The position numbers and the translations under genes are program-made. Positions 1-64,000 of a stretch of DNA of 64,000 nt are shown here, piece by piece. Where the stretch lies: NCBI GenBank assembly GCA_022509085.1, contig JAFLTW010000003.1, positions 1 to 64,000 on the forward strand, in the 5' to 3' direction. Numbering within the stretch: position 1 is the stretch's first letter; every line of letters begins with the position of its first letter. The stretch is from Muribaculaceae bacterium. Lineage in GTDB: Bacteria > Bacteroidota > Bacteroidia > Bacteroidales > Muribaculaceae. The notes below the pieces were generated by a model. The model saw nothing but the letters and a program-made list of their open reading frames with translations, was not told the DNA's origin and ran no database searches.

Positions 1-203
1 ACCGGTATCCAGTAGACGCCGGTACTTTCCATGGCGGTCTCGGACACACCATACATAACCATGTCATCACGCATCTGACGTAACTCGGGGATAAGGGTCC
101 CGTATTTTTTTTCAAGAATAATTTGGCTTGACTCTTCCATAATACAAAGATAAACGCTATCTTTGTGGACGTCAAGGCCGGCTACGACTCTGTGATTGTC
201 CAT
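1..203 (-). mobile_element. IS110-family transposase, N-terminal part (runs off the window)
   Basis: The minus strand opens with ATG at 203 and reads a typical IS110 start: MDNHRVVAGLDVHKDSVY, then a segment ending ESTGVYWIP at the window edge. The D-V-H-K-D box is the first acidic motif of the RuvC-like DEDD domain, and STGVYW is a conserved IS110/IS1111 signature. The catalytic C-terminal Tnp_20 domain with its serine lies outside the window. The protein would catalyse RNA-guided recombination of its element. The IS1111 and IS110 subgroups cannot be told apart from 67 residues. It lies head to head with the RhuM-Fic gene. Confidence 0.85.
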
Positions 204-337
204 AATGAGGAAATTTAAATTAATATTATCACCTCAAAATTAAGTAAAATTGTGCCATAGAGCACGTAATTATGGAATTAGAGCGCGTCGGCTTTGATTT
301 TTTTATGCTGCCGGTGTAAAAACTTGCAGTTTTTATA
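204..337. other. Non-coding flank of the IS110 element, possible bridge-RNA locus
   Basis: This is the untranslated stretch upstream of the IS110 transposase. IS110-group elements encode their bridge RNA in the non-coding end before the gene; IS1111-group elements carry it after the gene. The stretch holds short dyads (GTGC/GCAC around 252-265; AAAAACT-TGC-AGTTTTT around 318-335). The outer boundary of the element cannot be set because these elements lack conventional terminal repeats. The bridge-RNA role is inference. Confidence 0.3.
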
Positions 338-345
338 TAAATTTG
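338..345 (+). promoter_or_regulatory. -7 box TAAATTTG before the RhuM-Fic gene
   Basis: The octamer fits the Bacteroidota -7 consensus TAnnTTTG. No clear TTTG lies 19-21 bases upstream, so the -33 element is weak or absent. A transcript from here would begin at about 350. That makes the ATG at 350 leaderless or favours the in-frame ATG at 374. Confidence 0.4.
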
Positions 346-349
346 TAAT

Positions 350-1345
350 ATGATAAAAAATGAAGAAAGCAAAATGGTAATTTATCAGACCCCAAGTGGA
401 GAAACACATTTGGATGTTATCATAAAAGGAGAAACAATTTGGCTTACCCAACGCCAAATTGCAGAGTTATTTGGCACGAAAGTCCCTGCAATTTCAAAAC
501 ATTTGAAAAACATATTTGAGTCTGGTGAATTGGAACGAGAATCGACTATTTCCAAAATGGAAACAGTCGTTAATAGAGGATTTCGTGGTACGGCCATAGA
601 GACAGTGGATCATTATAATCTAGATGCGATTCTTTCTGTGGGCTACCGTGTCAATTCCAAGAATGCAACGACCTTTCGAATATGGGCCAATAAGGTGCTG
701 AAGCAATATCTATTGCAAGGCTACGCTATAAACGAGCGCGTAACAGCTCAGAAGTATGAGGAATTAAGCCAGTTCGTGAAGGTATTGGGTCGTACAATTC
801 AAAATCAGGAGAAACTCACCGAAGACAGTGGGTCGCTTTTTGAAGTGGTGGTTGACTACACGTATGCACTGGATACCCTTGACCGTTATGACTATCAGGA
901 ACTGACGATAGGAAATACAACAGGCAAAGAAAAATTCCATGCCACCTACGATAACGCCATGGAGATGATCCGTGAACTGCGTGAGAAATTTGGTGGAAGT
1001 ACTTTGTTCGGGAACGAAAAAGACGACTCATTCAAAAGCTCCTTCGGTCAGATATACCAAACCTTTGGAGGGGTAGATTTATATCCTTCTGTAGAAGAAA
1101 AAGCCGCTATGCGTCTATATCTCGTTACGAAAAATCACTCGTTCAATGACGGGAATAAGCGAATAGCGGCGACACTGTTCCTTTGGTTCCTTAACGGTAA
1201 TGGCATCCTATATAATGAAGACGGCTCTAAGCGAATCGCTGACAATACCCTCGTGGCCCTCACTTTGATGATAGCCGAGAGCAGAACAGAGGAAAAAGAT
1301 ACCATGGTGAAGGTAATTGTCAATCTCATCAATAAGAATAATTAG
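350..1345 (+). CDS. RhuM-like protein fused to a Fic/Doc domain
   Basis: The 331-residue protein has two parts. The first ~130 residues are RhuM-like (WLTQRQIAELFG, an HTH-type segment, then DAILSVGYRVNS and FRIWANKVLKQYL). The C-terminal ~180 residues are a Fic/Doc fold with the motif HSFNDGNKR at about residue 263, which keeps the catalytic His and a Doc-like NKR end. Fic enzymes attach AMP or phosphate groups to target proteins; the target here is unknown. The longest start is given, but M9 (ATG at 374) may be the real one because the -7 box sits so close. The gene lies between an IS110 end and the GHKL-STAS gene in AT-rich DNA, so transfer is likely. RhuM-Fic fusions are a known family. 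Confidence 0.85.
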   Translation: MIKNEESKMVIYQTPSGETHLDVIIKGETIWLTQRQIAELFGTKVPAISKHLKNIFESGELERESTISKMETVVNRGFRGTAIETVDHYNLDAILSVGYRVNSKNATTFRIWANKVLKQYLLQGYAINERVTAQKYEELSQFVKVLGRTIQNQEKLTEDSGSLFEVVVDYTYALDTLDRYDYQELTIGNTTGKEKFHATYDNAMEMIRELREKFGGSTLFGNEKDDSFKSSFGQIYQTFGGVDLYPSVEEKAAMRLYLVTKNHSFNDGNKRIAATLFLWFLNGNGILYNEDGSKRIADNTLVALTLMIAESRTEEKDTMVKVIVNLINKNN

Positions 1346-1394
1346 GGACAAAAAGCTTACTATATAAATTGGTTTAGAAATTTGTTATTTTGAT

Positions 1395-2675
1395 ATGAAT
1401 AATTTTAACAAGAATTCTTTATCTAATTATAAAAAAAGGATGAATGAAAATCGGCGAAATGTTAAATTTAATAACGAAAATATTATTTTCTATAAATTGA
1501 ACCATCCCAAGGTAGTTTCTGATTTTATTCGTGGAATGAAAACCGCCATAAAGTATGGATTCAAAAAATTTAACGTCGACTTTTCTTATGTAGATGTACA
1601 AGTGTTTCCTAATGTAGTTGTACCTTTAAGTGCTTTATTTGAATATTATGAATCACAAGGTTATGAATTTATCTATAAAAAAATGCCTCGATTCTTTGAA
1701 GGCATGAATTTTCCCACCCCCCAAAAGTATAAGGGGAAGGGTGGTATACTAAATAAAGTATGGGAGTTTTCTTCAGAAGACATAGGGGCGGTTGTAGATG
1801 CGTTTATTGAAGAAATTGGACGATGTGACACTTATCCCAAAGGATTTCTCACTGCCACAGAATGGGCCTTGACTGAAGTAATGGATAATGTAATACAACA
1901 CTCTAATTCACCAAATGGATTTGTAATGGGGCAAGTTCACCCCACAACAAAACATGTTGCAATCACTGTTTTTGATATGGGGTGTGGTATATTTAATTCA
2001 TTTAAAAATTCAAATCATCATCCTCGAAATGCAGTTGATGCTATAACTCTTGCTCTTCAGGAATCGATAACCAGAGATAAATCTATAGGACAAGGTAACG
2101 GATTATTCGGTTTATCATCTTTAATAAAACAAGGAGATAGTCGACTTAAAATAACTTCTGGGAGAGGGTACTATTCCTATACTTATGGTAACTCTATTAC
2201 TTATGAGAATTGCCCAGTTATTTCTAATGAAATTAATATGACAACTGTGGATTTCATGTTAGATTATTCCACAGCTGTCTCTTTTGAAAAAGCTTTAGTT
2301 TTCAATGGGTCTATCTATACTCCTATTACACTTAGGATTGAGAATATGGAAGATATTGATGGGAATATTTACATTAATATTAGAAAAGAGTCTAATGGCA
2401 CAGGAACCCGTCAAGCAGCCTCTCAGATTAAGAATAAAATATTCAATATTTTAAAAGAAGAACCGAAAATTATAATTTTAGATTTTACTGGCATCTCAGT
2501 AATTAGTTCCTCTTATGCAGATGAGCTATTGGCCAAATTGTTCAGCTCTCTAGGTCTTTTTCAATTTAATAGAGTCATAAAAATGATTGGACTAACGGAT
2601 GAACAACAACTCATACTACAAAAATCTGTTATTCAGAGAATAATAGAAGATTCTAAAACTACTTCAATTACTTAA
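1395..2675 (+). CDS. GHKL-type ATPase fused to a STAS-like DUF4325 domain
   Basis: The 426-residue protein carries a histidine-kinase-like ATP-binding fold in the middle: an N box (EWALTEVMDNVIQHS) near residue 156, a G1 box (DMGCGI) near 195 and a G2 box (GQGNGLFG) near 232. No phosphoacceptor His domain is visible, so it resembles anti-sigma kinases of the SpoIIAB/RsbW type. Residues ~330-410 (DFTGISVISSSYADELLAKL) match the STAS-like DUF4325 type, related to anti-sigma antagonists. The N-terminal ~110 residues are not recognised. The gene follows RhuM-Fic by 49 bases on the same strand in AT-rich DNA. A switch role is inference. Confidence 0.75.
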   Translation: MNNFNKNSLSNYKKRMNENRRNVKFNNENIIFYKLNHPKVVSDFIRGMKTAIKYGFKKFNVDFSYVDVQVFPNVVVPLSALFEYYESQGYEFIYKKMPRFFEGMNFPTPQKYKGKGGILNKVWEFSSEDIGAVVDAFIEEIGRCDTYPKGFLTATEWALTEVMDNVIQHSNSPNGFVMGQVHPTTKHVAITVFDMGCGIFNSFKNSNHHPRNAVDAITLALQESITRDKSIGQGNGLFGLSSLIKQGDSRLKITSGRGYYSYTYGNSITYENCPVISNEINMTTVDFMLDYSTAVSFEKALVFNGSIYTPITLRIENMEDIDGNIYINIRKESNGTGTRQAASQIKNKIFNILKEEPKIIILDFTGISVISSSYADELLAKLFSSLGLFQFNRVIKMIGLTDEQQLILQKSVIQRIIEDSKTTSIT

Positions 2676-2791
2676 TGTAAGTAGACCATTTTGCGAAAAT
2701 GGGTAAAACGGAATTTTGCTGAAGTCTATTTTTTAAAGTATAGTATAGATGAGGAGGAATATTAGGATTTAATGCAAAGTAATTATAAACC

Positions 2792-2826
2792 AAATGGGTA
2801 CATGTCCAAAAGACACATACCCATTT
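2792..2826. terminator. Hairpin between convergent genes
   Basis: AAATGGGTA at 2792-2800 pairs with TACCCATTT at 2818-2826, with an inner TGTC/GACA extension. It sits between the plus-strand GHKL-STAS gene and the minus-strand small genes. There is no strong T run on either side, so terminator activity is only likely. Confidence 0.5.
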
Positions 2827-2855
2827 AGTCATTGATTGAGTTTCTGTTTTATAAG

Positions 2856-3020
2856 TTAAAACATCCCATCACAACTTGACTTTGCTACTTCTTCAACAAA
2901 TTCATCAAGAGAAAGTTTTACATTATCCCTGAATGTCCTTTCGTCCTTATGGCCTGATACAGACGTCATTTGGAGTGTGGAGTATCGAGGTGTACCGTCC
3001 GTACGTATAAAGAGGTACAT
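2856..3020 (-). CDS. Small hypothetical protein, 54 residues, coupled to its upstream gene
   Basis: On the minus strand the frame opens with ATG at 3018-3020, reads MYLFIRTDGTPRYST and ends with TAA at 2856-2858. Its ATG overlaps the TAA stop of the preceding small gene in a TAATG junction, the usual sign of translational coupling. The composition is ordinary and charged, with no membrane segment. No family is recognised. It could also be the displaced end of one gene broken by a frameshift. Confidence 0.4.
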   Translation of the reverse strand: MYLFIRTDGTPRYSTLQMTSVSGHKDERTFRDNVKLSLDEFVEEVAKSSCDGMF

Positions 3021-3214
3021 TAAGTGTAAGGTGCCCTAAAAATGTAAACTTCCCCTTCTTCAATAGTGATTATCCTCTTACTCCGTTTGAATAATCTCTT
3101 GGTATGAAGTGTGTACAACTCCATCCTTTCATCCTTGTTCACTGATTTCAACTCACCAATTAACACTCTTAAATCTTCATTGTAAATCTTGTTAATCTTA
3201 TCTTTTATATTCAT
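3020..3214 (-). CDS. Small hypothetical protein, 64 residues
   Basis: A short, lysine-rich, mostly helical protein (MNIKDKINKIYNEDLRVLIG at the start) with no signal peptide. It overlaps the downstream 54-residue frame by one base at TAATG. AT-rich codon use matches the island. The family is not recognised. The pair is preceded by about 300 bases without other genes. Confidence 0.4.
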   Translation of the reverse strand: MNIKDKINKIYNEDLRVLIGELKSVNKDERMELYTLHTKRLFKRSKRIITIEEGEVYIFRAPYT

Positions 3215-3440
3215 AATTATGTACCCTTCAATTAGTGAAGGTGTACATATTAATTAAAAAAAAAATCCCCCGATTTAACAGGTGATATGTTTTTGAGTAA
3301 TTATTATTATGGATAACTATCTAAAAATCAATAAATAAAAATAAAGTGTTAAAAAGTCTCTCCAATAAAATTATAAAAATTGACATTATTGGTTCACCGA
3401 GATTATGAGTGTCTTTCGTCGTGTCGTCGTCGTATCAAAA

Positions 3441-3477
3441 TAAAAAAAGTAGGTCGGGAACAATGTCCGAACCTACT
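3441..3477 (-). terminator. Terminator of the small lipoprotein gene
   Basis: Read on the minus strand, AGTAGGT(T)CGG pairs with CCGACCTACT around a short loop and is followed by seven T residues and more T-rich sequence. It lies 43 bases after the stop codon of the lipoprotein gene at 3520. Confidence 0.75.
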
Positions 3478-3519
3478 GGTGTTTTTTCAAGATAATAAAA
3501 TGTGTTTATTAAACTAACT

Positions 3520-3903
3520 TTATTGTCTTTTATAAAGGTTGTTATTTAATCTCAAAGAATTGTTTAATATAATTGTTTCTTTAAAGATTTTTATTTCATC
3601 ATCTATATCATATTTTATAACAAGGGTGTGGAACCCATCATCCTCATTCAGGATTTCATAGGAAAAATCATATGAACTTTCTATATAAGGTCCACATCCT
3701 CTTCCGTTATTACCAAAGATATAAGTTTCCGTTCCAGAATATTCCTGACCGTCCTGATAATAACTCCATGCATAGACCCAAGTTCCAACCAGATCATCAG
3801 CAAATGTATATTTTGGAGGGTCGGGGTCGTCTTTATCACATGATGAAAATGATATAATCGAAATAAGAAGACAAGAATAAATAATAAATTTCTTAAAATC
3901 CAT
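3520..3903 (-). CDS. Small lipoprotein with a lipocalin-like opening
   Basis: The 127-residue protein starts with a lipoprotein signal (basic MDFKK, a hydrophobic stretch, then the lipobox-like SFSSC and an acidic DKDDPDPP linker). The mature part opens with DDLVGTWVYAW, as in lipocalin-like or META-like lipoproteins of Bacteroidota, and continues as beta-rich sequence. It is probably a small surface or periplasmic lipoprotein. It is monocistronic with its own terminator. No enzymatic motif is visible. Confidence 0.65.
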   Translation of the reverse strand: MDFKKFIIYSCLLISIISFSSCDKDDPDPPKYTFADDLVGTWVYAWSYYQDGQEYSGTETYIFGNNGRGCGPYIESSYDFSYEILNEDDGFHTLVIKYDIDDEIKIFKETIILNNSLRLNNNLYKRQ

Positions 3904-3980
3904 AACTTATTTAATAAATTAATTTAGTATTTTCCAAACCGTGGTCTCACCGTGGTACAAGAATTGGGATTTTGTTAAAC

Positions 3981-4069
3981 AAAAATCTCTAACTATTGAA
4001 TTTCAATCAGTTGAAGATTTTTATTGGTAGTGTCACTAGGAATCGAACCGGGGACACAAGGATTTTCAG
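3981..4069. repeat. Degenerate copy of the tRNA-Phe 3' half plus its terminator (att site)
   Basis: This 89-bp stretch matches 5165-5254 closely: the terminator dyad half, the T arm, the variable region and the anticodon stem-loop up to GATTTTCAG, where identity stops abruptly. The break falls in the anticodon loop, a common crossover point for tyrosine recombinases. The copy has small changes (one base lost in AACTATTG, a C to T in the T arm). It reads as the distal attachment site of an island inserted at tRNA-Phe. Confidence 0.8.
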
Positions 4070-4224
4070 AACTTGACGTTCTGTGCCAAACTGGCTTGTT
4101 GTAAGCGAGTTAGAAATTATGTTTATTTTTGGTTTCAATTTTATTGGAAATTCTTGATTGCAATTTGAAATAGTAATAAAAAAATTATTATAAATCCAAT
4201 GAATTTTTCCTTCAATAAGAAATC

Positions 4225-4452
4225 TCACCGAGTCTCTTCTTTTTCTCGCCAAATCTCCTCAGCTAGATATTTGTCACTTCGGCAATGGAGGTCGGCAATC
4301 CCTTCTTCGAGGAGCGGAAGCAATGGTGAGTTGTAGAAAAGGTCCATAGCCTCTTCAAGACCCACATTGTGCATCTCGCTAATTTCATTGATGATGCGAG
4401 CGTATTTCGCCTCCAATATTGCATGGTAGGCTTCATCATGCGGTGTATTCAT
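4225..4452 (-). CDS. DUF3791-like small protein, third gene of a toxin-antitoxin-like cassette
   Basis: The start is placed at the ATG at 4452, which overlaps the DUF3990 stop in an ATGA junction; longer frames run into that gene. The 75-residue product is helical and acidic (MNTPHDEAYHAILEAKYARI opening, then VGLEEAMDLFYNSPLLPLLE). This resembles the DUF3791 type in which an N-terminal helix pair is followed by a residue run such as YxSPLLxLLEEG. It is probably the partner of the DUF3990 protein. Assignment is by pattern only. Confidence 0.6.
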   Translation of the reverse strand: MNTPHDEAYHAILEAKYARIINEISEMHNVGLEEAMDLFYNSPLLPLLEEGIADLHCRSDKYLAEEIWREKEETR

Positions 4453-4919
4453 AACCGTTGAGAACTTTTGAAGGTTAAACATTCGTTGAGTGCCTGTTGC
4501 GAACGGATGCAAATCTGATTGTTTGGTTCCTCAAATATAAGGCGACGAAGACATTCCTCTTTCGAGATATCGCCGGCAAAATAAAGATCGACGGTACGGA
4601 AAACCTTATCATTGGCAATACCCCCGATGACTATATCATAGTTACCAACAACTCTGCCTTTACGACATTCTGTCACGAAATCAAGCCAAGCTTCATCGTA
4701 CTGCTCGAATTTTATCACTTTCCATGGGGTGAGGTCATCGGCGAGCTCATATATGTTGAGGAAAGCTTCTTTGCCACGGTGGGTGAAGCGTGCTCCATAT
4801 TTCACAGCCTGTTCTTGTAACGGGGTGATGTAGAACCCGGGCCCGAAATCAAGGAAAGTACGGCTATGCGCTGTGTCAGGATGTTCTACAACTACGATTG
4901 ATGTGTGATAAACTTCCAT
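4449..4919 (-). CDS. DUF3990 protein, probable ADP-ribosyltransferase-like toxin
   Basis: The 156-residue protein opens MEVYHTSIVVVEHPDTAHSR and continues LDFGPGFYITPLQEQAVKYG, the signature of DUF3990 proteins, whose fold has been compared with ADP-ribosyltransferases. No membrane segment or signal is visible, so it should act in the cytosol. Its ATG overlaps the upstream stop by one base (TAATG) and its stop overlaps the next gene by four, so the three genes are translated together. The cassette is enclosed by the tRNA-Phe repeats. Toxin activity is inference from family and context. Confidence 0.7.
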   Translation of the reverse strand: MEVYHTSIVVVEHPDTAHSRTFLDFGPGFYITPLQEQAVKYGARFTHRGKEAFLNIYELADDLTPWKVIKFEQYDEAWLDFVTECRKGRVVGNYDIVIGGIANDKVFRTVDLYFAGDISKEECLRRLIFEEPNNQICIRSQQALNECLTFKSSQRL

Positions 4920-5134
4920 TATGCTAACACTCCTTTTTCCCTCATATAATCGGTGAGGTCTTCCATAAGGTACTCCTTACCAAAGGTATGAAGCACATCG
5001 TAACTTGGAACAATGTACCCAGAGAGGATGCCGGATTGCTTAAGGCGGCGATATACCTCAGCAGCACTCATGTTCAATCTTCGTGATAGATTGCCGATGC
5101 AGTATGTTACGAAATCAATGTTGTTACGATTCAT
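4919..5134 (-). CDS. DUF3791-like protein, first gene of the cassette
   Basis: The start is placed at the ATG at 5134 (MNRNNIDFVTYCIGNLSRRL). The frame is open back to 5191, but that would enter the attachment repeat and the tRNA terminator. The 71-residue protein has the DUF3791 pattern: an N-terminal helix, LNMSAAEVYRRLKQSGILSG (an HTH-like stretch), then YDVLHTFGKEYLMEDLTDYM. It is a likely antitoxin or DNA-binding partner of the DUF3990 protein. The stop overlaps the DUF3990 start. Confidence 0.7.
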   Translation of the reverse strand: MNRNNIDFVTYCIGNLSRRLNMSAAEVYRRLKQSGILSGYIVPSYDVLHTFGKEYLMEDLTDYMREKGVLA

Positions 5135-5159
5135 ATTGCGAAGATTGGGGTTGGGGTTA

Positions 5160-5205
5160 AAACTAAAAATCTTCAACTGATTGAATTTCAATCAGTTGAA
5201 GATTT
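5160..5205 (-). terminator. Terminator of tRNA-Phe
   Basis: A 19-bp perfect inverted repeat (5167-5185 and 5187-5205) with a one-base centre, followed on the minus strand by TTTTTAG. It begins 8 bases after the discriminator base of tRNA-Phe, and its proximal half is part of the duplicated att sequence. Confidence 0.8.
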
Positions 5206-5254
5206 CTGTTTGTGGTGTCACCAGGAATCGAACCGGGGACACAAGGATTTTCAG
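5165..5254. repeat. Proximal att copy: tRNA-Phe 3' half and terminator
   Basis: This is the intact counterpart of 3981-4069. It spans from the terminator dyad to the anticodon loop of the functional tRNA-Phe. Together the two copies enclose about 1.1 kb that contains only the three overlapping cassette genes and no integrase. Confidence 0.8.
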
Positions 5255-5285
5255 TCCTTTGCTCTACCAACTGAGCTATGACACC
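5213..5285 (-). tRNA. tRNA-Phe (GAA)
   Basis: The 73-base gene folds as a cloverleaf on the minus strand: acceptor GGTGTCA/TGACACC, D arm GCTC..GAGC, anticodon stem AAGGA/TCCTT with loop CTGAAAA (anticodon GAA), and T loop TTCGATT. The T stem CCCGG/CCTGG has one C-T mismatch. CCA is not encoded. It is followed by a strong terminator and serves as the integration site of the adjacent islet. Confidence 0.95.
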
Positions 5286-5393
5286 ATCGTTTGTTTGCGA
5301 GTGCAAAGTTAAGGATTTTTTTCGATACAGCAAAATTTATCGTAATTTTTCCTCACTTTTCTATTCTTTCATCCTTAAAAAACCGTTCCCCTC

Positions 5394-5590
5394 TGCTTTC
5401 TTCTCCAAAGAATAAGCCTCACCTCATAAGGTATATTAGGGCATTCGGCTTACTCCAAATAAGCTTCTTTTCACAAGGGGGATGAGGGCATTCAGTTTAC
5501 TCAAAGGAATAAGCTCTTCTTCAACCGGAGATGAGGGCTTTCGGCTTACTCCAAAGATTACGCTTCACTTCACAAGGGGGATGAGGGCGC
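5394..5590 (-). repeat. Four imperfect ~48-bp tandem copies of the msrAB 3' end
   Basis: Read on the minus strand, the last codons of msrAB (GCC CTC ATC CCC CTT GTG AAG stop) and the following ~28 bases recur three more times downstream, each starting GCCCT(C/A)AT and ending in a GGAGTAAGCCGAA-like or related string. On the plus strand the marker CGGCTTACTCCAA or a variant recurs at 5446, 5493 and 5542, and a diverged copy begins near 5394. The first copy is inside the gene. The copies have diverged, so the duplication is not recent. Confidence 0.7.
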
Positions 5591-6683
5591 CGTAGCCTTC
5601 CTTCTCCATATCGGCGAGCGGGACAAAGCGCAGCGAGGCGGAATTGATGCAGTAGCGAAGTCCACCCTTGTCGCGCGGTCCGTCATTGAATACGTGACCC
5701 AGGTGCGAATCGCCATGGGCACTGCGCACCTCCGTGCGCACCATACCGTGGCTCGTGTCGCTTACTTCCTTGATGAGGTCATCGCTTATCGGACGCGAGA
5801 AAGCCGGCCAGCCGCACCCCGAATCATATTTGTCGGTGGAGACAAAGAGAGGTTCCCCGTTTACGATGTCGACATAGATGCCCGGGCGAAACTCATGGTC
5901 ATATTCATTGGTGAAGGGTCGCTCTGTGGCGTTGCGCTGGGTCACCTCATATTGCAGGGGAGTGAGGCGATGGCGCAGCTCTTCGTCGGATGGCTTGCCG
6001 TACGTTTTCCCGCCTCCGTCAGCCTCCGCAGCCTTCAGATTAGCCGGCACCGAGGGGTCGACGGCCTGACGTGCCATCCTGAACAGGGCAGGATTGATGT
6101 GGCAGTACCCGCCAGGATTCACATCCAGGTAGTCCTGATGATAGTCTTCGGCCTCATAGAAATTTTGCAACGGCCCGGCCTCGATGGCCACGGGCCGGTC
6201 AAGCCGTGCCTGCAGGGCTTCCAGACTCTCGGCTACAGTCGCAGCCTCGCCGGGATCGGTGAAGTAAATGCCGGTGCGGTATTGCGTGCCCCGGTCGTTC
6301 CCCTGCCGGTTGAGGCTTGTGGGGTCGATGGTCTGATAATAGAGGTTGAGCAGGAAGGGGAGCGTAACGCGGTCGGCGTCATACATCACCTTTACTGTCT
6401 CGGCTGCTCCTGTGGTGCCTGAGCACACTTCCTTATACGAGGGGTTGGGCACTCGGGAATTGGCATAGCCCACAACGGCGTCTACCACCCCCGGGATCTG
6501 CTCCATGAAGTGTTCTGTGCCCCAGAAGCAACCTCCTGCCAGATAGATGGTCTTGATATTCATGGTTGAGTCTGTTTTTAGTTCTACGGCGGTTGCGGAG
6601 TCCTCGCGCGAGGCATGTGCGCATCCTCCGAAGGATATGCACGCTGCCATCAGGCCTGCCGCCGCTATCGATATTGATTTCAT
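5565..6683 (-). CDS. msrAB: Bifunctional peptide methionine sulfoxide reductase MsrAB, lipoprotein
   Basis: The 372-residue protein repairs oxidised methionine in proteins outside the cytosol. It begins with a lipoprotein signal ending in SFGGC (Cys21). MsrA follows, with its catalytic motif [10 protein letters not shown] (Cys52) and reduction of the S-sulfoxide. The C-terminal MsrB half contains GCGWPAF and the catalytic [11 protein letters not shown] (Cys345), acting on the R-sulfoxide. MsrA-MsrB order is the usual one. The gene lies downstream of gapA on the same strand but is separated from it by a terminator. Its 3' end is part of a tandem duplication. Confidence 0.95.
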
Positions 6684-6732
6684 AGAATTTCAACACTGTG
6701 AGGCGGCGGGTGGTTCACTATAGAGTGCCCAT

Positions 6733-6768
6733 AAAAAAGCAGTGCCGCCCCGTTTCGGGGGCAGCACC
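6733..6768 (-). terminator. Terminator of gapA
   Basis: On the minus strand, GTGCTGCCCC pairs with GGGGCGGCAC around GAAAC-type loop sequence, followed by a run of six T residues. It starts 30 bases after the gapA stop codon. Confidence 0.9.
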
Positions 6769-6797
6769 GTGTCTTTATCGGAAATTTCCTGAGGGAA

Positions 6798-7832
<1,035 letters not shown>

Positions 7833-7889
7833 TTAATCTTCTTTAGTGATAGTTACCTGTAGTATGCAATTAGCGTACGAATTCGACTG

Positions 7890-7897
7890 CAAAATTA
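7890..7897 (-). promoter_or_regulatory. -7 box TAATTTTG of gapA
   Basis: On the minus strand the octamer fits TAnnTTTG and lies 82 bases before the gapA start. A TTG at 7921-7923 is the only candidate -33 element, at a slightly long distance (23 bases). Confidence 0.5.
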
Positions 7898-7909
7898 ACA
7901 ATTTTTTTG

Positions 7910-7917
7910 TATTTTTG
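7910..7917 (+). promoter_or_regulatory. -7 box TATTTTTG of mscL
   Basis: The octamer fits TAnnTTTG and lies 28 bases before the mscL start. It is only 12 bases from the opposing gapA -7 box, so the two promoters overlap and RNA polymerase binding at one may exclude the other. Confidence 0.5.
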
Positions 7918-7944
7918 CGCCAAGAATCAAACATTTAAATCGAT

Positions 7945-8388
7945 ATGAGTAAATTTTTACAGGATTTTAAGGAATTTGCCATGAAGGGCAATGTGATCGA
8001 CCTCGCCGTCGGTGTAATCGTAGGCGGTGCTTTCGGCAAGATTGTAGCCTCGCTTGTCGACGACATCATCATGCCCCTCGTCTCTCTTGCCATTCCCGGC
8101 GACGACGGTTTCCGCAACTGGAAATACATCATCACGCCCGGCCGTGAGGCCGCTGCCGACGGCGCCGCAGCCGTAGAGGAAGTTGCCATCAACTACGGCA
8201 TCTTCCTTCAGAACATCGTAGACTTCTTCATCATCGCCATCAGTATCTTCGTGGCCCTGCGCATCGTGATGAAGCTCAAGAGGAAGGAAGAGGAGCCGGA
8301 GCCCGCACCCGAGCCCGCGAAGCCCTCGCCCGAGGTGGAGCTTCTCTCCGAGATCCGCGACATCCTGAAGAAGGAGGAGTCCAAGTAA
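7945..8388 (+). CDS. mscL: Large-conductance mechanosensitive channel MscL
   Basis: The 147-residue inner-membrane channel opens under membrane tension during osmotic downshock. The N-terminal amphipathic helix [21 protein letters not shown]1 ([19 protein letters not shown]), a periplasmic loop, TM2 ([18 protein letters not shown]) and the charged C-terminal bundle [12 protein letters not shown] are all present. The tail includes a proline/glutamate-rich linker. ychF follows after 21 bases and is probably co-transcribed. Confidence 0.95.
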
Positions 8389-8409
8389 ACCCCAGACCCA
8401 CACACGGAT

Positions 8410-9507
8410 ATGAAATGCGGCATAGTAGGACTTCCCAACGTAGGGAAGTCAACCCTCTTCAACTCCCTGAGCAACGCCAAGGCCCAGAGCGCCAACTTTC
8501 CCTTCTGCACCATCGAGCCCAACGTGGGTGTCATCACGGTGCCCGACGAGCGCCTCAACCGTCTCGTGGAGCTCTGCAACCCCAAGTCTACGGTGCCAGC
8601 CACGGTAGAGATCGTCGATATCGCCGGCCTGGTGAAGGGCGCATCGAAGGGTGAGGGCCTCGGCAATAAATTCCTGGCCAACATACGCGAGACAGACGCC
8701 ATCCTCCACGTGCTCCGCTGCTTCGACGACGAAAACATCACCCACGTCGACACCACGGTCGACCCCGTGCGCGACAAGGAGATCATCGACCTGGAGCTTC
8801 AGCTGAAAGATCTGGAGACAGTGGAAAACCGCCTGGCCAAGACTGCCAAGGCTGCCCAGACGGGCGGCGACAAGACGGCCAAGATGCAGGTGGGCGTGCT
8901 CGAGGCCTACCGCGAGGCCCTGCTCCAGGGCAAGAGCGCACGCACGGTAAGCTTCGAGACCAAAGACGAGCAGAAGTTTGCCCGCGAGCTCTTCCTGCTC
9001 ACCAACAAGCCCGTGCTCTACGTATGCAATGTCGACGATGATGCCGCCGTAGACGGCAATGCCTACGTGGAGGCCGTCAGGAAGGCGATAGCCGACGAGG
9101 GTGCCGGAATGCTCATCATCTCCGCACGCACGGAGAGTGAGATTGCCGAGCTCGACACGTGGGAGGAGCGCCGCGAGTTCCTGGAGGCCATCGGCCTCGA
9201 AGAGAGCGGCGTAAGCCGCCTTATCCGCGCCGCTTATGCCCTGCTCAACCTCCAGACCTACTTCACGGCCGGCCCCGACGAGGTACGGGCCTGGACCTTC
9301 ATCCGCGGCACTAAGGCGCCGCAGGCCGCCGGCATCATACATACCGACTTCGAGAAGGGGTTCATCCGGGCTGAGGTGATAAAGTATGACGACTATGTGA
9401 CCCTCGGTTCGGAATCTGCCGTGAAGGAAGCCGGCAAGATGGCCGTGGAGGGCAAGGAATACGTGGTGCAAGACGGCGACATCATGCACTTCCGCTTCAA
9501 CGTCTGA
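8410..9507 (+). CDS. ychF: Redox-regulated ATPase YchF (OLA1 family)
   Basis: The 365-residue Obg-like P-loop protein binds ATP in preference to GTP and associates with ribosomes. The P loop is GLPNVGKST at residues 6-14. The switch region [29 protein letters not shown] and a C-terminal TGS domain ([15 protein letters not shown] through [13 protein letters not shown]) follow in the expected order. Length is standard. It converges on the U32 gene with 6 bases between stop codons. Confidence 0.97.
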
Positions 9508-9513
9508 TATGCT

Positions 9514-10755
9514 CTAAAGATTATCTTCCCAGAGGTAGAGACGGTCTGAAGGGCGCACCTTACAGGGAACGGGGGTAGAGAAGATCTGCCCCTTTTTCAC
9601 TTCTGCCACGGGGTCGCGGTCGAGGCGGAGCTGCTCTATCTCAAACTCCTCGGCGCCCGTAGTGGGCCCCGTGAGGAGCACCCTGTCGCCGGGTTTGAGT
9701 GTGCCGCTCTCAAGCTTGAACTCTCCTACCTTCAGGGCCGAGAAGTAGCGCAGGGCCTTGGCTACATACACCTTCTTGCGTGTGGCCGACGAGCCGTATT
9801 TGCTGCTCCATTCCCCGAGGCGCTGCCCGAGGTAGTAGCCGTCCCAGAAACCGCGGTTGAACACTGTTGCCAGCCGGCGGTCCCATTCGGCTATCCTCTC
9901 TTCGGTGAAGTCGCCGCGGCATATGGCCTCGAGAGCCTCCGAATAACACCTCACCGTGGCGGCCACATATTCCGGACCCCGCGCGCGGCCCTCTATCTTG
10001 AACACCCTCACGCCCGCATCCACCATCTTGTTGAGGAAGTGGATGGTCTTGAGATCCTTGGGACTCATCAGATATTTGCGGTCTACCTCAATCTGGTCGC
10101 CCGTCTCACTGTCGGTGGCCACGTATCCGCGCCGGCACACCTGGTTGCAGGCTCCCCTGTTGGCGCTGGAGTTCATCTGATGGAGCGAAAGGTAGCATTT
10201 GCCGCTGTAGGCCATGCAGAGCGCTCCGTGGCAGAACATCTCGATCCTTATGGGCTCCCCCTTCGGGCCGCACAGATTCTCGGCGGCAATGCGGCGATGA
10301 ATCTCCGCCACCTGCTCCAGCGAGAGCTCGCGGGCCAGCACCATCACGTCGGCATAAGAGGCATAAAACCTCACGGCCTCGAAGTTGGATATGTTGGCCT
10401 GGGTGGATATGTGGATTTCGAGTCCGTGGCGCCGGGCGCTCTCGATGGCGGCTATGTCGGAGACTATTACGGCCGATATTCCCGTCTCGCGGGCCCGCGA
10501 CATTATGGCGTCAAGCCGGGCCATTTCGCCGTCGTAGATTATCGTGTTGACAGTAAGGTAGGTCTTTATGCCCCGGGCTGAGCAGAGGGCTGCAATCTCG
10601 GCCATGTCGTCGGCCGTGAAGTTGGCGCTCGAGCGCGACCGCATGTTGAGTCCCTCGATGCCGAAGTAGACGGCGTCGGCGCCGGCCTTGATGGCCGCGG
10701 CCAGACTCTCGCGGCTCCCCACGGGAGCCATTATCTCGAAATCCTTGCGTGTCAT
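9514..10755 (-). CDS. U32 peptidase-family protein, TrhP/YegQ-like
   Basis: The 413-residue protein belongs to peptidase family U32. The N-terminal barrel opens MTRKDFEIMAPVGSRESLAA, and the Cys-rich signature MFCHGALCMAYSGKC followed by NRGACNQVCR is intact and would bind an iron-sulfur cluster. Members act in prephenate-dependent hydroxylation of tRNA U34 (TrhP) or of 23S rRNA (RlhA). The length and the C-terminal beta domain fit TrhP best, but the substrate is not proven. The start overlaps the menG stop by four bases, so the two are co-transcribed. Confidence 0.8.
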   Translation of the reverse strand: MTRKDFEIMAPVGSRESLAAAIKAGADAVYFGIEGLNMRSRSSANFTADDMAEIAALCSARGIKTYLTVNTIIYDGEMARLDAIMSRARETGISAVIVSDIAAIESARRHGLEIHISTQANISNFEAVRFYASYADVMVLARELSLEQVAEIHRRIAAENLCGPKGEPIRIEMFCHGALCMAYSGKCYLSLHQMNSSANRGACNQVCRRGYVATDSETGDQIEVDRKYLMSPKDLKTIHFLNKMVDAGVRVFKIEGRARGPEYVAATVRCYSEALEAICRGDFTEERIAEWDRRLATVFNRGFWDGYYLGQRLGEWSSKYGSSATRKKVYVAKALRYFSALKVGEFKLESGTLKPGDRVLLTGPTTGAEEFEIEQLRLDRDPVAEVKKGQIFSTPVPCKVRPSDRLYLWEDNL

Positions 10756-11498
10756 TTCTCTGCGATGTAATATGTCACTACCCCCATTGTGAGCGACCGG
10801 AAACTTACGTTGCGGAATCCGGCCTCCTCGAGCATGGCCTTGATTTCTCGGCGCGGCGGCATCGCCGCGATGCTCTCCGGCAGGTAGCTGTAGGCGCGGC
10901 AGTCGCGGCTCACCAGCCTGCCCGCCAGGGGGATGAGGGTGCGCGAGTAGAGGTCGTAGAGCGGTCTCACGATGTGGTTTTCAGGCCGTGAGAGCTCCAG
11001 GATCATACACACTCCTCCCGGGCGCAACACCCTGTGGAACTCCCGGAATCCCCTGCGGAGATTCTCGAAGTTTCTCACTCCGTAGGCTATGGTGAGCAGT
11101 GAGAAGGAGTCGGCGGGGAAAGGGAGGTCGAGGCAGTCGGCCTGCATGAAGGCTATGCGGCTCTCCAGGCCCTTGTCGGCTGCTTTTGTGCGGGCCACCT
11201 CCAGCATACCCTCCGAGAGGTCTACACCCGTTATCGCGGCTTCGGGATATTCGCGCGCCAGGCGCAGGGCCACGTCGCCCGTGCCGGTGGCGAGGTCTAT
11301 TATGGCCATCGTGCCGGCGCCCGTGCCACACCCCTTAATGGCCTTGAGGGCCGTTCCGAGCCAGCGGCGGTGAAGGCCGAAGGTCATGGCGGCGTTCATC
11401 AGGTCGTAGGCCGGGGCTATGCTGTCAAACATCGCCTCCACCTGCTCCCCCTTGGGGCGCTCCTCGCCATAGGGCTTTACCTCTTCAGCTCCGCTCAC
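10752..11498 (-). CDS. menG: Demethylmenaquinone methyltransferase
   Basis: The 248-residue SAM-dependent methyltransferase carries out the last step of menaquinone synthesis; Bacteroidota use menaquinone, so MenG rather than UbiE activity is expected. The family opening (VEAMFDSIAPAYDLMNAAMT), the SAM motif IDLATGTGDVALRLA, and the later LTIAYGVRNFENLRRGF and LRPGGVCMILELSRP motifs are present. It overlaps the U32 gene and follows the GNAT-type gene by 22 bases on the same strand. Confidence 0.93.
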   Translation of the reverse strand: MSGAEEVKPYGEERPKGEQVEAMFDSIAPAYDLMNAAMTFGLHRRWLGTALKAIKGCGTGAGTMAIIDLATGTGDVALRLAREYPEAAITGVDLSEGMLEVARTKAADKGLESRIAFMQADCLDLPFPADSFSLLTIAYGVRNFENLRRGFREFHRVLRPGGVCMILELSRPENHIVRPLYDLYSRTLIPLAGRLVSRDCRAYSYLPESIAAMPPRREIKAMLEEAGFRNVSFRSLTMGVVTYYIAEK

Positions 11499-11520
11499 GC
11501 TGCCGGGATGTGTGTGGGGT

Positions 11521-12648
11521 CTAAAGGTCTTTGAAGAAGGAGCGGCGGCGCCGATGCTGCCTGCGGCTGAAGAATTCCCACTGGCTCTGCACCTTGGCGT
11601 TGCTCTCCAGCTCGGGGTTCGACTCGGCGTATTTGTAGCCGTATTTTATAAACTGCGGGATGAGGTCCTGGAAGAGCAGGGCGTTGACGCCCTTGTTCTG
11701 GTAGTAGGGAGCCACGGCCACGAGCAGAAGGTCTACCCGGTCGTTGACGCCTTTCAGGCCCTTGAGCAGGTGGTACCAGCCGAAGGGGAACATCTTGCCA
11801 TGCGACTTCTGCAGGGCGCGGCTCATGGAGGGCAGCGCCACGCCCACGCCCACGAGCTTGCGGTCGCGGTCTACGATAAGCGTGAGCAGGTCGAGGTTGA
11901 GCAGCCCGAGGTAGTCGTTGATGTATTTGTCTATCTGGCGCTCCGTGAGCGGGGAATACTGGTACAGGTCCTTGTAGGCCTCGTTGATGAGGCGGAACAG
12001 GGCGTGCCCGTAGTCTTCTTTCACGTGTTTGCGGCTGGTGTATTTCACCACCTTGAGGCCGAAGCGCTGCTTCACGATGTCGGCCACACGGTTGTATTTG
12101 TCGGGAATGCCCTCGGGCACTTCCATCAGGAATTCCATCCAGTCGGAGTCTTTCTCGTAGCCGGCGGCGCGGATATGCTTCTCGTAGTATGGATGGTTGT
12201 AGATGGTTGCCATGGTTGAGAGCTCGTCGAATCCCTCCACGAGGGTTCCCTCGCGGTCCATGTCGGTGAAGCCGAGCGGGCCCACGAGCTTCTTCATCCC
12301 GCGCTGCCGCGCCCAGTCTTCAGCCTTGCGCAGCAGGGCCGCGGCCACTTCCGGGTCGTCGATGAAGTCGATCCAGCCGAAGCGTGCGATGTTCTGGCCG
12401 TAGATTTCGTTGATCTGCCGGTTGATCATCACCACGATACGCCCTACCGGCTCACCGTCGCGATAAGCCATGAAATATTCCGCCTCGCAGAATTCGAAGG
12501 CGGGGTTGCGCTCCGGCAGCAGGTTGTCCAGTTCGCTGGAGAGGAGTGGCGGCACGTAGTACCGGTTGCCCCGGTAGAGGTCTCTCTCGAATTTGACGAA
12601 CTTTTTGACGTTGCCCTTCGTCGGGGCCAATGGCTTTATCTCAATCAT
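11521..12648 (-). CDS. GNAT-fold family protein of unknown substrate
   Basis: The 375-residue protein opens MIEIKPLAPTKGNVKKFVKF, and contains two GNAT-like halves: FMAYRDGEPVGRIVVMINR in the first, and LLLVAVAPYYQNKGVNALLF near residue 305 in the second. Related Bacteroidota proteins are annotated as hypothetical or as N-acetyltransferases. The R/QxxGxG/A acetyl-CoA loop is only partly conserved, so catalysis is not assured. It ends in a very basic tail (RRQHRRRRSFFKDL). It leads a minus-strand operon with menG and the U32 gene. Confidence 0.65.
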   Translation of the reverse strand: MIEIKPLAPTKGNVKKFVKFERDLYRGNRYYVPPLLSSELDNLLPERNPAFEFCEAEYFMAYRDGEPVGRIVVMINRQINEIYGQNIARFGWIDFIDDPEVAAALLRKAEDWARQRGMKKLVGPLGFTDMDREGTLVEGFDELSTMATIYNHPYYEKHIRAAGYEKDSDWMEFLMEVPEGIPDKYNRVADIVKQRFGLKVVKYTSRKHVKEDYGHALFRLINEAYKDLYQYSPLTERQIDKYINDYLGLLNLDLLTLIVDRDRKLVGVGVALPSMSRALQKSHGKMFPFGWYHLLKGLKGVNDRVDLLLVAVAPYYQNKGVNALLFQDLIPQFIKYGYKYAESNPELESNAKVQSQWEFFSRRQHRRRRSFFKDL

Positions 12649-12695
12649 TTATTTCGGGTTTGTGTATTTGCGGGGGTAAATATGTCAGGGCCGTG

Positions 12696-13475
12696 TCAGG
12701 GCATGGCTGCCGTGATTATGATGAGCAGGGTGGCCAGCACGGCGATGATGATGCATAGGATCACATAGATCTGGGCGCTGCTGCGGCGCTCCACGGCCAG
12801 CTGCACGTCGGTGATGCTCCTGAAGCCCTCGCTCTTGCAGCGGTCGGCAATCTTCCTGAGCTTGGGCAGGGAAGCCGGGAGACGGTCGAGCACCTCGGAG
12901 AGCACCTCGCCATAGTTTTCGATGTCTTTCCGGGTGTCTTGCGCCGTTAGCTGCTTGCTGTGGTCATAGCCTACGTTGATGAGCTTGAGGTTTTCCTGAT
13001 ACTCGGTGAAGATGATGGTGTCGGGGGTTACGGGGTCGTGCACGATATGGTTGGCCTCGATGTAGTCGAGCGCGTCGAGGAGCTGGGTCTCCAGCCGGCG
13101 CACGATCTTGGGGGTGAGCCTCTTCTCGTCGATGAGCTGTCGCAGCGAATAGCCGTAGACGTCGTCGGTGATGATGGAGCGGCCGGCTCCGGGCACGTCT
13201 TCAAGGTCGTTTACCATCACGATGTTGGGGTGGGCCAGGTTGTAGCGCGTGTCGAACTCCTTCTCAAGCATGGCCTGATATTCGGGCTTGTCGGCATACT
13301 CCTTCTTGAGCGCCTTGAGCATCACCCACTTGCCATGCTTCTTGACGGTATAGACGTCGTAATACTTGTCGCTCCAGTCAGGAAGCAGCGTCAGGTCGCT
13401 CCATTTCCCCGTGGGGTCGTTGATGGGTATTTTCTTTTCCTCCTTGCTGATGTAGGCGGGTCCTTTGCTGTCCAT
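12696..13475 (-). CDS. Tail-anchored protein-kinase-like protein, predicted pseudokinase
   Basis: The 259-residue protein has a Hanks-type kinase fold: beta3 Lys in WVMLKALK (K54), a helix-C Glu, HPNIV, and a catalytic-loop equivalent. The loop reads IVHDPVTPDTII where active kinases have HRDLKPxN, so the catalytic Asp, Lys and Asn are replaced. DFG is replaced by NVG (N167). It should therefore be inactive or use an atypical mechanism. Residues ~236-259 form a single C-terminal membrane anchor, leaving the domain in the cytosol. The gene starts one base after serS stops and is co-transcribed with it. Confidence 0.75.
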   Translation of the reverse strand: MDSKGPAYISKEEKKIPINDPTGKWSDLTLLPDWSDKYYDVYTVKKHGKWVMLKALKKEYADKPEYQAMLEKEFDTRYNLAHPNIVMVNDLEDVPGAGRSIITDDVYGYSLRQLIDEKRLTPKIVRRLETQLLDALDYIEANHIVHDPVTPDTIIFTEYQENLKLINVGYDHSKQLTAQDTRKDIENYGEVLSEVLDRLPASLPKLRKIADRCKSEGFRSITDVQLAVERRSSAQIYVILCIIIAVLATLLIIITAAMP

Positions 13476-13476
13476 C

Positions 13477-14748
13477 TTAGTCTATGATATCGAAATTCGT
13501 GTATTTCCTGAGGCATTCGGGCACCACGATTCCCTGCGGCGTCTGGAAGTTCTCGAGCAGGGAGGCCACGATGCGCGGCAGAGCCAGGGCGGAGCCGTTG
13601 AGCGTGTGGCATAGGTGGGGCTTCTTGTCTTCGCCGCGGTAACGGCATTTCAGGCGGTTGGCCTGGTAGGTCTCGAAGTTGCTTACCGACGACACCTCGA
13701 GCCAGCGTTTCTGCGCAGCGCTCCACACCTCGAAGTCGTAGGTGATGGCGGAGGTGAACGACATGTCGCCGCCGCAGAGACGCAGTATGCGCCAGGGGAG
13801 TCCGAGCTTGTTGAGCAGCCCCTCCACGTGCCCCTTCATCTCCTCGAGAGCCGCATAGGAGTCTTCCGGTTTCTCTACCCTTACGATCTCCACCTTGTCA
13901 AACTGGTGCAGGCGGTTCAGTCCCCGCACGTCCTTGCCGTAGCTGCCGGCCTCGCGGCGCCAGCAGGGAGAGTAGGCGCAGTTCTTGCGCGGCAGGCTCT
14001 CCGCGGGCAGGATTACGTCGCGATACATGTTGGTGACAGGCACCTCTGCAGTGGGGATGAGGTAGAGGTCGTCGAGGGTGACATGATACATCTGGCCCTC
14101 CTTGTCGGGGAGCTGGCCGGTGCCGTAGCCGGAGGCGCTATTCACCACAAACGGAGGTTCCACCTCCACGTAGCCGGCCTTGGAGGCCTCGTCGAGGAAG
14201 AACTGGATGAGGGCGCGCTGCAGGCGTGCTCCCTTGCCGATATAGAAGGGGAAACCGGCGCCTGTCACCTTCACTCCAAGCTCGAAGTCGATAAGTCCGT
14301 ATTTCTTCGCCAGGTCCCAGTGGGCCGGGGCGTCGTCGGGCAGCTCGGGCATCTCGCCCCCTGTCTTCACCACCACGTTGTCTTCGGCGGTGAGCCCTTC
14401 GGGCACGTCGGCGTTGGGGAGGTTGGGCACCGTGAGGAGGAGCTGCGTGAGCTGCCTCTCGCTTGCGGCGAGTGAGTCTTGTGCCTCCTTGGTGTCGTTT
14501 TTGATCTTCGCCACCTCGGCCTTCACGCCCTCGGCCTCCTCGCGCTTGCCCTCCTTCATCAGGGCGCCCACGGAGGCGGAGAGTTTCTTCAGGCGCGAGG
14601 CCTCGGTGTCGCAGAAGGTCTGCAGCCTGCGGCGCTCGGCGTCGATCTCTATGATGCGGTTGATTACGTCCTTACCGTCAAACCCCTTTACAGCCAGCCG
14701 GCTTATCACGAAGTCGGGGTTCTCTTTGATTACCTGTAGTGTAAGCAT
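13477..14748 (-). CDS. serS: Seryl-tRNA synthetase
   Basis: The 423-residue class II synthetase charges tRNA-Ser. The N-terminal coiled-coil tRNA-binding arm spans residues ~30-105. Motif 2 (SPCWRREAGSYGKDVRGLNR) and motif 3 (NGSALALPRIVASLLENFQ) are intact, and the protein ends VVPECLRKYTNFDIID. The length is typical. It heads a transcript with the pseudokinase gene. Confidence 0.97.
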   Translation of the reverse strand: MLTLQVIKENPDFVISRLAVKGFDGKDVINRIIEIDAERRRLQTFCDTEASRLKKLSASVGALMKEGKREEAEGVKAEVAKIKNDTKEAQDSLAASERQLTQLLLTVPNLPNADVPEGLTAEDNVVVKTGGEMPELPDDAPAHWDLAKKYGLIDFELGVKVTGAGFPFYIGKGARLQRALIQFFLDEASKAGYVEVEPPFVVNSASGYGTGQLPDKEGQMYHVTLDDLYLIPTAEVPVTNMYRDVILPAESLPRKNCAYSPCWRREAGSYGKDVRGLNRLHQFDKVEIVRVEKPEDSYAALEEMKGHVEGLLNKLGLPWRILRLCGGDMSFTSAITYDFEVWSAAQKRWLEVSSVSNFETYQANRLKCRYRGEDKKPHLCHTLNGSALALPRIVASLLENFQTPQGIVVPECLRKYTNFDIID

Positions 14749-14779
14749 TTTTCAAATATCAATTGTCGGATATCGGTTG

Positions 14780-15979
14780 TCAGAGTTTGGTCTTGAGCGC
14801 GTTCTTGTTGAAGGCCACGCTTATCGTCTTGTCGAGGAAGTAGGGTTCGGAGACGTAGATGTAGCCGCCGTAGAGCTGGTTGGCGTCCCAGGAGTTTTTC
14901 ACCTTGTAGTAGCGGTTGCCCTCCTGGTCTTCGGCGATGCCCACAATCACCATGCCGTGGTCGTCGGTGGTCTCCTTGTTCTCGAAGTGTTTCTGGCGGT
15001 CTTCCTGGGTCACGTTGCGCTCCTTCACGGGGCCCTTGATGTCATACGACAGTTCCTTGCGTTCCTTCTCGGTCATCTGGTCCCACTTGGCCGCCTCGTT
15101 GTCGGTGAGGTCTTCGGGCCCCTTCTCTTCGGGGAGCACGGCATATCCCTTTCTCCACTGCCAGCCGGGCTCGGAGACGTCGGCGCTCCAGGCCACGGTG
15201 TAGCCGCCCACCAGGGCGTCGTCTACCATCTGCTTCATCCGGTCGAGGGGCACGTTGTAGCTCGTGGTCCAGCGCCAGTTGTCGGGAATCTCGATGGCAA
15301 ACCATGTGTTGAAGGGATGGTGGGTATAGCTTGTGATGGAGATGAACTCCTCAGGGGCGAGCCCTATCTCCTCGGCGAAGCTCTGCGGGGTGTACTTCTT
15401 GCCTTTGTATGTGAACTCCTCGGGGGGAGTGCCGAGATATGCGTCGAGGATGCCGATAAAGCCTCGGAGCCACGCGTCGGTGAGGTTGGGCCTGCCCCCG
15501 CCTCTCACGGCGTCGAGGTAGGCCTTCAGGCCGTCGGCCATCTCATAGTGAGAATGCTTTGTCTCGCCGTAGTTGAGGCCCGAATATACCTCCTCGGGCA
15601 TTGCGCCTATGGCCTGCGCGGCCTCGAGCACGTCGGCCGTGCCGCCTCCCTGGGCAAAGTTGATCTTCCCCTCCATGCTTACGTATTTCTTGGCCTTCTC
15701 GATATAGTTCTGGCGCACCCAGTACATCTCCGAGAGGTCTACCTCCGGGCCGCCCTTCCGCAAGATGTCTTCCTCAAGCAGCGACGTGCCCGCGAAACAC
15801 CAGCATGTGCCGCTCTTGTTCTGGTTTTTCACCGGGGTGGTGGGCAGCGAGATGATGTCGGTGAAGGTGAAGCCCGTCGAGTCGGGGGTGATGATGTCGG
15901 GCGATGTGGCCGGGGCCGGCATAGCCATTGCAGCGGCTGCCATCCCTCCCATAAGGGCCGTAAGTAGGATTTTCTTCAT
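14780..15979 (-). CDS. Secreted C1-family cysteine peptidase, PepC/bleomycin-hydrolase type
   Basis: The 399-residue papain-fold protein has an N-terminal signal peptide (MKKILLTALMGGMAAAAMAM, Ala-rich) and would act in the periplasm or outside. The catalytic Cys is C59 in KSGTCWCFAGTS; the His is in DDHGMVIVGIA and the Asn in YKVKNSWD. The order and spacing match aminopeptidase C/bleomycin hydrolase members exported by Bacteroidota. It is transcribed divergently from deoC and lies upstream of serS on the same strand with 31 bases between. Confidence 0.9.
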   Translation of the reverse strand: MKKILLTALMGGMAAAAMAMPAPATSPDIITPDSTGFTFTDIISLPTTPVKNQNKSGTCWCFAGTSLLEEDILRKGGPEVDLSEMYWVRQNYIEKAKKYVSMEGKINFAQGGGTADVLEAAQAIGAMPEEVYSGLNYGETKHSHYEMADGLKAYLDAVRGGGRPNLTDAWLRGFIGILDAYLGTPPEEFTYKGKKYTPQSFAEEIGLAPEEFISITSYTHHPFNTWFAIEIPDNWRWTTSYNVPLDRMKQMVDDALVGGYTVAWSADVSEPGWQWRKGYAVLPEEKGPEDLTDNEAAKWDQMTEKERKELSYDIKGPVKERNVTQEDRQKHFENKETTDDHGMVIVGIAEDQEGNRYYKVKNSWDANQLYGGYIYVSEPYFLDKTISVAFNKNALKTKL

Positions 15980-16053
15980 TTATCGGTAATAATAATGTGC
16001 ATTTCTCGCGAAATTAATATTTTTTTTCAAAAGGATGAAAAAATTAACAAACT

Positions 16054-16085
16054 TTTGGCATTTTCAATAATTAGGCTTAACTTTG
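16054..16085 (+). promoter_or_regulatory. Promoter TTTG-N20-TAACTTTG of deoC
   Basis: TTTG at 16054-16057 and TAACTTTG at 16078-16085 fit the Bacteroidota -33/-7 consensus with the preferred spacing. The start codon lies 25 bases downstream. Confidence 0.75.
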
Positions 16086-16110
16086 TCCACAACTTTAAAT
16101 TCGCCAACTT

Positions 16111-16989
16111 ATGGACAAATACCAGGAAGCACTCTCGTCGAGCGCCGTGTTGAGCAACGACGAGGCCGTAAAAGAGGAGGTAAGGAAACTGACCGCCGAC
16201 TCCTCGCGATATGAGACTGAAGAAGTGTACCGTTTTCTCCTTTCGTCGATCGACCTCACCACACTGTCGTCGGAAGACAGCCAGCGCTCCGTAGCCGCTT
16301 TCACGCAGAGGGTCAACGACTTCGACAACGACCATCCCGACATAAAGAATGTGGCCGCCATCTGTGTCTACAGCAACTTCGCCGAGGTGGTGAAGACCAC
16401 TCTCGACGTCGAGGGCGTCGACATCGCCGTCGTTGCAGGCGGCTTCCCCTCAAGCCAGACATTCCTCTCGGTGAAGGTGGCCGATGTGGCACTCGCCGTG
16501 GCCGACGGCGCTACGGAGGTAGACGTTGTGATCAACGTCGGCATGCTCCTCGACGGCAACTACGAAGACCTCACCGACGAGCTCATCGAGATGAAACATA
16601 ACGCACGCGGCGCCAAGATGAAGGTGATCCTCGAGACCGGCGCCCTCCTCAGCTTCGAGATGATTAAGAAGGCCGCCATTCTGGCTATGTACAGCGAGGC
16701 TGACTTCATCAAGACCTCCACCGGCAAGATCTACCCCGGAGCCTCCCTCGAGGCCGCATGGGTGATGTGCAAATGCATCCGTGAATACTACGAGCGCACC
16801 GGCCGCAAGGTAGGATTCAAGGCCGCCGGCGGCGTGCGCACTCCCGAAGACGCCGTGAAATACTACACCATCGTCAAGGAAATCCTCGGTGACGAATGGC
16901 TCACCCACGACCTCTTCCGCATCGGAGCCAGCTCGCTGGCCAACGCCATACTCGGCAAGATCACAGGCAACGAAGAAAAATACTTTTAA
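16111..16989 (+). CDS. deoC: Deoxyribose-phosphate aldolase
   Basis: The 292-residue class I aldolase splits 2-deoxyribose 5-phosphate into glyceraldehyde 3-phosphate and acetaldehyde, the final step of deoxynucleoside catabolism. The Schiff-base Lys lies in ADFIKTSTGKIYPGA, and the proton-relay Lys in VGFKAAGGVRTPED. The N-terminal ~45 residues are extra relative to short DeoC forms. The next gene, a secreted EEP-family nuclease, begins three bases after the stop, tying deoxyribose use to extracellular DNA degradation. Confidence 0.95.
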   Translation: MDKYQEALSSSAVLSNDEAVKEEVRKLTADSSRYETEEVYRFLLSSIDLTTLSSEDSQRSVAAFTQRVNDFDNDHPDIKNVAAICVYSNFAEVVKTTLDVEGVDIAVVAGGFPSSQTFLSVKVADVALAVADGATEVDVVINVGMLLDGNYEDLTDELIEMKHNARGAKMKVILETGALLSFEMIKKAAILAMYSEADFIKTSTGKIYPGASLEAAWVMCKCIREYYERTGRKVGFKAAGGVRTPEDAVKYYTIVKEILGDEWLTHDLFRIGASSLANAILGKITGNEEKYF

Positions 16990-16992
16990 GAT

Positions 16993-18024
16993 ATGAAGCG
17001 AATCCTCACTTTTATTGCCATTCTGGGAATGCTGTTTCCCTTCTGCGCCCATGCGCAGAAGAAGCAGATGATGCTCGGGGTTGCCTTCTACAACCTCGAA
17101 AACCTCTTCGACACAATCAACAACAACGGCAAGTACGACCTTGAGTTCTCCCCGCAGGGAGCCCACAACTGGGACGGCCGCAAATATTGGTCGAAGATCA
17201 AAAACCTGAGTTATGCCATCTCGCAGCTCACCACGGAGTATACTCCCGAGGGACCCGCCGTCATCGGCTGCAGCGAGATTGAAAACATCACTGTGCTGCA
17301 GGATCTGGTCAACGCCGAGTCGATCCGCGACCGCAACTATCAGATTGTCCACCACGACAGCCCCGACCGCCGAGGCGTCGACGTGGGCCTGCTCTACAAC
17401 CCCAAGTTTTTCAAGCTCATCCACGTCACCAACCACAGGCTCGTAATCCCCGACATGCCCAACTTCCTGACGCGCGACCAGATGTGTGTCGTAGGGCTGC
17501 TGGGAGGCTGCCGCACGGCCATCATCGTAAACCACTGGCCCTCACGCCGCGGAGGCGAGGCCCAGAGCAGCCCCCTGCGCGAGGCCGCTGCATCTCTCAC
17601 ACGCCAGATCTGCGACTCCCTCTACCGGGTAGACCCCAATATGGGCGTAATCGTGATGGGCGACCTTAACGACGACCCCTCCAATAAGAGCGTGGCCGTG
17701 ACACTCGGAGCCGTCAAAAACGAGAAAGACTGCCACGAAGGTGGCTACTACAACCCCTTCTGGAAGATGCTCGACAAGGGCATCGGCTCCTACATCTACC
17801 GCGGAGGATGGGACCTCTTCGACCAGATTATCGTAAACTACAACCTCGTGAAGGGCAACAACGGCCTCAAATACAAGAGCTGCAAGGTGTGGAACAACCA
17901 GTTCCTGCTGCAGCAGGACGGCCAGTATAAGGGCTATCCCCTGCGCACATTCTCGGCCGGGAAATGGAGCAACGGATACTCCGACCACCTCCCCACCGAG
18001 ATATTCCTCGTAAGAGACCTTTAG
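16993..18024 (+). CDS. Secreted endonuclease/exonuclease/phosphatase-family protein
   Basis: The 343-residue protein has a signal peptide (MKRILTFIAILGMLFPFCAHA) and an EEP fold: FYNLENLFD near the start, the metal-binding Glu in IGCSEIEN, VNHWPSRRGGE, the catalytic GDLNDDPSN, and a C-terminal YSDHLPTEIF. Such proteins hydrolyse phosphodiesters in DNA, RNA or lipids. With deoC before it and endonuclease I at the end of the operon, a DNase role is the likeliest, but sequence alone does not fix the substrate. Confidence 0.85.
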   Translation: MKRILTFIAILGMLFPFCAHAQKKQMMLGVAFYNLENLFDTINNNGKYDLEFSPQGAHNWDGRKYWSKIKNLSYAISQLTTEYTPEGPAVIGCSEIENITVLQDLVNAESIRDRNYQIVHHDSPDRRGVDVGLLYNPKFFKLIHVTNHRLVIPDMPNFLTRDQMCVVGLLGGCRTAIIVNHWPSRRGGEAQSSPLREAAASLTRQICDSLYRVDPNMGVIVMGDLNDDPSNKSVAVTLGAVKNEKDCHEGGYYNPFWKMLDKGIGSYIYRGGWDLFDQIIVNYNLVKGNNGLKYKSCKVWNNQFLLQQDGQYKGYPLRTFSAGKWSNGYSDHLPTEIFLVRDL

Positions 18025-18074
18025 CCCCCTCCTCCCCCAATCCTACAAAGAAATTAATTAAAACAACATAACAG

Positions 18075-20873
18075 ATGCGATTCAAACTATCATTACTTAT
18101 GATGTTGGCTGCCGTGATGCCGGCGCTGGCCCAGACCGGGCTCCGCGGCACACTGGTCGACGGCCAGAACGGCCGACCGATTGCCAACGCCAACATTCTT
18201 CTGACCGACCAGGAGATCTTCGTGATGTCGGGAAGCGACGGTTCGTTTCAGATCACCAATGCCCAGGTGGGCACCGACGTGCTCCACGTCATCGCCTTCG
18301 GCTTTGACGACCTCTACCTCGACGTTGACATCATCGAAGGCCTCGTGCGCGACCTCGGCGACATCCCCATGGCCGTCTCAGGCTACGACACTTCGCTTCT
18401 CGACAGCGAGAACTTCATCTTCGACGAAGAGCAGATCAACGCCGACGACGGCGTAAACCAGAGCGTCGGAACCATCCAGGGAGCCACCGACGACATCTTC
18501 TACCAGGCAGCCTCCTACCGCTTCTCAATCAAGCGCTACCGCTTCCGCGGCCTCAACAACTCCTGGCAGCAAGGCTACATCAACGGCTTCAGCTGGAACG
18601 ACCCCATGCGCGGAATGTTCAACTATTCCGGCCTCGGCGGCATGACCTCCAGCGCTTTCCGCAACAAGACCACCGACATTGGCCTCGAATCGGCCAACTA
18701 CGGCTACGGCTCCCTCGCGGGCTCCAACCTCTACACCACCTATGCCTCCGAGTATGCCCCCGGCTTCCGCGGCAACCTCACCTATACCAACGGCAACACC
18801 ATGCTCCGCGCCATGCTGCAATACAACACCGGCATCACGCGCAACGGCTGGGCTTTCTCCGCTTCCGTTATAGGCCGCTACTCCCCCGAAGGCGTGCAGC
18901 CCCAGAAGGGTGTATGGTACAACTCGTTCGGCTATGCCCTCTCTCTCGAAAAGATATTTAACGACCATCACCGCCTCAACCTCACCACGTGGGGCGCGCC
19001 CACCGAAAGGGCCAACTCCAACGCCACCACTCTCGAGGCTTATGAGCTCACGGGCTCCAACCTCTACAACCCCGACTGGGGATACCTCAACGGCAAGAAG
19101 ATCTCCGACCGCGTCGTGAAGAGCTTCGACCCCAGCGTTACCCTCAACTGGATCTGGACCCCGCAGATGGGCACCACGCTCAATACCGGCTTCGGCTTCC
19201 GCCACAACGCCTACCAGCGCTCCACACTCGACTGGTATGGCGCTGCCGACCCCCGTCCCACCTACTACAAGAACATGCCCTCCTACTACAGGCCCGACGA
19301 GGTGCTCAAGGATCGCCTCCCCGAAGTATACCAGGCAGAGATGGACGTCTACAACTATTACGTTGACCAGTGGCGGAACAACGAGACATTCCGCCAGCTC
19401 GACTGGGACGGCATGTATCAGACCAACCTCCTCAACTATAAGTGGAACGACTACGACGCCACCGCCGACGGCAACGGCCGCTCAAGCTACGTGCTCGGCG
19501 CCGACCACTCCAACATCACCTCCTATATGGTGAACTCCTACCTCAACCACCGCATCAACGACGCGATGACCCTGCAGGGAGGCGTAAGCTTCAACTACTC
19601 CGACTCCCACTATTACCGTACGATGCTCGACCTCCTCGGTGGCGCCTACTGGCTCGACGTGGACAACTTCTCCTCACGCGACTTCGCCGGCGACCAGGAC
19701 AAGCTGCAGAACAACCTCCTCGACCCCAACCGCAAGATTGCCCCGGGCGACATCTACGGCTACAACTACAACATCCACTCATATCAGCCCAAGCTCTGGC
19801 TCCAGAACGAAATCGTAACCAACCACTGGAACGTAAATTACGGCATCGAGGCAAGCTACCTCAACTTCGTGCGTATCGGCCAGATGATGAACGGCCGCTA
19901 CCCCACGGAATCTTACGGAAAGGGCAAGACCCACGGCTTCTTCACCGCCTCCGGCAAGGTGGGCGTCACCTATAAGCTCAACGGCCGTAACTACTTCACC
20001 GGCCACGTCGGCTCCGGAACACGCGCCCCGCTCATCAACGACGCTTACGTCAACGCACGCATCAAAGACGAGGCCGTCACCAACCTCAGGCCCGAACGAT
20101 ACTTCAGCGCCGACCTGAGCTACACCTGGAACTATCCCCGCTTCCGCGGTTCGGTAACAGGCTTCTGGACAGAGCTCTGGAACGGAATGCAGAGCCGCTT
20201 CTTCTACGACTATGACCTCGCTTCGATGATGGCATACTCCATGAGCGGCATCCATACAAGCTACAAGGGTGTGGAAATCGGCCTCGAATACAAGATTTAC
20301 ACCGGTCTTTCCGTCTCCGGTTCCGTACTCGTCTCCGACTATCTCTACCGCAACAACCCGACCGGTACCCGCTCGGCCAACAACGGTGCAATGGAAGACG
20401 TGACGCGCACCACCTACCTCAAGAACTACCACGTGGGCGGAACCCCCCAGCAGATCTATTCGCTGGCTCTCAACTACAACATCTCCAACTGGTTCTTCGA
20501 GCTCAACGGCACATACTTCTGCGACGGCTACGTTGACCTCGCCCCCACACGCCATGAAGAGATGCCCGGCCTCTGGCGCCTCTGCACAAGCCTTGAGGAA
20601 TATCAGGCAAAACAGAAGGAAATAGCCTACCAGGACAAGCTGAAAAACGCTTTCGTGATGAACCTTTCCATCGGCAAGGTGCTCTACACCAAGTTCGGCT
20701 CCGTCAACTTCAACCTCGCTCTCAACAACCTGCTCAACAACACCAAGATCCAGACGGGCGGTTTTCAGGAGTCGAAGTTCGACTATACCGACTATACCAC
20801 CACAAAGTTCCCCAACCGCTACTGGTACGCGCAGGGAATCTATGTATCGTTCAACGTAGGTATCCGTTTCTAA
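18075..20873 (+). CDS. TonB-dependent outer-membrane receptor
   Basis: The 932-residue protein has a signal peptide (MRFKLSLLMMLAAVMPALA), a carboxypeptidase-like regulatory domain (GLRGTLVDGQNGRPIANANI), a plug (YRFRGLNNSWQQGYINGF) and a long beta barrel ending FNVGIRF with a terminal aromatic. It would import an oligomeric substrate across the outer membrane. No SusD gene follows; lipoproteins with DUF6359/DUF5689 take its place. It is the second secreted product of the deoC-linked operon and may take up DNA fragments, nucleotides or nucleosides; this is inferred from neighbours. Confidence 0.88.
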   Translation: MRFKLSLLMMLAAVMPALAQTGLRGTLVDGQNGRPIANANILLTDQEIFVMSGSDGSFQITNAQVGTDVLHVIAFGFDDLYLDVDIIEGLVRDLGDIPMAVSGYDTSLLDSENFIFDEEQINADDGVNQSVGTIQGATDDIFYQAASYRFSIKRYRFRGLNNSWQQGYINGFSWNDPMRGMFNYSGLGGMTSSAFRNKTTDIGLESANYGYGSLAGSNLYTTYASEYAPGFRGNLTYTNGNTMLRAMLQYNTGITRNGWAFSASVIGRYSPEGVQPQKGVWYNSFGYALSLEKIFNDHHRLNLTTWGAPTERANSNATTLEAYELTGSNLYNPDWGYLNGKKISDRVVKSFDPSVTLNWIWTPQMGTTLNTGFGFRHNAYQRSTLDWYGAADPRPTYYKNMPSYYRPDEVLKDRLPEVYQAEMDVYNYYVDQWRNNETFRQLDWDGMYQTNLLNYKWNDYDATADGNGRSSYVLGADHSNITSYMVNSYLNHRINDAMTLQGGVSFNYSDSHYYRTMLDLLGGAYWLDVDNFSSRDFAGDQDKLQNNLLDPNRKIAPGDIYGYNYNIHSYQPKLWLQNEIVTNHWNVNYGIEASYLNFVRIGQMMNGRYPTESYGKGKTHGFFTASGKVGVTYKLNGRNYFTGHVGSGTRAPLINDAYVNARIKDEAVTNLRPERYFSADLSYTWNYPRFRGSVTGFWTELWNGMQSRFFYDYDLASMMAYSMSGIHTSYKGVEIGLEYKIYTGLSVSGSVLVSDYLYRNNPTGTRSANNGAMEDVTRTTYLKNYHVGGTPQQIYSLALNYNISNWFFELNGTYFCDGYVDLAPTRHEEMPGLWRLCTSLEEYQAKQKEIAYQDKLKNAFVMNLSIGKVLYTKFGSVNFNLALNNLLNNTKIQTGGFQESKFDYTDYTTTKFPNRYWYAQGIYVSFNVGIRF

Positions 20874-20893
20874 CCTAACACCAAAAGACAACA

Positions 20894-21916
20894 ATGAAAA
20901 GACTCAATATCATACTTTCGGGAATGCTTCTGCTCGGTGCCGGCCTTACGAGCTGCGACAACGAACAGGAGATACCTCCCGTAACCTTCCCCGAGGGAGG
21001 GTCGATCGAAACCTTAGGCACCGGAACCTGGGACGATCCCTATTCCGTATGGCAGGTGCTCGCCGGCGTGGAGCAGATGGACCGCGACTACAGCTACGGA
21101 TGGGTCCACGGCTATGTGGTGGGCTACACCAACACAGACATCGCCAACAAGCTCAACGAGCAGACTGCCACCTTCGCCATCGGCGGCGTGCAGAGCAACA
21201 TTCTTCTGGCCGACAGCCCCGATGAAACCGACTGGGAGAATTGCATCCCCGTTCAGCTCACATGGGGTATGGCCGCCCGCGAAGCCGTGGCGCTCAACCG
21301 CAACAACGGCGCCTCGTTCCATAAGGAGGTGTGCCTCTACGGCCTCACCGGCGCCAAGTATCAGACCGTCTACGGTCTGCGCGACTGCTGCTACTTTAAG
21401 TGGGGCGAGAAAGGCTATCCCATCAGCAACGGCTCCGACTCCGATGGCTCTCTCTCATTCCTCACCTCCGGCCTGGGCGAATTCACTGTTGAAAACATCC
21501 TGAAGCCCGACGCCATCAACGCAATCTGGGAATGGGGCGGCAACAACTACGGCGCCAAGGCCACAGGCTACAACGCCAACGACAAGAAAAACTACGACAC
21601 CGAGGCCTACCTCGTCTCCCCCGAAATCGAGATTACCGAGGCCCGACACACCGTCACCTTCTCGCAGGCCATCAACTATCTGCGCGGACATAAGATCAGC
21701 GAATACTGCTCCGTTGAGATTCGCGAAGGCAAGGACGGCGCATGGAAACAGGCCGACGTAAGCGAGTGGCCCGAAGGCAACAACTGGACATTCGTAGACG
21801 GCTGCCAGATCAATGTCGACGAATACATCGGCAAGACCATCCAGATCGGCTTCCACTTCAAGTCGAACACCTCCAACTCCTGCACCTGGGAAGTGAAAAA
21901 TCTCCTAATCCAGTAA
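20894..21916 (+). CDS. Surface lipoprotein with DUF6359 and a choice-of-anchor domain
   Basis: The 340-residue protein begins with a lipoprotein signal (MKRLNIILSGMLLLGAGLTSC). Residues ~35-160 (TWDDPYSVWQVLAG, WVHGYVVGYTN, NILLADSP) are of the DUF6359 type, an OB-like fold also seen next to nucleases. The C-terminal ~140 residues resemble a choice-of-anchor J or beta-sandwich domain (EAYLVSPEIEITEARHTVTF). It probably sits on the cell surface beside the TonB receptor, 20 bases downstream of it. Confidence 0.7.
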   Translation: MKRLNIILSGMLLLGAGLTSCDNEQEIPPVTFPEGGSIETLGTGTWDDPYSVWQVLAGVEQMDRDYSYGWVHGYVVGYTNTDIANKLNEQTATFAIGGVQSNILLADSPDETDWENCIPVQLTWGMAAREAVALNRNNGASFHKEVCLYGLTGAKYQTVYGLRDCCYFKWGEKGYPISNGSDSDGSLSFLTSGLGEFTVENILKPDAINAIWEWGGNNYGAKATGYNANDKKNYDTEAYLVSPEIEITEARHTVTFSQAINYLRGHKISEYCSVEIREGKDGAWKQADVSEWPEGNNWTFVDGCQINVDEYIGKTIQIGFHFKSNTSNSCTWEVKNLLIQ

Positions 21917-21938
21917 TCACCGAAAACAGACAGCATAT

Positions 21939-23228
21939 ATGAAAAGTATAAAATATTCATTGGTGGCAATCGCGCTCACGGCCGTGGGTCTGACGGGCTG
22001 TCAGAACAGCTATGACGCCCCGGAACTCCAGACTCCGGAGGCCGAGATGAAGCCCACTGTCACCATCGCGGAAGTGAAGCAGATCATCTACGATGCCATC
22101 TCCGACCCCGAAGAAGACGTCATAATCCCCGTAGGGACGATGGACGACGGCAAGCATTACATTATCCACGGCCGCGTCATCTCCAGCGACGCCTCCGGCA
22201 ACATCTACCGCAACCTCATCATCCAGGACGAGACTGCCGCCATGTGCCTCTCCATCAACGAAGGCAGCATGTGGACATCCTACCGTGTGGGCCAGGACGT
22301 GGTGATGGACCTCACCGGCTCCTACATCGGCACCAACGGATGCTACTACCAGGTAGGCTGGCTCAGCGACTACAACGGCGAGGAGTCCATGGGCTTCATG
22401 AGCTGGTTCCAGTTCAAGAACTCAAGCGAGCTCAACGGCATGCCCAACCAGGACTTTGAATACGTGTCGATGAATGGCCCGTGGCCTGCCGACAAACCCT
22501 ACTGCATCGTCACCACCATCAAAGACATCGTAAACCTCAGCAGCTACTCCGTGGCCGGCTACAAGGCCATGAGCCAGCTCGTTGAGATCCAGAACGTACG
22601 CTTCGAGGAGGGCGGCAAGGAAATCTACGCTGCATATCAGGAGAGCAACGAATACCGTTGGATTGTCGACCAGCAGGGCAACCGCATGCCGATCAACAAC
22701 TCAGGCTACTCCACCTTCCGCGCCGACACCCTCCCCACCGGCTGGGGCAACATCCGCGCCATCCTGAGCTACTACCAGTTCAGCACCCTCAACAACAAGT
22801 GGCAGCTTATCCTGCGCGACAAGGACGACGTGCTCTTCAACCTCAAGGGCTCGCAGACCAACCCCTACACCGTGGCTGAGGCTATCGCCCAGGACAACAA
22901 CGGCCGTGTAGGCTGGACCAAGGGCTACATCGTGGGCTCCGCAAAGGCCGGCGTCACTACGGTTAAGAGCAACGACGACGTGGTGTTCGGCAAGGGCGAG
23001 ACCATCGGCAACGTGCTCATCGCCGCCGACAAGAACGAGAAAGACTGGACCAAGTGTGTGGTTGTTGAGCTCCCCTCGGGCTCCGGCCTGCGCCAGGAGG
23101 TCAACCTCGTGGAAAATCCCGGCGTAATCGGCTACGTGCTCACCGTCAACGGCTCATTTACCGAATATCTCGGCATGCACGGCATCACCGGCAACAACGG
23201 CAGCGACTTCACCCTCAGACCCAACTAA
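21939..23228 (+). CDS. Surface lipoprotein with DUF5689 and DUF6359 domains
   Basis: The 429-residue protein has a lipoprotein signal ending LTGC. The N-terminal half is DUF5689-like (VTIAEVKQIIYDAI, YIIHGRVISSDASGNIYRNL, IIQDETAAMCLSI), an OB-type fold. The C-terminal part repeats the DUF6359 pattern (NPYTVAEAIAQ, GWTKGYIVGSA, NVLIAADKNEKDW). OB folds commonly bind nucleic acids or sugars, which fits the nuclease context, though binding is not shown here. It sits 22 bases after its paralogous neighbour. Confidence 0.75.
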   Translation: MKSIKYSLVAIALTAVGLTGCQNSYDAPELQTPEAEMKPTVTIAEVKQIIYDAISDPEEDVIIPVGTMDDGKHYIIHGRVISSDASGNIYRNLIIQDETAAMCLSINEGSMWTSYRVGQDVVMDLTGSYIGTNGCYYQVGWLSDYNGEESMGFMSWFQFKNSSELNGMPNQDFEYVSMNGPWPADKPYCIVTTIKDIVNLSSYSVAGYKAMSQLVEIQNVRFEEGGKEIYAAYQESNEYRWIVDQQGNRMPINNSGYSTFRADTLPTGWGNIRAILSYYQFSTLNNKWQLILRDKDDVLFNLKGSQTNPYTVAEAIAQDNNGRVGWTKGYIVGSAKAGVTTVKSNDDVVFGKGETIGNVLIAADKNEKDWTKCVVVELPSGSGLRQEVNLVENPGVIGYVLTVNGSFTEYLGMHGITGNNGSDFTLRPN

Positions 23229-23230
23229 GA

Positions 23231-24934
23231 ATGAGGCGTGCAATTTTAGTCATCACTTTGGGAGCCTTCGCCATGGCGGGGGCTCTCAATGCCCAGTATC
23301 GCGAGGGATACTACGACGCCATGAACGGCAAGAAGAAGGAAGCCCTCAAGGCTGCAGCCAAGGAGTGCGTGCAGGAGCATGTGCGCCTTGAATACAACGA
23401 CCTACCCTACAACTGGCGATACACCGACACATACCCCGAGCTCTACGACGGCAACATCAGATGGTGGGAGATGTATTCCAACAACGTCTACCTCATCTAC
23501 GACTACCAGTCCCCCGTAAAGAGCTTCTCGGCCAACAAGATGCAGCGGGAGCACAGCATCCCGAAGTCGTGGTGGAAGTATAACGGCGACGTGGAATACA
23601 CCCCCGCTTACACCGACCTCTGGAACCTCCTCCCCTCCGACGGAGCCTGCAATCAGGCCAAGAACAACTATCCCTTTGCGGAAGTGGACCGCATCTCTTA
23701 CGACAACGGGTCGGCCAAGGTTGGCTCTCCCCGCGCCGGCCAGGGAGGCGGCGCCTCGCAGGTGTTCGAGCCCGCCGATGAATACAAGGGCGACTTCGCC
23801 CGCGACATCTTCTACATGGCCGTGGTCTACGACGACCTCCCCTGGACCTACACCTATATGTTCCAGAAGAACACCTGGCCTACCCTAAAGCCCTGGGCCT
23901 ACGAATTGCTGCTCGAGTGGCACCGCAACGACCCCGTGAGCCAGAAGGAGATCGACCGCAACAACGCCGTGGAGAGCCAGCAGGGCAACCGCAATCCCTT
24001 CATCGACTTCCCCAACCTCGCTGAATACATCTGGGGCGGACAGACCTCCGACGTGTTCTACATCTCCGAGCAGGGCAACACGCAGGTGCCCATGCCCGAC
24101 AATACCGAGATCACTCAGCCCGTCAACAACGAGGCCCTCGACTTCGGCCAGTGTGCCCAAGGGGGTGCCAAAACCGTCTATCTCGAGATACACGGCAAGA
24201 TCACCGAGACCCTCTCCGTGAGCCTCAGTGGCGACGACAAAGACATGTTCCGCCTCGGAGCCACCTCCATCTCCCCCTATCAGCTTAACTTCACCGGCAC
24301 ATTCCTGCTCCCGGTGGTGTTCTCTCCCACATCTACCGGCGAGAAGAAAGCCAACCTGCTGCTCTTCGACGGCGGACTGGGTGGCGGCAGCCTCACCGTG
24401 CGCCTCATTGGTCAGGGCGAGGAAGTGCCCCACCTGACGCGTCTCACGGCTTATGCCCCCACCGACATCACCGAGGACGGATATACGGCCAACTGGAGTG
24501 CCGCACCCGAGGTGGTAGATTTCTATGTGGTCAACCGCACCATCAGCGGCGCCGACGGCATAGAGAACGAGACCCTCGAGAGCGACACCAACTCCCTGCG
24601 CATCATCCGCAACGAGGACGCCGTGGAGACCTATACCGTGCAGTCGAGCCGCCTGGGCTATCTCTCCGAGGCCTCAAACTCCGTATACGTCGACACGTAT
24701 GCCGGAATCTTCACCGCCGACACCCCGGCTCCCTTCGAGGCCGTGGCCGAACCGGGCGGTTTCAGCATCAGGGGTGCCGTCGACTCTCTCGACGTCAATG
24801 TCTACGACCTCTCCGGACGCCTCGTCTTCTCTGCCCAAGGTCTCGTGCCGGGCCAGCATGTCGAGCTCCCCTCCGGAGTCTTCATCATCAACTCCTCATA
24901 TCTTAACCTCCCGTTCAAGATCCTGATTCCGTAA
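23231..24934 (+). CDS. Secreted endonuclease I-family nuclease with C-terminal sorting tail
   Basis: The 567-residue protein has a signal peptide and then an endonuclease I (EndA/NucM) domain with the family core MQREHSIPKSWW and DLWNLLPSDGACNQAKNNYP; the His in REHSIP and the Asn residues are metal and catalytic ligands. Residues ~275-480 are beta-sandwich domains. The last ~75 residues (LDVNVYDLSGRLVFSAQGL ... PFKILIP) resemble a T9SS type-A sorting domain, predicting surface attachment or release. It closes the operon and would cleave extracellular DNA non-specifically. Confidence 0.88.
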   Translation: MRRAILVITLGAFAMAGALNAQYREGYYDAMNGKKKEALKAAAKECVQEHVRLEYNDLPYNWRYTDTYPELYDGNIRWWEMYSNNVYLIYDYQSPVKSFSANKMQREHSIPKSWWKYNGDVEYTPAYTDLWNLLPSDGACNQAKNNYPFAEVDRISYDNGSAKVGSPRAGQGGGASQVFEPADEYKGDFARDIFYMAVVYDDLPWTYTYMFQKNTWPTLKPWAYELLLEWHRNDPVSQKEIDRNNAVESQQGNRNPFIDFPNLAEYIWGGQTSDVFYISEQGNTQVPMPDNTEITQPVNNEALDFGQCAQGGAKTVYLEIHGKITETLSVSLSGDDKDMFRLGATSISPYQLNFTGTFLLPVVFSPTSTGEKKANLLLFDGGLGGGSLTVRLIGQGEEVPHLTRLTAYAPTDITEDGYTANWSAAPEVVDFYVVNRTISGADGIENETLESDTNSLRIIRNEDAVETYTVQSSRLGYLSEASNSVYVDTYAGIFTADTPAPFEAVAEPGGFSIRGAVDSLDVNVYDLSGRLVFSAQGLVPGQHVELPSGVFIINSSYLNLPFKILIP

Positions 24935-24963
24935 CCTCGGGCTACTGAAACATTCATAAAGAA

Positions 24964-24992
24964 AGAGGACTCCACGCAGGGTCCTCTTTTTT
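24964..24992 (+). terminator. Terminator of the deoC-endonuclease I operon
   Basis: AGAGGAC (24964-24970) pairs with GTCCTCT (24981-24987) and is followed by five T residues. It lies between convergent genes and its other strand offers only a weak T run. Confidence 0.8.
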
Positions 24993-25841
24993 CTATTCGA
25001 CTCTGATGTATTCGCTCGCCACTCCCTGCGGGCTCCATATGCCGTAGCCGCCGCTTACGTTGCCGCCAAGGCCGCCGCCCGGCTCCGTGAGAAACTGCGA
25101 GCCGCCAAACATTGTGGCGTTGTCGTATGAGTTCCAGAACTCATACACCTCCTCCGTTATGCGGCAGAGCTTCACCTGCACCCTCTGCCCCACCTTGAGC
25201 TGGGGGATGAAGTCGAGCGAGTCAAGCTGGTTTTTGGGGTTGAAGAGGGGGATTGTCATCTTCGCTCCCGCCACCTCGGCCCTGGCCGTGCCGAGCATCG
25301 TCGGGTAGGGACGCGAGCCGGGGGCGTCGTCGCGCATCTGCAGGTAGTAGTAGGCCGGAACGTCGGCCGGGGCCGTGAAGTGAAGGTTGCCGGCCCGCAA
25401 CGTGTCGTTGCCCTCTATGCGCTCTATGGTGATGGAGTCGATGGGCGTCGGCACGGGCATCAGGCAGCTCGCCTCGGCGTAGAGGTCCTCATATTTCACC
25501 GTTACGGTGTAGGTCTTGCCGGGGACGCCCGTCATGCCGGTGGTATAGTAGCGGAAGGGCGGGAAGTAGCGGCGGTCGTAGGCGCCGGTCATCACGATGG
25601 TGGTGTCGCCGTCAGAGATTGTCACCAGCCCCCAGCGTATCATCTTGTCGGCGATGCTCTGGTCTTGCTGCGAGGGCTCGAGCGAGGCGGTAAACTGCAC
25701 CACGGGATAGCCGTCGGAGTCGAACCATCCGTCTATCACGGCCATCGTGGGCGGCGCCTCGGGCTCCGACAGGCATGAGGTGGCCAGAGGCAGCAGGGAG
25801 AGCGCCAGCGCGCAGATACCGGAGTGTCGTTTAAGTCTCAT
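24993..25841 (-). CDS. DUF4249 lipoprotein partner of a TonB receptor
   Basis: The 282-residue protein carries a signal ending LATSC and the DUF4249 pattern: VIDGWFDSDGYPVVQFTASL, an Ig-like N-terminal region, and the C-terminal beta domain with EFWNSYDNATMFGGSQF. DUF4249 proteins are nearly always encoded with a TonB-dependent receptor and are thought to work at the cell surface in uptake. Here the receptor gene is upstream, with one base between. Substrate unknown. Confidence 0.85.
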   Translation of the reverse strand: MRLKRHSGICALALSLLPLATSCLSEPEAPPTMAVIDGWFDSDGYPVVQFTASLEPSQQDQSIADKMIRWGLVTISDGDTTIVMTGAYDRRYFPPFRYYTTGMTGVPGKTYTVTVKYEDLYAEASCLMPVPTPIDSITIERIEGNDTLRAGNLHFTAPADVPAYYYLQMRDDAPGSRPYPTMLGTARAEVAGAKMTIPLFNPKNQLDSLDFIPQLKVGQRVQVKLCRITEEVYEFWNSYDNATMFGGSQFLTEPGGGLGGNVSGGYGIWSPQGVASEYIRVE

Positions 25842-25842
25842 C

Positions 25843-27909
25843 TCAGAAAAAGATTGTATAGCTCAGGGAGGGGAAAAATCGGTAGAGCGAGAAGACGCTC
25901 TTCATCCTCACCACTCCCTGGCCGATGTTGATCACGTAGGTGATGAATTCCGGGTTGCGACGCCCGTAGGCGTTGATGAGCGCGAGGCTCACAAGGTGGC
26001 GCAGGGGATGGCTGCGCGGCCCTGAGACTCCCGTCCAGGAACCCCCTATGTCGAGGCGGTGCCAGTCGGGCAGCAGCGCGGAGTTGGGCGCCCCGAAGTT
26101 TTTCATCACGTTGCCCCCCACTATATAGAGTGATGTTACGGGGGTGTAGGGTCTGCCGGTGGCGAAGCGGAAGTTGGCCGAGGCGCTCCAGTGGCTGTCG
26201 AAGCGGTATTGGGCTTCGGCGGAGAGCGTGAAGCCCGGTTCTGTGCGCCCCCTCACGTAGCCGTACTCTCCGCCCGGCCGGTTGCGGGCCAGTCCGTAGC
26301 CCACCCCTATGGAGCCGGTGAGTTTGCCGAACTCGCGGCGAAGGGTTATGTTGGCGCCGGCGGCATACCCGTTGTAGGTACGGATGAACACCTCGGGGTC
26401 GTAGTCGGAGTCGATGATGGATATGAATTCCCCCATCAGCTCCGCCTGGTGGAGGTAGCGGCGGCCGTAGATGTTGGCCGAGAAGTAAAGGCCGGGACCC
26501 GGAATATAGCCGCTGTAGTCGAGCTCCAGGTTGTAGGAGCTCTCCGGGGGTATGCTGCTGCGTGAGTCTATCCAGAAGTCGCTCGCCAGCCCAATCTGCG
26601 AGAACCCTACCTGATGGAGGAATTGCGTGTAGCGGCCAAGGTGGACGCTGAAGCGCCCCAAAGGAGCCTCCAGGCTCCACGTGACCCGCGGGTCGACTGC
26701 CAGCCTTACGTAGCCTGCGGAATTGGCGTAGAGGGCAAGCGAGAGGCCTCCACGGAGATCCATGCCGTTGGCAAACCTCACGGTGACGTCGCCGTATGCG
26801 CGGGCGTCGAGCGGGTGTGAGCGTGGCCGGGGATTGGGGATGCTGACGTGTAGACCCGAGGCGTTCACCTCCTGGAGCCTGAGTGTGTGGTAGTTGAGTT
26901 CGTAGCCTGCCTCCATGGTGGCCTGCCGCGAGAGGCTGATGCCGTCAAACTGGCCCGACACGCCCGCGGTGGAGAGGGAGGAGGGGGCCGAGATGTTGAG
27001 CTGCGGCATGGCGAAGGTCAGGTTGTTGTCGAAGCCGGTAAGATAGAGGCGGTTTACGGCCCGGAAGCGCTGTGCGTCGTGTTGCCAGTCGAGGGAGAGC
27101 AGTCCGTTGCGCCAGGAGATGCGCGTGTCCATGGCGTAGTGCACGTCTTCGTAGGTCATCCGGTCGGAGTTGCCGAAGAGGTTGAGGCGTATGCGGTTGG
27201 CGTCGTCGGGATGGTAGGAGGCGGTGAAGTTGAGGTCGCCGAAGTCGTACATCACTCCCGAGCTCCCTTTCTTCACCAGCAGCCAGCCGTAAAGCTCGTT
27301 GATGTAGGATATGCGTCCGGAGAGGGAGAATAGCCATTTGCCGGCCACGGGTACCATCAGGGAGATGGAGGAGGCCATCATCCCCACGTTGGCGCTGCCC
27401 GAGAATTGGGCGGGGACGTCGCGGTCGGTGTGGAAGTCGAGTTTGGCGCCGAGCCGGGCGGGCATGGAGGCGCCGTGGATGCCGCGCTCGAAGTCTACGG
27501 TGGAGAAGTGGCCGGTGTTGAAGGTGGAGAATAGTCCGCCGAAGCGGTAGGGGAAGTAGACGGGCACCCCGTCGATGCGGTAAAGCACGTGGGAGGGGAG
27601 GTTGCCGTCGATGATGAGTCCGCTGCCGTAGTCGCCGGCGGTCACCACGCCGCTCTGTCGGGCTATGGTCTTGAGGGCGTCGGCCTCGCCGAAGAGGCGC
27701 ATTCCGGTGAGGAGCTTCCGGCGCGAGAGCTCGAGCGAGGCGCCCTCACGCAGGGGTCGCGGCCCGGTGGCAACCACCTCCAGCGAGTCGAGCTCTGTGG
27801 CCGCGGGGGCGCTGGGCTCCGTGGGCTCTACGGTCTCAGTTCCCGGCGACGAGGCCGTCCGGGCCTGCGCATGGATGGCCGCGAGGAGTATACAACAAAG
27901 CAGAGGCAA
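25843..27909 (-). CDS. TonB-dependent receptor paired with DUF4249
   Basis: The 688-residue protein opens with a signal-like stretch (MPLLCCILLAAIHAQA) and a Thr/Pro/Glu-rich linker. A plug-type region follows (ATGPRPLREGASLELSRRKL, then LIIDGNLPSHVLYRIDGVPV), then a beta barrel ending SLSYTIFF with a terminal Phe. The barrel is shorter than in SusC types and the plug lacks a carboxypeptidase-like domain. It precedes DUF4249 by one base and follows the next lipoprotein gene by 56 bases. Its ligand is not predictable from sequence. Confidence 0.82.
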   Translation of the reverse strand: MPLLCCILLAAIHAQARTASSPGTETVEPTEPSAPAATELDSLEVVATGPRPLREGASLELSRRKLLTGMRLFGEADALKTIARQSGVVTAGDYGSGLIIDGNLPSHVLYRIDGVPVYFPYRFGGLFSTFNTGHFSTVDFERGIHGASMPARLGAKLDFHTDRDVPAQFSGSANVGMMASSISLMVPVAGKWLFSLSGRISYINELYGWLLVKKGSSGVMYDFGDLNFTASYHPDDANRIRLNLFGNSDRMTYEDVHYAMDTRISWRNGLLSLDWQHDAQRFRAVNRLYLTGFDNNLTFAMPQLNISAPSSLSTAGVSGQFDGISLSRQATMEAGYELNYHTLRLQEVNASGLHVSIPNPRPRSHPLDARAYGDVTVRFANGMDLRGGLSLALYANSAGYVRLAVDPRVTWSLEAPLGRFSVHLGRYTQFLHQVGFSQIGLASDFWIDSRSSIPPESSYNLELDYSGYIPGPGLYFSANIYGRRYLHQAELMGEFISIIDSDYDPEVFIRTYNGYAAGANITLRREFGKLTGSIGVGYGLARNRPGGEYGYVRGRTEPGFTLSAEAQYRFDSHWSASANFRFATGRPYTPVTSLYIVGGNVMKNFGAPNSALLPDWHRLDIGGSWTGVSGPRSHPLRHLVSLALINAYGRRNPEFITYVINIGQGVVRMKSVFSLYRFFPSLSYTIFF

Positions 27910-27965
27910 GCTTCGGATGAAGCCCGCCTCCGATGTCGTAGAGAGCCTTGGGAGTCTCAGGGTGT

Positions 27966-29318
27966 TTATTTCTTGGTTTTGGGTTTGGCGTTGTCCCAGA
28001 CGGTCTGGTAGGCGTCCTTGAGGTCTTCCCAGCGGTCTTGAACATTTGCGAAACCCTCTTCGAAATAGTCTTCAAACTCGTAGGTGGAGCCGTCTGCCTC
28101 GAAGTAGAGGAGGGGGTGCACCTGGTATTCCCAGCCGCCGCTCCATTCCTCGAAACCGGTGTTGAAGATGAGCTTGGCCTGCACGGTCTGGGTGTTGTTG
28201 TAGCGCATCACGGCGCTTACGCTGTTCTTGAGGGTGTTGCAGGCACGCTTGCAGGCTGCCTCGGCTTCGTTTTTCGATGTGTAGGTGTAGGAGTCGTAGT
28301 CGAAGTCGATGGCGTCATAGAGGGCGTCGGAATAGGATGCCGTGGCGTCGATGCGCACCTTGTTGAGCACTGATACCGATACTTTGCCGTCGCGGAGCAT
28401 CTCGCCGCAAACCTCCTTGGAGTCGCGGCCGTCGATTTCCTGGATGTAGCTGATGTCGGTGAAGTGGTTGCCGGTGGCCTGCACGAGTTCCTCCACGAGG
28501 AGGTTGCCGTCGTAGGCGAGGCTGGAGGCCTGCTGCACCTGAGTGTGGCTGCCCGTAAACTTGAAGGCTACGGTAGCCTTGGCGGCGCTGACGCTTACGG
28601 TGAAGTCGAAGGTCTCGGCTATCATGTCGAGGGCCACGTCAACCTTGCCCTGCACGAGGGTCTCGTTGCCCTGGTTTACGTAGAGGTCTACGCTCTTGGG
28701 GGCGCGGTATTCCACCTTTGTCTCCTCCGAGGAGAGGATGTTGCCCGATGAGTCCTTGTCGTTCTCGGTCCATTCTATGGTGCCGGTCTGGGTGCTCCGG
28801 GTGGGCTGCGCTATGATCTCGCAGTCCTGGCCTGCCTCGTTCTTGAACTTGAATACGATGTTGCTGCTGGCGCCGGCATATTCCCAGCTGTCGTTGCCGG
28901 GGGTATAGACGCCCAGGAAGTCCTCATAGTCGAAGTTGTAGAGGTAGGTTGTCACCGTGGCTCCGGCGCGGGTGGAGTTGCCGTAACCGAAGGCCTGTTC
29001 GAGGCCGCGGAGCAGGTAGCGGGGACCGCGCACGGTCTCCGTCTCCTCCACTTCCCAGTTTTCGGGCATCTCGAGGTCGCCGTAAGTGTCGATGAAGTAG
29101 CGGATGAGTTTGAGGAGGTCGGCCTGGTCGTCGGCATTGAATTTCTGGAGGAATTCCTGGCCTGTCTCGTCAAGGAATTTCTTGCTTCTTTCGGGAGTCA
29201 TGGTCGCCATGGTGCCCTCGGGATCTGCAGGACCGTCGAGAGAGGTCTCCTTATCCTTGCAGGAGGTGATGCCTAACACGAAGGCACAGATCAGGAATGT
29301 CTTGAAAAATCTTCCCAT
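27966..29318 (-). CDS. Lipoprotein of unknown function, 450 residues
   Basis: The protein has a lipoprotein signal (MGRFFKTFLICAFVLGITSC) followed by a polar linker. The mature part has no recognised domain. It contains a helical stretch (PERSKKFLDETGQEFLQKFN), a middle beta-rich part, and an acidic, aromatic C-terminus (YEFEDYFEEGFANVQDRW) that ends in lysines. It is likely anchored in the outer membrane. It precedes the TonB receptor and may share its transcript. The upstream intergenic region carries a four-fold dyad array. Confidence 0.6.
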   Translation of the reverse strand: MGRFFKTFLICAFVLGITSCKDKETSLDGPADPEGTMATMTPERSKKFLDETGQEFLQKFNADDQADLLKLIRYFIDTYGDLEMPENWEVEETETVRGPRYLLRGLEQAFGYGNSTRAGATVTTYLYNFDYEDFLGVYTPGNDSWEYAGASSNIVFKFKNEAGQDCEIIAQPTRSTQTGTIEWTENDKDSSGNILSSEETKVEYRAPKSVDLYVNQGNETLVQGKVDVALDMIAETFDFTVSVSAAKATVAFKFTGSHTQVQQASSLAYDGNLLVEELVQATGNHFTDISYIQEIDGRDSKEVCGEMLRDGKVSVSVLNKVRIDATASYSDALYDAIDFDYDSYTYTSKNEAEAACKRACNTLKNSVSAVMRYNNTQTVQAKLIFNTGFEEWSGGWEYQVHPLLYFEADGSTYEFEDYFEEGFANVQDRWEDLKDAYQTVWDNAKPKTKK

Positions 29319-29514
29319 TTTAGTAGTTGATTGTTAGCGTATAAAGCTGTTGTGTTTATAATGTGTTTCTGTTGTGTCTGCATTGCTCATGGGGGCGCAG
29401 GAAACCCTACCCCTCCAATTCGGTTGCAAATTTAATAAAAAACCCTCACACTGCAATACTCTCTCCCCCCTAACTTCTGATTGATAGCCCAAAACGCCTC
29501 TTCCTTAAAGATAG

Positions 29515-29591
29515 TTACAAAAAATGTATATACAAAAAATGTAATAGATTTTATTACAAAAAGTGTAACAAATTCGTAACACTTTTTGTAA
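29515..29591. promoter_or_regulatory. Array of four TTACA-N5-TGTAA dyads, candidate operator
   Basis: Four 15-bp sites lie at 29515-29529, 29530-29544, 29554-29568 and 29577-29591. The third is a perfect TTACA-N5-TGTAA and the others differ at one or two positions in an arm. Sites 1 and 2 abut and sites 3 and 4 form a larger near-perfect inverted pair. The array is in the 560-bp gap between the divergent lipoprotein gene and the acylation cassette, about 200 bases from the first and 230 from the promoter of the second. The regulator is unknown. Confidence 0.5.
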
Positions 29592-29682
29592 TACATAAAC
29601 TGTAAAAGCCCTTGAATAAAGTAATCCCTCATTTTACTAAATTACAATGAGACAGCGCCTCGCGCGAACTTTTGTTCCTTAA

Positions 29683-29733
29683 CGCGAGACCTTTCCCTGC
29701 GCAAGGCCTTTTCCTGCGCGAGACCTCAGTCCG
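29683..29733. repeat. Three tandem 17-bp repeats
   Basis: CGCGAGACCTTTCCCTG, CGCAAGGCCTTTTCCTG and CGCGAGACCTCAGTCCG follow each other without gaps at 29683, 29700 and 29717. A related CGCGAACTTTTG lies just upstream and GCGAGGCT strings lie downstream. The GC-rich repeats stand out in an AT-rich gap. Nothing else is seen in this part of the gap. Confidence 0.55.
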
Positions 29734-29821
29734 AAAAAATGCGAGGCTCACCCCCCCCTCCCGCGAGGCTATGGGGTAGAGGGCTTTTTGCACGAAACTT
29801 CCAACTTTAATAAGCTTTCGT

Positions 29822-29852
29822 TTTGATTTTGTATAATTAATTGTTAATTTTG
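29822..29852 (+). promoter_or_regulatory. Promoter TTTG-N19-TAATTTTG of the acylation cassette
   Basis: TTTG at 29822-29825 and TAATTTTG at 29845-29852 match the Bacteroidota consensus with 19 bases between. Transcription would begin near 29859, about 30 bases before the ACP start codon. Confidence 0.75.
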
Positions 29853-29890
29853 CATGTAGGTCTCTGCGCCATTGGGTGAAGGGGACATTA

Positions 29891-30136
29891 ATGTCAAAAA
29901 TAAAGTGTATGGAACTCGAAAAATTTATTGAAAAGTTATCAGATAATTTTGAAGATACGGAAATATCAGAACTCCGGACCGATACTATCTTCCAGGATTT
30001 AGATGAATGGTCGTCGTTGACGGCCTTGGGCATCATTGCAATGGCAAAGACGGAGTATGGTAAGGCAATCACGGGCAGGGAAATAAGGAATTGCACCACA
30101 ATAAAAGATCTCTACGAACTCATAATCAACAAGTAA
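29891..30136 (+). CDS. Dedicated acyl carrier protein
   Basis: The start is set at ATG 29891, which has AAGGGG 7-12 bases upstream; an in-frame GTG at 29876 would add five residues. The 81-residue acidic protein shows the carrier-protein fold: helix I (MELEKFIEKLSDNF), the phosphopantetheine site LDEWSSLTAL with Ser42 before Leu, and the C-terminal helix TIKDLYELIINK. The usual Asp before the Ser is Ser here. It is separate from housekeeping AcpP and opens the cassette, so it probably carries the group handed to the MBOAT protein. Confidence 0.85.
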   Translation: MSKIKCMELEKFIEKLSDNFEDTEISELRTDTIFQDLDEWSSLTALGIIAMAKTEYGKAITGREIRNCTTIKDLYELIINK

Positions 30137-30146
30137 GAGACCAGCA

Positions 30147-31148
30147 ATGGGAGCTTTTATAAAGGCTGTCTCATATTATCTTCCGGAAGGAACCCTTACC
30201 AATACAGACCTCGCAAGGCTCTTCCCTGAGTGGGAAGAATCAAAAATTGAGAAAAAATTAGGGGTTAAGAAGCGTCATATTGTCACTAAGGATGAAACGG
30301 CGGCTGACCTGGCATATATGGCAGCCAAAAGACTAATGGAGGAGAACTGCATCAGCGAACAGAGTATTGACTTCATCCTGTTGTGTACCCAAAGTCCGGA
30401 TTACTTTTTGCCTACGACGGCATGTCTGTTGCAGGCGCGTCTTGGCATTCCCACTACAGCCGGGGCTCTCGACTTCAATCTCGGGTGTTCGGGTTGCATT
30501 TATGGTCTGGCTTTGGCGAAGGGGTTGATAGAGGCGCGAATAGCAAGGAATGTGCTTTTAATCACTGCCGAGACGTATTCAAAATACATAGAAGAAGACG
30601 ACAAGGGCAACCGCTCAATATTCGGTGACGGAGCAGCGGCCTGTCTGATATCCACCGATGGTATGGCCCAAATAGGCGAGTTTGTGCTTGGTACTGACGG
30701 CAACGGGGCCGAACACTTGATTGTAAGGACAGGAGCCGCCAGACATCCGGATAAAACGGATAAATTCGAGGTGGATGAAGAGGGTCATAAAAAGCATGAT
30801 GACCACCTGTACATGAATGGTGGCGCAATCTTTAATTTTACATTGGAGAAGCTACCGGAACTCGTAGACGGGATTCTTAAAAAGAATCACATCGATGCAA
30901 ATGGCGTAGACTTTTATATTTTCCATCAAGCCAATAAGTTTATGCTCAACACCATAAGAAAAGTATGCGGAATTCCGGTCGATAAGTTTTACATTGATAT
31001 GACCCAAACCGGCAATACGGTTTCGTCCACGGTGCTGATAGGGCTCAAGGAGAGTCTGGATTCAGGCCTGATAAAGAAAGGAGACACGGTGATAATAACG
31101 GGGTTTGGGGTAGGTTTAAGTTGGGGTGGAACATGTCTTAGATTTTAG
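30147..31148 (+). CDS. Ketoacyl-ACP synthase III (FabH-like)
   Basis: The 333-residue thiolase-fold enzyme condenses a short acyl-CoA with malonyl-ACP. The Cys-His-Asn triad is complete: C114 in FNLGCSGCIYG, His in IFHQANKFM, and Asn in TGNTVSSTV. It follows the ACP gene by 10 bases. Next to an SDR reductase, the likely product is a short 3-hydroxyacyl group on the ACP, but chain length cannot be read from sequence. KAS III/ACP/SDR trios are also found in capsule loci. Confidence 0.88.
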   Translation: MGAFIKAVSYYLPEGTLTNTDLARLFPEWEESKIEKKLGVKKRHIVTKDETAADLAYMAAKRLMEENCISEQSIDFILLCTQSPDYFLPTTACLLQARLGIPTTAGALDFNLGCSGCIYGLALAKGLIEARIARNVLLITAETYSKYIEEDDKGNRSIFGDGAAACLISTDGMAQIGEFVLGTDGNGAEHLIVRTGAARHPDKTDKFEVDEEGHKKHDDHLYMNGGAIFNFTLEKLPELVDGILKKNHIDANGVDFYIFHQANKFMLNTIRKVCGIPVDKFYIDMTQTGNTVSSTVLIGLKESLDSGLIKKGDTVIITGFGVGLSWGGTCLRF

Positions 31149-31161
31149 ACTCCAAGGTTAG

Positions 31162-32583
31162 ATGCTTTTCAATTCGTTTGCATTTCTTCTGTTTTTCCCT
31201 GTAGTATGTGTGATTTATTTTCTGCTTCCTACAGTGAAATGGAGAAACTACTTTCTTCTGGCAGCCAGCTATTATTTCTATATGAACTGGGAGCCAGTAT
31301 ATGCCCTATTGCTCCTTACAAGTACCGCCATCACGTATGCGGCGGCAATTATGCTCGACAAATCCACTCAAAGAAGGAAGTTGATTTTGACGGCAGGAAT
31401 AGTGTTGAACCTTGCAATACTATTCTTCTTCAAATACTATAATTTTGCGGCTGAAAACATCACCGCGTTGCTCGATTATTTCCATCTTGACATCCCGATA
31501 CCCAATCTGTCGGTGCTCTTGCCTGTGGGGATTTCGTTCTACATTTTCCAGGCGTTAGGGTATATGATCGACGTATATAGGGGAGACATCAGGCCTGAAA
31601 AGAATTTCTTCACATACGCCCTGTTCGTGTCGTTCTTTCCTCAGCTTGTGGCGGGCCCGATAGAGAGAAGCACAAACCTGCTCAAACAATTCTATCGTGA
31701 CCATAAATTTGAGGCTGACCGAGCCATTACGGGAGTTACATTGATGCTGTGGGGGTATTTTCTGAAACTGGTGATTGCCGACAGGTGTGCGCTATATGTC
31801 GATTCCGTCTACAATAATCTTCCCCACCACTCCGGAGGAAGCATATTGTTGGCTTCAATATTGTTTTGTTTTCAGCTCTACGGCGACTTTGCGGGATATA
31901 GCTATATAGCCATAGGGGCATCCAACGTAATGGGATTCAAATTGATGGACAATTTCAGAAGACCTTATTTCTTTTCGGAATCAGTGCAGGAGTTCTGGAA
32001 AAGAAATCACATATCCCTTACGTCATGGTTTATGGACTATATATATTATCCGCTGGTGGGGAGCAGCACAAGGCTCCTATGGTGGTGTCTGGCGATATTC
32101 ATAACGTTTTTCATATCCGGCTTCTGGCATGGAGCCGCCTGGACTTATGTGTTATGTTTCTCCATCTTTGGGTTTTATCTTGTGGTATGCTCCCTTAAGG
32201 ATAAATGGCAAAGGAGATTTGAAAAACGCCATGGCCTCAAGAAAAAGGAATGGTGGCTTTGGCTTAACAGATTTGTGACGTTTCTGCTGGTGACTTTTGC
32301 ACTCATTTATTTCCGCGCAAACAATTTGGGAGACGCTTTTTTCGCCTCGACAAAAATTCTAACCAATGGCGCAACGATGCCATTTAGCAACATGGTGCTA
32401 CTATACTGCCTGATTGGGATTGCGCTCCTGTTTGCGGTAGAATTCGTAATAGAATACAGGAAGGTAAGGATATCCGAGGAAAACATGCTGAAAGTGTATA
32501 CATTAAGTAGCGCAGCCCTTCTCGTTTTAATATTGCATCTGGGTGTTTTCAGCGGATCCCAGTTTATATATTTCCAGTTTTAG
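31162..32583 (+). CDS. MBOAT-family O-acyltransferase (AlgI/DltB-like)
   Basis: The 473-residue polytopic membrane protein opens MLFNSFAFLLFFPVVCVIYF and has about 10-12 hydrophobic segments. The family motif with the catalytic His is in FFISGFWHGAAWTYVL near residue 320. It also shows the AlgI-like VGISFYIFQALGYMIDVYRG and the LVAGPIERSTNLL stretch. MBOAT proteins pass an acyl group across or at the membrane onto an extracellular polymer. It lies 13 bases after KAS III, with an SGNH protein after it as in alginate and Dlt systems. Confidence 0.92.
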   Translation: MLFNSFAFLLFFPVVCVIYFLLPTVKWRNYFLLAASYYFYMNWEPVYALLLLTSTAITYAAAIMLDKSTQRRKLILTAGIVLNLAILFFFKYYNFAAENITALLDYFHLDIPIPNLSVLLPVGISFYIFQALGYMIDVYRGDIRPEKNFFTYALFVSFFPQLVAGPIERSTNLLKQFYRDHKFEADRAITGVTLMLWGYFLKLVIADRCALYVDSVYNNLPHHSGGSILLASILFCFQLYGDFAGYSYIAIGASNVMGFKLMDNFRRPYFFSESVQEFWKRNHISLTSWFMDYIYYPLVGSSTRLLWWCLAIFITFFISGFWHGAAWTYVLCFSIFGFYLVVCSLKDKWQRRFEKRHGLKKKEWWLWLNRFVTFLLVTFALIYFRANNLGDAFFASTKILTNGATMPFSNMVLLYCLIGIALLFAVEFVIEYRKVRISEENMLKVYTLSSAALLVLILHLGVFSGSQFIYFQF

Positions 32584-32594
32584 CCCCTCCAATT

Positions 32595-33521
32595 ATGAAA
32601 AAACATAGGTTTGCAACGTATATCATTCTTGTGTTTCTGATAGTTGCATGTGTGGATGTCGTTTTCAGCCTGATAATTGATGGCACAACGAAAGGGAGCT
32701 TCAATCAAAAAATAGACTGGACACGACAGAAGGATGCGGATGTGGCTATAATAGGGGCCAGCCGGGCTTCCCATCATTACAATCCGAAGATATTCGAGGA
32801 CAGCCTGGGGCTTAACGCTATCAACTATGGGATCGACGGAAGAAACATATATGTGCATTACGCCGTGCTCAAATCTTTAATCGCTCATTCCATGAAACCA
32901 TCTACGGTGATTCTGGATGTAAGCGGAGTAGATGAATATGACATGCCGGGGTTTAACAAGGAGCGTATCAGTATCCTTCATCCCTATGTCAATGACACTA
33001 CTGTAAGCGAAATTCTCGAAGATCTGATGGATCCGGCGGAACTGGCCTTCGTACGGATGTCGGGACTGGTGAGACACAACTCCGGGCTCCTTCAATATAT
33101 CAAGGAGAATGCAAATAAAAATGATGATGGGAAGGGGTACGTCCCGCTCTTCAACACCTGGAATTACGAACTTGAGGAAAGAGCAGAGGCGATGAAGGAG
33201 GACCCTGAAAAGTTAAGGTATATAAAAAAATTCATTGCGACCTGCAAGGAGAATGATATTGACCTTATCATAGTTAAGTCGCCCCTCTACTCAAAAAGCA
33301 GCTCCCGGGATGGTCGGGATGCCATCGAGAGGATTTCTCTCCAGATGGGGGCGACATATTTCGACTTTGAGGGGGACACATTGTTTCTGGCCCATCGGGA
33401 GTGGTTTAGCGACCCGGACCACCTGAACCACGAAGGAGCAACTCAATTCAGCAACATGATAATAAAGAAGATGAAGGTATTGGAATCAAATAAAACCGCA
33501 AAAAAAGCCAATAACCCATGA
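32595..33521 (+). CDS. Membrane-anchored SGNH/DltD-like protein
   Basis: The 308-residue protein has one N-terminal membrane segment (FATYIILVFLIVACVDVVFS) and a periplasmic domain. The opening block VAIIGASRASHHYNP offers the Ser of an SGNH hydrolase, and the C-terminal DPDHLNHEGA supplies the Asp-x-x-His pair; the same layout is found in DltD and AlgX-type partners of MBOAT proteins. It would complete acyl transfer to, or act on, the extracellular target. The stop overlaps the SDR start by four bases. Confidence 0.75.
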   Translation: MKKHRFATYIILVFLIVACVDVVFSLIIDGTTKGSFNQKIDWTRQKDADVAIIGASRASHHYNPKIFEDSLGLNAINYGIDGRNIYVHYAVLKSLIAHSMKPSTVILDVSGVDEYDMPGFNKERISILHPYVNDTTVSEILEDLMDPAELAFVRMSGLVRHNSGLLQYIKENANKNDDGKGYVPLFNTWNYELEERAEAMKEDPEKLRYIKKFIATCKENDIDLIIVKSPLYSKSSSRDGRDAIERISLQMGATYFDFEGDTLFLAHREWFSDPDHLNHEGATQFSNMIIKKMKVLESNKTAKKANNP

Positions 33522-34279
33522 CAGAACGATTCAATCCATTTACACTTGAAGGGAAGACCATAATGGTGACGGGGGCCTCTTCCGGAATAGGACGGGCAGT
33601 GGCCATCATGTGCTCGCGGATGGGAGCCCGTATTGTAGCCACAGGACGAAATGCAGAGCGCCTTGAGGAGACTCTTGCAATGATGGAAGGTGACGACCAT
33701 ATTATGCTGAGGTCTGATCTCACCGTCGCTGATGATATAGCACATCTTTCGGAGGCATGCCCGATGCTAAACGGCATAGTGCATAGCGCCGGGGTTATGT
33801 CGAGAAGACTATCAAGGCAAATAGAGCAGGAAGATATCGAAGAAGTGATGAGGCCTAATTTCGAGGCCCCGGTTCTTCTTCAAAAAGAAATCTTGAAGAA
33901 TAAGAAACTTCATCCGGGCGGTTCGGTTGTGTTCATAGCGTCGCGTGCGGCGTCGGCTCCTTCTGTAGGCAACGGCATCTATGCGGCATCCAAGGGAGCG
34001 CTGATTTCTTATTCGAAAGTATTGGCGCTTGAGCTCTCCGGGAAGAAGATAAGGGTTAACTGCATTTGTCCGGGAATGGTATGGACAGACCTCATACGGC
34101 GAGACTCTGAGCAGGCGGGAGCGGATTATACAGGGGCACAGAATGAGTATCCCCTAAAAAGGTTTGGCGAACCGGACGATGTGGCAGCGCTTGCCGTTTA
34201 CCTGCTCTCAGACGCTTCCGGCTGGATGACTGGAAGCATTATCGACCTGACCGGCGGGGGCGAACTCCTGCTAAAATAA
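33518..34279 (+). CDS. SDR-family reductase (FabG-like)
   Basis: The 253-residue Rossmann enzyme has the NAD(P) motif TGASSGIGRA, the HSAG segment and the YAASK catalytic pair with an upstream Ser (FIASRAASAPS). The C-terminal end TGSIIDLTGGGELLLK is typical of classical SDRs. Coupled to KAS III and ACP it most likely reduces a 3-oxoacyl-ACP to the 3-hydroxyacyl form. It ends the five-gene cassette. It lies at the border where base composition turns more AT-rich. Confidence 0.85.
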   Translation: MTERFNPFTLEGKTIMVTGASSGIGRAVAIMCSRMGARIVATGRNAERLEETLAMMEGDDHIMLRSDLTVADDIAHLSEACPMLNGIVHSAGVMSRRLSRQIEQEDIEEVMRPNFEAPVLLQKEILKNKKLHPGGSVVFIASRAASAPSVGNGIYAASKGALISYSKVLALELSGKKIRVNCICPGMVWTDLIRRDSEQAGADYTGAQNEYPLKRFGEPDDVAALAVYLLSDASGWMTGSIIDLTGGGELLLK

Positions 34280-34311
34280 GAAGACTATGGGATAAGGCGC
34301 AACAATTTCTT

Positions 34312-34405
34312 ACAAACCCCCGTCGATGTCGGCAGTAGCAACCGCCTAATCTTCGACACTCGCTCCTTTACCCGTTGGGTACGCAAGGACAAGCCCAACA
34401 AGTAG
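34312..34405 (+). pseudogene. 3' remnant of an unidentified gene
   Basis: An open frame without a start codon reads NFLQTPVDVGSSNRLIFDT, continues RSFTRWVRKDKPNK and stops at TAG near 34403-34405. Its GC content and codon use are those of coding DNA, unlike the AT stretch that follows at 34406. It looks like the tail of a gene removed when the downstream AT-rich block arrived. No family is recognised. Confidence 0.35.
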
Positions 34406-34420
34406 AATATATATATATAT

Positions 34421-34428
34421 TACCTTTG
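34421..34428 (+). promoter_or_regulatory. -7 box TACCTTTG of the AbiGi-like gene
   Basis: The octamer fits TAnnTTTG and lies 12 bases before the start codon, which implies a very short leader. It follows an (AT)n run at 34407-34420. Confidence 0.55.
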
Positions 34429-34440
34429 TAAAAACACAAT

Positions 34441-35079
34441 ATGAATAGACCTGATTTTTCAGATTTCTTAGTCCATTTCACAACAAATGGCAACCCTAAA
34501 GGAGGATCAAAAGATAATCCTGTAGGTGATATTTCAGATATGTCTGCATACGACCGTCTTATATCTATACTTAATGAAAAAACTATTCGAGCATCTAGCA
34601 TGCCTTGGACTGGAGCTAAAGCTGTTTGTTTCACAGAGTGCCCTTGGGCCAGCTTATTAGCACATACTGAAGTTTATTCCCCTTATGGTATAGGTTTTTC
34701 TAAGCGCATCGTTTTTTCCAAACATGGCGGTCCAGCTATTTATATGCGTACTGATTTGTTTCGTAGGCAAAAAAAGAAAGGTGCATTTGATGAATTTGTT
34801 TGGCCTTTTATAACCCCATTTTCACCTTCCTATAGGCCATATGCGATGCGAAAAACAGCATATGATATAGGAGAATGCGACTATACTCATGAACGAGAAT
34901 GGAGGACCCCGGATAGTTTTCAATTTAAATATAAAGACATTGCATTTATTATACTAGATTCTCATTCTGATATGGAGATTTTCCCGGATGAATTAAAAGA
35001 GTCTATTGGTAGGGATAAGTTTATTCTGATGGATAATTACAAGCTAATCGAGAGTCTGTGGCCTGTACATAAATATTAG
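34441..35079 (+). CDS. AbiGi-like protein (abortive-infection antitoxin type)
   Basis: The 212-residue cytosolic protein has the pattern of the AbiGi family, related to DUF2971: an N-terminal VHFTTNG, then GAKAVCFTECPWASLLAHTE, YSPYGIGFSKRIVFSKHGG and PAIYMRTD. AbiGi is the antitoxin half of the AbiG phage-exclusion pair in lactococci. No AbiGii-type toxin gene lies beside it, so it is an orphan or works differently. It is AT-rich, has its own promoter, and sits between the acylation cassette and a broken IS. Confidence 0.55.
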   Translation: MNRPDFSDFLVHFTTNGNPKGGSKDNPVGDISDMSAYDRLISILNEKTIRASSMPWTGAKAVCFTECPWASLLAHTEVYSPYGIGFSKRIVFSKHGGPAIYMRTDLFRRQKKKGAFDEFVWPFITPFSPSYRPYAMRKTAYDIGECDYTHEREWRTPDSFQFKYKDIAFIILDSHSDMEIFPDELKESIGRDKFILMDNYKLIESLWPVHKY

Positions 35080-35108
35080 TTCTATCAGAGAAGGTTATCG
35101 AATGAAGA

Positions 35109-35303
35109 TTATCTCTCTTCTATTTCCCCGAATGATTTTAGGTCTCTAAGAGACAATCGGCATTGCAGGGGGGTGAGTGGAAAGACGACTTTGCCATCAC
35201 GCAACAAATGAATTTGTAGAGTGTTTATCCTAAGGAAGTATAACAAGAACGAAAGAACTGCGATATAGATGATCGCCAAGGTCAACGACAGAAACCCGGT
35301 CAT
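35109..35303 (-). CDS. Possible small membrane protein, 64 residues
   Basis: The frame reads a hydrophobic N-terminus (MTGFLSLTLAIIYIAVLSFL) that could be one membrane helix, then a polar tail. No ribosome-binding site or promoter is clear and the family is not recognised. It fills part of a 390-base gap between the AbiGi-like gene and the broken IS. It may be spurious. Confidence 0.25.
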   Translation of the reverse strand: MTGFLSLTLAIIYIAVLSFLLYFLRINTLQIHLLRDGKVVFPLTPLQCRLSLRDLKSFGEIEER

Positions 35304-35442
35304 AAATCCTTAGGATTATTAAATATATATTGAGGGAATAAATAATTTTATCATTAGTGTCCACTAAAAAATCAGAATAGTGCTTTGAAACTTTTGAAAT
35401 TCAATATGTTATAAAGGTTTTTGAAGCGAACGGATTTGAAAT

Positions 35443-35450
35443 TAACTTTG
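35443..35450 (+). promoter_or_regulatory. -7 box TAACTTTG of the IS4-type transposase
   Basis: The octamer matches TAnnTTTG, 19 bases before the transposase start codon. The probable left end of the element (GTGTCCACTAAAAAATC near 35357) lies upstream. Confidence 0.4.
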
Positions 35451-35469
35451 CGTTATAAATCAAGCCGTT

Positions 35470-36145
35470 ATGCATAAAGACCCTTTCTTTTTTGCCCAAT
35501 TAGTTCGGTTTATGAATCGTAGTAAATTCAACCGTATAGTAGCCAAGTATGATGGAGACAAATATGTCAAGAGTTATACTTGTTGGAATCAGTTACTTAC
35601 AATGATGTTCGGCCAACTTTCCAATCGCGAGAGCCTTCGTGATTTGATTGTGGCCCTTGAGGCGCATGCCGGGAAGGTTTACCATTTGGGCATCGGCAAG
35701 TCTGTGACGCGGCAATCTTAGCAAGGCAAACGAACAGCGGGATTACCGCATCTTCGAGGAGTTCGCCTACTATATGATAGAGGAGGCCAGACGACGCAGA
35801 ATAGACAAGATCTTTGAGGTTGAGGGCCATGTTTATGCATTCGATTCCACTACCATCGACCTGTGTCTTTCGGTCTTCGAGTGGGCCAAGTTCCGCAAGC
35901 ATAAAGGAAGAATAAAAATGCATACACTTTACGATGTTGAGGCACAAGTTCCTGCTTTCGTGCATATTACCACTGCCCGAACCCATGACACAAAGGCTAC
36001 GCCTGAGATACCCTACGAGGTTGGCGCCCATTACATATTCGACAGGGCATATAACAGTTACAGCAGTCTTTCTACCATCAACAACATCGGTGTATTCTTC
36101 GTACTCAGAGCCAAATCCAACGTCAAAATGAAAGTTCGGACCTGA
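35470..36145 (+). pseudogene. IS4-family transposase, frameshifted and truncated
   Basis: The first frame (35470-35721) reads MHKDPFFFAQLVRFMNRSKF and the DUF4372-type N-terminus up to GKSVTRQS, then a stop. Translation continues in another frame with LSKANEQRDYRIFEEF, the DDE Asp in VYAFDSTTID, and FDRAYNSYSSL. A loss of two bases (or gain of one) near 35711 explains the shift. A TGA at 36143-36145 replaces a Trp codon in VRTW; a short in-frame RRLPKGVV follows, then the C-terminal catalytic Glu region is missing. The element is dead and its right end is gone. Confidence 0.85.
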
Positions 36146-36353
36146 ACACGAAGGTTGCCTAAAGGTGTGGTTTCCTATATTAAAGGGTCTTTTTCGTTTC
36201 AGTAAATTCATTTTCGCTATCAACCATCTTGATCGCATTATACATATTCCTAAAATATGTGCTCAGGTCTATGCAACAGAAAGCTTACGCCCATCGAAGA
36301 GTTAAAGTTAAGTCGAAGAGACATGACAACGGCTCTTTTTTTCTTTTACTCCC

Positions 36354-36397
36354 CAAAAGCAAAACAGCCCACCCGATTAAGAGTGAGCTGCTTGATT
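36354..36397 (-). terminator. Terminator of the secreted four-gene operon
   Basis: On the minus strand CAGCTCAC pairs with GTGGGCTG around a ten-base loop, followed by TTTTGCTTTT. It lies 22 bases after the last stop codon of the operon at 36419. Confidence 0.65.
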
Positions 36398-36418
36398 AAC
36401 CTATTTTAGGGTTCACTT

Positions 36419-36952
36419 TTACTTTGAAATGGTAAGAACATAGGTTGTTGAATAGTCATTCCAAATTCCTATATTGGGCTTCCCTCTTGACACATATTGC
36501 CAATCTCTACCATGATTACCTGAGCCTCCATCAGATGTCGTTTGATACCCCAATGCTTTTAATTGAGATACCCAGGTTTTAAAAGCAGCATTGGAATATA
36601 CTTGAACATCAATGTATTTGATATTGCTTCCGATTGATCGTAAAACAATTATACTTGCATTAGCAGCCTCTGGGACTGGCGTGTATTCAATACCATTGCT
36701 GTACTCCTCATGGACTACTTTGCAATTTTTGGAGTAAACAAAGATTGTTGATTTTCCATACCCGTAATCTGGTTCGTCCAACCTAAAACGATAGGTATAA
36801 CCGTTTGTCTCCAGCATGTCTGCAACTGGTTTGGCGTTTGTCGCCGTTGTCTGTTGAATGGCTTTTATCAGAGAGCTGATAGATGGTGCTTGGGCATTTG
36901 CCATGCTGAAACCTGAAACAATCAAGAATAGTAAAAATAGAAGTTTTTTCAT
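36419..36952 (-). CDS. Secreted protein of unknown function, last gene of operon
   Basis: The start is placed at ATG 36952, which gives a clean signal peptide (MKKLLFLLFLIVSGFSMANA); the frame is open further upstream but overlaps the previous gene. The 177-residue product has a helical start (SISSLIKAIQQTTATNAKPV) and beta-rich remainder with many Tyr and Ser residues. No family is recognised. It follows the pseudo-nuclease-like gene by 11 bases on the same strand. It could be an immunity or accessory protein of that gene; this is speculation. Confidence 0.6.
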   Translation of the reverse strand: MKKLLFLLFLIVSGFSMANAQAPSISSLIKAIQQTTATNAKPVADMLETNGYTYRFRLDEPDYGYGKSTIFVYSKNCKVVHEEYSNGIEYTPVPEAANASIIVLRSIGSNIKYIDVQVYSNAAFKTWVSQLKALGYQTTSDGGSGNHGRDWQYVSRGKPNIGIWNDYSTTYVLTISK

Positions 36953-36963
36953 ATTATTTTGCT

Positions 36964-38331
36964 TTAATATTTTAGAGTGCATATTAATTCTTCGCCACAA
37001 TAATATTGTATGGTGGAGGGAGTATCTGAGGTTGAATTATATGATAGTTTTACGGAGATAGCGCTGTCTCCAGCTTTAGATAATTCTGAAAGTCGTTTAT
37101 CTAATACTTTCAAATTCTGCTTGTTTTCTTTTGTGTCAGAGAATGCAAACACGTTGTTCCATGTCTCTGTACCTCCATAATTCTTTGGAATAAGCATAAA
37201 TGCTTTACGTCCTGATTCCCCTTTGGCATTTAGGATATCCTTGCTTTTTAGTTGCCGTTTTTTTGTATCCGTGAACTTTGTTTTTAGTGGCGTAAAATTT
37301 ACTTCCACTACTCTCCCCAACTGATCTGTTAACAGGGTAGATGAACCGAAATTAATTATAGCAGATAACGGTAGAAAACAATTGAGCAACTGAGGATCCT
37401 CGGCAATATCAATAAGAAGATTCTCCTTTCGTGTAGTGAAATGTACATCCACAGTTCCCCCTGACGAGCTTGTGCTCAGGGGTAATGATTTTAATCCTAT
37501 TTGAGATAAGGTCGACAGTTTATCGACCCATTTAGAGTCTGTGTTTATCGGTTTATCAACAAGAGCTTGGGAGAAATCAGTAATTCTCCTAATATGTCCA
37601 ATCTCTCCGGATTGAGAAGATATCAACAGTACATCATTATTTAGAATTGAGAAATCCCAGTCAGAAATATTTGGGATTGTACCTTTTTTGAATTTATATG
37701 TGTGAGGTGTCGCTCTATAAGCAAAATACGGCAGTAAAGAGAAATTTCCATATTTAAGCAGTACAGGGTGTTGCTTTAAAGTCAGTAAACACTCCGGCCG
37801 ATTATTGAGTAGTAAGGCCAATTGTGGAGTCATACATTCTTTAAGGAGCATTCCGAGAGTTCCATCCGCATCAATCGTATTCAATTCCTTTAGAGCCGAT
37901 TCGGAGAGATGGTCAGAAAGTAAATTCTTTGCAAGTTCTATCCTAATTCCCTCAGCCACATTATTCCCAATATTTCTGAATGCTCCATCTCCAATCATTG
38001 AAATTTTTTGATTGGCCAGTAGTGGAAAAGGAGATACTTCAAGAGGGCGTATTCCATACTCAAAGAGCATTAGAGCTTCAACTGTGGTTGGATTCTTTAG
38101 CCCCATTTTTTCAGCTTCTTTTCTAAAACTATTCAGTTTAGCTTCGGAAAAGTTTATTGTTGAGAGAGTTTGAAACACCTTCTGAACGTCAGATCTCGCA
38201 CTTTCATTAATCGCTTCAGTCGCCAGCCCGGTCCAGTCAATACCAAACTGTGCGTCAGCAGGGATAACTCCTACCACGCAATTCAATGTAAAGACAATGA
38301 AAAGTTTAATAGTTTTGGATGACATAATCAT
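36964..38331 (-). CDS. Secreted protein with a degenerate DNA/RNA non-specific nuclease-like C-terminus
   Basis: The 455-residue protein has a signal peptide (IKLFIVFTLNCVVGVIPADA). The N-terminal ~250 residues are helical and not recognised. Residues ~335-455 show the layout of Endonuclease_NS_2-type toxin domains: DQLGRVVEVNFTPL, NYGGTETWNNVF, KAGDSAISVKLSYN, then STIQYYCGEELI. The DxGH catalytic motif is replaced by GRKAFMLIP, so nuclease activity is doubtful. The similarity is by eye and remote. The gene overlaps the preceding one by 26 bases (or 20 if M3 is the start). Confidence 0.5.
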   Translation of the reverse strand: MIMSSKTIKLFIVFTLNCVVGVIPADAQFGIDWTGLATEAINESARSDVQKVFQTLSTINFSEAKLNSFRKEAEKMGLKNPTTVEALMLFEYGIRPLEVSPFPLLANQKISMIGDGAFRNIGNNVAEGIRIELAKNLLSDHLSESALKELNTIDADGTLGMLLKECMTPQLALLLNNRPECLLTLKQHPVLLKYGNFSLLPYFAYRATPHTYKFKKGTIPNISDWDFSILNNDVLLISSQSGEIGHIRRITDFSQALVDKPINTDSKWVDKLSTLSQIGLKSLPLSTSSSGGTVDVHFTTRKENLLIDIAEDPQLLNCFLPLSAIINFGSSTLLTDQLGRVVEVNFTPLKTKFTDTKKRQLKSKDILNAKGESGRKAFMLIPKNYGGTETWNNVFAFSDTKENKQNLKVLDKRLSELSKAGDSAISVKLSYNSTSDTPSTIQYYCGEELICTLKY

Positions 38332-39514
38332 AGAATGCTTGAGATTGTTTTTCTTGTTGATTTATCATCTCACGTGCCATCTTTTTTAGCTCCTTCTCCG
38401 TCTGCAACTGAAGTTTATCATAAGTAGCATTCAGGTAGGCTCGGCGATGTGGCAGTTCAGATCTTGCCGCCTCTTCTTTTTTATCGCTCATATATAGTGA
38501 TTCCCCTACACTTGCGAGAAAACCGCCTGTTATGAATGAGGCTAGTCCGGCAACAACTCCGGCCCCAAAAGCTGTGGCGTTCAAATCACTTCGAATATCA
38601 CCAATTTTATTAAATCCTCCCATACCGAGAGTTATGCTTGTATCCATTCTTGGAATTTGAATAACATTTTGTTTCTTGCCAGCAACGCCAAGATTTTTTA
38701 ATAATTCAGCACGTGCCTTATCAAGACTTTCGTTGTAATTTTTTGTCTGAGCCAACACATAATCATAAACAATACCCTCATTCCAATATTTGCGTAATAA
38801 CTCCATATACGCATTATAGATATATGAGGGTAATGATTCCTCCATATCTTGATCCATACTGTACGCCATTGCAAATTGCTTCATCTGTTTTAGAAGTCCT
38901 TCCATTATCTCATATTGCAAGGCTGATGTGAAACGCTCCATAGATTTAATTTCAAAATCTCTGTACTCCTTCATCTGAGATTCTAAAGATTCCTCAATCT
39001 CATGACGATGATTTACGGAGGCTCTTGCAATTGCTCCTTTATCAAACAATGGACAGTTTAGGCGGAGGTACCTTAATTCATGAAATGATAAAGAATCCAA
39101 GCTTTCCGATAAATTTCTCACAAAATCGTCAGCTATAGAACGATAAGCAGGGGAAGCAAGGGTACAAGTATAAAGTTCTTCAGCAGTCATATCCCCAAAT
39201 TGTCTTACAATTTCTAGTTGACGCTCTTTTACCAACGTATTTAGTAAATCGGACACGCCCCTATTTGAGGATGCGGATGCTGTACGTGCCAAATTTTGCA
39301 ATGTAGCAAAGTCTAAGGATTCAAGATCCGAGAGCGCAATAAATTCTGTTGCGAGTTTAGAATCCTCACCCGCATCATTACAAGCAATATTTACCAACTC
39401 GTTTAAATTTGACGAGAGGTATGCTGCCTTTGCCCTTGCCTGACCACAAATATGTTGTGGGAAAGCTATAGAACATAGGACGGTAGCTGAGAAAATGATG
39501 TGATTTATCCTCAT
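38306..39514 (-). CDS. Secreted helical protein with a Gly-rich membrane segment
   Basis: The 402-residue protein has a signal peptide (MRINHIIFSATVLCSIAFPQ then HICGQA). Most of it is predicted helical and charged. Near residue 325 lies a Gly/Ala-rich hydrophobic stretch (FGAGVVAGLASFITGGFLAS) that could form a membrane hairpin, followed by a long charged helix. The layout recalls pore-forming or envelope-spanning proteins but no family is recognised. It lies between the lipoprotein and the pseudo-nuclease-like gene, with overlaps on both sides. Confidence 0.55.
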   Translation of the reverse strand: MRINHIIFSATVLCSIAFPQHICGQARAKAAYLSSNLNELVNIACNDAGEDSKLATEFIALSDLESLDFATLQNLARTASASSNRGVSDLLNTLVKERQLEIVRQFGDMTAEELYTCTLASPAYRSIADDFVRNLSESLDSLSFHELRYLRLNCPLFDKGAIARASVNHRHEIEESLESQMKEYRDFEIKSMERFTSALQYEIMEGLLKQMKQFAMAYSMDQDMEESLPSYIYNAYMELLRKYWNEGIVYDYVLAQTKNYNESLDKARAELLKNLGVAGKKQNVIQIPRMDTSITLGMGGFNKIGDIRSDLNATAFGAGVVAGLASFITGGFLASVGESLYMSDKKEEAARSELPHRRAYLNATYDKLQLQTEKELKKMAREMINQQEKQSQAFYDYVIQNY

Positions 39515-39834
39515 CAGTCCCCGTAATAATCGGATTGATTATAAGTGTTATCCGAAGGCCCATTTCCGCGTCCTACGGACTCAAGATAATCAATACCTGC
39601 TCCCTGAGAAGTTCTATCATCCCCATTATTTGAAGACCCTATAACACCCTCCGAATAATCAACCCCAGGGGTATATTCTCCCTCCTCAGATGCAGGGAGA
39701 TATACTTCCTCCTGTACTTCGACCTCAACAATTGAGTCGGACATATTGTCTGTAGTCTGCGAATTATTTCCATTGCAGCCAGTGAGGAGTCCCACGACAG
39801 CTATTGAATAAAGAAATGTGTTGATTTTTCTCAT
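39514..39834 (-). CDS. Small acidic lipoprotein, first gene of the secreted operon
   Basis: The 106-residue protein has a lipoprotein signal ending GLLTGC and a mature part that is acidic, rich in Gly, Ser and Tyr, and likely unstructured (SEGVIGSSNNGDDRTSQG). Its stop overlaps the next start by one base. It heads four secreted-protein genes (39834 to 36419). The 5' region, with an inverted-repeat-bounded segment at 40051-40202, is a candidate for switching control. Confidence 0.55.
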   Translation of the reverse strand: MRKINTFLYSIAVVGLLTGCNGNNSQTTDNMSDSIVEVEVQEEVYLPASEEGEYTPGVDYSEGVIGSSNNGDDRTSQGAGIDYLESVGRGNGPSDNTYNQSDYYGD

Positions 39835-40050
39835 CTTTATCGTTCTCTTTCATGCCTCCTGACTCCCTAATTTGGCGGTTAAGTTTGGGTATAAGAAAAG
39901 AGGGGAATTCATCGCACCTCTATCATGGTTGAACAGGCTCGCCAAAGCCACGGACTGAATGATGTATGAGGGTAGAATAAACTGCCCCTCTGTATTGAGT
40001 ATGCTAAGATACGACAACTTGGGTCGCACCGACAGATACTACAAAACAGA

Positions 40051-40202
40051 AAGAGCGTCTAATCTCACTCTGTCTCAGTCCTTTGTTGAATTTGGCGATT
40101 CGTTCAACCGAGAAAGAAAGCTTGACACTTTTCTTTTCCAACGGCATTTCTCTTCCATTGGATTGTGCAAAGGTACAAAAAATATTTGGATTAGACGCTC
40201 TT
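40051..40202. repeat. 152-bp segment bounded by 14-bp perfect inverted repeats
   Basis: AAGAGCGTCTAATC at 40051-40064 recurs inverted at 40189-40202. Inside lies a minus-strand -7 box TACCTTTG (40168-40175) that points toward the secreted operon starting at 39834. A short minus frame (40004-40147, MPLEKKSVKLSFSVERIAKF) begins after that box and crosses the left repeat. Two readings are possible: an invertible promoter, or a deleted IS/MITE made of its two ends. No target duplication is visible. The flanks 39835-40050 and 40203-40299 show no other gene. Confidence 0.55.
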
Positions 40203-40299
40203 AGTGAGCAGATTATTCTACAAAGATAAGGAATTTAACGTTTTCATTAACGGCAAAAAGAAAAGGCATACGACAGCAGCCGTAAACATTCTAATTTGG

Positions 40300-40630
40300 G
40301 TTAGTCATCCAGTAGCTCGAACTTTTCTATTGTATAGCAGAGATCGCTGTAGGAACGTGAATATGTTTCAAGTGCTTTTTTACACGAATCAAGGGACTTC
40401 AACTTCTTTGAGCCGGTGATATTCTGGACTTCTTTTTCTAATTCGTCAAGTGTGTTGTAATATTCAATTGTTCCATCTTTGACCTAGAGGTAATACTTTT
40501 CTGGGAAGTATTGGCCGGTATCATCATTTGTCTGATAGATACACATTCCTGATTCCTCACATTGGAAGTAAATCATTACACCTGGGAATTGCTCTTCAAT
40601 GAATTTACTCACTATGTGATATAATGAGTT
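40300..40630 (-). pseudogene. Broken gene with an in-frame TAG
   Basis: A minus-strand frame reads SKFIEEQFPGVMIYFQCEES, continues to PEKYYL, meets TAG near 40483-40485, then resumes in the same frame with VKDGTIEYYNTLDELEKEVQ and ends FELLDD with TAA at 40300-40302. Both halves have coding character and no start codon precedes the second half. A single C to T change of a CAG codon would explain the stop. Product unknown. The 5' limit is uncertain. Confidence 0.55.
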
Positions 40631-40658
40631 ATCTACATATAAGGATTTTAAGGGACTA

Positions 40659-40690
40659 TAAAAGAAGGTGCCACTGAATTTTTCAATGAC
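40659..40690 (-). terminator. Terminator after the 272-residue gene
   Basis: On the minus strand GGTGTCATTGAA pairs fully (two G-U pairs) with TTCAGTGGCACC around AAA, and is followed by TTCTTTTAT. It starts 13 bases after the stop codon at 40703. Confidence 0.75.
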
Positions 40691-40702
40691 ACCTAAAAAC
40701 GC

Positions 40703-41521
40703 TTAAGACATAACGCCATACTTATATTTGCCAATTTTATGTTTCATGAACGCCTTCTTTATCCCTTTCTTCTTGTTGTCTTCGTAATAATACCCTTGAG
40801 TTTCTAGGATTTTACGAAAAGTAGATCCAGCCTCAAGTTCATCATACATTTCCTGTAATTCAGCAGGAATGAAACGCTCCTTTGACCCTCGCTTTTTTTG
40901 TGTCCGTATTTGAGGAGCCGAGATTTCAACGTTATCTTTAATCTGGTTTTGGGTAGTAGATGGCAACACCTCATGTTCAGGAGCTTCGCCAATATACTCG
41001 TAGAGAGGCGCACCTTCACCTGCCTCTATCTCCTCAGGAGTATGGGCAAACCTAAATACAGATACGGTCTCTTTTTCGGCATCAGATTCAAGATTATTCT
41101 TAAGCTCCTTCAGATATCGAGCCTTTCCATCCCCTTTACACATTCCGAAGGCTACAAGATCCTGTGTGAACATTGTATCTGTTTTTGAGCCATAATTTGA
41201 GTTGGCTTCTATAGAAATATTATGCTTATAATTTCCCTTTGTATGGTAAATCTTAATATAAGTAATCGGCCGTCCTTTACTTTCACACTGATTACGGAAT
41301 TTTTCCAACCAATCAAAAAATGGCTTCTTGAGAACCGACGTTTCCTTGTCAGTAGATTTCATTTTTGTGATGTTATCGAAGAATACCACTAACCCTTGTT
41401 CTGCTGCCTGTTCTTGATGCGTTTCTATTATGGCCTTGATTCGTTTAAAATCATGAGCTGAAACATCAACTGCTATGTGTAAATTTGGAACGCCTTTAAT
41501 GTACTTCTTATATTTCGTCAT
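40703..41521 (-). CDS. Hypothetical protein, 272 residues
   Basis: The cytosolic protein (no signal or membrane segment) opens MTKYKKYIKGVPNLHIAVDV. It has mixed alpha/beta sequence to about residue 180 (GLVVFFDNITKMK, ITYIKIYHTKGNYKHNISI), an acidic linker, and a basic helical end (DNKKKGIKKAFMKHKIGKYK). No family is recognised. AT-rich codon use and surrounding gene debris suggest a mobile-element origin. It has its own terminator; an upstream terminator-like hairpin at 41699 separates it from the next promoter. Confidence 0.55.
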   Translation of the reverse strand: MTKYKKYIKGVPNLHIAVDVSAHDFKRIKAIIETHQEQAAEQGLVVFFDNITKMKSTDKETSVLKKPFFDWLEKFRNQCESKGRPITYIKIYHTKGNYKHNISIEANSNYGSKTDTMFTQDLVAFGMCKGDGKARYLKELKNNLESDAEKETVSVFRFAHTPEEIEAGEGAPLYEYIGEAPEHEVLPSTTQNQIKDNVEISAPQIRTQKKRGSKERFIPAELQEMYDELEAGSTFRKILETQGYYYEDNKKKGIKKAFMKHKIGKYKYGVMS

Positions 41522-41689
41522 TAGTGTCCTCTAATGAGGCACATAACTGAAGAAACGGGTACATATTGACTTATTGGTTCCTAAATGAGTTCTGACCCTT
41601 TACGACACAGATTAAAAGTTATATAATACTTTTCTTTGGAAATAAATTTCTAGAGATCTGAAGACCCGATGGAGCATTCAAGACCTAAA

Positions 41690-41766
41690 AAAAATAAACC
41701 GAGACTCTAAAGAGGCTCGGAGGGTGGTTCATCGAATAAGCATTCTCAAAACCGGGAGCAAAGTTA
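41690..41766 (-). ncRNA. Candidate short RNA ending in a strong terminator
   Basis: A minus -7 box TAACTTTG lies at 41759-41766, and a second at 41793-41800. Downstream, CCGAGcCTCT pairs with AGAGtCTCGG (41699-41720), followed on the minus strand by TTTATTTTTTTT. No gene lies between promoter and terminator, so any transcript would be about 60-100 bases. It may equally be the leftover 3' end of a lost gene. The rest of 41522-41690 shows nothing recognisable. Confidence 0.3.
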
Positions 41767-41792
41767 ATATTTTCATTACAATTTCCCGTCCC

Positions 41793-41846
41793 AAAGTTAC
41801 GATTTTTTCTGACGCTTCATAAAAAGCAGAAATAATCGTAACTTTG
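41793..41846. promoter_or_regulatory. Near-perfect 20-bp inverted repeat carrying divergent -7 boxes
   Basis: The arms 41793-41812 and 41827-41846 match at 19 of 20 positions and each contains TAACTTTG facing outward. The right box lies 4 bases before the ATG at 41851. The left box faces the short-RNA candidate. The symmetry makes it both a divergent promoter and a possible operator. Confidence 0.5.
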
Positions 41847-41850
41847 CGCC

Positions 41851-42090
41851 ATGGAGAAAAAAATACCATTGAGGCTGTTGGCAAAGGCCCGAGATATAGC
41901 AAAAAACGGAGGATATGAAGACGCGACCTATTCGGGGCGGTGGCATGGCTATAATGTTTTCACCCCCGTTCGTTCCGAGATGCTCTATACGGGGTTCCCT
42001 TTGTTCATACTCCACCGGCTAGGACGTTGGAGGTGGTCTTCCGGTTGGGAGGAGTCTACTAAAATCATGGACGCTTTCCCCTCTTCTTGA
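41851..42090 (+). CDS. Small conserved-looking hypothetical protein, 79 residues
   Basis: The protein opens MEKKIPLRLLAKARDIAKNG and continues with YSGRWHGYNVFTPV and YTGFPLFILH, ending WEESTKIMDAFPSS. It has a basic N-terminal helix and aromatic beta-like middle. No named family is recalled. It is preceded by a well-formed promoter with almost no leader. Its end overlaps the tail of a minus-strand pseudogene by 26 bases. Confidence 0.5.
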   Translation: MEKKIPLRLLAKARDIAKNGGYEDATYSGRWHGYNVFTPVRSEMLYTGFPLFILHRLGRWRWSSGWEESTKIMDAFPSS

Positions 42091-42417
42091 CAACTTTCTT
42101 TGCAATCTCCGGAACGATTCGCAGATTGTCGACCCGTTTGATGCTGACACCTTTCATTTCGTCGGCATCTTTCATGTGCCTTCCTATGTCTTTAATCAAT
42201 TTGCCGTTCTGAGGATAGTAAAATCTTACGATGTCTCCATTAATTATTCCGTGAATTTGGTTTCAGTTTCACCAACCTCTTGGATATTTTTTCTAAACTT
42301 GGAGAACAAGGTTTCAAAAAGAGAAGGCTTGGCGACTGCTCCGTACATCTCCTTTACAGCTACTTCGACTTGCGCAATAGTGACACAGCCTCGTTGAATT
42401 TTTTCTGGGAAAATTTG
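42065..42417 (-). pseudogene. Frameshifted gene fragment
   Basis: On the minus strand a frame without a start reads GCVTIAQVEVAVKEMYGAVA and FETLFSKFRKNIQEV and stops at TAA near 42245. An overlapping frame one base off continues GIINGDIVRFYYPQNGKLIK and KRVDNLRIVPEIAKKVVK and stops at 42065. Joining KFT to GIINGD by adding one base gives a smooth protein. The upstream end is closed by TGA at 42418-42420. Function unknown. Confidence 0.5.
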
Positions 42418-42463
42418 TCAGAAACAATAGCCTAAGCCAATGAAAGGCTTTGAAAGACAGGGA

Positions 42464-42724
42464 CTACTGATTAATTCCTGGAAGCCTACCATTACATTGA
42501 ACCTGCTGATTTTCCTCACTGGCAAACCGGTCGAGTAGAGCCGGTGCAGAAGTGGAGATGATCGGACTGGCTACTGCGGGACCCTCTTTGAAGGTCTTGA
42601 AGGGATTCCAGTTCCAGGTGGTAGTGGCTGTCACTTTTTGAGGCTATACCTCCAGATCGGCTACCGACAGGTTGTACACGCCCGTATCTACTGCAGTTGT
42701 GTAATTTGTATTTCGATTTTCAAA
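42464..42724 (-). pseudogene. Gene fragment with an in-frame TAG
   Basis: On the minus strand the frame reads YTTAVDTGVYNLSVADLEV, meets TAG, and continues in frame as PQKVTATTTWNWNPFKTF and GPAVASPIISTSAPALLDRF to a TAG at 42464-42466. There is no start codon before it. Like the fragment at 40300, the internal stop could come from a single change of a CAG codon. It abuts the gpx promoter. Confidence 0.45.
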
Positions 42725-42734
42725 TTATTATATG

Positions 42735-42773
42735 TAAATTTGCATCATTCTACATATAAGATAGAATGATGCA
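42735..42773 (+). promoter_or_regulatory. -7 box and 12-bp perfect dyad before gpx
   Basis: TAAATTTG at 42735-42742 fits the -7 consensus. Directly overlapping its end, TGCATCATTCTA (42741-42752) and TAGAATGATGCA (42762-42773) form a perfect inverted repeat with a nine-base loop, covering the expected transcription start. It could be an operator or a 5' hairpin of the gpx mRNA. Confidence 0.6.
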
Positions 42774-42813
42774 GATTCTAATATTATTAATAAGATAAAT
42801 ATTGTTGGCAGGA

Positions 42814-43287
42814 ATGAAGATTTATGATTTTACGGTCAAGGATGCGAAAGGCAACGATGTGAGTCTTGCCGAGTATAAAGGCAAAATACTGTTGATTGTC
42901 AATACAGCTACCGGATGCGGGTTCACGCCGCAGTATGAGGGTTTGGAAAAACTTTACGAAACCTATAAAGACCAAGGGTTCGAGATTCTCGATTTCCCGT
43001 GCAATCAGTTTGCGAATCAGGCTCCGGGCACCGACGAGGAAATTGGCCAGTTCTGCACGTTACGTTACCATACCACCTTTCCACGATTCCGCAAAATCGA
43101 GGTAAATGGCGATAATGCCGCCCCGCTCTATAAATGGTTGAAGGAGCAGCAGAAAGGTGTGTTCGGTAGGGCCATCAAGTGGAATTTCACAAAATTCCTC
43201 GTTGACCGCGAGGGCAATGTCGTGGGGCGTTACGGCCCGATGACTACTCCGGCCAAGCTCGAAGGCAAAATCAAGAAACTGCTGTAA
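42814..43287 (+). CDS. Glutathione peroxidase-family thiol peroxidase
   Basis: The start is set at ATG 42814, preceded by GGCAGGA; an in-frame TTG at 42802 would add four residues. The 157-residue protein has the family motifs: catalytic Cys35 (not selenocysteine) in [33 protein letters not shown], and [12 protein letters not shown]. It removes hydroperoxides, in bacteria usually with thioredoxin as donor. The -7 box and a perfect dyad precede it, suggesting regulation by an oxidative-stress repressor. A broken small membrane-protein gene follows. Confidence 0.92.
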
Positions 43288-43357
43288 CATCCCATCCAAG
43301 GAGTCTATGGCAGATGCACACTGCTGCAAGTAAAGCTTTGGCTCTCACGAAGTATTT

Positions 43358-43654
43358 ATGAGTATAAAATCCTTTTTCGTCCAAATTGTCCAAACGGTCA
43401 AAGGATGGCTGGGGCGACTGTCTTTCCGCACGGGAGTCATCGTTCTGGCTATGTGAGTGCCCTTCTACATCATCTCTTTTGCGCAGATGGCGCTTCCGAT
43501 AAGTGTGTCGGCGAAAGGGGCATTGTGGGTTGTGTTTTTCGGACTTGCCAAGACGGCACAGTATGGCGGTCTGACCATCCTCGGCGCCGAGGGGATCAAA
43601 CGATTAAAAACCTACAGGCAGCGAAGGAAACCCGAGATGACTGAGGAACGTTAA
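43358..43654 (+). pseudogene. Small membrane-protein gene interrupted by TGA
   Basis: The frame from ATG 43358 reads MSIKSFFVQIVQTVKGWLGR, LSFRTGVIVLAM, then TGA at 43454-43456, and resumes in the same frame with VPFYIISFAQMALPISVSAK, GALWVVFFGLAKTAQYGG and KRLKTY to TAA at 43652-43654. The whole would be 98 residues with two membrane segments. The codon at the stop is plausibly Cys or Trp in intact relatives. The gene is probably inactive unless translation restarts at a later codon. Confidence 0.65.
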
Positions 43655-45585
43655 GGGAGTCCGGGTTTTTTCTTTGAAGACTTGCGCGGAGGAGCTACCG
43701 GCGAGGTCTTTTCAAGGTCGAGCAGGGCGAGAGCCTGCGCGTTGAGGTAGGTGGGGATGGAGAAGGGCGACTTGGAGAGGCGCGACAGCAACGCCGACTT
43801 CAGCATCACATGGTCGGCCAGTGTCGTGAACGTCTTCTCCAGCCGTTCGGCATGTCCCTGATTTTTGATGTCGCGAGGCATCTGCTGCAGAAACACCTGC
43901 AGATCTCTCATTATGTCAAGGAAATAGGCGCAGCCCTTCTTGATCCGCTCCCGCAGGTTGCTCTCAGGATCGGACAATGCCTCAGACACGGAGCGCCCCC
44001 GGTAGGAGGCCAGGAAGCGGCGTCCTACGTCACAAAGTTTCCCGTCAATCTCCTCCCTCCATTCAATGAGTCTCTTCTCGAGGCCGCGATGGGTAGGAAC
44101 GATGTATTCCATAGCATAGCGGGAGAAATCGGAGAAACTTCTCCTCAACGCCTCAAAACTGAATAGCTCGGAGAGCAGCGAGAATGCATACTCGTTTTTC
44201 AGTTGCTCCAAACGCCTGGCGTCCGGGGAATTCGTCTCGCAAAAACCCACGAACTCGTTGACGTTGCTGTCGGTGATGACGGCTCCGGGGGGCACGGGCC
44301 GGTCGAGCACCAAGCCCTCGAGCGAGCGGCAGCGGCTCAGCGCCACATACGTCTGGCCCGAAGCGAAGGAATGCATCGCGTCGATTATGGCGCGGTCGAA
44401 CGTCAGCCCCTGGCTCTTATGGATGGTGATGGCCCAGGCAAGCTGCAGCGGATACTGGCTGAAGGTGCCCACCACTTCCTGTACCACCCTTCCGTCGGCC
44501 TCGTCTACGAGGAAACGGGTGTTTTCCCACTCCATGCGCTCCACCTCGATAATGCCGTCGGAGTCGTGGGGCCTCACGCAGATCTTCTCGTCGGAGAGCT
44601 CAGTCACATTCCCGATCATCCCGTTGTAATAGCGGCGTTCGGAGCCGGTGTCGTTTTTGATAAACATCACCTGGGCTCCCTTCTTGAGTCTCAGACTTTT
44701 CCCGGCCGGAAAAGCCGACTCCGGGAAATCGCCCTTCACCTCGGCCTCAAATACGAATTCGGGGGAGGGAAGGGCAGCCAGGCGCGACTCGTTGATGACG
44801 GCCGCGCTGCGGTTGTGTGTGGTGAGGCGGATGTAGCCCTCGTCGTCGGCCGGATTGAAACCCGGTTGGAGGCGGCTGTTGAGCAGGGCCAGCGTCTCGC
44901 TGTCGGCCTTGCCGTCGCGTATGCTGTTGAGTATGTCAAGAAAGACGCGGTCAGACTGCCTGTAGACAGTAGAAAGCTCCACCGTGAGATAGCCGGCGCG
45001 TTTCAGCGCGTGGCTCTCGAAGAAATAGGGTGTGGCGTAATGAGGGCTCAGCTGTTCCCACTCCGGCTCCTTCACCACCGGCGGCAGCTGGCGGATGTCG
45101 CCGATGAGCAGCAGCTGCACGCCCCCGAAGGGAGCCGACGAATGGCGAATGCGCCTCAAGATGGAGTCGATGGCATCGAGAGTGTCGGGGCGCACCATGC
45201 TCACCTCGTCGATCACGAGCAGCGACAGCGATGAGATGAGCCTCTTCTTCTGCCTCGACATATTGAGAAACTTCCTGTCGGAGGTAAGGAACCCCTTCCC
45301 GGGGATGAAGGGAGCGAAGGGGAGCTGGAAGAAGGAATGAAGGGTGATGCCCGATGCGTTGATGGCAGCCACGCCTGTAGGCGCGAGCACTACAAGGCGC
45401 TTGCCCGTCTGTTCGCGCAGTCGCCTAAGGAAGGTGGTCTTGCCCGTGCCGGCACGGCCTGTCAGGAAAAGGTTGGCCCCGGTCTCCTCCACTATCTCCC
45501 ATGCCAGGTTCAGCTCACGGTTTACGGCATAGGCCGCTTCCGGCTCACATACCTGTTGCTCGAAATCCAGCTCGAAGTCTATCAT
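43651..45585 (-). CDS. Pif1-like superfamily 1B DNA helicase
   Basis: The 644-residue ATPase has Walker A GRAGTGKTT near residue 43, motif Ia APTGVAAINA, Walker B VIDEVSM, a GDIRQLPPV motif, YRQ motif (STVYRQSD), and the C-terminal motifs TIHKSQGLTFDRAIID and YVALSRCRSL. This is the Pif1/RecD-type order. It would unwind DNA 5' to 3' in repair or recombination. The last ~170 residues carry an HRDC-like or accessory region. It ends 4 bases inside the stop region of the broken membrane-protein gene on the other strand. Confidence 0.85.
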   Translation of the reverse strand: MIDFELDFEQQVCEPEAAYAVNRELNLAWEIVEETGANLFLTGRAGTGKTTFLRRLREQTGKRLVVLAPTGVAAINASGITLHSFFQLPFAPFIPGKGFLTSDRKFLNMSRQKKRLISSLSLLVIDEVSMVRPDTLDAIDSILRRIRHSSAPFGGVQLLLIGDIRQLPPVVKEPEWEQLSPHYATPYFFESHALKRAGYLTVELSTVYRQSDRVFLDILNSIRDGKADSETLALLNSRLQPGFNPADDEGYIRLTTHNRSAAVINESRLAALPSPEFVFEAEVKGDFPESAFPAGKSLRLKKGAQVMFIKNDTGSERRYYNGMIGNVTELSDEKICVRPHDSDGIIEVERMEWENTRFLVDEADGRVVQEVVGTFSQYPLQLAWAITIHKSQGLTFDRAIIDAMHSFASGQTYVALSRCRSLEGLVLDRPVPPGAVITDSNVNEFVGFCETNSPDARRLEQLKNEYAFSLLSELFSFEALRRSFSDFSRYAMEYIVPTHRGLEKRLIEWREEIDGKLCDVGRRFLASYRGRSVSEALSDPESNLRERIKKGCAYFLDIMRDLQVFLQQMPRDIKNQGHAERLEKTFTTLADHVMLKSALLSRLSKSPFSIPTYLNAQALALLDLEKTSPVAPPRKSSKKKPGLP

Positions 45586-45614
45586 CTCTGTCTAAGGTTT
45601 TTCTATGGGTCTTG

Positions 45615-47102
45615 TCAGCGGCGGCGATAGTCGAGAAGATAGACGGGGAGGGCGTAGATGAGCAGCAAGACGAGACGCACAAGGTAAGTCAGCCACATCT
45701 GGGCCGGGAAGGTGAGCCACTCGCCCAGCATGAATAGCAGACCCGCGAAGGCCGTATAGATGGCCATGCGCATCACGGGATACGGAAGGGGATAGTAATG
45801 CCGCCCGACAAGGTAAGAGAGGCACATCACCAGGAAATAGCTGATAAGGGCAGCCCATGCCGAGCCCATATAGCCGTCGGGGATACCGATGGCGCGTACA
45901 AGCCATATGTTGAGCCCCAGCATCAGAGCGAAGCAGATGAGCGAGAAATACATTCCCCAGCGAGTGCGGTCGGTAAGCTTATACCATAGCGAAAGGTTGA
46001 AGAATACCCCGAAGCAGAGTTCGGCGCCCATCATCACAGGCACCACCCTTAGGCCGCCCCAATAGGTGGGCGCGATGAAATGCTTCAGCAGAGGGAGGAA
46101 ATACATCACCCCAAGGAAGATGAACAGACCGAAGATCACGAAATACTTCATGGCGTCGCAATAGGCCTGCGTGCGGTCTTCGCCCTTACTGCGCGCCTGG
46201 GCGAAGATGAATGGCTCGTAGGCATAGCGGAAGGCCTGGGTAAACATCACCATCACGATGGCGATCTTCATGTTGGCGCCGTAGATACCCACCATCTCGC
46301 GAGCCTCCGTCTCGTGGCCCTCGAAGAGGTAGGGAATCAGGAGCTGGCCCATGTTCTGGCTCAGCACTCCGGCCACGCCCAGAATCAGCAGGGGCCATGA
46401 ATAGGAGAGCATGGATCGCAGCAGGCGGCTGTCGAAGATGCGCATACGCCCCATGAAGTCGGGGAGCAGGCAGAGGAGCACCAGCAACGTGCTGATGATG
46501 TTGGCCACGAAAATCCAGCCGATCCCGAACGCCTGGCCTCCCAGAGGGGCGTAAAACCAGTTGATGGCTCCTGCAGCCGCCCCCTTGGCCAGGGCCGGGC
46601 AGCAGAGCAGGAAGAAAAGGTTGAGGGCGATGTTGAAGCCTACGTTGAGCAGCTTTATGCCGGCAAATCGCAGCGACCTGTTGCGGTAGCGCAGGTAGGC
46701 GAAGGGGATGTTGGAGAAGGCGTCTACGGCCACCGTGACGCCCAGCAGCCACACGTAGAGGGGATGGCGCGGCAGAAGGAGAGCGCTTGAAACCGGACGT
46801 ATGAATATGGAGAGAAGGATAATGAAAATAAGCGACGTCGTGCCCACGGAAATAAGCGACGTGGAGTAGACGGCCGCGGGGTTGTCGCTCTTGTTGGCGA
46901 AGCGGAAAAAGCCGGTCTCCATCCCGTAGTTGAGGATGATGAGGGCCACGGCCGTAAAGCTGTAGAGATAGCTCACGATGCCGTATTCCTCGGCCGGGAA
47001 GAGGTAGACATAGAGTGGGACGAGGCACCAGTTGAGGAACCTCCCGATGATACTGCTCAATCCGTAGATGGCGGTATCCTTGGCCAGAGCGCGAACACCC
47101 AT
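45615..47102 (-). CDS. Oligosaccharide flippase-family membrane protein
   Basis: The 495-residue polytopic protein (about 12-14 hydrophobic segments) opens MGVRALAKDTAIYGLSSIIG and follows the Wzx/MOP pattern (VPLYVYLFPAEEYGIVSYLY, ILNYGMETGFFRFANKS). Such proteins flip lipid-linked saccharides across the inner membrane. In Bacteroidales this gene is commonly beside ruvB, as here (31 bases after it). The substrate is unknown. Confidence 0.85.
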   Translation of the reverse strand: MGVRALAKDTAIYGLSSIIGRFLNWCLVPLYVYLFPAEEYGIVSYLYSFTAVALIILNYGMETGFFRFANKSDNPAAVYSTSLISVGTTSLIFIILLSIFIRPVSSALLLPRHPLYVWLLGVTVAVDAFSNIPFAYLRYRNRSLRFAGIKLLNVGFNIALNLFFLLCCPALAKGAAAGAINWFYAPLGGQAFGIGWIFVANIISTLLVLLCLLPDFMGRMRIFDSRLLRSMLSYSWPLLILGVAGVLSQNMGQLLIPYLFEGHETEAREMVGIYGANMKIAIVMVMFTQAFRYAYEPFIFAQARSKGEDRTQAYCDAMKYFVIFGLFIFLGVMYFLPLLKHFIAPTYWGGLRVVPVMMGAELCFGVFFNLSLWYKLTDRTRWGMYFSLICFALMLGLNIWLVRAIGIPDGYMGSAWAALISYFLVMCLSYLVGRHYYPLPYPVMRMAIYTAFAGLLFMLGEWLTFPAQMWLTYLVRLVLLLIYALPVYLLDYRRR

Positions 47103-47133
47103 TTCTTAAGGCAAAGCGGAAAAAAGCTGAGGG

Positions 47134-48168
47134 TCAGTCAATGTCGAAGAGGGTGGCGTCGCGGGCATCGCGTTGGCGTCCGAGATGGCGGTAGGCCAGG
47201 TCGGTCACCTCCCGACCGCGGGGCGTGCGCTTTATGAAACCCTCCTTGATAAGGAACGGCTCGTATACCTCTTCGATTGTGCCGGCCTCCTCTCCCAAGG
47301 CTGTGGCGATGGTGGAGAGTCCCACGGGGCCGCCCTTAAACTTGTCGATTATTGTTAGCAGTATGCGGTTGTCGATCTCATCGAGCCCGTAGCGGTCAAT
47401 GTTGAGTGCCTCGAGACTGAGGCGGGCTATGGGGAGGTCGATTCGTCCGTTGCCCTTCACCATTGCGAAGTCGCGCACACGGCGCAGCAGGGAGTTGGCG
47501 ATACGCGGCGTGCCGCGGCTGCGCAGGGCAATCTCCTGGGCGGCATCTTCCTCGATGGCCGTGGAGAGCAGGCGCGCCGACCGCTTCACGATGCCCTTCA
47601 GCACGTCATGGTCGTAGTATTCCAGGTGGCAATTGATGCCGAAGCGGGCACGCAGGGGCGAGGTGAGCAGGCCGCTGCGGGTGGTGGCCCCGACAAGAGT
47701 GAAGGGCGAGAGGGAGAGCTGCACGCTCTTGGCTCCCGGGCCTTTGTCGAGCAGGATGTCGATGCGGTAGTCTTCCATTGCGGAGTATAGATACTCCTCC
47801 ACGATGGGGTGCAGGCGGTGGATCTCGTCGATGAAGAGCACGTCGTGAGGCTCCAGGCTCATCAGGATGCCGGCCAGGTCGCCCGGCTTATCGAGCACGG
47901 GACCGGAGGTAACCTTGAAGCCTACCCCGAGCTCGTTGGCCACTATGTTGGAGAGAGTGGTCTTTCCGAGTCCGGGAGGGCCGTGGAGCAGGGTGTGGTC
48001 GAGGGCCTCGCCGCGCATCTTGGCCGCCTCGACGAAGACGCGGAGGTTGGCTATGATTTTCTCCTGGCCGCTGAAGTCGTCGAAGGCGAGGGGGCGGAGG
48101 GCTTTCTCGATGTCGGCCTCTGCCTTGTTGCGCTGCGGGGCGCCGGTGTCGCGTATGTCAAAATCCAT
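47134..48168 (-). CDS. ruvB: Holliday junction branch migration ATPase RuvB
   Basis: The 344-residue AAA+ motor drives branch migration with RuvA. It has the N-terminal [14 protein letters not shown], Walker [12 protein letters not shown], Walker [10 protein letters not shown], sensor 1 [19 protein letters not shown], and the C-terminal winged helix ([17 protein letters not shown]). Length is standard. It follows yidD by 39 bases on the same strand. Confidence 0.97.
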
Positions 48169-48207
48169 TATGGTGTCAGGCTGTTGATAAGGGGGATAAG
48201 ATGGGGG

Positions 48208-48429
48208 TTATTGTCGTTTTGGGGGCACGGGGTCGTAGCCGGAGCCTCCCCACGGGTGGCAGCGTAGAATGCGCTTCAGGGCGAGCCAGAGGCCGCGGGC
48301 CGGCCCGTGGATGGTGATGGCCTCTATTGCATACTGGCTGCATGTGGGGCTGTATCGGCACGCCGCGGGGAAGTGGGGGGAGATGGCGAGCTGATAGAAG
48401 CGTATGGGGAGTATCAGTAGACGTCGCAT
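48208..48429 (-). CDS. yidD: Membrane protein insertion efficiency factor YidD
   Basis: The 73-residue protein shows the complete family pattern: [15 protein letters not shown], the Cys motif [15 protein letters not shown], and [19 protein letters not shown]. It aids YidC-dependent membrane insertion. Its start lies 16 bases inside the end of rnpA, the usual arrangement. Confidence 0.96.
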
Positions 48430-48872
48430 TCAGTCTTGGGTATGGCGTCGCGGTTTTCATTCAGTTTTTCGCAGAGGCGCGCCATAAGGCGCTCGAGCTT
48501 GCGAGAGATGTCTGCGAAAGAGGCGTTCTCCTCCTTCATGTATACCAGGCCGATGCTTACGGTGCGCACGTCAGGGAGCGCAGCCACTGCCTCGAGCAGC
48601 GGAGAGCGTCCCAGCCTGAAGGCCTCGCGTATGCGACGGCGCATCAGCACCCTGTCTACGGCCTTGCGCCGCTTCTTCTTAGGCACCGACACGAGCACCT
48701 GCACGGGCCCGATGAGGTCGGGCACACGGCTTCGGAAGTTCTCCTCAAGCTCCTTCTGCGTGAGCGGGCGCCACATCATCTTGATGGGATACTCGATGAG
48801 CTTGGAGCCGTCGGAAAAGAGACGTTCCTGGAGCGACCTGTGGTGGAGGCGGGCACTCTTGGGGAGTTTCAT
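48414..48872 (-). CDS. rnpA: Ribonuclease P protein component
   Basis: The 152-residue basic protein supports the RNase P RNA in 5' maturation of tRNA. The conserved basic helix is seen in [20 protein letters not shown]. The N-terminal [17 protein letters not shown] fits the substrate-binding part. It is longer than many RnpA proteins, as is usual in Bacteroidota. Its ATG directly abuts the stop of the RNase R-glycosidase frame, and yidD overlaps its end. Confidence 0.92.
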
Positions 48873-51800
48873 TTAGTTGTCGAGGCTCGTGATTACCAGG
48901 CGGTCTACGATGGCATGGTTGGTGTTGAGGTTCATGTTGGAGTCTTCCGGGAGATACTGCAGCTCTACGGTGTGCTGCCCCGCGGGGAGGGTGAGGGAGA
49001 CGCTGTTGGAGCTGCCCCAGTCGTTCCAGTTGGCCACGCCGCGCTGCGGCATTACGAGCGTGCCGGCCTTCCGGCCGTCGACTATTATGGAGCGCACCGC
49101 TGCCTTGTTTTCGGTGTTGACCGGTCCGTTGCCGTTGGCGTAGACCACGCTGAGGGAGTAACGGCCGGCGGGGACGTCGACGGTGAATTCCACGGGTGCG
49201 GAGTTCTTGTCGGTCTCGGCGAAACCTCCTTCGGTGAAGCCCTCGAGGGGTGCCGTGGGGATGTAGCTCACCTCGGGCGAGGCGAGAGCCGTCTGCAGGG
49301 AGGCCGGCTTGACGCTATATTTGGTGCGGTTGCTGCGGGGCTCGGAGGCGAAGCCGGGAGTGCCGTCGGTGGCAACGCCTACCACCTGCCACTCGCCGGG
49401 AGCGTCGAGGGGCCACGAGGTGAGACGGGTGCGGGCCACCTCCTCACCGTTGCGCAACACGATATATTCTCCGATGTATTCAATGGGGTTCCAGCGGAGT
49501 GAGCCGTCTTCTATCCATGCCACGGGGGTAAGAGGAGCCTTGAGGTTGGCTACCCTGTTGAGCTCCATGGCGGGAATGGGTTGATTGTCCATTTTCACCA
49601 CAATCTTGGGACTGCCCCTAAGCACCTCGGCCGGAATCACGGCATCGGGGTTCATCCGCTTGCCGTTGACGGTGAGAGATGCCACGCGGCTTCCGTAGCC
49701 CTCCACTGTGATTGTGAGGGAGTTGTGGCGGTATGGGAAGTTTTCAAGGGTGCGTGTGCCGGCAAAGGCCTCGGGTACAAAAGGCGCAATGCGTAGCCCG
49801 TTTTTCTCGAAGTGGATGCCGAAAAGTATCTGCTGCGTCAGGGCGAGATTGCCCGAGAGGCTCCAGAGCATGTTGCTGGAGTTCAGTTCGGTAAATATGT
49901 CGCCGTTGTCGAGGTTGAGATTCTCCTTGTTGGTGGCAAAAAGTGCGGCCGGGCGCACAATGGAGCCGAAGCCCTCCATCACGCCGTCTTCATTCCCGGC
50001 CTTCGCCTGGGCGAGGGTCCAGTAGGAGGCCACGAAGGGCCAGAGGGCATTGTTGTGATAGTTGGGTATATCGGGTATTTGGGGGTAGAAAACCGGGGCT
50101 CCGTAGGGGGTCTGGGGGAAAGATTCGGAGAGAGCCTTCTGCCGATCGGGAGAGGCTACGTCGTAGAGGATGGCCAGGGCGCTGCCAAGGGCCTCGGCAC
50201 GGGGGTTGAGCATCAGGTTGTCGCGCCCGTAGGTATACATTCCCCAATATCCCTTTCCGGGGATGTCGAATGTCTCCTCTATGGCTTTGGAGAGCTCTTC
50301 GGAGCGACTGAAAAACTTCTGTGCTGCCTTGTCTTTACCGAGGTCCAGTGCCATCTCACCAGTTGCCTTGAGAGCCGCAGCGTAGAGCACGTTAGTGCCC
50401 ATGGCCTCGCTCTGGGCTATGTCGGCTGTCTGCATCCAGCGGGGATAACTCTGTTCGCGCCAGTCGATAAACGAGGTCTCGCCCTTTATGAGTCCGCGGG
50501 GACTGATTACGGTTTTCTCGTCTTTATCGAGGGAGTTGGCTGCAATGGGATAAACCGTCTGCAGCCACCACTTGTCGCCCGTAACCTTATACACTTCGTA
50601 TGCCGCGAGAATCCAGATCATACGATCGGTGCTTATTGGCCATGCGCCGCCGCTTCCCGTATCCTGAATAATCTGGTGTTCCGGATTCACTTTTTTAAGC
50701 AGCGACACCATTGACGCCTTCGGCTGGAGGGCAGCCATTGAGAGGATAATCGAGTAGGAGACATCGCGGGTCCAGACTCCGGCCCACTCCTTGCCGGTGC
50801 GCAGCGTGGTGTCAGGTTCCACTGCGTTTACCATCTCGTCGAGCCCCATATTGTAGACGGCCTCGAGCAGCTTGTTGGGGTCGCTGAGGCGCGGATACTT
50901 GCTGAGGTCGTTCTTGCGGATCCACACCTGGTCGATGGGAAACTGATATCCGGGGCGCCCCTTGTAGGTGGAGCGGATCTCCTCGGGGCTCACGGCCCAG
51001 GCCATAAACTCATCCTGGAATATGGTGTCGCCTCGCCATTCGTAAGCGTCTGTGGCCACGACCGTGGGTGCGGAGCCGGGGTTGCTTTGGGCGGAGGCTG
51101 AGCCGAAGAGTGAGGCGGCGCCGACGGCCAGAAGGGCTATGACGCTTTTGAAGCGGGCTCCGCGCCGGCGCGACTTCTTCTGCTCGGCCGGACGGTTGTG
51201 TTTCTTCACCTTGCGCCCCTGCGGAGGGATGCCGCGGTCGGCTACGAGCGAGAAGTCGAGCTGTTTCTTCTCAAGGTCAGTGCGCGCGACGATTACCTTC
51301 ACCTGGTCGCCCACGGTGTATTTCTTATGGGTGTTGACTCCGACAATGCAGTAGTTTTTCTCGTCGAGCTCGTAGTAGTCGTCTTCGAGGTCTCGGATGG
51401 GGACGAGTCCCTCGCAACGGTTTTCGTCGAGTTCCACGTAGAATCCCCAGCCGTTTACGCCGGAAATCATGCCGTCGAACACCTCTCCGAGATGTTGGGT
51501 CATATACTCCACCTGCTTGTAGCGTATCGAAGACATCTCGGCCTTGGCGGCGGTCACCTCCATCTCTGTGGAGTGGACACACTGCTTCTCCACCTGCTTC
51601 TCATCAGCGCTGCGCATGCCGTCGGCATAGCGCGCCAGCAGGCGGTGAACCATCATGTCGGGATAACGCCGGATGGGGGAGGTGAAGTGGGTATAGTAGG
51701 GGAGGGCGAGGCCGTAGTGGCCAATGTTGTCGACGGAATATTTTGCCTTGGCCATGCTTCTCATGGCCAGGATAGTGAGCATGTTTTCCTCGCCGCGGCC

Positions 51801-53375
51801 CTTTACGTCGCGCAGCAGCCGGTTGAGACTCTTGTTCATGTCTTTCACGGAGCCCACCGTCTTGAGCCTGAATCCGAAGTTGGAGGCGATGCGGGCCAGC
51901 CCCTCCAGTTTCTCGGGGTCCGGGTTGTCGTGCACGCGGTAGACGAAAGTCTTGGCCTTCTTGCCTTTGGGCACCTTGCCTATCTTCTCAGCCACGGTGA
52001 TGTTGGCCAGCAGCATGAACTCCTCGATGAGCTTATGTGCGTCCTGGCTCTCCTTGAAGTATATGTCGATGGGGAAACCCTTCTCGTCGATCTCAAACCT
52101 CACCTCCGTGCGGTCGAAGTCTACGGCGCCGTTTTCCATCCTTCGGCGGCGGAGCTCATGGGCAAAGCCGTTGAGCAGATGGAGCTCGCGGGCGTAGTCG
52201 CCCTTGCCGGTCTCAATCACCTGCTGGGCCTCCTCATAGGTGAAGCGGCGGTCGGAGCGTATCACGGTGCGCCCTACACGGCTGTTGATGACGTTGGCCT
52301 TGCGGTCAAGCTCGAAGATGGCGGAGAAGGTGAGTTTCTCCTCGTCGGGGCGCAGGGAGCAAATGCCGTTGCTAAGATGCTCCGGAAGCATGGGTATGGT
52401 GCGGTCGACCAGATAGACGCTTGTGGCGCGCTTGCGGGCTTCCTTGTCGATTACGGAGTTGGGCTGCACGTAGTGGGTGACGTCGGCGATGTGCACTCCC
52501 ACCTCCCAGTTGCCGTTGGCCAGCTGTCGGATGGATAGGGCGTCGTCGAAGTCTTTTGCGTCGCGGGGGTCGATGGTGAAGGTGGTGACGCCGCGGAAGT
52601 CTTCCCGGCGGGCCACCTCCTTGGGAGTGATGTCGGCCGAGATCCTGTTTGCGGCGGCCTCCACGGAGGCCGGGTATGTGTAGGGCAAGCCGAATTCAGC
52701 CAGGATGGCGTGCATCTCTGTGTTGTTTTCGCCCTTCTTGCCGAGAACGTCGATGATTTCGCCGCGGGGGTTCATCTCCTCGTCGCGCCATTCCGTGATT
52801 CGGGCCACAACCTTATCGCCCGAGCGACCGCCCTTCAGCTTCGCGCGCGGAATCACGATGTCGGCGGCAAGGTTTTTCGAGTCGGTGATTACGGAGGCGT
52901 AGTTGCGGTCAACCTTCAGTGTGCCCACAAACTGCTGGTCTTTCTTCTCCACAATCTCCACCACCCGGGCTTCAGGTTCCTGGCCGCGTGTGGCTGCCGA
53001 GATCACGACGCGCACACGGTCGCCGTCGAGGGCGTGCATTGAGTTGCGCTCGGCCACGAGGAATTCCTCGTCGTCGATTGTTACGGCGTTGCGGCCGTTC
53101 TTGCGGCGGATGAAGAGACCCTCGCCCGAGGTGCCTCGGTTGCTCTTGGCCTTATATTTTCCGAGGCTCACCTCGGTGATGTCGTCGACGGCCACCAGGG
53201 CGTCGAGCATGTTGATCACGTCGTCGCGGAAGGCCGCGTCAACGCCAATGCCGTGGGATATCTGCTTATAGTTGAATGCCTGGCGGTATTCCTTGTGCAG
53301 GAAATCCATTATTTTGTCGCGGAGCTCCGACTTCTTCAGGCGTCGCCCCGCGGTAGATGTTGCTTTCTTTGCCAT
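48873..53375 (-). CDS. RNase R fused in frame to a signal peptide and secreted six-hairpin glycosidase
   Basis: One frame of 1500 codons. Residues 1-~720 are RNase R: N-terminal winged helix and cold-shock domains, the RNB core FTIDPRDAKDFDDALSI (Asp ligands), and a C-terminal S1 domain ending QLDFSLVADRGIP, then a Lys/Arg tail. Residues ~742-765 (FKSVIALLAVGAASLFGSAS) are a signal peptide. The rest is an (alpha/alpha)6 glycosidase of MGH1/GH63-like type (GVWTRDVSYSI, GGAWPISTDRM, FIDWREQSYP), a beta linker, and a CBM6/35-like end. An in-frame GTG at 51209 after AGGGG could start the exported enzyme separately. rnpA abuts the stop. Confidence 0.85.
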   Translation of the reverse strand: MAKKATSTAGRRLKKSELRDKIMDFLHKEYRQAFNYKQISHGIGVDAAFRDDVINMLDALVAVDDITEVSLGKYKAKSNRGTSGEGLFIRRKNGRNAVTIDDEEFLVAERNSMHALDGDRVRVVISAATRGQEPEARVVEIVEKKDQQFVGTLKVDRNYASVITDSKNLAADIVIPRAKLKGGRSGDKVVARITEWRDEEMNPRGEIIDVLGKKGENNTEMHAILAEFGLPYTYPASVEAAANRISADITPKEVARREDFRGVTTFTIDPRDAKDFDDALSIRQLANGNWEVGVHIADVTHYVQPNSVIDKEARKRATSVYLVDRTIPMLPEHLSNGICSLRPDEEKLTFSAIFELDRKANVINSRVGRTVIRSDRRFTYEEAQQVIETGKGDYARELHLLNGFAHELRRRRMENGAVDFDRTEVRFEIDEKGFPIDIYFKESQDAHKLIEEFMLLANITVAEKIGKVPKGKKAKTFVYRVHDNPDPEKLEGLARIASNFGFRLKTVGSVKDMNKSLNRLLRDVKGRGEENMLTILAMRSMAKAKYSVDNIGHYGLALPYYTHFTSPIRRYPDMMVHRLLARYADGMRSADEKQVEKQCVHSTEMEVTAAKAEMSSIRYKQVEYMTQHLGEVFDGMISGVNGWGFYVELDENRCEGLVPIRDLEDDYYELDEKNYCIVGVNTHKKYTVGDQVKVIVARTDLEKKQLDFSLVADRGIPPQGRKVKKHNRPAEQKKSRRRGARFKSVIALLAVGAASLFGSASAQSNPGSAPTVVATDAYEWRGDTIFQDEFMAWAVSPEEIRSTYKGRPGYQFPIDQVWIRKNDLSKYPRLSDPNKLLEAVYNMGLDEMVNAVEPDTTLRTGKEWAGVWTRDVSYSIILSMAALQPKASMVSLLKKVNPEHQIIQDTGSGGAWPISTDRMIWILAAYEVYKVTGDKWWLQTVYPIAANSLDKDEKTVISPRGLIKGETSFIDWREQSYPRWMQTADIAQSEAMGTNVLYAAALKATGEMALDLGKDKAAQKFFSRSEELSKAIEETFDIPGKGYWGMYTYGRDNLMLNPRAEALGSALAILYDVASPDRQKALSESFPQTPYGAPVFYPQIPDIPNYHNNALWPFVASYWTLAQAKAGNEDGVMEGFGSIVRPAALFATNKENLNLDNGDIFTELNSSNMLWSLSGNLALTQQILFGIHFEKNGLRIAPFVPEAFAGTRTLENFPYRHNSLTITVEGYGSRVASLTVNGKRMNPDAVIPAEVLRGSPKIVVKMDNQPIPAMELNRVANLKAPLTPVAWIEDGSLRWNPIEYIGEYIVLRNGEEVARTRLTSWPLDAPGEWQVVGVATDGTPGFASEPRSNRTKYSVKPASLQTALASPEVSYIPTAPLEGFTEGGFAETDKNSAPVEFTVDVPAGRYSLSVVYANGNGPVNTENKAAVRSIIVDGRKAGTLVMPQRGVANWNDWGSSNSVSLTLPAGQHTVELQYLPEDSNMNLNTNHAIVDRLVITSLDN

Positions 53376-53431
53376 ATGATTAAGGTCTTTGTTTTTACTT
53401 ATATAACCGAATTACGGCAAAATGGGTTCGG

Positions 53432-54430
53432 TCAGTCAGCGTTGGTAGGGTTGTCGAGATTTACCAGGGTGTAGTGTGTCGTTCCGAGTCCGAGCTCTTC
53501 GGCATAGTCTACGGTGTGGGTGCCGTGCATCTTGCGGATGCGCTCTATGAGCGGAGCGGCGGTGTCGCCCTCGGCGTCTTCGTGGGCGAAGACGAGGTCG
53601 AGGCATGCCTTGTCGAGGGCCACGGGGTCGGTCGAGGCCAGGATGCCCATGTTGGCCAGCTGCGGGGCAGCGGGGTTGCCGTTGCAGTCGCAGTCGACGC
53701 TCATGTTGTTCATCACGTTGATGTAGACGATGTCTTTACCGGGTTGCTTGAAGAAGTCGTGAACGCCCTGAGCGGCGGCCGCCATCGACTCGAGGAAGGC
53801 ATCCTGGTCGGCGTTGCCCCAGCCGGTCTCCGTCTGGCCCGCTGAGTGGATGTAGGCCTTGCCGGCTGCGGAGGCCACGCCGATTGAGGCGTTCTTGAGC
53901 ACGCCGCCGAAGCCGCCCATCTGGTGCCCCTTGAAATGGGCAAGGTTGATCATGAAGTCATAGTCAGGGAGGGTCTTGCCCACGATGTCGTAGTGGATCC
54001 ATTTGTTGTCTTTCACCATTATGTGGATGGTGTCGATGCCGTCCATGATGTCTACGGGAGCTATCTTGTCGTAACCACGCTCTGCCACGGTCTTGTAGTG
54101 GGTCTCCGTGTCGCCGCGGTTGCCTTTATAGAATGTGTTGCATTCTACGAGGGTGCCGTTTACCTTCTGCACGAGGTCTTTTATCAGGGCAGGGTCGAGG
54201 TGGTGGGATTTTTCCGACTCGCCGGTAGAAATCTTTACGGCCACCTTCCCCTTGGGTTCTACCTGAAGGGCCTCGAAGATGTTTACGAGGGCCTCGGGAG
54301 AAATCTCGGAGGTAAAATATACGGTTGACCCCGTTCCGTCGTTGGTCGAGGTGTAAGTTTCGCCGGAGGCGCAGGCGCTCAGGGAGGCGCAGCCGCAGAG
54401 AAGTGCGGATAGGAAAATGTTTTTCTTCAT
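53432..54430 (-). CDS. DUF362 lipoprotein-like exported protein
   Basis: The 332-residue protein has a signal with Cys residues (MKKNIFLSALLCGCASLSAC) and a DUF362 domain: GKVAVKISTGESEKSHHLDP, the middle DFMINLAHFKGHQMGGFGG, and the end LASTDPVALDKACLDLVF. Members often carry ferredoxin sites; here the Cys-rich DCDCNG is too short for one. The role is unknown. Its promoter (-7 box TAACTTTG, rc at 54453-54460) is divergent from the Omp28-like gene. Confidence 0.85.
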   Translation of the reverse strand: MKKNIFLSALLCGCASLSACASGETYTSTNDGTGSTVYFTSEISPEALVNIFEALQVEPKGKVAVKISTGESEKSHHLDPALIKDLVQKVNGTLVECNTFYKGNRGDTETHYKTVAERGYDKIAPVDIMDGIDTIHIMVKDNKWIHYDIVGKTLPDYDFMINLAHFKGHQMGGFGGVLKNASIGVASAAGKAYIHSAGQTETGWGNADQDAFLESMAAAAQGVHDFFKQPGKDIVYINVMNNMSVDCDCNGNPAAPQLANMGILASTDPVALDKACLDLVFAHEDAEGDTAAPLIERIRKMHGTHTVDYAEELGLGTTHYTLVNLDNPTNAD

Positions 54431-54483
54431 GATAAAAAAACTTAAATATCCACAAAGTTATGCAAAAAGAGGGAAATTTTTAC

Positions 54484-54491
54484 TATTTTTG
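54484..54491 (+). promoter_or_regulatory. -7 box TATTTTTG of the Omp28-like gene
   Basis: The octamer fits TAnnTTTG and lies 23 bases before the start codon. An opposing -7 box for the DUF362 gene sits at 54453-54460. Confidence 0.45.
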
Positions 54492-54514
54492 TAAAAAATA
54501 TTAACGACAAGAAT

Positions 54515-55552
54515 ATGAAAGGAAAGAATACAGTTAAGATTGCGGGTATTGCAATGGCCTCCCTAATGCTTGCAGGCGGATATGCCGAAAGCTATGCCCA
54601 GGATGGAGACCGGCCTGTGCGCCGCCCGCTGATTGAGGAATATACGGGCCTTTGGTGTGGCAGCTGTCCGCGCGGATTAGTGGCTCTCGAACTTATCGAT
54701 GAGCAGTATGGTGAGGATGCAGTGAGCATCTCCTACCACGTAGACGACCAGCTTACGGTGACCAATGTATTCCCGATGAACATCTCGCCGGGAGGAATAA
54801 CGGCGGTGCCGACAGGAAGCGTGAACCGCGTGGAACTTCTCGACCCCTATTACGGCAAGATTGAGCCCGTGCATTTCGGCATCAAGGAAGAAATCGACAA
54901 GGCTATCGCTCAGGGCTCCATAGCGTGGATCGACGTGGAGGCCACCCTGACAGGCACCAACATCCAGGCAACCACCACGGTAAAGTTCGTGGATGACTTG
55001 GCAGACAACCCCTACCTTGTAGGTTATGTGCTTACCTCCAACGGTCTGACAAAGAGCGGATGGGTTCAGAGCAATGACTACGCCGGAGTGAAGACCATCC
55101 AGGGTGAACCTATTGAGGGCACACCGCTTGAGGAGTTGTCTCAGTGGGGACCCTATCAGAGGGGACTGACCTTCAACTTTACGGCCATAGATGTCAACGG
55201 AATGAAAGGCGTAGCCGGTTCTCTTCCCGCAGAAATCAAGGGCGGAGAGGAATATACCCACGAGTTCAGCTATAACATTTCGGGCAATCCCCTTGTGCAG
55301 GATCCCGCAAACCTTGTAGTGAATGTTTTCCTCGTCGACAAGGTTACCGGCCGTGTTGAAAACGCCAACAAATATGCATTCAGCTCTCAGGAGGAGTCTG
55401 GTGTAGGCAGCGTGGTTACCGACGCCGAGGTGACGGCCGTAGCTTACTACGACCTTGCAGGCAGGCGTCTCGTATCTCCTGACCACGGCATCGTGATTCG
55501 CGTTGAGACTCTCAGCGACGGTTCCTCACGCACCTCCAAGATAGTATTGTAA
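54515..55552 (+). CDS. Omp28-related secreted protein with a thioredoxin-like motif
   Basis: The 345-residue protein has a signal peptide (KIAGIAMASLMLAGGYAESY region) and a thioredoxin-like start PLIEEYTGLWCGSCPRGLVA with a CxxC pair, as in Omp28-type proteins of Porphyromonas and relatives. The rest is beta-rich. The end (VTAVAYYDLAGRRLVSPDHG through TSKIVL) resembles a T9SS sorting tail, suggesting surface display. It is monocistronic, with a terminator ~115 bases downstream. Confidence 0.8.
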   Translation: MKGKNTVKIAGIAMASLMLAGGYAESYAQDGDRPVRRPLIEEYTGLWCGSCPRGLVALELIDEQYGEDAVSISYHVDDQLTVTNVFPMNISPGGITAVPTGSVNRVELLDPYYGKIEPVHFGIKEEIDKAIAQGSIAWIDVEATLTGTNIQATTTVKFVDDLADNPYLVGYVLTSNGLTKSGWVQSNDYAGVKTIQGEPIEGTPLEELSQWGPYQRGLTFNFTAIDVNGMKGVAGSLPAEIKGGEEYTHEFSYNISGNPLVQDPANLVVNVFLVDKVTGRVENANKYAFSSQEESGVGSVVTDAEVTAVAYYDLAGRRLVSPDHGIVIRVETLSDGSSRTSKIVL

Positions 55553-55667
55553 GATCAATCGGCCTTACCTGCGATTTTGCCGTTGTAGGCGAGAGAAAGA
55601 GCCGTGACGCAACTCAAGGTATATGATCCCACAAGTGGCATTATAAAGACCTCTGAAACAATAAGTA

Positions 55668-55703
55668 AGGAGTGTTGGTTAAAACCAACACTCCTCTTTT
55701 TTC
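55668..55703 (+). terminator. Strong bidirectional terminator
   Basis: AGGAGTGTTGGTT (55668-55680) pairs perfectly with AACCAACACTCCT (55683-55695) and is followed by a T-rich run. The opposite strand offers a weaker tail, so it may serve both converging genes. Confidence 0.85.
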
Positions 55704-55718
55704 TTTTTGATGAGTCAA

Positions 55719-56000
55719 TCAGCGGTCGAAGCTGAGGCGCTCGAGTTTGAGATCGGCAAGGTCGTGGATTGTCTTGGTCTCCTTGACAAACTCGGCGGAA
55801 GTGGCATGTGCGTCGAGTGCCTCCTGGTCACGCCAGGTTTCGCAAAACATAAGTACATCGGGGCGCGTGGCACTCTCGAAGATGTCGTAGGCGATGCAGC
55901 CTTCCTGGCGTAATGAGGCCTCCGTAAGACGGCGAGCCGCAGCCAAAACCTCGTCGCGATGCTCCTCGCTAACCTTAATAAAGCAATTTAATCTAATCAT
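55719..56000 (-). CDS. Antibiotic biosynthesis monooxygenase (ABM/YgiN) family protein
   Basis: The 93-residue ferredoxin-like protein has the ABM pattern: LNCFIKVSEEHRDEVLAAAR, LTEASLRQEGCIAYDIFESA, and FCETWRDQEALDAHATS with the final His/Ser. Members act on quinols or as heme-independent oxygenases; the substrate cannot be told. It stands alone, ending at the shared terminator. Confidence 0.88.
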   Translation of the reverse strand: MIRLNCFIKVSEEHRDEVLAAARRLTEASLRQEGCIAYDIFESATRPDVLMFCETWRDQEALDAHATSAEFVKETKTIHDLADLKLERLSFDR

Positions 56001-56138
56001 ATCTTAATAATTTTATGGTTGACAATTCGAGGAATATTTTTCACTCCTGTTAATTTTACCCAAAATTAGTAATTTATTTTCAAAACCACAAAATCGCCAC
56101 GGAGTTACCGGCAGTGATGCGGCATTTCTGGTGCGGCC

Positions 56139-56429
56139 TTATTTCAGGAGTCTCCAGTAACCACCTTTATCCGGGCCCACGCGTTGGAGCCGTCCCTCCT
56201 CTTTCAGCAACTTGATGTTTTTGGCGATGGCCGACTGCGACATTCCGAGCTTTGCCGCCATTGCTGCAATACTCATTCTGTCATGCTCCCTCAAGCAGTC
56301 CATAATATATAATTTCGGGACGAAAGTCAGTACATCGAAGGGGTAGCCGTTTGCCACATTATCATCTAAAGCTCCAAAGTGAACGGTTGAGATATATAGC
56401 TGTCGTTCACAAAGACAACAAGGAGTCAT
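56139..56429 (-). CDS. Winged-helix protein, likely a fragment of an ATP-binding regulator
   Basis: The 96-residue frame has a poor N-terminus and a well-formed HTH end: MDCLREHDRMSIAAMAAKLG, MSQSAIAKNIKLLKEEGRLQ, then VGPDKGGYWRLLK. This matches the C-terminal winged helix of Schlafen-AlbA/ATP-binding proteins, where it usually ends the chain. Here it stands apart from the intact gene of that family at 56565. It is probably a leftover end of a second copy. Confidence 0.45.
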   Translation of the reverse strand: MTPCCLCERQLYISTVHFGALDDNVANGYPFDVLTFVPKLYIMDCLREHDRMSIAAMAAKLGMSQSAIAKNIKLLKEEGRLQRVGPDKGGYWRLLK

Positions 56430-56564
56430 GTTGCTCGGTCGAAATATGCGGTTATTTTAGCTTGTAAAGCCATTCTATTTTATAAGTTGTTTCATTAGTG
56501 AAAATAACAACAATCTTAATGTCAACTAATTACTCATTGGCGTGGATAGAGCTGAAAATAAAAA

Positions 56565-58004
56565 TCATGCATAATAAGGCACATAAGATGAATATTTTCG
56601 AGAGACATATTCATCATCTGAAGTCTTAATATACCCGGCCTCCAAAGTATCTGCTAAAATTCGGGTTGCAGTAGGTGATTGATTTTTATTTAAACCGAAT
56701 CTTTCTCTAACTGATTGATTATTTATAGGCTGATTATCTTCCCACATTAGGCAAGCGTGTTGATAACAAGCTCTTATTTTTTCCTGTTTTGTCATTTCAG
56801 ACGTTGGCTTCTGAGGGAATAAGGTTACCTGAGTATAATCACCTAATGATTTAAATCTAACCGCTGGTAGTAACATCTTTTCAACAGCTTCAATAGCCCT
56901 ATCAATACCGCTACCACGTCTTTCACAAATATTAAGTAAAAGCATGGATTGTGCAAGAAATTCGTTTCTGGAACGCGGTGGTAAATCTAAAAGTCGCGCA
57001 ATGTTATTAAGGGGCGCACCAGGATTAGTAATTACTAATCTATTATTAAAAATTTCTATGGTAATTGGAGACCCTTCAATCCCGAAGTCTTGATGAATAA
57101 GTGCATTTGCAACAAATTCCCTAATAGCCACTTGGGGATAAGTATGGACGTTAGTTCTTGTTATGTCAATATGTTCTTTACTTGTATGGTTAACGATAAA
57201 CTCAACTAATCCTTCAAATCCAACAGCATATCCGAGTTGACCCTTCTGTTCAAATAAAAGTTGTCGATTATTATTTCCCTCATATTTTCTAACAATTACT
57301 TCGCGTCCTTTAAGGGTTGGAAAATCAGATAAGGAGCGAGCAAATAGTATGGCTCCTAAATTGGTTATAGTCCAAAACCCTTTATTCTCATAGCAGTAAC
57401 CCATGTCGGTTAGTTTTGTTAAAATGATTTCGGCTGATTTGGGTAAATTTTTATCAATGATTTTATATAGTGATTGGTAATTCAGAAGCTGAAGTACTTC
57501 CTCGGAAGATAGATTTTCTAATGCACTGTTTTTTTCAAAAGATATCCCCATCGATTGTGCGATTAATCTTTTTACTTGGGTTACTGACATTTTAAGTGTT
57601 TGGCCCCCGGATCTATAAAAGGATGCATATATGTCGTTGCCTCTTAGATGTACTGGTTTGCTACTATCTTCTGGAATAAAAATGAAGAGCAGATTATGAT
57701 TCTCAAATTTTTGAACTGAATGTTCAATTTGAATTCTACTTGATAAATTGTTATGAGCAATTTGTCCCAGATTATGAACAATTTTTTCTATTTCTTCTTT
57801 TCCAAGTGAAAACAATGTGCCATCGTTATTTACGCCATATACCAGCATACCACCATAATTGTGGTTTGCGAAAGCTGATATATGTTGGGCTAATCTATCG
57901 CTTTTATCCGACAACCCACTTTTCCAATCAATTTCATTTAATTCTGATGGGACAGGATAAAGACTATCTTTTAATAACTTTAATGCACGATCAATCCATT
58001 CCAT
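56565..58004 (-). CDS. Schlafen-AlbA-type ATP-binding transcriptional regulator-like protein
   Basis: The 479-residue protein starts with an AlbA_2 domain (SDRLAQHISAFANHNYGGML, VYGVNNDG), has an ATP-binding HATPase_c_4 part (VAIREFVANALIHQDFG, EIFNNRLVITNPGAP, RRGSGIDRAI), and a C-terminal winged helix (NQSVRERFGLNKNQSPTATR). The family is widespread in accessory regions and some members are in phage defence. The gene is strongly AT-rich compared with its GC-rich neighbours, so it was probably inserted here. Confidence 0.82.
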   Translation of the reverse strand: MEWIDRALKLLKDSLYPVPSELNEIDWKSGLSDKSDRLAQHISAFANHNYGGMLVYGVNNDGTLFSLGKEEIEKIVHNLGQIAHNNLSSRIQIEHSVQKFENHNLLFIFIPEDSSKPVHLRGNDIYASFYRSGGQTLKMSVTQVKRLIAQSMGISFEKNSALENLSSEEVLQLLNYQSLYKIIDKNLPKSAEIILTKLTDMGYCYENKGFWTITNLGAILFARSLSDFPTLKGREVIVRKYEGNNNRQLLFEQKGQLGYAVGFEGLVEFIVNHTSKEHIDITRTNVHTYPQVAIREFVANALIHQDFGIEGSPITIEIFNNRLVITNPGAPLNNIARLLDLPPRSRNEFLAQSMLLLNICERRGSGIDRAIEAVEKMLLPAVRFKSLGDYTQVTLFPQKPTSEMTKQEKIRACYQHACLMWEDNQPINNQSVRERFGLNKNQSPTATRILADTLEAGYIKTSDDEYVSRKYSSYVPYYA

Positions 58005-58255
58005 ATATAAACGGTTATTTTAGTTTGGGGAGGCAGGGAGACGAAGGAAACGTCGTCCTCTACCAGTCCGAGGTTGAGGGATATTGACATCCGGGTTAAA
58101 TAGGACACGATTACTCTAATTTGTGCAAAATTAATAAAAATGTGGCAAAAATCCCATGAGGATAGGGGTATGAAAAAAGGTGTGGGGGAGCGGACTCCCG
58201 ACACACCATCCATCAGATATGTTGACAGATTGTCAGATATGAGAATGAGTTTCTT
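58005..58255 (-). other. Leader region of the Schlafen-AlbA gene
   Basis: A minus -7 box TAATTTTG lies at 58126-58133. Downstream, a 36-codon frame from ATG at 58090 (MSISLNLGLVEDDVSFVSLP) overlaps the start of the Schlafen-AlbA gene. Its composition is that of the GC-rich core, so it may be the start of a resident gene cut off by the insertion. Nothing else is seen here. Confidence 0.35.
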
Positions 58256-58322
58256 TTATACCTATTCGAAGGCGCCTCTGTTATACCTATTCAAAGGCTC
58301 CCTTTATACCTATTCGAAGGCT
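58256..58322 (-). repeat. Three tandem copies of the end of the LEA-like gene
   Basis: On the minus strand AGCCTTCGAATAGGTATAA (with G to C and C to T variants) occurs three times, at spacings of 25 and 23 bases. The first copy contains the last codons and the TAG stop of the LEA-like gene (58310-58312). Each later copy again reads Ala-Phe-Glu-stop. Confidence 0.75.
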
Positions 58323-58804
58323 TCCTTTACTTTGTCGTAGCCTTTCTCGACGGCTTCTTTGGTCTTGTCGTAACCTTTCTCTACGCCGTCTTTGGTCTCC
58401 TTATATGCCTTCTTGGCGCCTTTCTTAGTCTTGTCGTAGCCTTTCTCTACGCCATCCTTGGTCTTCTTGTAAGCTTTCTTGGCGCCTTTCTTGGTCTTGT
58501 CGCAGTCTTTTTTGGCCTCTTTCTTTGCGGCCTTGGCTGCCTTCTTGGCGCCTTTCTTAGTCTTGTCGTAGCCTTTCTCTACTCCATCTTTAGTCTTGTC
58601 GTAGCTTTTCTCTACGCCGGTCTTCACCGTTTCGTAGGAGCCTTCGGCAGATTCCTCGATGCCTTCGCCAACCTTTTCAAAGCCGTTCTTGGCTTTCTGG
58701 GTGGCGCATTCCGTATTGGTGCAGGGTTTGTCGGCGAGGGCTTCGAAATAGCCGCCGAACACTATGGCACATGCCGCCATAATTGAGAGAAGTGTCTTTT
58801 TCAT
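58310..58804 (-). CDS. Secreted LEA-like protein of 11-residue repeats
   Basis: The 164-residue protein has a signal peptide (MKKTLLSIMAACAIVFGGYF then EALA). From about residue 60 it consists of 11-residue units such as GVEKGYDKTKK and GAKKAYKETKD, repeated about nine times, with a central Ala/Lys stretch. This matches group 3 LEA or apolipoprotein-like amphipathic helices, rich in Lys, Glu and Gly. Such proteins protect membranes or proteins from drying and stress; the role here is inferred. It follows the DUF4294 gene by 54 bases. Confidence 0.7.
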   Translation of the reverse strand: MKKTLLSIMAACAIVFGGYFEALADKPCTNTECATQKAKNGFEKVGEGIEESAEGSYETVKTGVEKSYDKTKDGVEKGYDKTKKGAKKAAKAAKKEAKKDCDKTKKGAKKAYKKTKDGVEKGYDKTKKGAKKAYKETKDGVEKGYDKTKEAVEKGYDKVKEAFE

Positions 58805-58858
58805 AGTATCAATAATTATAGTGTGTTTTAATTATCAACACACCAAAAGGAAAATGGT

Positions 58859-59494
58859 TTAGAGGCAACCCTGCTCGATGAGGGTGGCAACACGGTCGAT
58901 TATCGCGTCTTCCTCGTTTTTCTGGGGGTTGAACCCGGCCTTCATATTCATGCCGAAGAAGCGGCCGAAGGTTTGCCAGAACCCGGCGCGAAACGACCCC
59001 AGGAAAGCCTTCACGATATTATAGCTCGACTGGTCGGTCTCACGGTTGATCAGCTTCAGGAGCACCTTCCCCTGACCCTTGGTAAACTTCATGATTACCG
59101 GCTTATACTGCGCCACTATGTCTTTCTCCATCGTGCTGAGATGGCGCTCCCGAGCCTTCTGGTCGGGGATGGTCTGGATATATTCATACGTCTCTATCAG
59201 CGCCTGACTCGCCGCCTTGGCATAGGGGAGGGTCTTGCGGACATCCCTCACCGTGCGCCAGTAGAATTCCTCCTGCTTCTTGTTTTTGAACTTCATGGGA
59301 GGATAGATCACCACGTCGTACAGCTCAATCATCCTCACGGTGTCGCCAAACTCGTCGATCATCTTATACCATCCCTTGTAGGCCTTTACCTTCAGCTGCG
59401 GTTCGGCGGTGTCCTGTATGGCAAACGCCGAAGGGGCAGCCACGCAGAGCATGACCGCCATCAGAAACATCAAGCGTAGCCGGGAGAGATTCAT
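58859..59494 (-). CDS. DUF4294 exported protein
   Basis: The 211-residue protein has a signal peptide (LRLMFLMAVMLCVAAPSAFA) and the DUF4294 pattern: GDTVRMIELYDVVIYPPMKF, EFYWRTVRDVRKTLPYAKAA, and KGQGKVLLKLINRETDQSSY. The family is typical of Bacteroidota and its function is unknown. It follows wbqC by nine bases on the same strand. Confidence 0.85.
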   Translation of the reverse strand: MNLSRLRLMFLMAVMLCVAAPSAFAIQDTAEPQLKVKAYKGWYKMIDEFGDTVRMIELYDVVIYPPMKFKNKKQEEFYWRTVRDVRKTLPYAKAASQALIETYEYIQTIPDQKARERHLSTMEKDIVAQYKPVIMKFTKGQGKVLLKLINRETDQSSYNIVKAFLGSFRAGFWQTFGRFFGMNMKAGFNPQKNEEDAIIDRVATLIEQGCL

Positions 59495-59503
59495 ATGTTT
59501 TAT

Positions 59504-60094
59504 CTAAAACGGCGTAATAAGTGCGAATATTGCATCCGGTCCCATCCTTACCAGAAGGTCAACGATGCTCAGGCCCGGTTCGAATTGCCTGCGGCAGTCG
59601 GCCGCCACCGCCCGCAATCGGGGGTCACCGACTGCAATCCCCTCGCGCAGTGCATCAAGCAGCGATTCATCGTCGAGCCCGACCACCCCCTTCACCTTGC
59701 CGAAGGCCTCCCTACAGAGGGCCGACGCCGCGGGCATCTCGCCTTCGGGGAGCTCCAGCAGCGGCTCAAGCAGATGGAAGAAGGGCTGCCTGCCATAAGC
59801 AGTGGCAAGCGTCAGGGCTCCCTTCCTCACCTCCCGGCGTGCCTCCGGAGCAAGCATCCAGGATAGTGCCGGTCGGTTTTTCAGCATAGATGCCCCTCCG
59901 GACACAGGGAGCGACACGACGGCTCCACCGGCAATCTCAAGGCGCATCCATTGTCTCGGCCGCAGGCCGCAGCCGCCGTTGGCCTCGGCTATTGCCCGGG
60001 CTTCCGGAGCGCCGACTAGCCGGGCGCCCAGAAAAAGCCGCCACCATTCACCGCAGGGGAACAGAGGCGGGAAGTCGGGGAGCGGGTGCCTCAT
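59504..60094 (-). CDS. WbqC-family protein
   Basis: The 196-residue protein lacks a signal peptide and has WbqC-like features: RKGALTLATAYGRQPFFHLL, LEPLLELPEG and the end GLSIVDLLVRMGPDAIFAL. The family is linked to polysaccharide synthesis in some bacteria, with unproven chemistry. In Bacteroidales it commonly follows lepB, as here; the two overlap by four bases. Confidence 0.75.
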   Translation of the reverse strand: MRHPLPDFPPLFPCGEWWRLFLGARLVGAPEARAIAEANGGCGLRPRQWMRLEIAGGAVVSLPVSGGASMLKNRPALSWMLAPEARREVRKGALTLATAYGRQPFFHLLEPLLELPEGEMPAASALCREAFGKVKGVVGLDDESLLDALREGIAVGDPRLRAVAADCRRQFEPGLSIVDLLVRMGPDAIFALITPF

Positions 60095-61545
60095 TTCCAG
60101 CCTTTCTCCCGGGCCTTATCCTTGTCGGGGTTGGGGTTGGCAAGGATGCGGTTCCAGCGTATCTTCTGGGGGTCCGTAAGGGCGCGCTCCTCGTCGATTG
60201 ATATCAGGATGCGCTGAGGGGTGCCTACCACATGGTCTTCGGGCACGAGACCGAAGTAGCGCGAGTCGAGCGAGCGGTCGCGGTTGTCGCCCATCATCCA
60301 GTAGTAGTCCATGCGGAAGGTGTAGTATGGATTGTCGATGCCGTTGATCAGAATGCGCCCGTCTTTTACCTCCACCTTGTTGCCCTCATATGTCTCGATG
60401 GCGCGCCTGTAGAGCGGCAGGTTGTCGAGGGTGAGATGAAGGGTCTTGCCCCGTTTGGGAATCCAGAACTCGTCGGTATTGGCGCGTGTCCAGCCCCAGT
60501 CGTTGCCGAGGGGCCACACATTGCCAATCTCGTAGAAGCCGGCGATGTTTTCCTTCTGGAGAGGGCCGCTCACCTCGGGCCATGCCTCCACTATGCGCTT
60601 CATCTCATCGGTGAGGGGCACGGTGTAGTAGAGACCTCCAGCCAGTTCATTACCCGAGATCGGGGCCACGCCATGGTCTTCGCGGCGCACTCCCAGCTCG
60701 AGCCACTTATCGTCGGAGATGGCGCGCGATACGGGAATGATGTAGTTGAACTGCACGTGGTCGGCGAAGGCTATGGGGCTGCCATTGATGTAGACGGTGT
60801 CGTTTATCAGCTGCAGGCGCTCGCCGGGCAGTCCGATCACGCGCTTCACGTAGTTTTCACGACGGTCTACAGGTCGCACGATAATCTCGCCAAACTGCGC
60901 CTTGTTGAGAGCGATATACTCCTGTGGGTCGAGACCCCTCTCGCGCAGAGCGTGGGTAATCATGTAATAGTCGGCGTCGGGCATCCTGGAGAGCACGGTG
61001 TCGCCCTCCGGGAAGTTGAACACCACGATGTCGCCGCGCTCCACTTCGCGGATGCCGGGGAGGCGGTGGTAGGCCAGCTGCGGATGCTCAATATAGCTCT
61101 TTCCGCCGATGATGGGCATGGTGTGCTGTGCCAGCGGGAAATGCAGGGGAGTATTGGGCACGCGGGGGCCGTAGGTGGTCTTGTTGACCCATAGGAAGTC
61201 TCCCACCAGCAGCGACTTCTCGAGCGAGGAGGAGGGAATCTTGTAGTTCTGGCCGATGAAGGCGAATATGATGTAGACGAGCACCAGGGCGTAGACGATG
61301 GCGTCGACCCACGCCATGACGGTGCGCACGGCTCCTTTCTTCCCCTTCCACCAGTTCCAGGGCACATAGCCCGTGATGTAGATATCTACCAGCAGGAGCC
61401 AGAGGATGGCAAGCCATGGGCTGCCTATCCAGATCACCAGCAGGAAGAAGAGGATGCTCACTATTGTGAAACGCACCCAGCGGGTTGTCTTCACCTCGCT
61501 GAGTCGTCGCCTGAAGTCTTGGTAATGACGGTTGTTGCTGTTCAT
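60091..61545 (-). CDS. lepB: Signal peptidase I
   Basis: The 484-residue membrane protease removes signal peptides from exported proteins. After N-terminal membrane segments, the catalytic Ser is S107 in KIPSSSLEKSLLVGD, and the general-base Lys lies in RRENYVKRVIGLPGERL. The conserved WMMGDNRDRSLDSRYFG box is near the C-terminus. The length, with an insertion between the two motifs, is usual for Bacteroidota. The ATG overlaps the dapB stop by four bases. Confidence 0.95.
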   Translation of the reverse strand: MNSNNRHYQDFRRRLSEVKTTRWVRFTIVSILFFLLVIWIGSPWLAILWLLLVDIYITGYVPWNWWKGKKGAVRTVMAWVDAIVYALVLVYIIFAFIGQNYKIPSSSLEKSLLVGDFLWVNKTTYGPRVPNTPLHFPLAQHTMPIIGGKSYIEHPQLAYHRLPGIREVERGDIVVFNFPEGDTVLSRMPDADYYMITHALRERGLDPQEYIALNKAQFGEIIVRPVDRRENYVKRVIGLPGERLQLINDTVYINGSPIAFADHVQFNYIIPVSRAISDDKWLELGVRREDHGVAPISGNELAGGLYYTVPLTDEMKRIVEAWPEVSGPLQKENIAGFYEIGNVWPLGNDWGWTRANTDEFWIPKRGKTLHLTLDNLPLYRRAIETYEGNKVEVKDGRILINGIDNPYYTFRMDYYWMMGDNRDRSLDSRYFGLVPEDHVVGTPQRILISIDEERALTDPQKIRWNRILANPNPDKDKAREKGWK

Positions 61546-62294
61546 CTGAAGAGGTTTGAGGTGTGGGTGATGTCGGAGAGCATTTCGCCCATGGTGAAGA
61601 AGCCCTTACGGCCGGCGAGCCATTCGGCTGCCGTCACGGCGCCCGCGGCGAAGCCGGCGCGCGACTTGGCTGAGTGGGTAAGCTCGATCCAGTCGGTGTC
61701 GCTCTCCCATTTTATGGTGTGGATGCCGGCCACCTCTCCCTCGCGCACACTGCTTACGGGCAGCCATGCCCCCTCGGGGCGTCTCTCCACGGTGGGCTCA
61801 TACCAGCCCTCGGCCCGCGGGTAGCTCTCCACGAGCTCTTCGGCCAGCGTCACAGCCGTGCCCGACGGATGGTCGAGCTTATGTATATGGTGCGTCTCGC
61901 GGATGAAGGGCCGGTAGGCGGGGAAGTCGGCCATGATGCGGGCCATGTAGCGGTTGAGCGCCCGAAATACGTTGACCCCAATCGAGAAGTTGGTGGAGTG
62001 GAGCAGTGTCCCCTCTCCGCGCGCGCATAGCTCGCGCAGCTCGGCCAGACGGTTGCCGAACCCCGTGGTGCCGCTCACTACGGGCACTCCGGCGCGGAAG
62101 CACTCCATGATATTGTCGTAGCCGGCCGCAGGTACGGAAAACTCGATGGCCACGTCTGCCTCCCTGAAAGCCTCCGAGAGGAAGTCGGCACGGTTGTCCA
62201 CATCAATCACGGCCACGATCTCATGGCCTCTCTCGCGGGCCATGTCGGCTATGAGACGCCCCATGCGCCCGTATCCTACTATTGCTATCTTCAT
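61542..62294 (-). CDS. dapB: 4-hydroxy-tetrahydrodipicolinate reductase
   Basis: The start is set at ATG 62294, giving the Rossmann opening MKIAIVGYGRMGRLIADMAR; a longer frame to 62375 lies inside the previous gene. The 250-residue enzyme reduces hydroxy-tetrahydrodipicolinate in lysine and diaminopimelate synthesis. The active-site motif HHIHKLDHPSGTAVTLAEE is present. Its start shares one base with the previous stop (TGATG). Confidence 0.95.
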   Translation of the reverse strand: MKIAIVGYGRMGRLIADMARERGHEIVAVIDVDNRADFLSEAFREADVAIEFSVPAAGYDNIMECFRAGVPVVSGTTGFGNRLAELRELCARGEGTLLHSTNFSIGVNVFRALNRYMARIMADFPAYRPFIRETHHIHKLDHPSGTAVTLAEELVESYPRAEGWYEPTVERRPEGAWLPVSSVREGEVAGIHTIKWESDTDWIELTHSAKSRAGFAAGAVTAAEWLAGRKGFFTMGEMLSDITHTSNLFR

Positions 62295-63262
62295 CAGAAT
62301 CCGAATCCTATGTTGTCGATGTAGAGGGTGAGTCCCTCCGTACCCACGAAGGGAGTGCCACATGAGGAGGAACACATCACGAGCACGTGGGTGGGTGTCT
62401 CGTTGGCGTCGGCCCAGCCCTCTTCCTGCACGGGCACGAGCTTGCCCTTGGAGTTCTTGGCATAATAGGCCTTCTCGCCGTTGAGCAGACCCATATAGGG
62501 CTTATAGAAGGGCTGACCGGTGATGTCGCCGTAGTGGATGGGGAGCTGGTGGCCTTTCGTAAGCGGTATTGTCTTGCCGTAGCGTTCGCGGCCGGTGCCC
62601 ACACGCAAGGCGTGGATGTTGCCCTTGGCGTCTTCCCACCGCTTCTGGAGCAGCACGTAGACCTCGGCGTTGTCGCGCCCCTTTAGCACCTTCTTGCCCC
62701 CGAACCCCGTGCTCTTCACGCGGGTGTCGCCCGCAGGCATGTCAACCTTATAGTCGAATACGAGGGCCTTGGGCCTCTTGGTATAAGGCACTCCCATCTC
62801 CATCTTGGAGAAGGGTCCCTTAGTGGAGGAGATGGGTTCGTAGATATGACCCAGGAAAATTGTGCCGGCCACCATCACGTCCATGTTGACCAGTCCGAGC
62901 ACCTTCACCTCCTCCATCTTTGCCGTCATTCGGGCCATGGTGTTGCCGCCCACGTTGGCCGGGGTCACCGTGCCGGAACCTTTGGAGATGCCGGCCACCT
63001 TGGCGAAGACGTTGCTCGTGGCCCAGGGTGAGCCGCCGCGCGTGGTGTAGGGGGTGTTGGAGGCCGCAGTGCCCTGTGGCCCGATTTCGTAGAGGGTCTT
63101 CTCCTTGCCCCCGATGGCTCCCGACTCCTTCACGGTGCGGGAAACCCACTGCGAGAAGTCGCCATATTTTATGGGCTCGATGCGGAGTGTCTCGGCCCCC
63201 AGCGGGGCGAAGGCCATCATCGCTGCCAGAATTATTGAGACTCGTTTCATTCTTATCCTCAT
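62294..63262 (-). CDS. PCMD-domain exported protein
   Basis: The 322-residue protein has a signal peptide (VSIILAAMMAFAPLGAETLR) and the PCMD (putative carbohydrate metabolism) pattern: IKYGDFSQWVSRTV, an internal GGSPWATSNVFAKVAG, PKALVFDYKVDMPAG, and the end LYIDNIGFGF. The domain is a beta sandwich found in Bacteroidota surface proteins, possibly carbohydrate-binding. It may start at M5 rather than M1. It is coupled to dapB, so housekeeping and surface genes share a transcript. Confidence 0.75.
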   Translation of the reverse strand: MRIRMKRVSIILAAMMAFAPLGAETLRIEPIKYGDFSQWVSRTVKESGAIGGKEKTLYEIGPQGTAASNTPYTTRGGSPWATSNVFAKVAGISKGSGTVTPANVGGNTMARMTAKMEEVKVLGLVNMDVMVAGTIFLGHIYEPISSTKGPFSKMEMGVPYTKRPKALVFDYKVDMPAGDTRVKSTGFGGKKVLKGRDNAEVYVLLQKRWEDAKGNIHALRVGTGRERYGKTIPLTKGHQLPIHYGDITGQPFYKPYMGLLNGEKAYYAKNSKGKLVPVQEEGWADANETPTHVLVMCSSSCGTPFVGTEGLTLYIDNIGFGF

Positions 63263-63361
63263 AAAAAACGTACAAAATTAGCAAAAAAATGCGAGTTGAG
63301 GTCTAAGAGGAGGCTTTAACTCCCAAAATAGGACTGAAATTAAGGGATTTTTACAAATTTA

Positions 63362-63393
63362 TTTGGTTTGGAAAAAAAATAGTTGTAACTTTG
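63362..63393 (+). promoter_or_regulatory. Promoter TTTG-N20-TAACTTTG of the tRNA-Glu/rpsT transcript
   Basis: TTTG at 63362-63365 and TAACTTTG at 63386-63393 fit the consensus with 20 bases between. The first tRNA-Glu starts 44 bases downstream; no other promoter is evident before the terminator at 63875, so one transcript may carry both tRNAs and rpsT. Confidence 0.7.
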
Positions 63394-63436
63394 CACCGCA
63401 AAATGCGCCGCAAGCACTTGCGGCAAAGATTTTGAT

Positions 63437-63508
63437 GGCCCATTCGTCTATCGGTTAGGACGCAAGATTTTCATTCTTGAAAGAGCAGTTCGATTCTGCT
63501 ATGGGCTA
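63437..63508 (+). tRNA. tRNA-Glu (TTC), first copy
   Basis: The 72-base gene folds with acceptor GGCCCAT/ATGGGCT (one G-U), anticodon stem CAAGA/TCTTG with loop TTTTCAT (anticodon TTC), and T arm around TTCGATT. CCA is not encoded. An identical copy lies at 63801. Confidence 0.95.
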
Positions 63509-63527
63509 CGAATAATTCAAAAGACAA

Positions 63528-63779
63528 ATGGCAAACCATAAATCATCACTCAAAAGAATCCGCCAGGCTGAGAAGCGTCGTCTTCACAACCGTTATTGGG
63601 CGAAGACAGCGCGTAACGCTGTGCGCAAGGTGCGCAAAATGACAGACAAGGCAGAGGCTCAGGCAGCCTACAACAAGGTAAGTGCTCTCCTGCAGCGCCT
63701 CGGCCGCAAGAATGTGATTTCGAAGAACAAGGCAGCCAACCTCTGCAGCGGTCTTCAGCACCACATCAACAAACTCTGA
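63528..63779 (+). CDS. rpsT: 30S ribosomal protein S20
   Basis: The 83-residue basic helical protein binds 16S rRNA early in 30S assembly. [20 protein letters not shown] at the start and [20 protein letters not shown] at the end are typical. It lies 19 bases after one tRNA-Glu and 21 before the other. Confidence 0.96.
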
Positions 63780-63800
63780 AAACAGTAAGGTAATATTCCG

Positions 63801-63872
63801 GGCCCATTCGTCTATCGGTTAGGACGCAAGATTTTCATTCTTGAAAGAGCAGTTCGATTCTGCTATGGGCTA
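63801..63872 (+). tRNA. tRNA-Glu (TTC), second copy
   Basis: The 72 bases are identical to the copy at 63437, and the identity extends to CGAA after the gene. It is followed immediately by a strong terminator, so it is the last unit of the transcript. Confidence 0.95.
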
Positions 63873-63874
63873 CG

Positions 63875-63906
63875 AAAAAACTCACGCTGAAAAGCGTGAG
63901 TTTTTT
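63875..63906 (+). terminator. Terminator after the second tRNA-Glu
   Basis: AAAAAACTCACGCT (63875 on) pairs with AGCGTGAGTTTTTT around GAAA-type loop bases, ending in six T residues. The symmetric A/T ends make it usable from both strands, and a minus-strand gene ends at 63928. Confidence 0.9.
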
Positions 63907-63927
63907 CATCTGCGGGAATCGTTTCCC

Positions 63928-64000
63928 TTAGTCGATGTCGATGTCGTCTTCCGAGAAGAAGTCGTCGATTTCCTCGCCGTCGGTCGGGTCTGTCGGGTCG
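63928..64000 (-). CDS. C-terminal end of an unidentified protein with an acidic tail
   Basis: The minus strand reads an acidic tail from the window edge: DPTDPTDGEEIDDFFSEDD, then IDID and TAA at 63928-63930. Only 23 residues are visible, so the protein cannot be named. GC-rich codons match the core. Confidence 0.5.
   Translation of the reverse strand, partial: DPTDPTDGEEIDDFFSEDDIDID

Follow-up and report, generated by a model that had tools for sequence, protein, structure and literature searches.

A complete RNase R and a predicted exported glycosidase are encoded by one uninterrupted gene in the window (the whole stretch of 64,000 nucleotides from a Muribaculaceae genome that we analyzed), and this fusion is almost certainly real. 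The gene (48873..53375, minus strand) is a single open reading frame of 1500 amino acids with an ATG start, a TAA stop and no internal stop codon. In the window's assembly the same frame is open in one piece (contig C23, 238,122 bases). It runs from a complete RNase R through a basic linker and a cleavable-looking signal peptide into an (alpha/alpha)6 glycosidase and a beta-rich end. The reading that we favor, with moderate confidence, is a two-enzyme polyprotein from which the glycosidase would be exported and clipped off, leaving RNase R in the cytosol. The fused chain probably crosses the inner membrane and is then split in two. The parts of the frame and its surroundings are as follows.

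51243..53375, minus strand: RNase R half, residues 1-711, with cold-shock, RNB and S1 domains (TIGR02063; Pfam RNB, 368 bits)
51153..51242, minus strand: Lys/Arg-rich linker, residues 712-741 (alignment with 13 unfused relatives; low confidence in the model)
51207..51209, minus strand: GTG codon 723, a proposed internal start, judged not to be a start (Val also in the unfused clusters P0239-P0244)
51090..51152, minus strand: internal signal peptide, residues 742-762 (FKSVIALLAVGAASLFGSASA), predicted cut before Q763 (core hydrophobic in 17 of 17 rows)
51051..51089, minus strand: variable spacer past the predicted cleavage site, residues 763-775 (lowest identity of the junction, 0.33)
49611..51050, minus strand: catalytic part of the glycosidase, residues 776-1255, boundary approximate (AlphaFold, Foldseek and VIA)
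48876..49610, minus strand: C-terminal beta-rich part, residues 1256-1500, its end weakly CBM6-like (secondary structure of the model)
48873..48875, minus strand: TAA stop of the fused frame, directly adjoined by the ATG of the next gene (sequence)
48414..48872, minus strand: downstream neighbor, rnpA-like (a homologue follows rnr in genome G040)

From the look of its sequence, we take the downstream neighbor (48414..48872) to be the RNase P protein gene rnpA. In the structural model the fused protein appears as two confidently modeled modules separated by a low-confidence stretch, with a short predicted helix at the core of the signal peptide. The initial annotation had read a complete RNase R, a Lys/Arg tail, a signal peptide and a glycosidase in one stop-free frame, and profiles, model and sequence all confirm this. 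Two of its details changed. The signal peptide, which it had placed at residues 742-765, is present, but the motif puts it at about 742-762. The end that it had called CBM-like is indeed beta-rich, but its match to CBM_6 is weak (17.8 bits, below the gathering threshold of 28.9).

The first half is an RNase R by family, a predicted 3'-5' exoribonuclease. It scores 740.5 bits against the equivalog profile TIGR02063 (cut-off 597.85), with residues 17-711 aligned to positions 2-710 of the 711 in the model, and it matches solved RNase R relatives. The acidic RNB motif DPRDAKDFDDA, which we take to be the conserved active-site motif, sits at residue 269. Its general form, DP[RK]DAKDFDDA, is found in 15 of the 16 clusters of fused proteins described below, the exception (P0011) being without its N-terminal part. 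A profile search of the window's genome returned this protein as the single RNase R above the TIGR02063 cut-off; the four other matches (32.5 bits or less) cover only the S1 end of the profile. Stand-alone RNase R (rnr, TIGR02063) has the same full domain order, an above-cut-off score and a basic C-terminal tail, and linker residues 712-741 correspond in the alignment to the C-terminal tail of the unfused RNase Rs. The difference is that in the window a signal peptide and another enzyme follow the basic tail.

The second half was modeled with high confidence (pLDDT 90.3, pTM 0.92; AlphaFold). Its predicted fold is of the (alpha/alpha)6 type, and Foldseek and VIA matched the model to GH94, GH63, GH100, GH37 and GH116 enzymes. 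A GH94 phosphorylase is the best fold match, yet identity is 14-17% in the top rows. The rhamnosidase structures 3cih, 8iwd and 2okx rank under the GH94 chains in Foldseek, and the families differ little in Z. At the sequence level, Bac_rhamnosid6H matches residues 919-1048 with 32.6 bits in one scan and scores 34.0 bits in another (gathering threshold 24.5), the latter covering only positions 101-219 of the 339 in the profile. The sequence search of the PDB gave no significant match to the glycosidase half, with cellobiose phosphorylase chains at E values of 0.95-1. Another protein (P0019; 1105 amino acids, 12 contigs) combines this kind of glycosidase with an extra PF07745 domain at its C-terminus, presumably of the GH53 type.

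To find further fused proteins, residues 600-900 were searched against candidates of 825-2625 amino acids, and the best 120 of 945 matches were examined. Among these, 16 clusters (90% identity; P0001-P0016) have both the RNase R and the glycosidase domains, and they align over 99-100% of residues 600-900, that is, through the junction. P0001 is the window's own cluster and includes a 98% identical fused protein on a 7,056-base contig. Over residues 600-900, P0002-P0013 are 76-83% and P0014-P0016 63-64% identical to the window's protein, on contigs of up to 146 kb; P0011 is a 1,150-residue fragment without a start. The junction was read as DNA in the window's genome and as protein sequence in the other fused rows. 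The initial annotation had considered that a stop codon might have been lost through sequencing or assembly. The rarity of the fusion, seen in one of 111 genomes of the genus, would suit such an artefact, but the 15 further fused clusters on other contigs, together with the 98% identical protein in the window's own cluster, exclude a lost stop as a general cause and leave this explanation with a very slight chance. Another fused protein, P0017 (1400 residues), couples TilS (PF01171, PF11734) with a glycosidase of the same kind and keeps a Met before the signal peptide. We considered it as an independent convergence and dropped the idea, because the best 120 of 910 matches to its junction contained no other TilS fusion; we regard P0017 as isolated, and it may stem from a read-through or an error.

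Among 111 genomes of the genus (108 with a match), only the window's genome gives a match that is unbroken across both halves. It is again the only such genome in a family-wide draw of 397 genomes (392 with a match), which overlaps the genus set. Both counts refer to the matches listed, in which unbroken matches would rank first by score. We read the DNA of 93 other rnr loci in the genus (one per genome, from 93 of the 110 other genomes), and in all 93 there is a stop codon after the RNase R tail. Long open-frame values had suggested further fusions (in G001 and G035, for example); these were discarded, as the stop after rnr is present at every one of the 93 loci.

The separate glycosidase gene is often close by. 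In 44 of the 93 loci, a gene of the same protein family lies 3' of rnr on the same strand, differing from the fused gene in having a preceding stop and a start of its own. For 41 of these 44, the ATG picked by our script is at a distance of -4 to 213 nt from the stop of rnr, and for the remaining three the two genes are 822-1664 nt apart. Two loci carry the glycosidase on the opposite strand. In 47 loci it is absent from the fetched stretch, though 10 of these stretches do not reach far enough for a decision. Closely spaced pairs of rnr and glycosidase are common in the genus, and the fusion probably arose from such a pair.

Some individual loci differ in their spacing. In L142, L144 and L160 the start codon of the glycosidase and the stop of rnr share an ATGA overlap (-4), which suggests translational coupling in these unfused relatives. 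In L124 (genome G035), a 215-amino-acid ruvC-like frame and a small frame separate rnr from the glycosidase (2553-4078), and 0.8-1.7 kb lie between the two genes in L125 (G048) and L136 (G075) too. A homologue of rnpA follows rnr on the same strand only in genomes G000 and G040, whereas the remaining 92 stretches, a few of them perhaps too short, show none; the region of this homologue corresponds to 48872-47134 (minus strand) in the window and to L130.

Phylogenies place the fused proteins together. In a tree of RNase R (112 rows), the fused rows and the RNase R of G040 form one clade with a support of 100. In a tree of the glycosidase (66 rows), which included no unfused glycosidase known to belong to the fused clade, all 17 fused rows form one group, also with a support of 100. 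The fusion at first seemed near-universal in its clade; this was undone by a search with the RNase R half only, the earlier search having returned only proteins of 825-2625 amino acids. In the new search the 7,995 candidates sharing most words were scored and the best 120 matches examined, among which 11 unfused clusters (P0239-P0249) are 81-90% identical to the window's RNase R half. In the resulting tree (55 rows), a clade supported by 100/100 comprises 17 fused and 12 unfused rows. As G040 and P0245 are near-identical, the 12 unfused rows represent 11 different proteins. A stop and a separate ATG in relatives, which the initial annotation had set against a genuine fusion, are found in relatives of the genus outside the clade; within it fused and unfused forms are mixed.

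The distribution within the clade takes seven changes of state, of which the well-supported branches force at least four. One fusion followed by six losses would be the simplest history, and several independent gains are possible. The junction motif R[RK]GxRF argues for one gain, as it is common to P0015, on the deepest fused branch, and to 11 of P0001-P0013 (by eye; not P0006 and P0007). All 11 unfused proteins stop within the basic tail: P0240-P0245 and P0249 end a few residues from where the fused proteins enter the signal peptide, and P0239 and P0246-P0248 end earlier. Among the unfused members of the clade, DNA is available for G040 alone. Its RNase R ends in RRRRG and a stop, rnpA begins 30 nt later, and genes like the next ones in the window follow. 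A glycosidase search of G040 gave no match; although the listed completeness of this genome is 88%, the sequence of the locus shows directly that the gene is missing there. The 30-nt gap between these two genes looks like the beginning of the signal peptide region in the window, which hints that G040 may have descended from a fused state; this likeness was noticed post hoc and is weak (73 of 5000 shuffles and 12 of 4470 33-mers of the gene were as good). The presence of unfused RNase Rs within the fused clade shows that a lineage can do without the fusion, which may be nearly neutral.

We then compared the junction across the fused clusters. Residues 742-762 end in ASA and are followed by Q763. 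In the 16 clusters, none of the 189 residues of the hydrophobic core is charged, versus 167 of 314 in the adjoining linker. Averaged over pairs, identity amounts to 0.46 for the linker and 0.48 for the core, falls to 0.33 for the spacer and rises to 0.78 over the glycosidase's first 101 columns. The core swaps letters and keeps its character, as working signal peptides do. A motif of the form [AGSV]-x-A with Q directly behind it is present in 11 of the 16 fused clusters (A-x-A in 10, G-x-A in P0015) and, by the same pattern, in 5 of the 44 unfused same-strand neighbors (Fisher p 3.3e-5, uncorrected for kinship). By eye, three of the fused clusters without the pattern have A-x-A but no Q (P0004, P0008 and P0009), and two have no A-x-A at the expected place (P0007 and P0014). 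The unfused L186, on the opposite strand and thus outside the 44, also has A-x-A followed by Q.

In Bacteroidetes, most predicted substrates of signal peptidase I expose a Q, with a species mean of 71% (PMC5837995). The junction has the features of such substrates: a basic n-region, an uncharged core, an A-x-A-like motif and Q at +1 (ASA before Q in the window). It differs in placement. The signal peptide starts 741 residues inside the frame rather than at the N-terminus, and is therefore an internal signal at best. The residue behind the cut matters only if a cut exists, so the kept Q is the best evidence for cleavage. On these sequence features, export through the internal signal appears likely, and cleavage by signal peptidase I nearly as likely. 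The unfused glycosidases are themselves unusual, their 5 of 44 being far under the 71% mean given in PMC5837995; by eye, the residue behind the likely cut seems to be D, E or A in many of them.

We propose the following series of events for the polyprotein reading, in which translocation, cleavage and membrane attachment of RNase R are inferred from the sequence. The neighboring genes for rnr and an exported glycosidase would have fused in frame in this Muribaculaceae lineage, a single event being the simplest account. RNase R would fold in the cytosol while the chain emerges from the ribosome. The basic tail and the old signal peptide would then act together as an internal export signal that holds the N-terminus in the cytosol and sends the C-terminus out, so that the glycosidase would pass through the Sec translocon. 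Signal peptidase I would cut before Q763 and set the glycosidase free in the periplasm. RNase R would be left with a basic-hydrophobic C-terminal tail of about 20 residues, which, if not trimmed, would keep it attached to the inner membrane. Stable attachment of this kind is a tentative suggestion. Equally tentatively, the leftover signal peptide might serve as a C-terminal anchor and make the cell's sole RNase R a tail-anchored enzyme of the inner membrane.

A different route to a separate glycosidase would be a nested gene, with ribosomes also starting in frame, at GTG 723 or a non-standard codon, and making a distinct pre-glycosidase. The initial annotation had suggested such a start at GTG 51209 (codon 723), which has AGGGG upstream at the usual distance. 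However, only 7 of the 16 fused clusters have Val at 723, and so do 6 of the 11 close relatives without the fusion (P0239-P0244), which have no signal peptide and end soon after; the codon thus belongs to the RNase R tail. A start there would moreover give the signal peptide a basic lead of about 20 residues. Apart from GTG 723, codons 712-762 of the window contain no ATG, GTG or TTG. At column 742, the place of the natural start (xKSIIALLA), the window has TTC, and the 16 clusters have F in 12, L in three and M in one (alignment, by eye). This column looks like a decayed start codon, and Phe at the expected start in 12 of 16 makes a nested start unlikely. Clusters that would suit it are P0014, with Met at 742, and P0015 and P0016, with Met two residues later, which could still initiate inside; in the three clusters with Leu the codon could be TTG. 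An internal promoter was also considered and set aside. A scan of the minus strand from 54500 to 48800 with what we take to be the Bacteroidetes promoter consensus (TTTG, 17-24 nt, TANNTTTG), one mismatch allowed in all, found no site inside rnr and one at 54444, upstream of the preceding gene; the scan is a weak one, as it found no site directly before rnr either. Altogether, we regard a nested gene as improbable.

Two other explanations accept the single chain. In one, the hydrophobic stretch is a permanent anchor of an uncleaved bifunctional membrane protein, with RNase R inside and the glycosidase outside. The same sequence would give an identical topology, and the fusion itself would be the selected feature. 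At about 12-16 residues (by eye), however, the core is short to serve as an anchor, the spacer behind it is the most variable part of the junction, and 11 of the 16 clusters keep the [AGSV]-x-A motif with a Q that is relevant only if the chain is cut. We consider this arrangement unlikely. Of the membrane-tethered RNase R with a periplasmic enzyme put forward in the initial annotation, we thus retain the one chain with a predicted exported enzyme, but not the permanent tether, which the kept signal peptidase I motif speaks against. In the other explanation, the fusion is a near-neutral read-through heading to loss, which brings no benefit, exports the glycosidase poorly and is repeatedly shed. 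The seven changes in the clade, read as one gain and six losses, would agree with this, as would G040, where the glycosidase is gone and a stop stands right at the junction. Against it, the glycosidase is strongly conserved (0.78 over its first 101 columns) and the character of the signal peptide is kept across the whole clade, and we judge it slightly less probable still than the nested gene.

If the polyprotein reading is true, one gene supplies products to two compartments, and the fused and unfused sister species would form a natural experiment on RNase R at the membrane. If RNase R is moreover tail-anchored, RNA and ribosome turnover would take place at the membrane in some species of the genus and not in their sisters. 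Signal peptide predictors limited to N-termini would miss exported enzymes of this kind.

Both halves are known kinds of proteins, and the unusual part is the joint. In the accessible parts of the open-licence literature, we found neither a report of an RNase R-glycosidase fusion nor a bacterial precedent in which a cleavable internal signal peptide links a large cytosolic enzyme to an exported one. It is well established that bacterial proteins can have a cytosolic domain at the N-terminus, ahead of one membrane crossing. The nearest case is FbcH of Bradyrhizobium japonicum, the cytochrome bc1 preprotein, a single gene product that signal peptidase I reportedly splits at an internal signal sequence. 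As proposed here, one gene gives two mature proteins; the difference is that both products of FbcH belong to one membrane complex, whereas an RNase and a presumed periplasmic glycosidase have no known link. As for an RNA-degrading enzyme at the membrane, the comparison is with RNase Y, a different enzyme that is unrelated to RNase R and has its own N-terminal anchor. RNase Y of Bacillus subtilis is reported to be membrane-anchored (PMC11313650, PMC7029143); the likeness lies in an RNA-degrading enzyme located at the inner membrane, an attachment that for this RNase R is only predicted.
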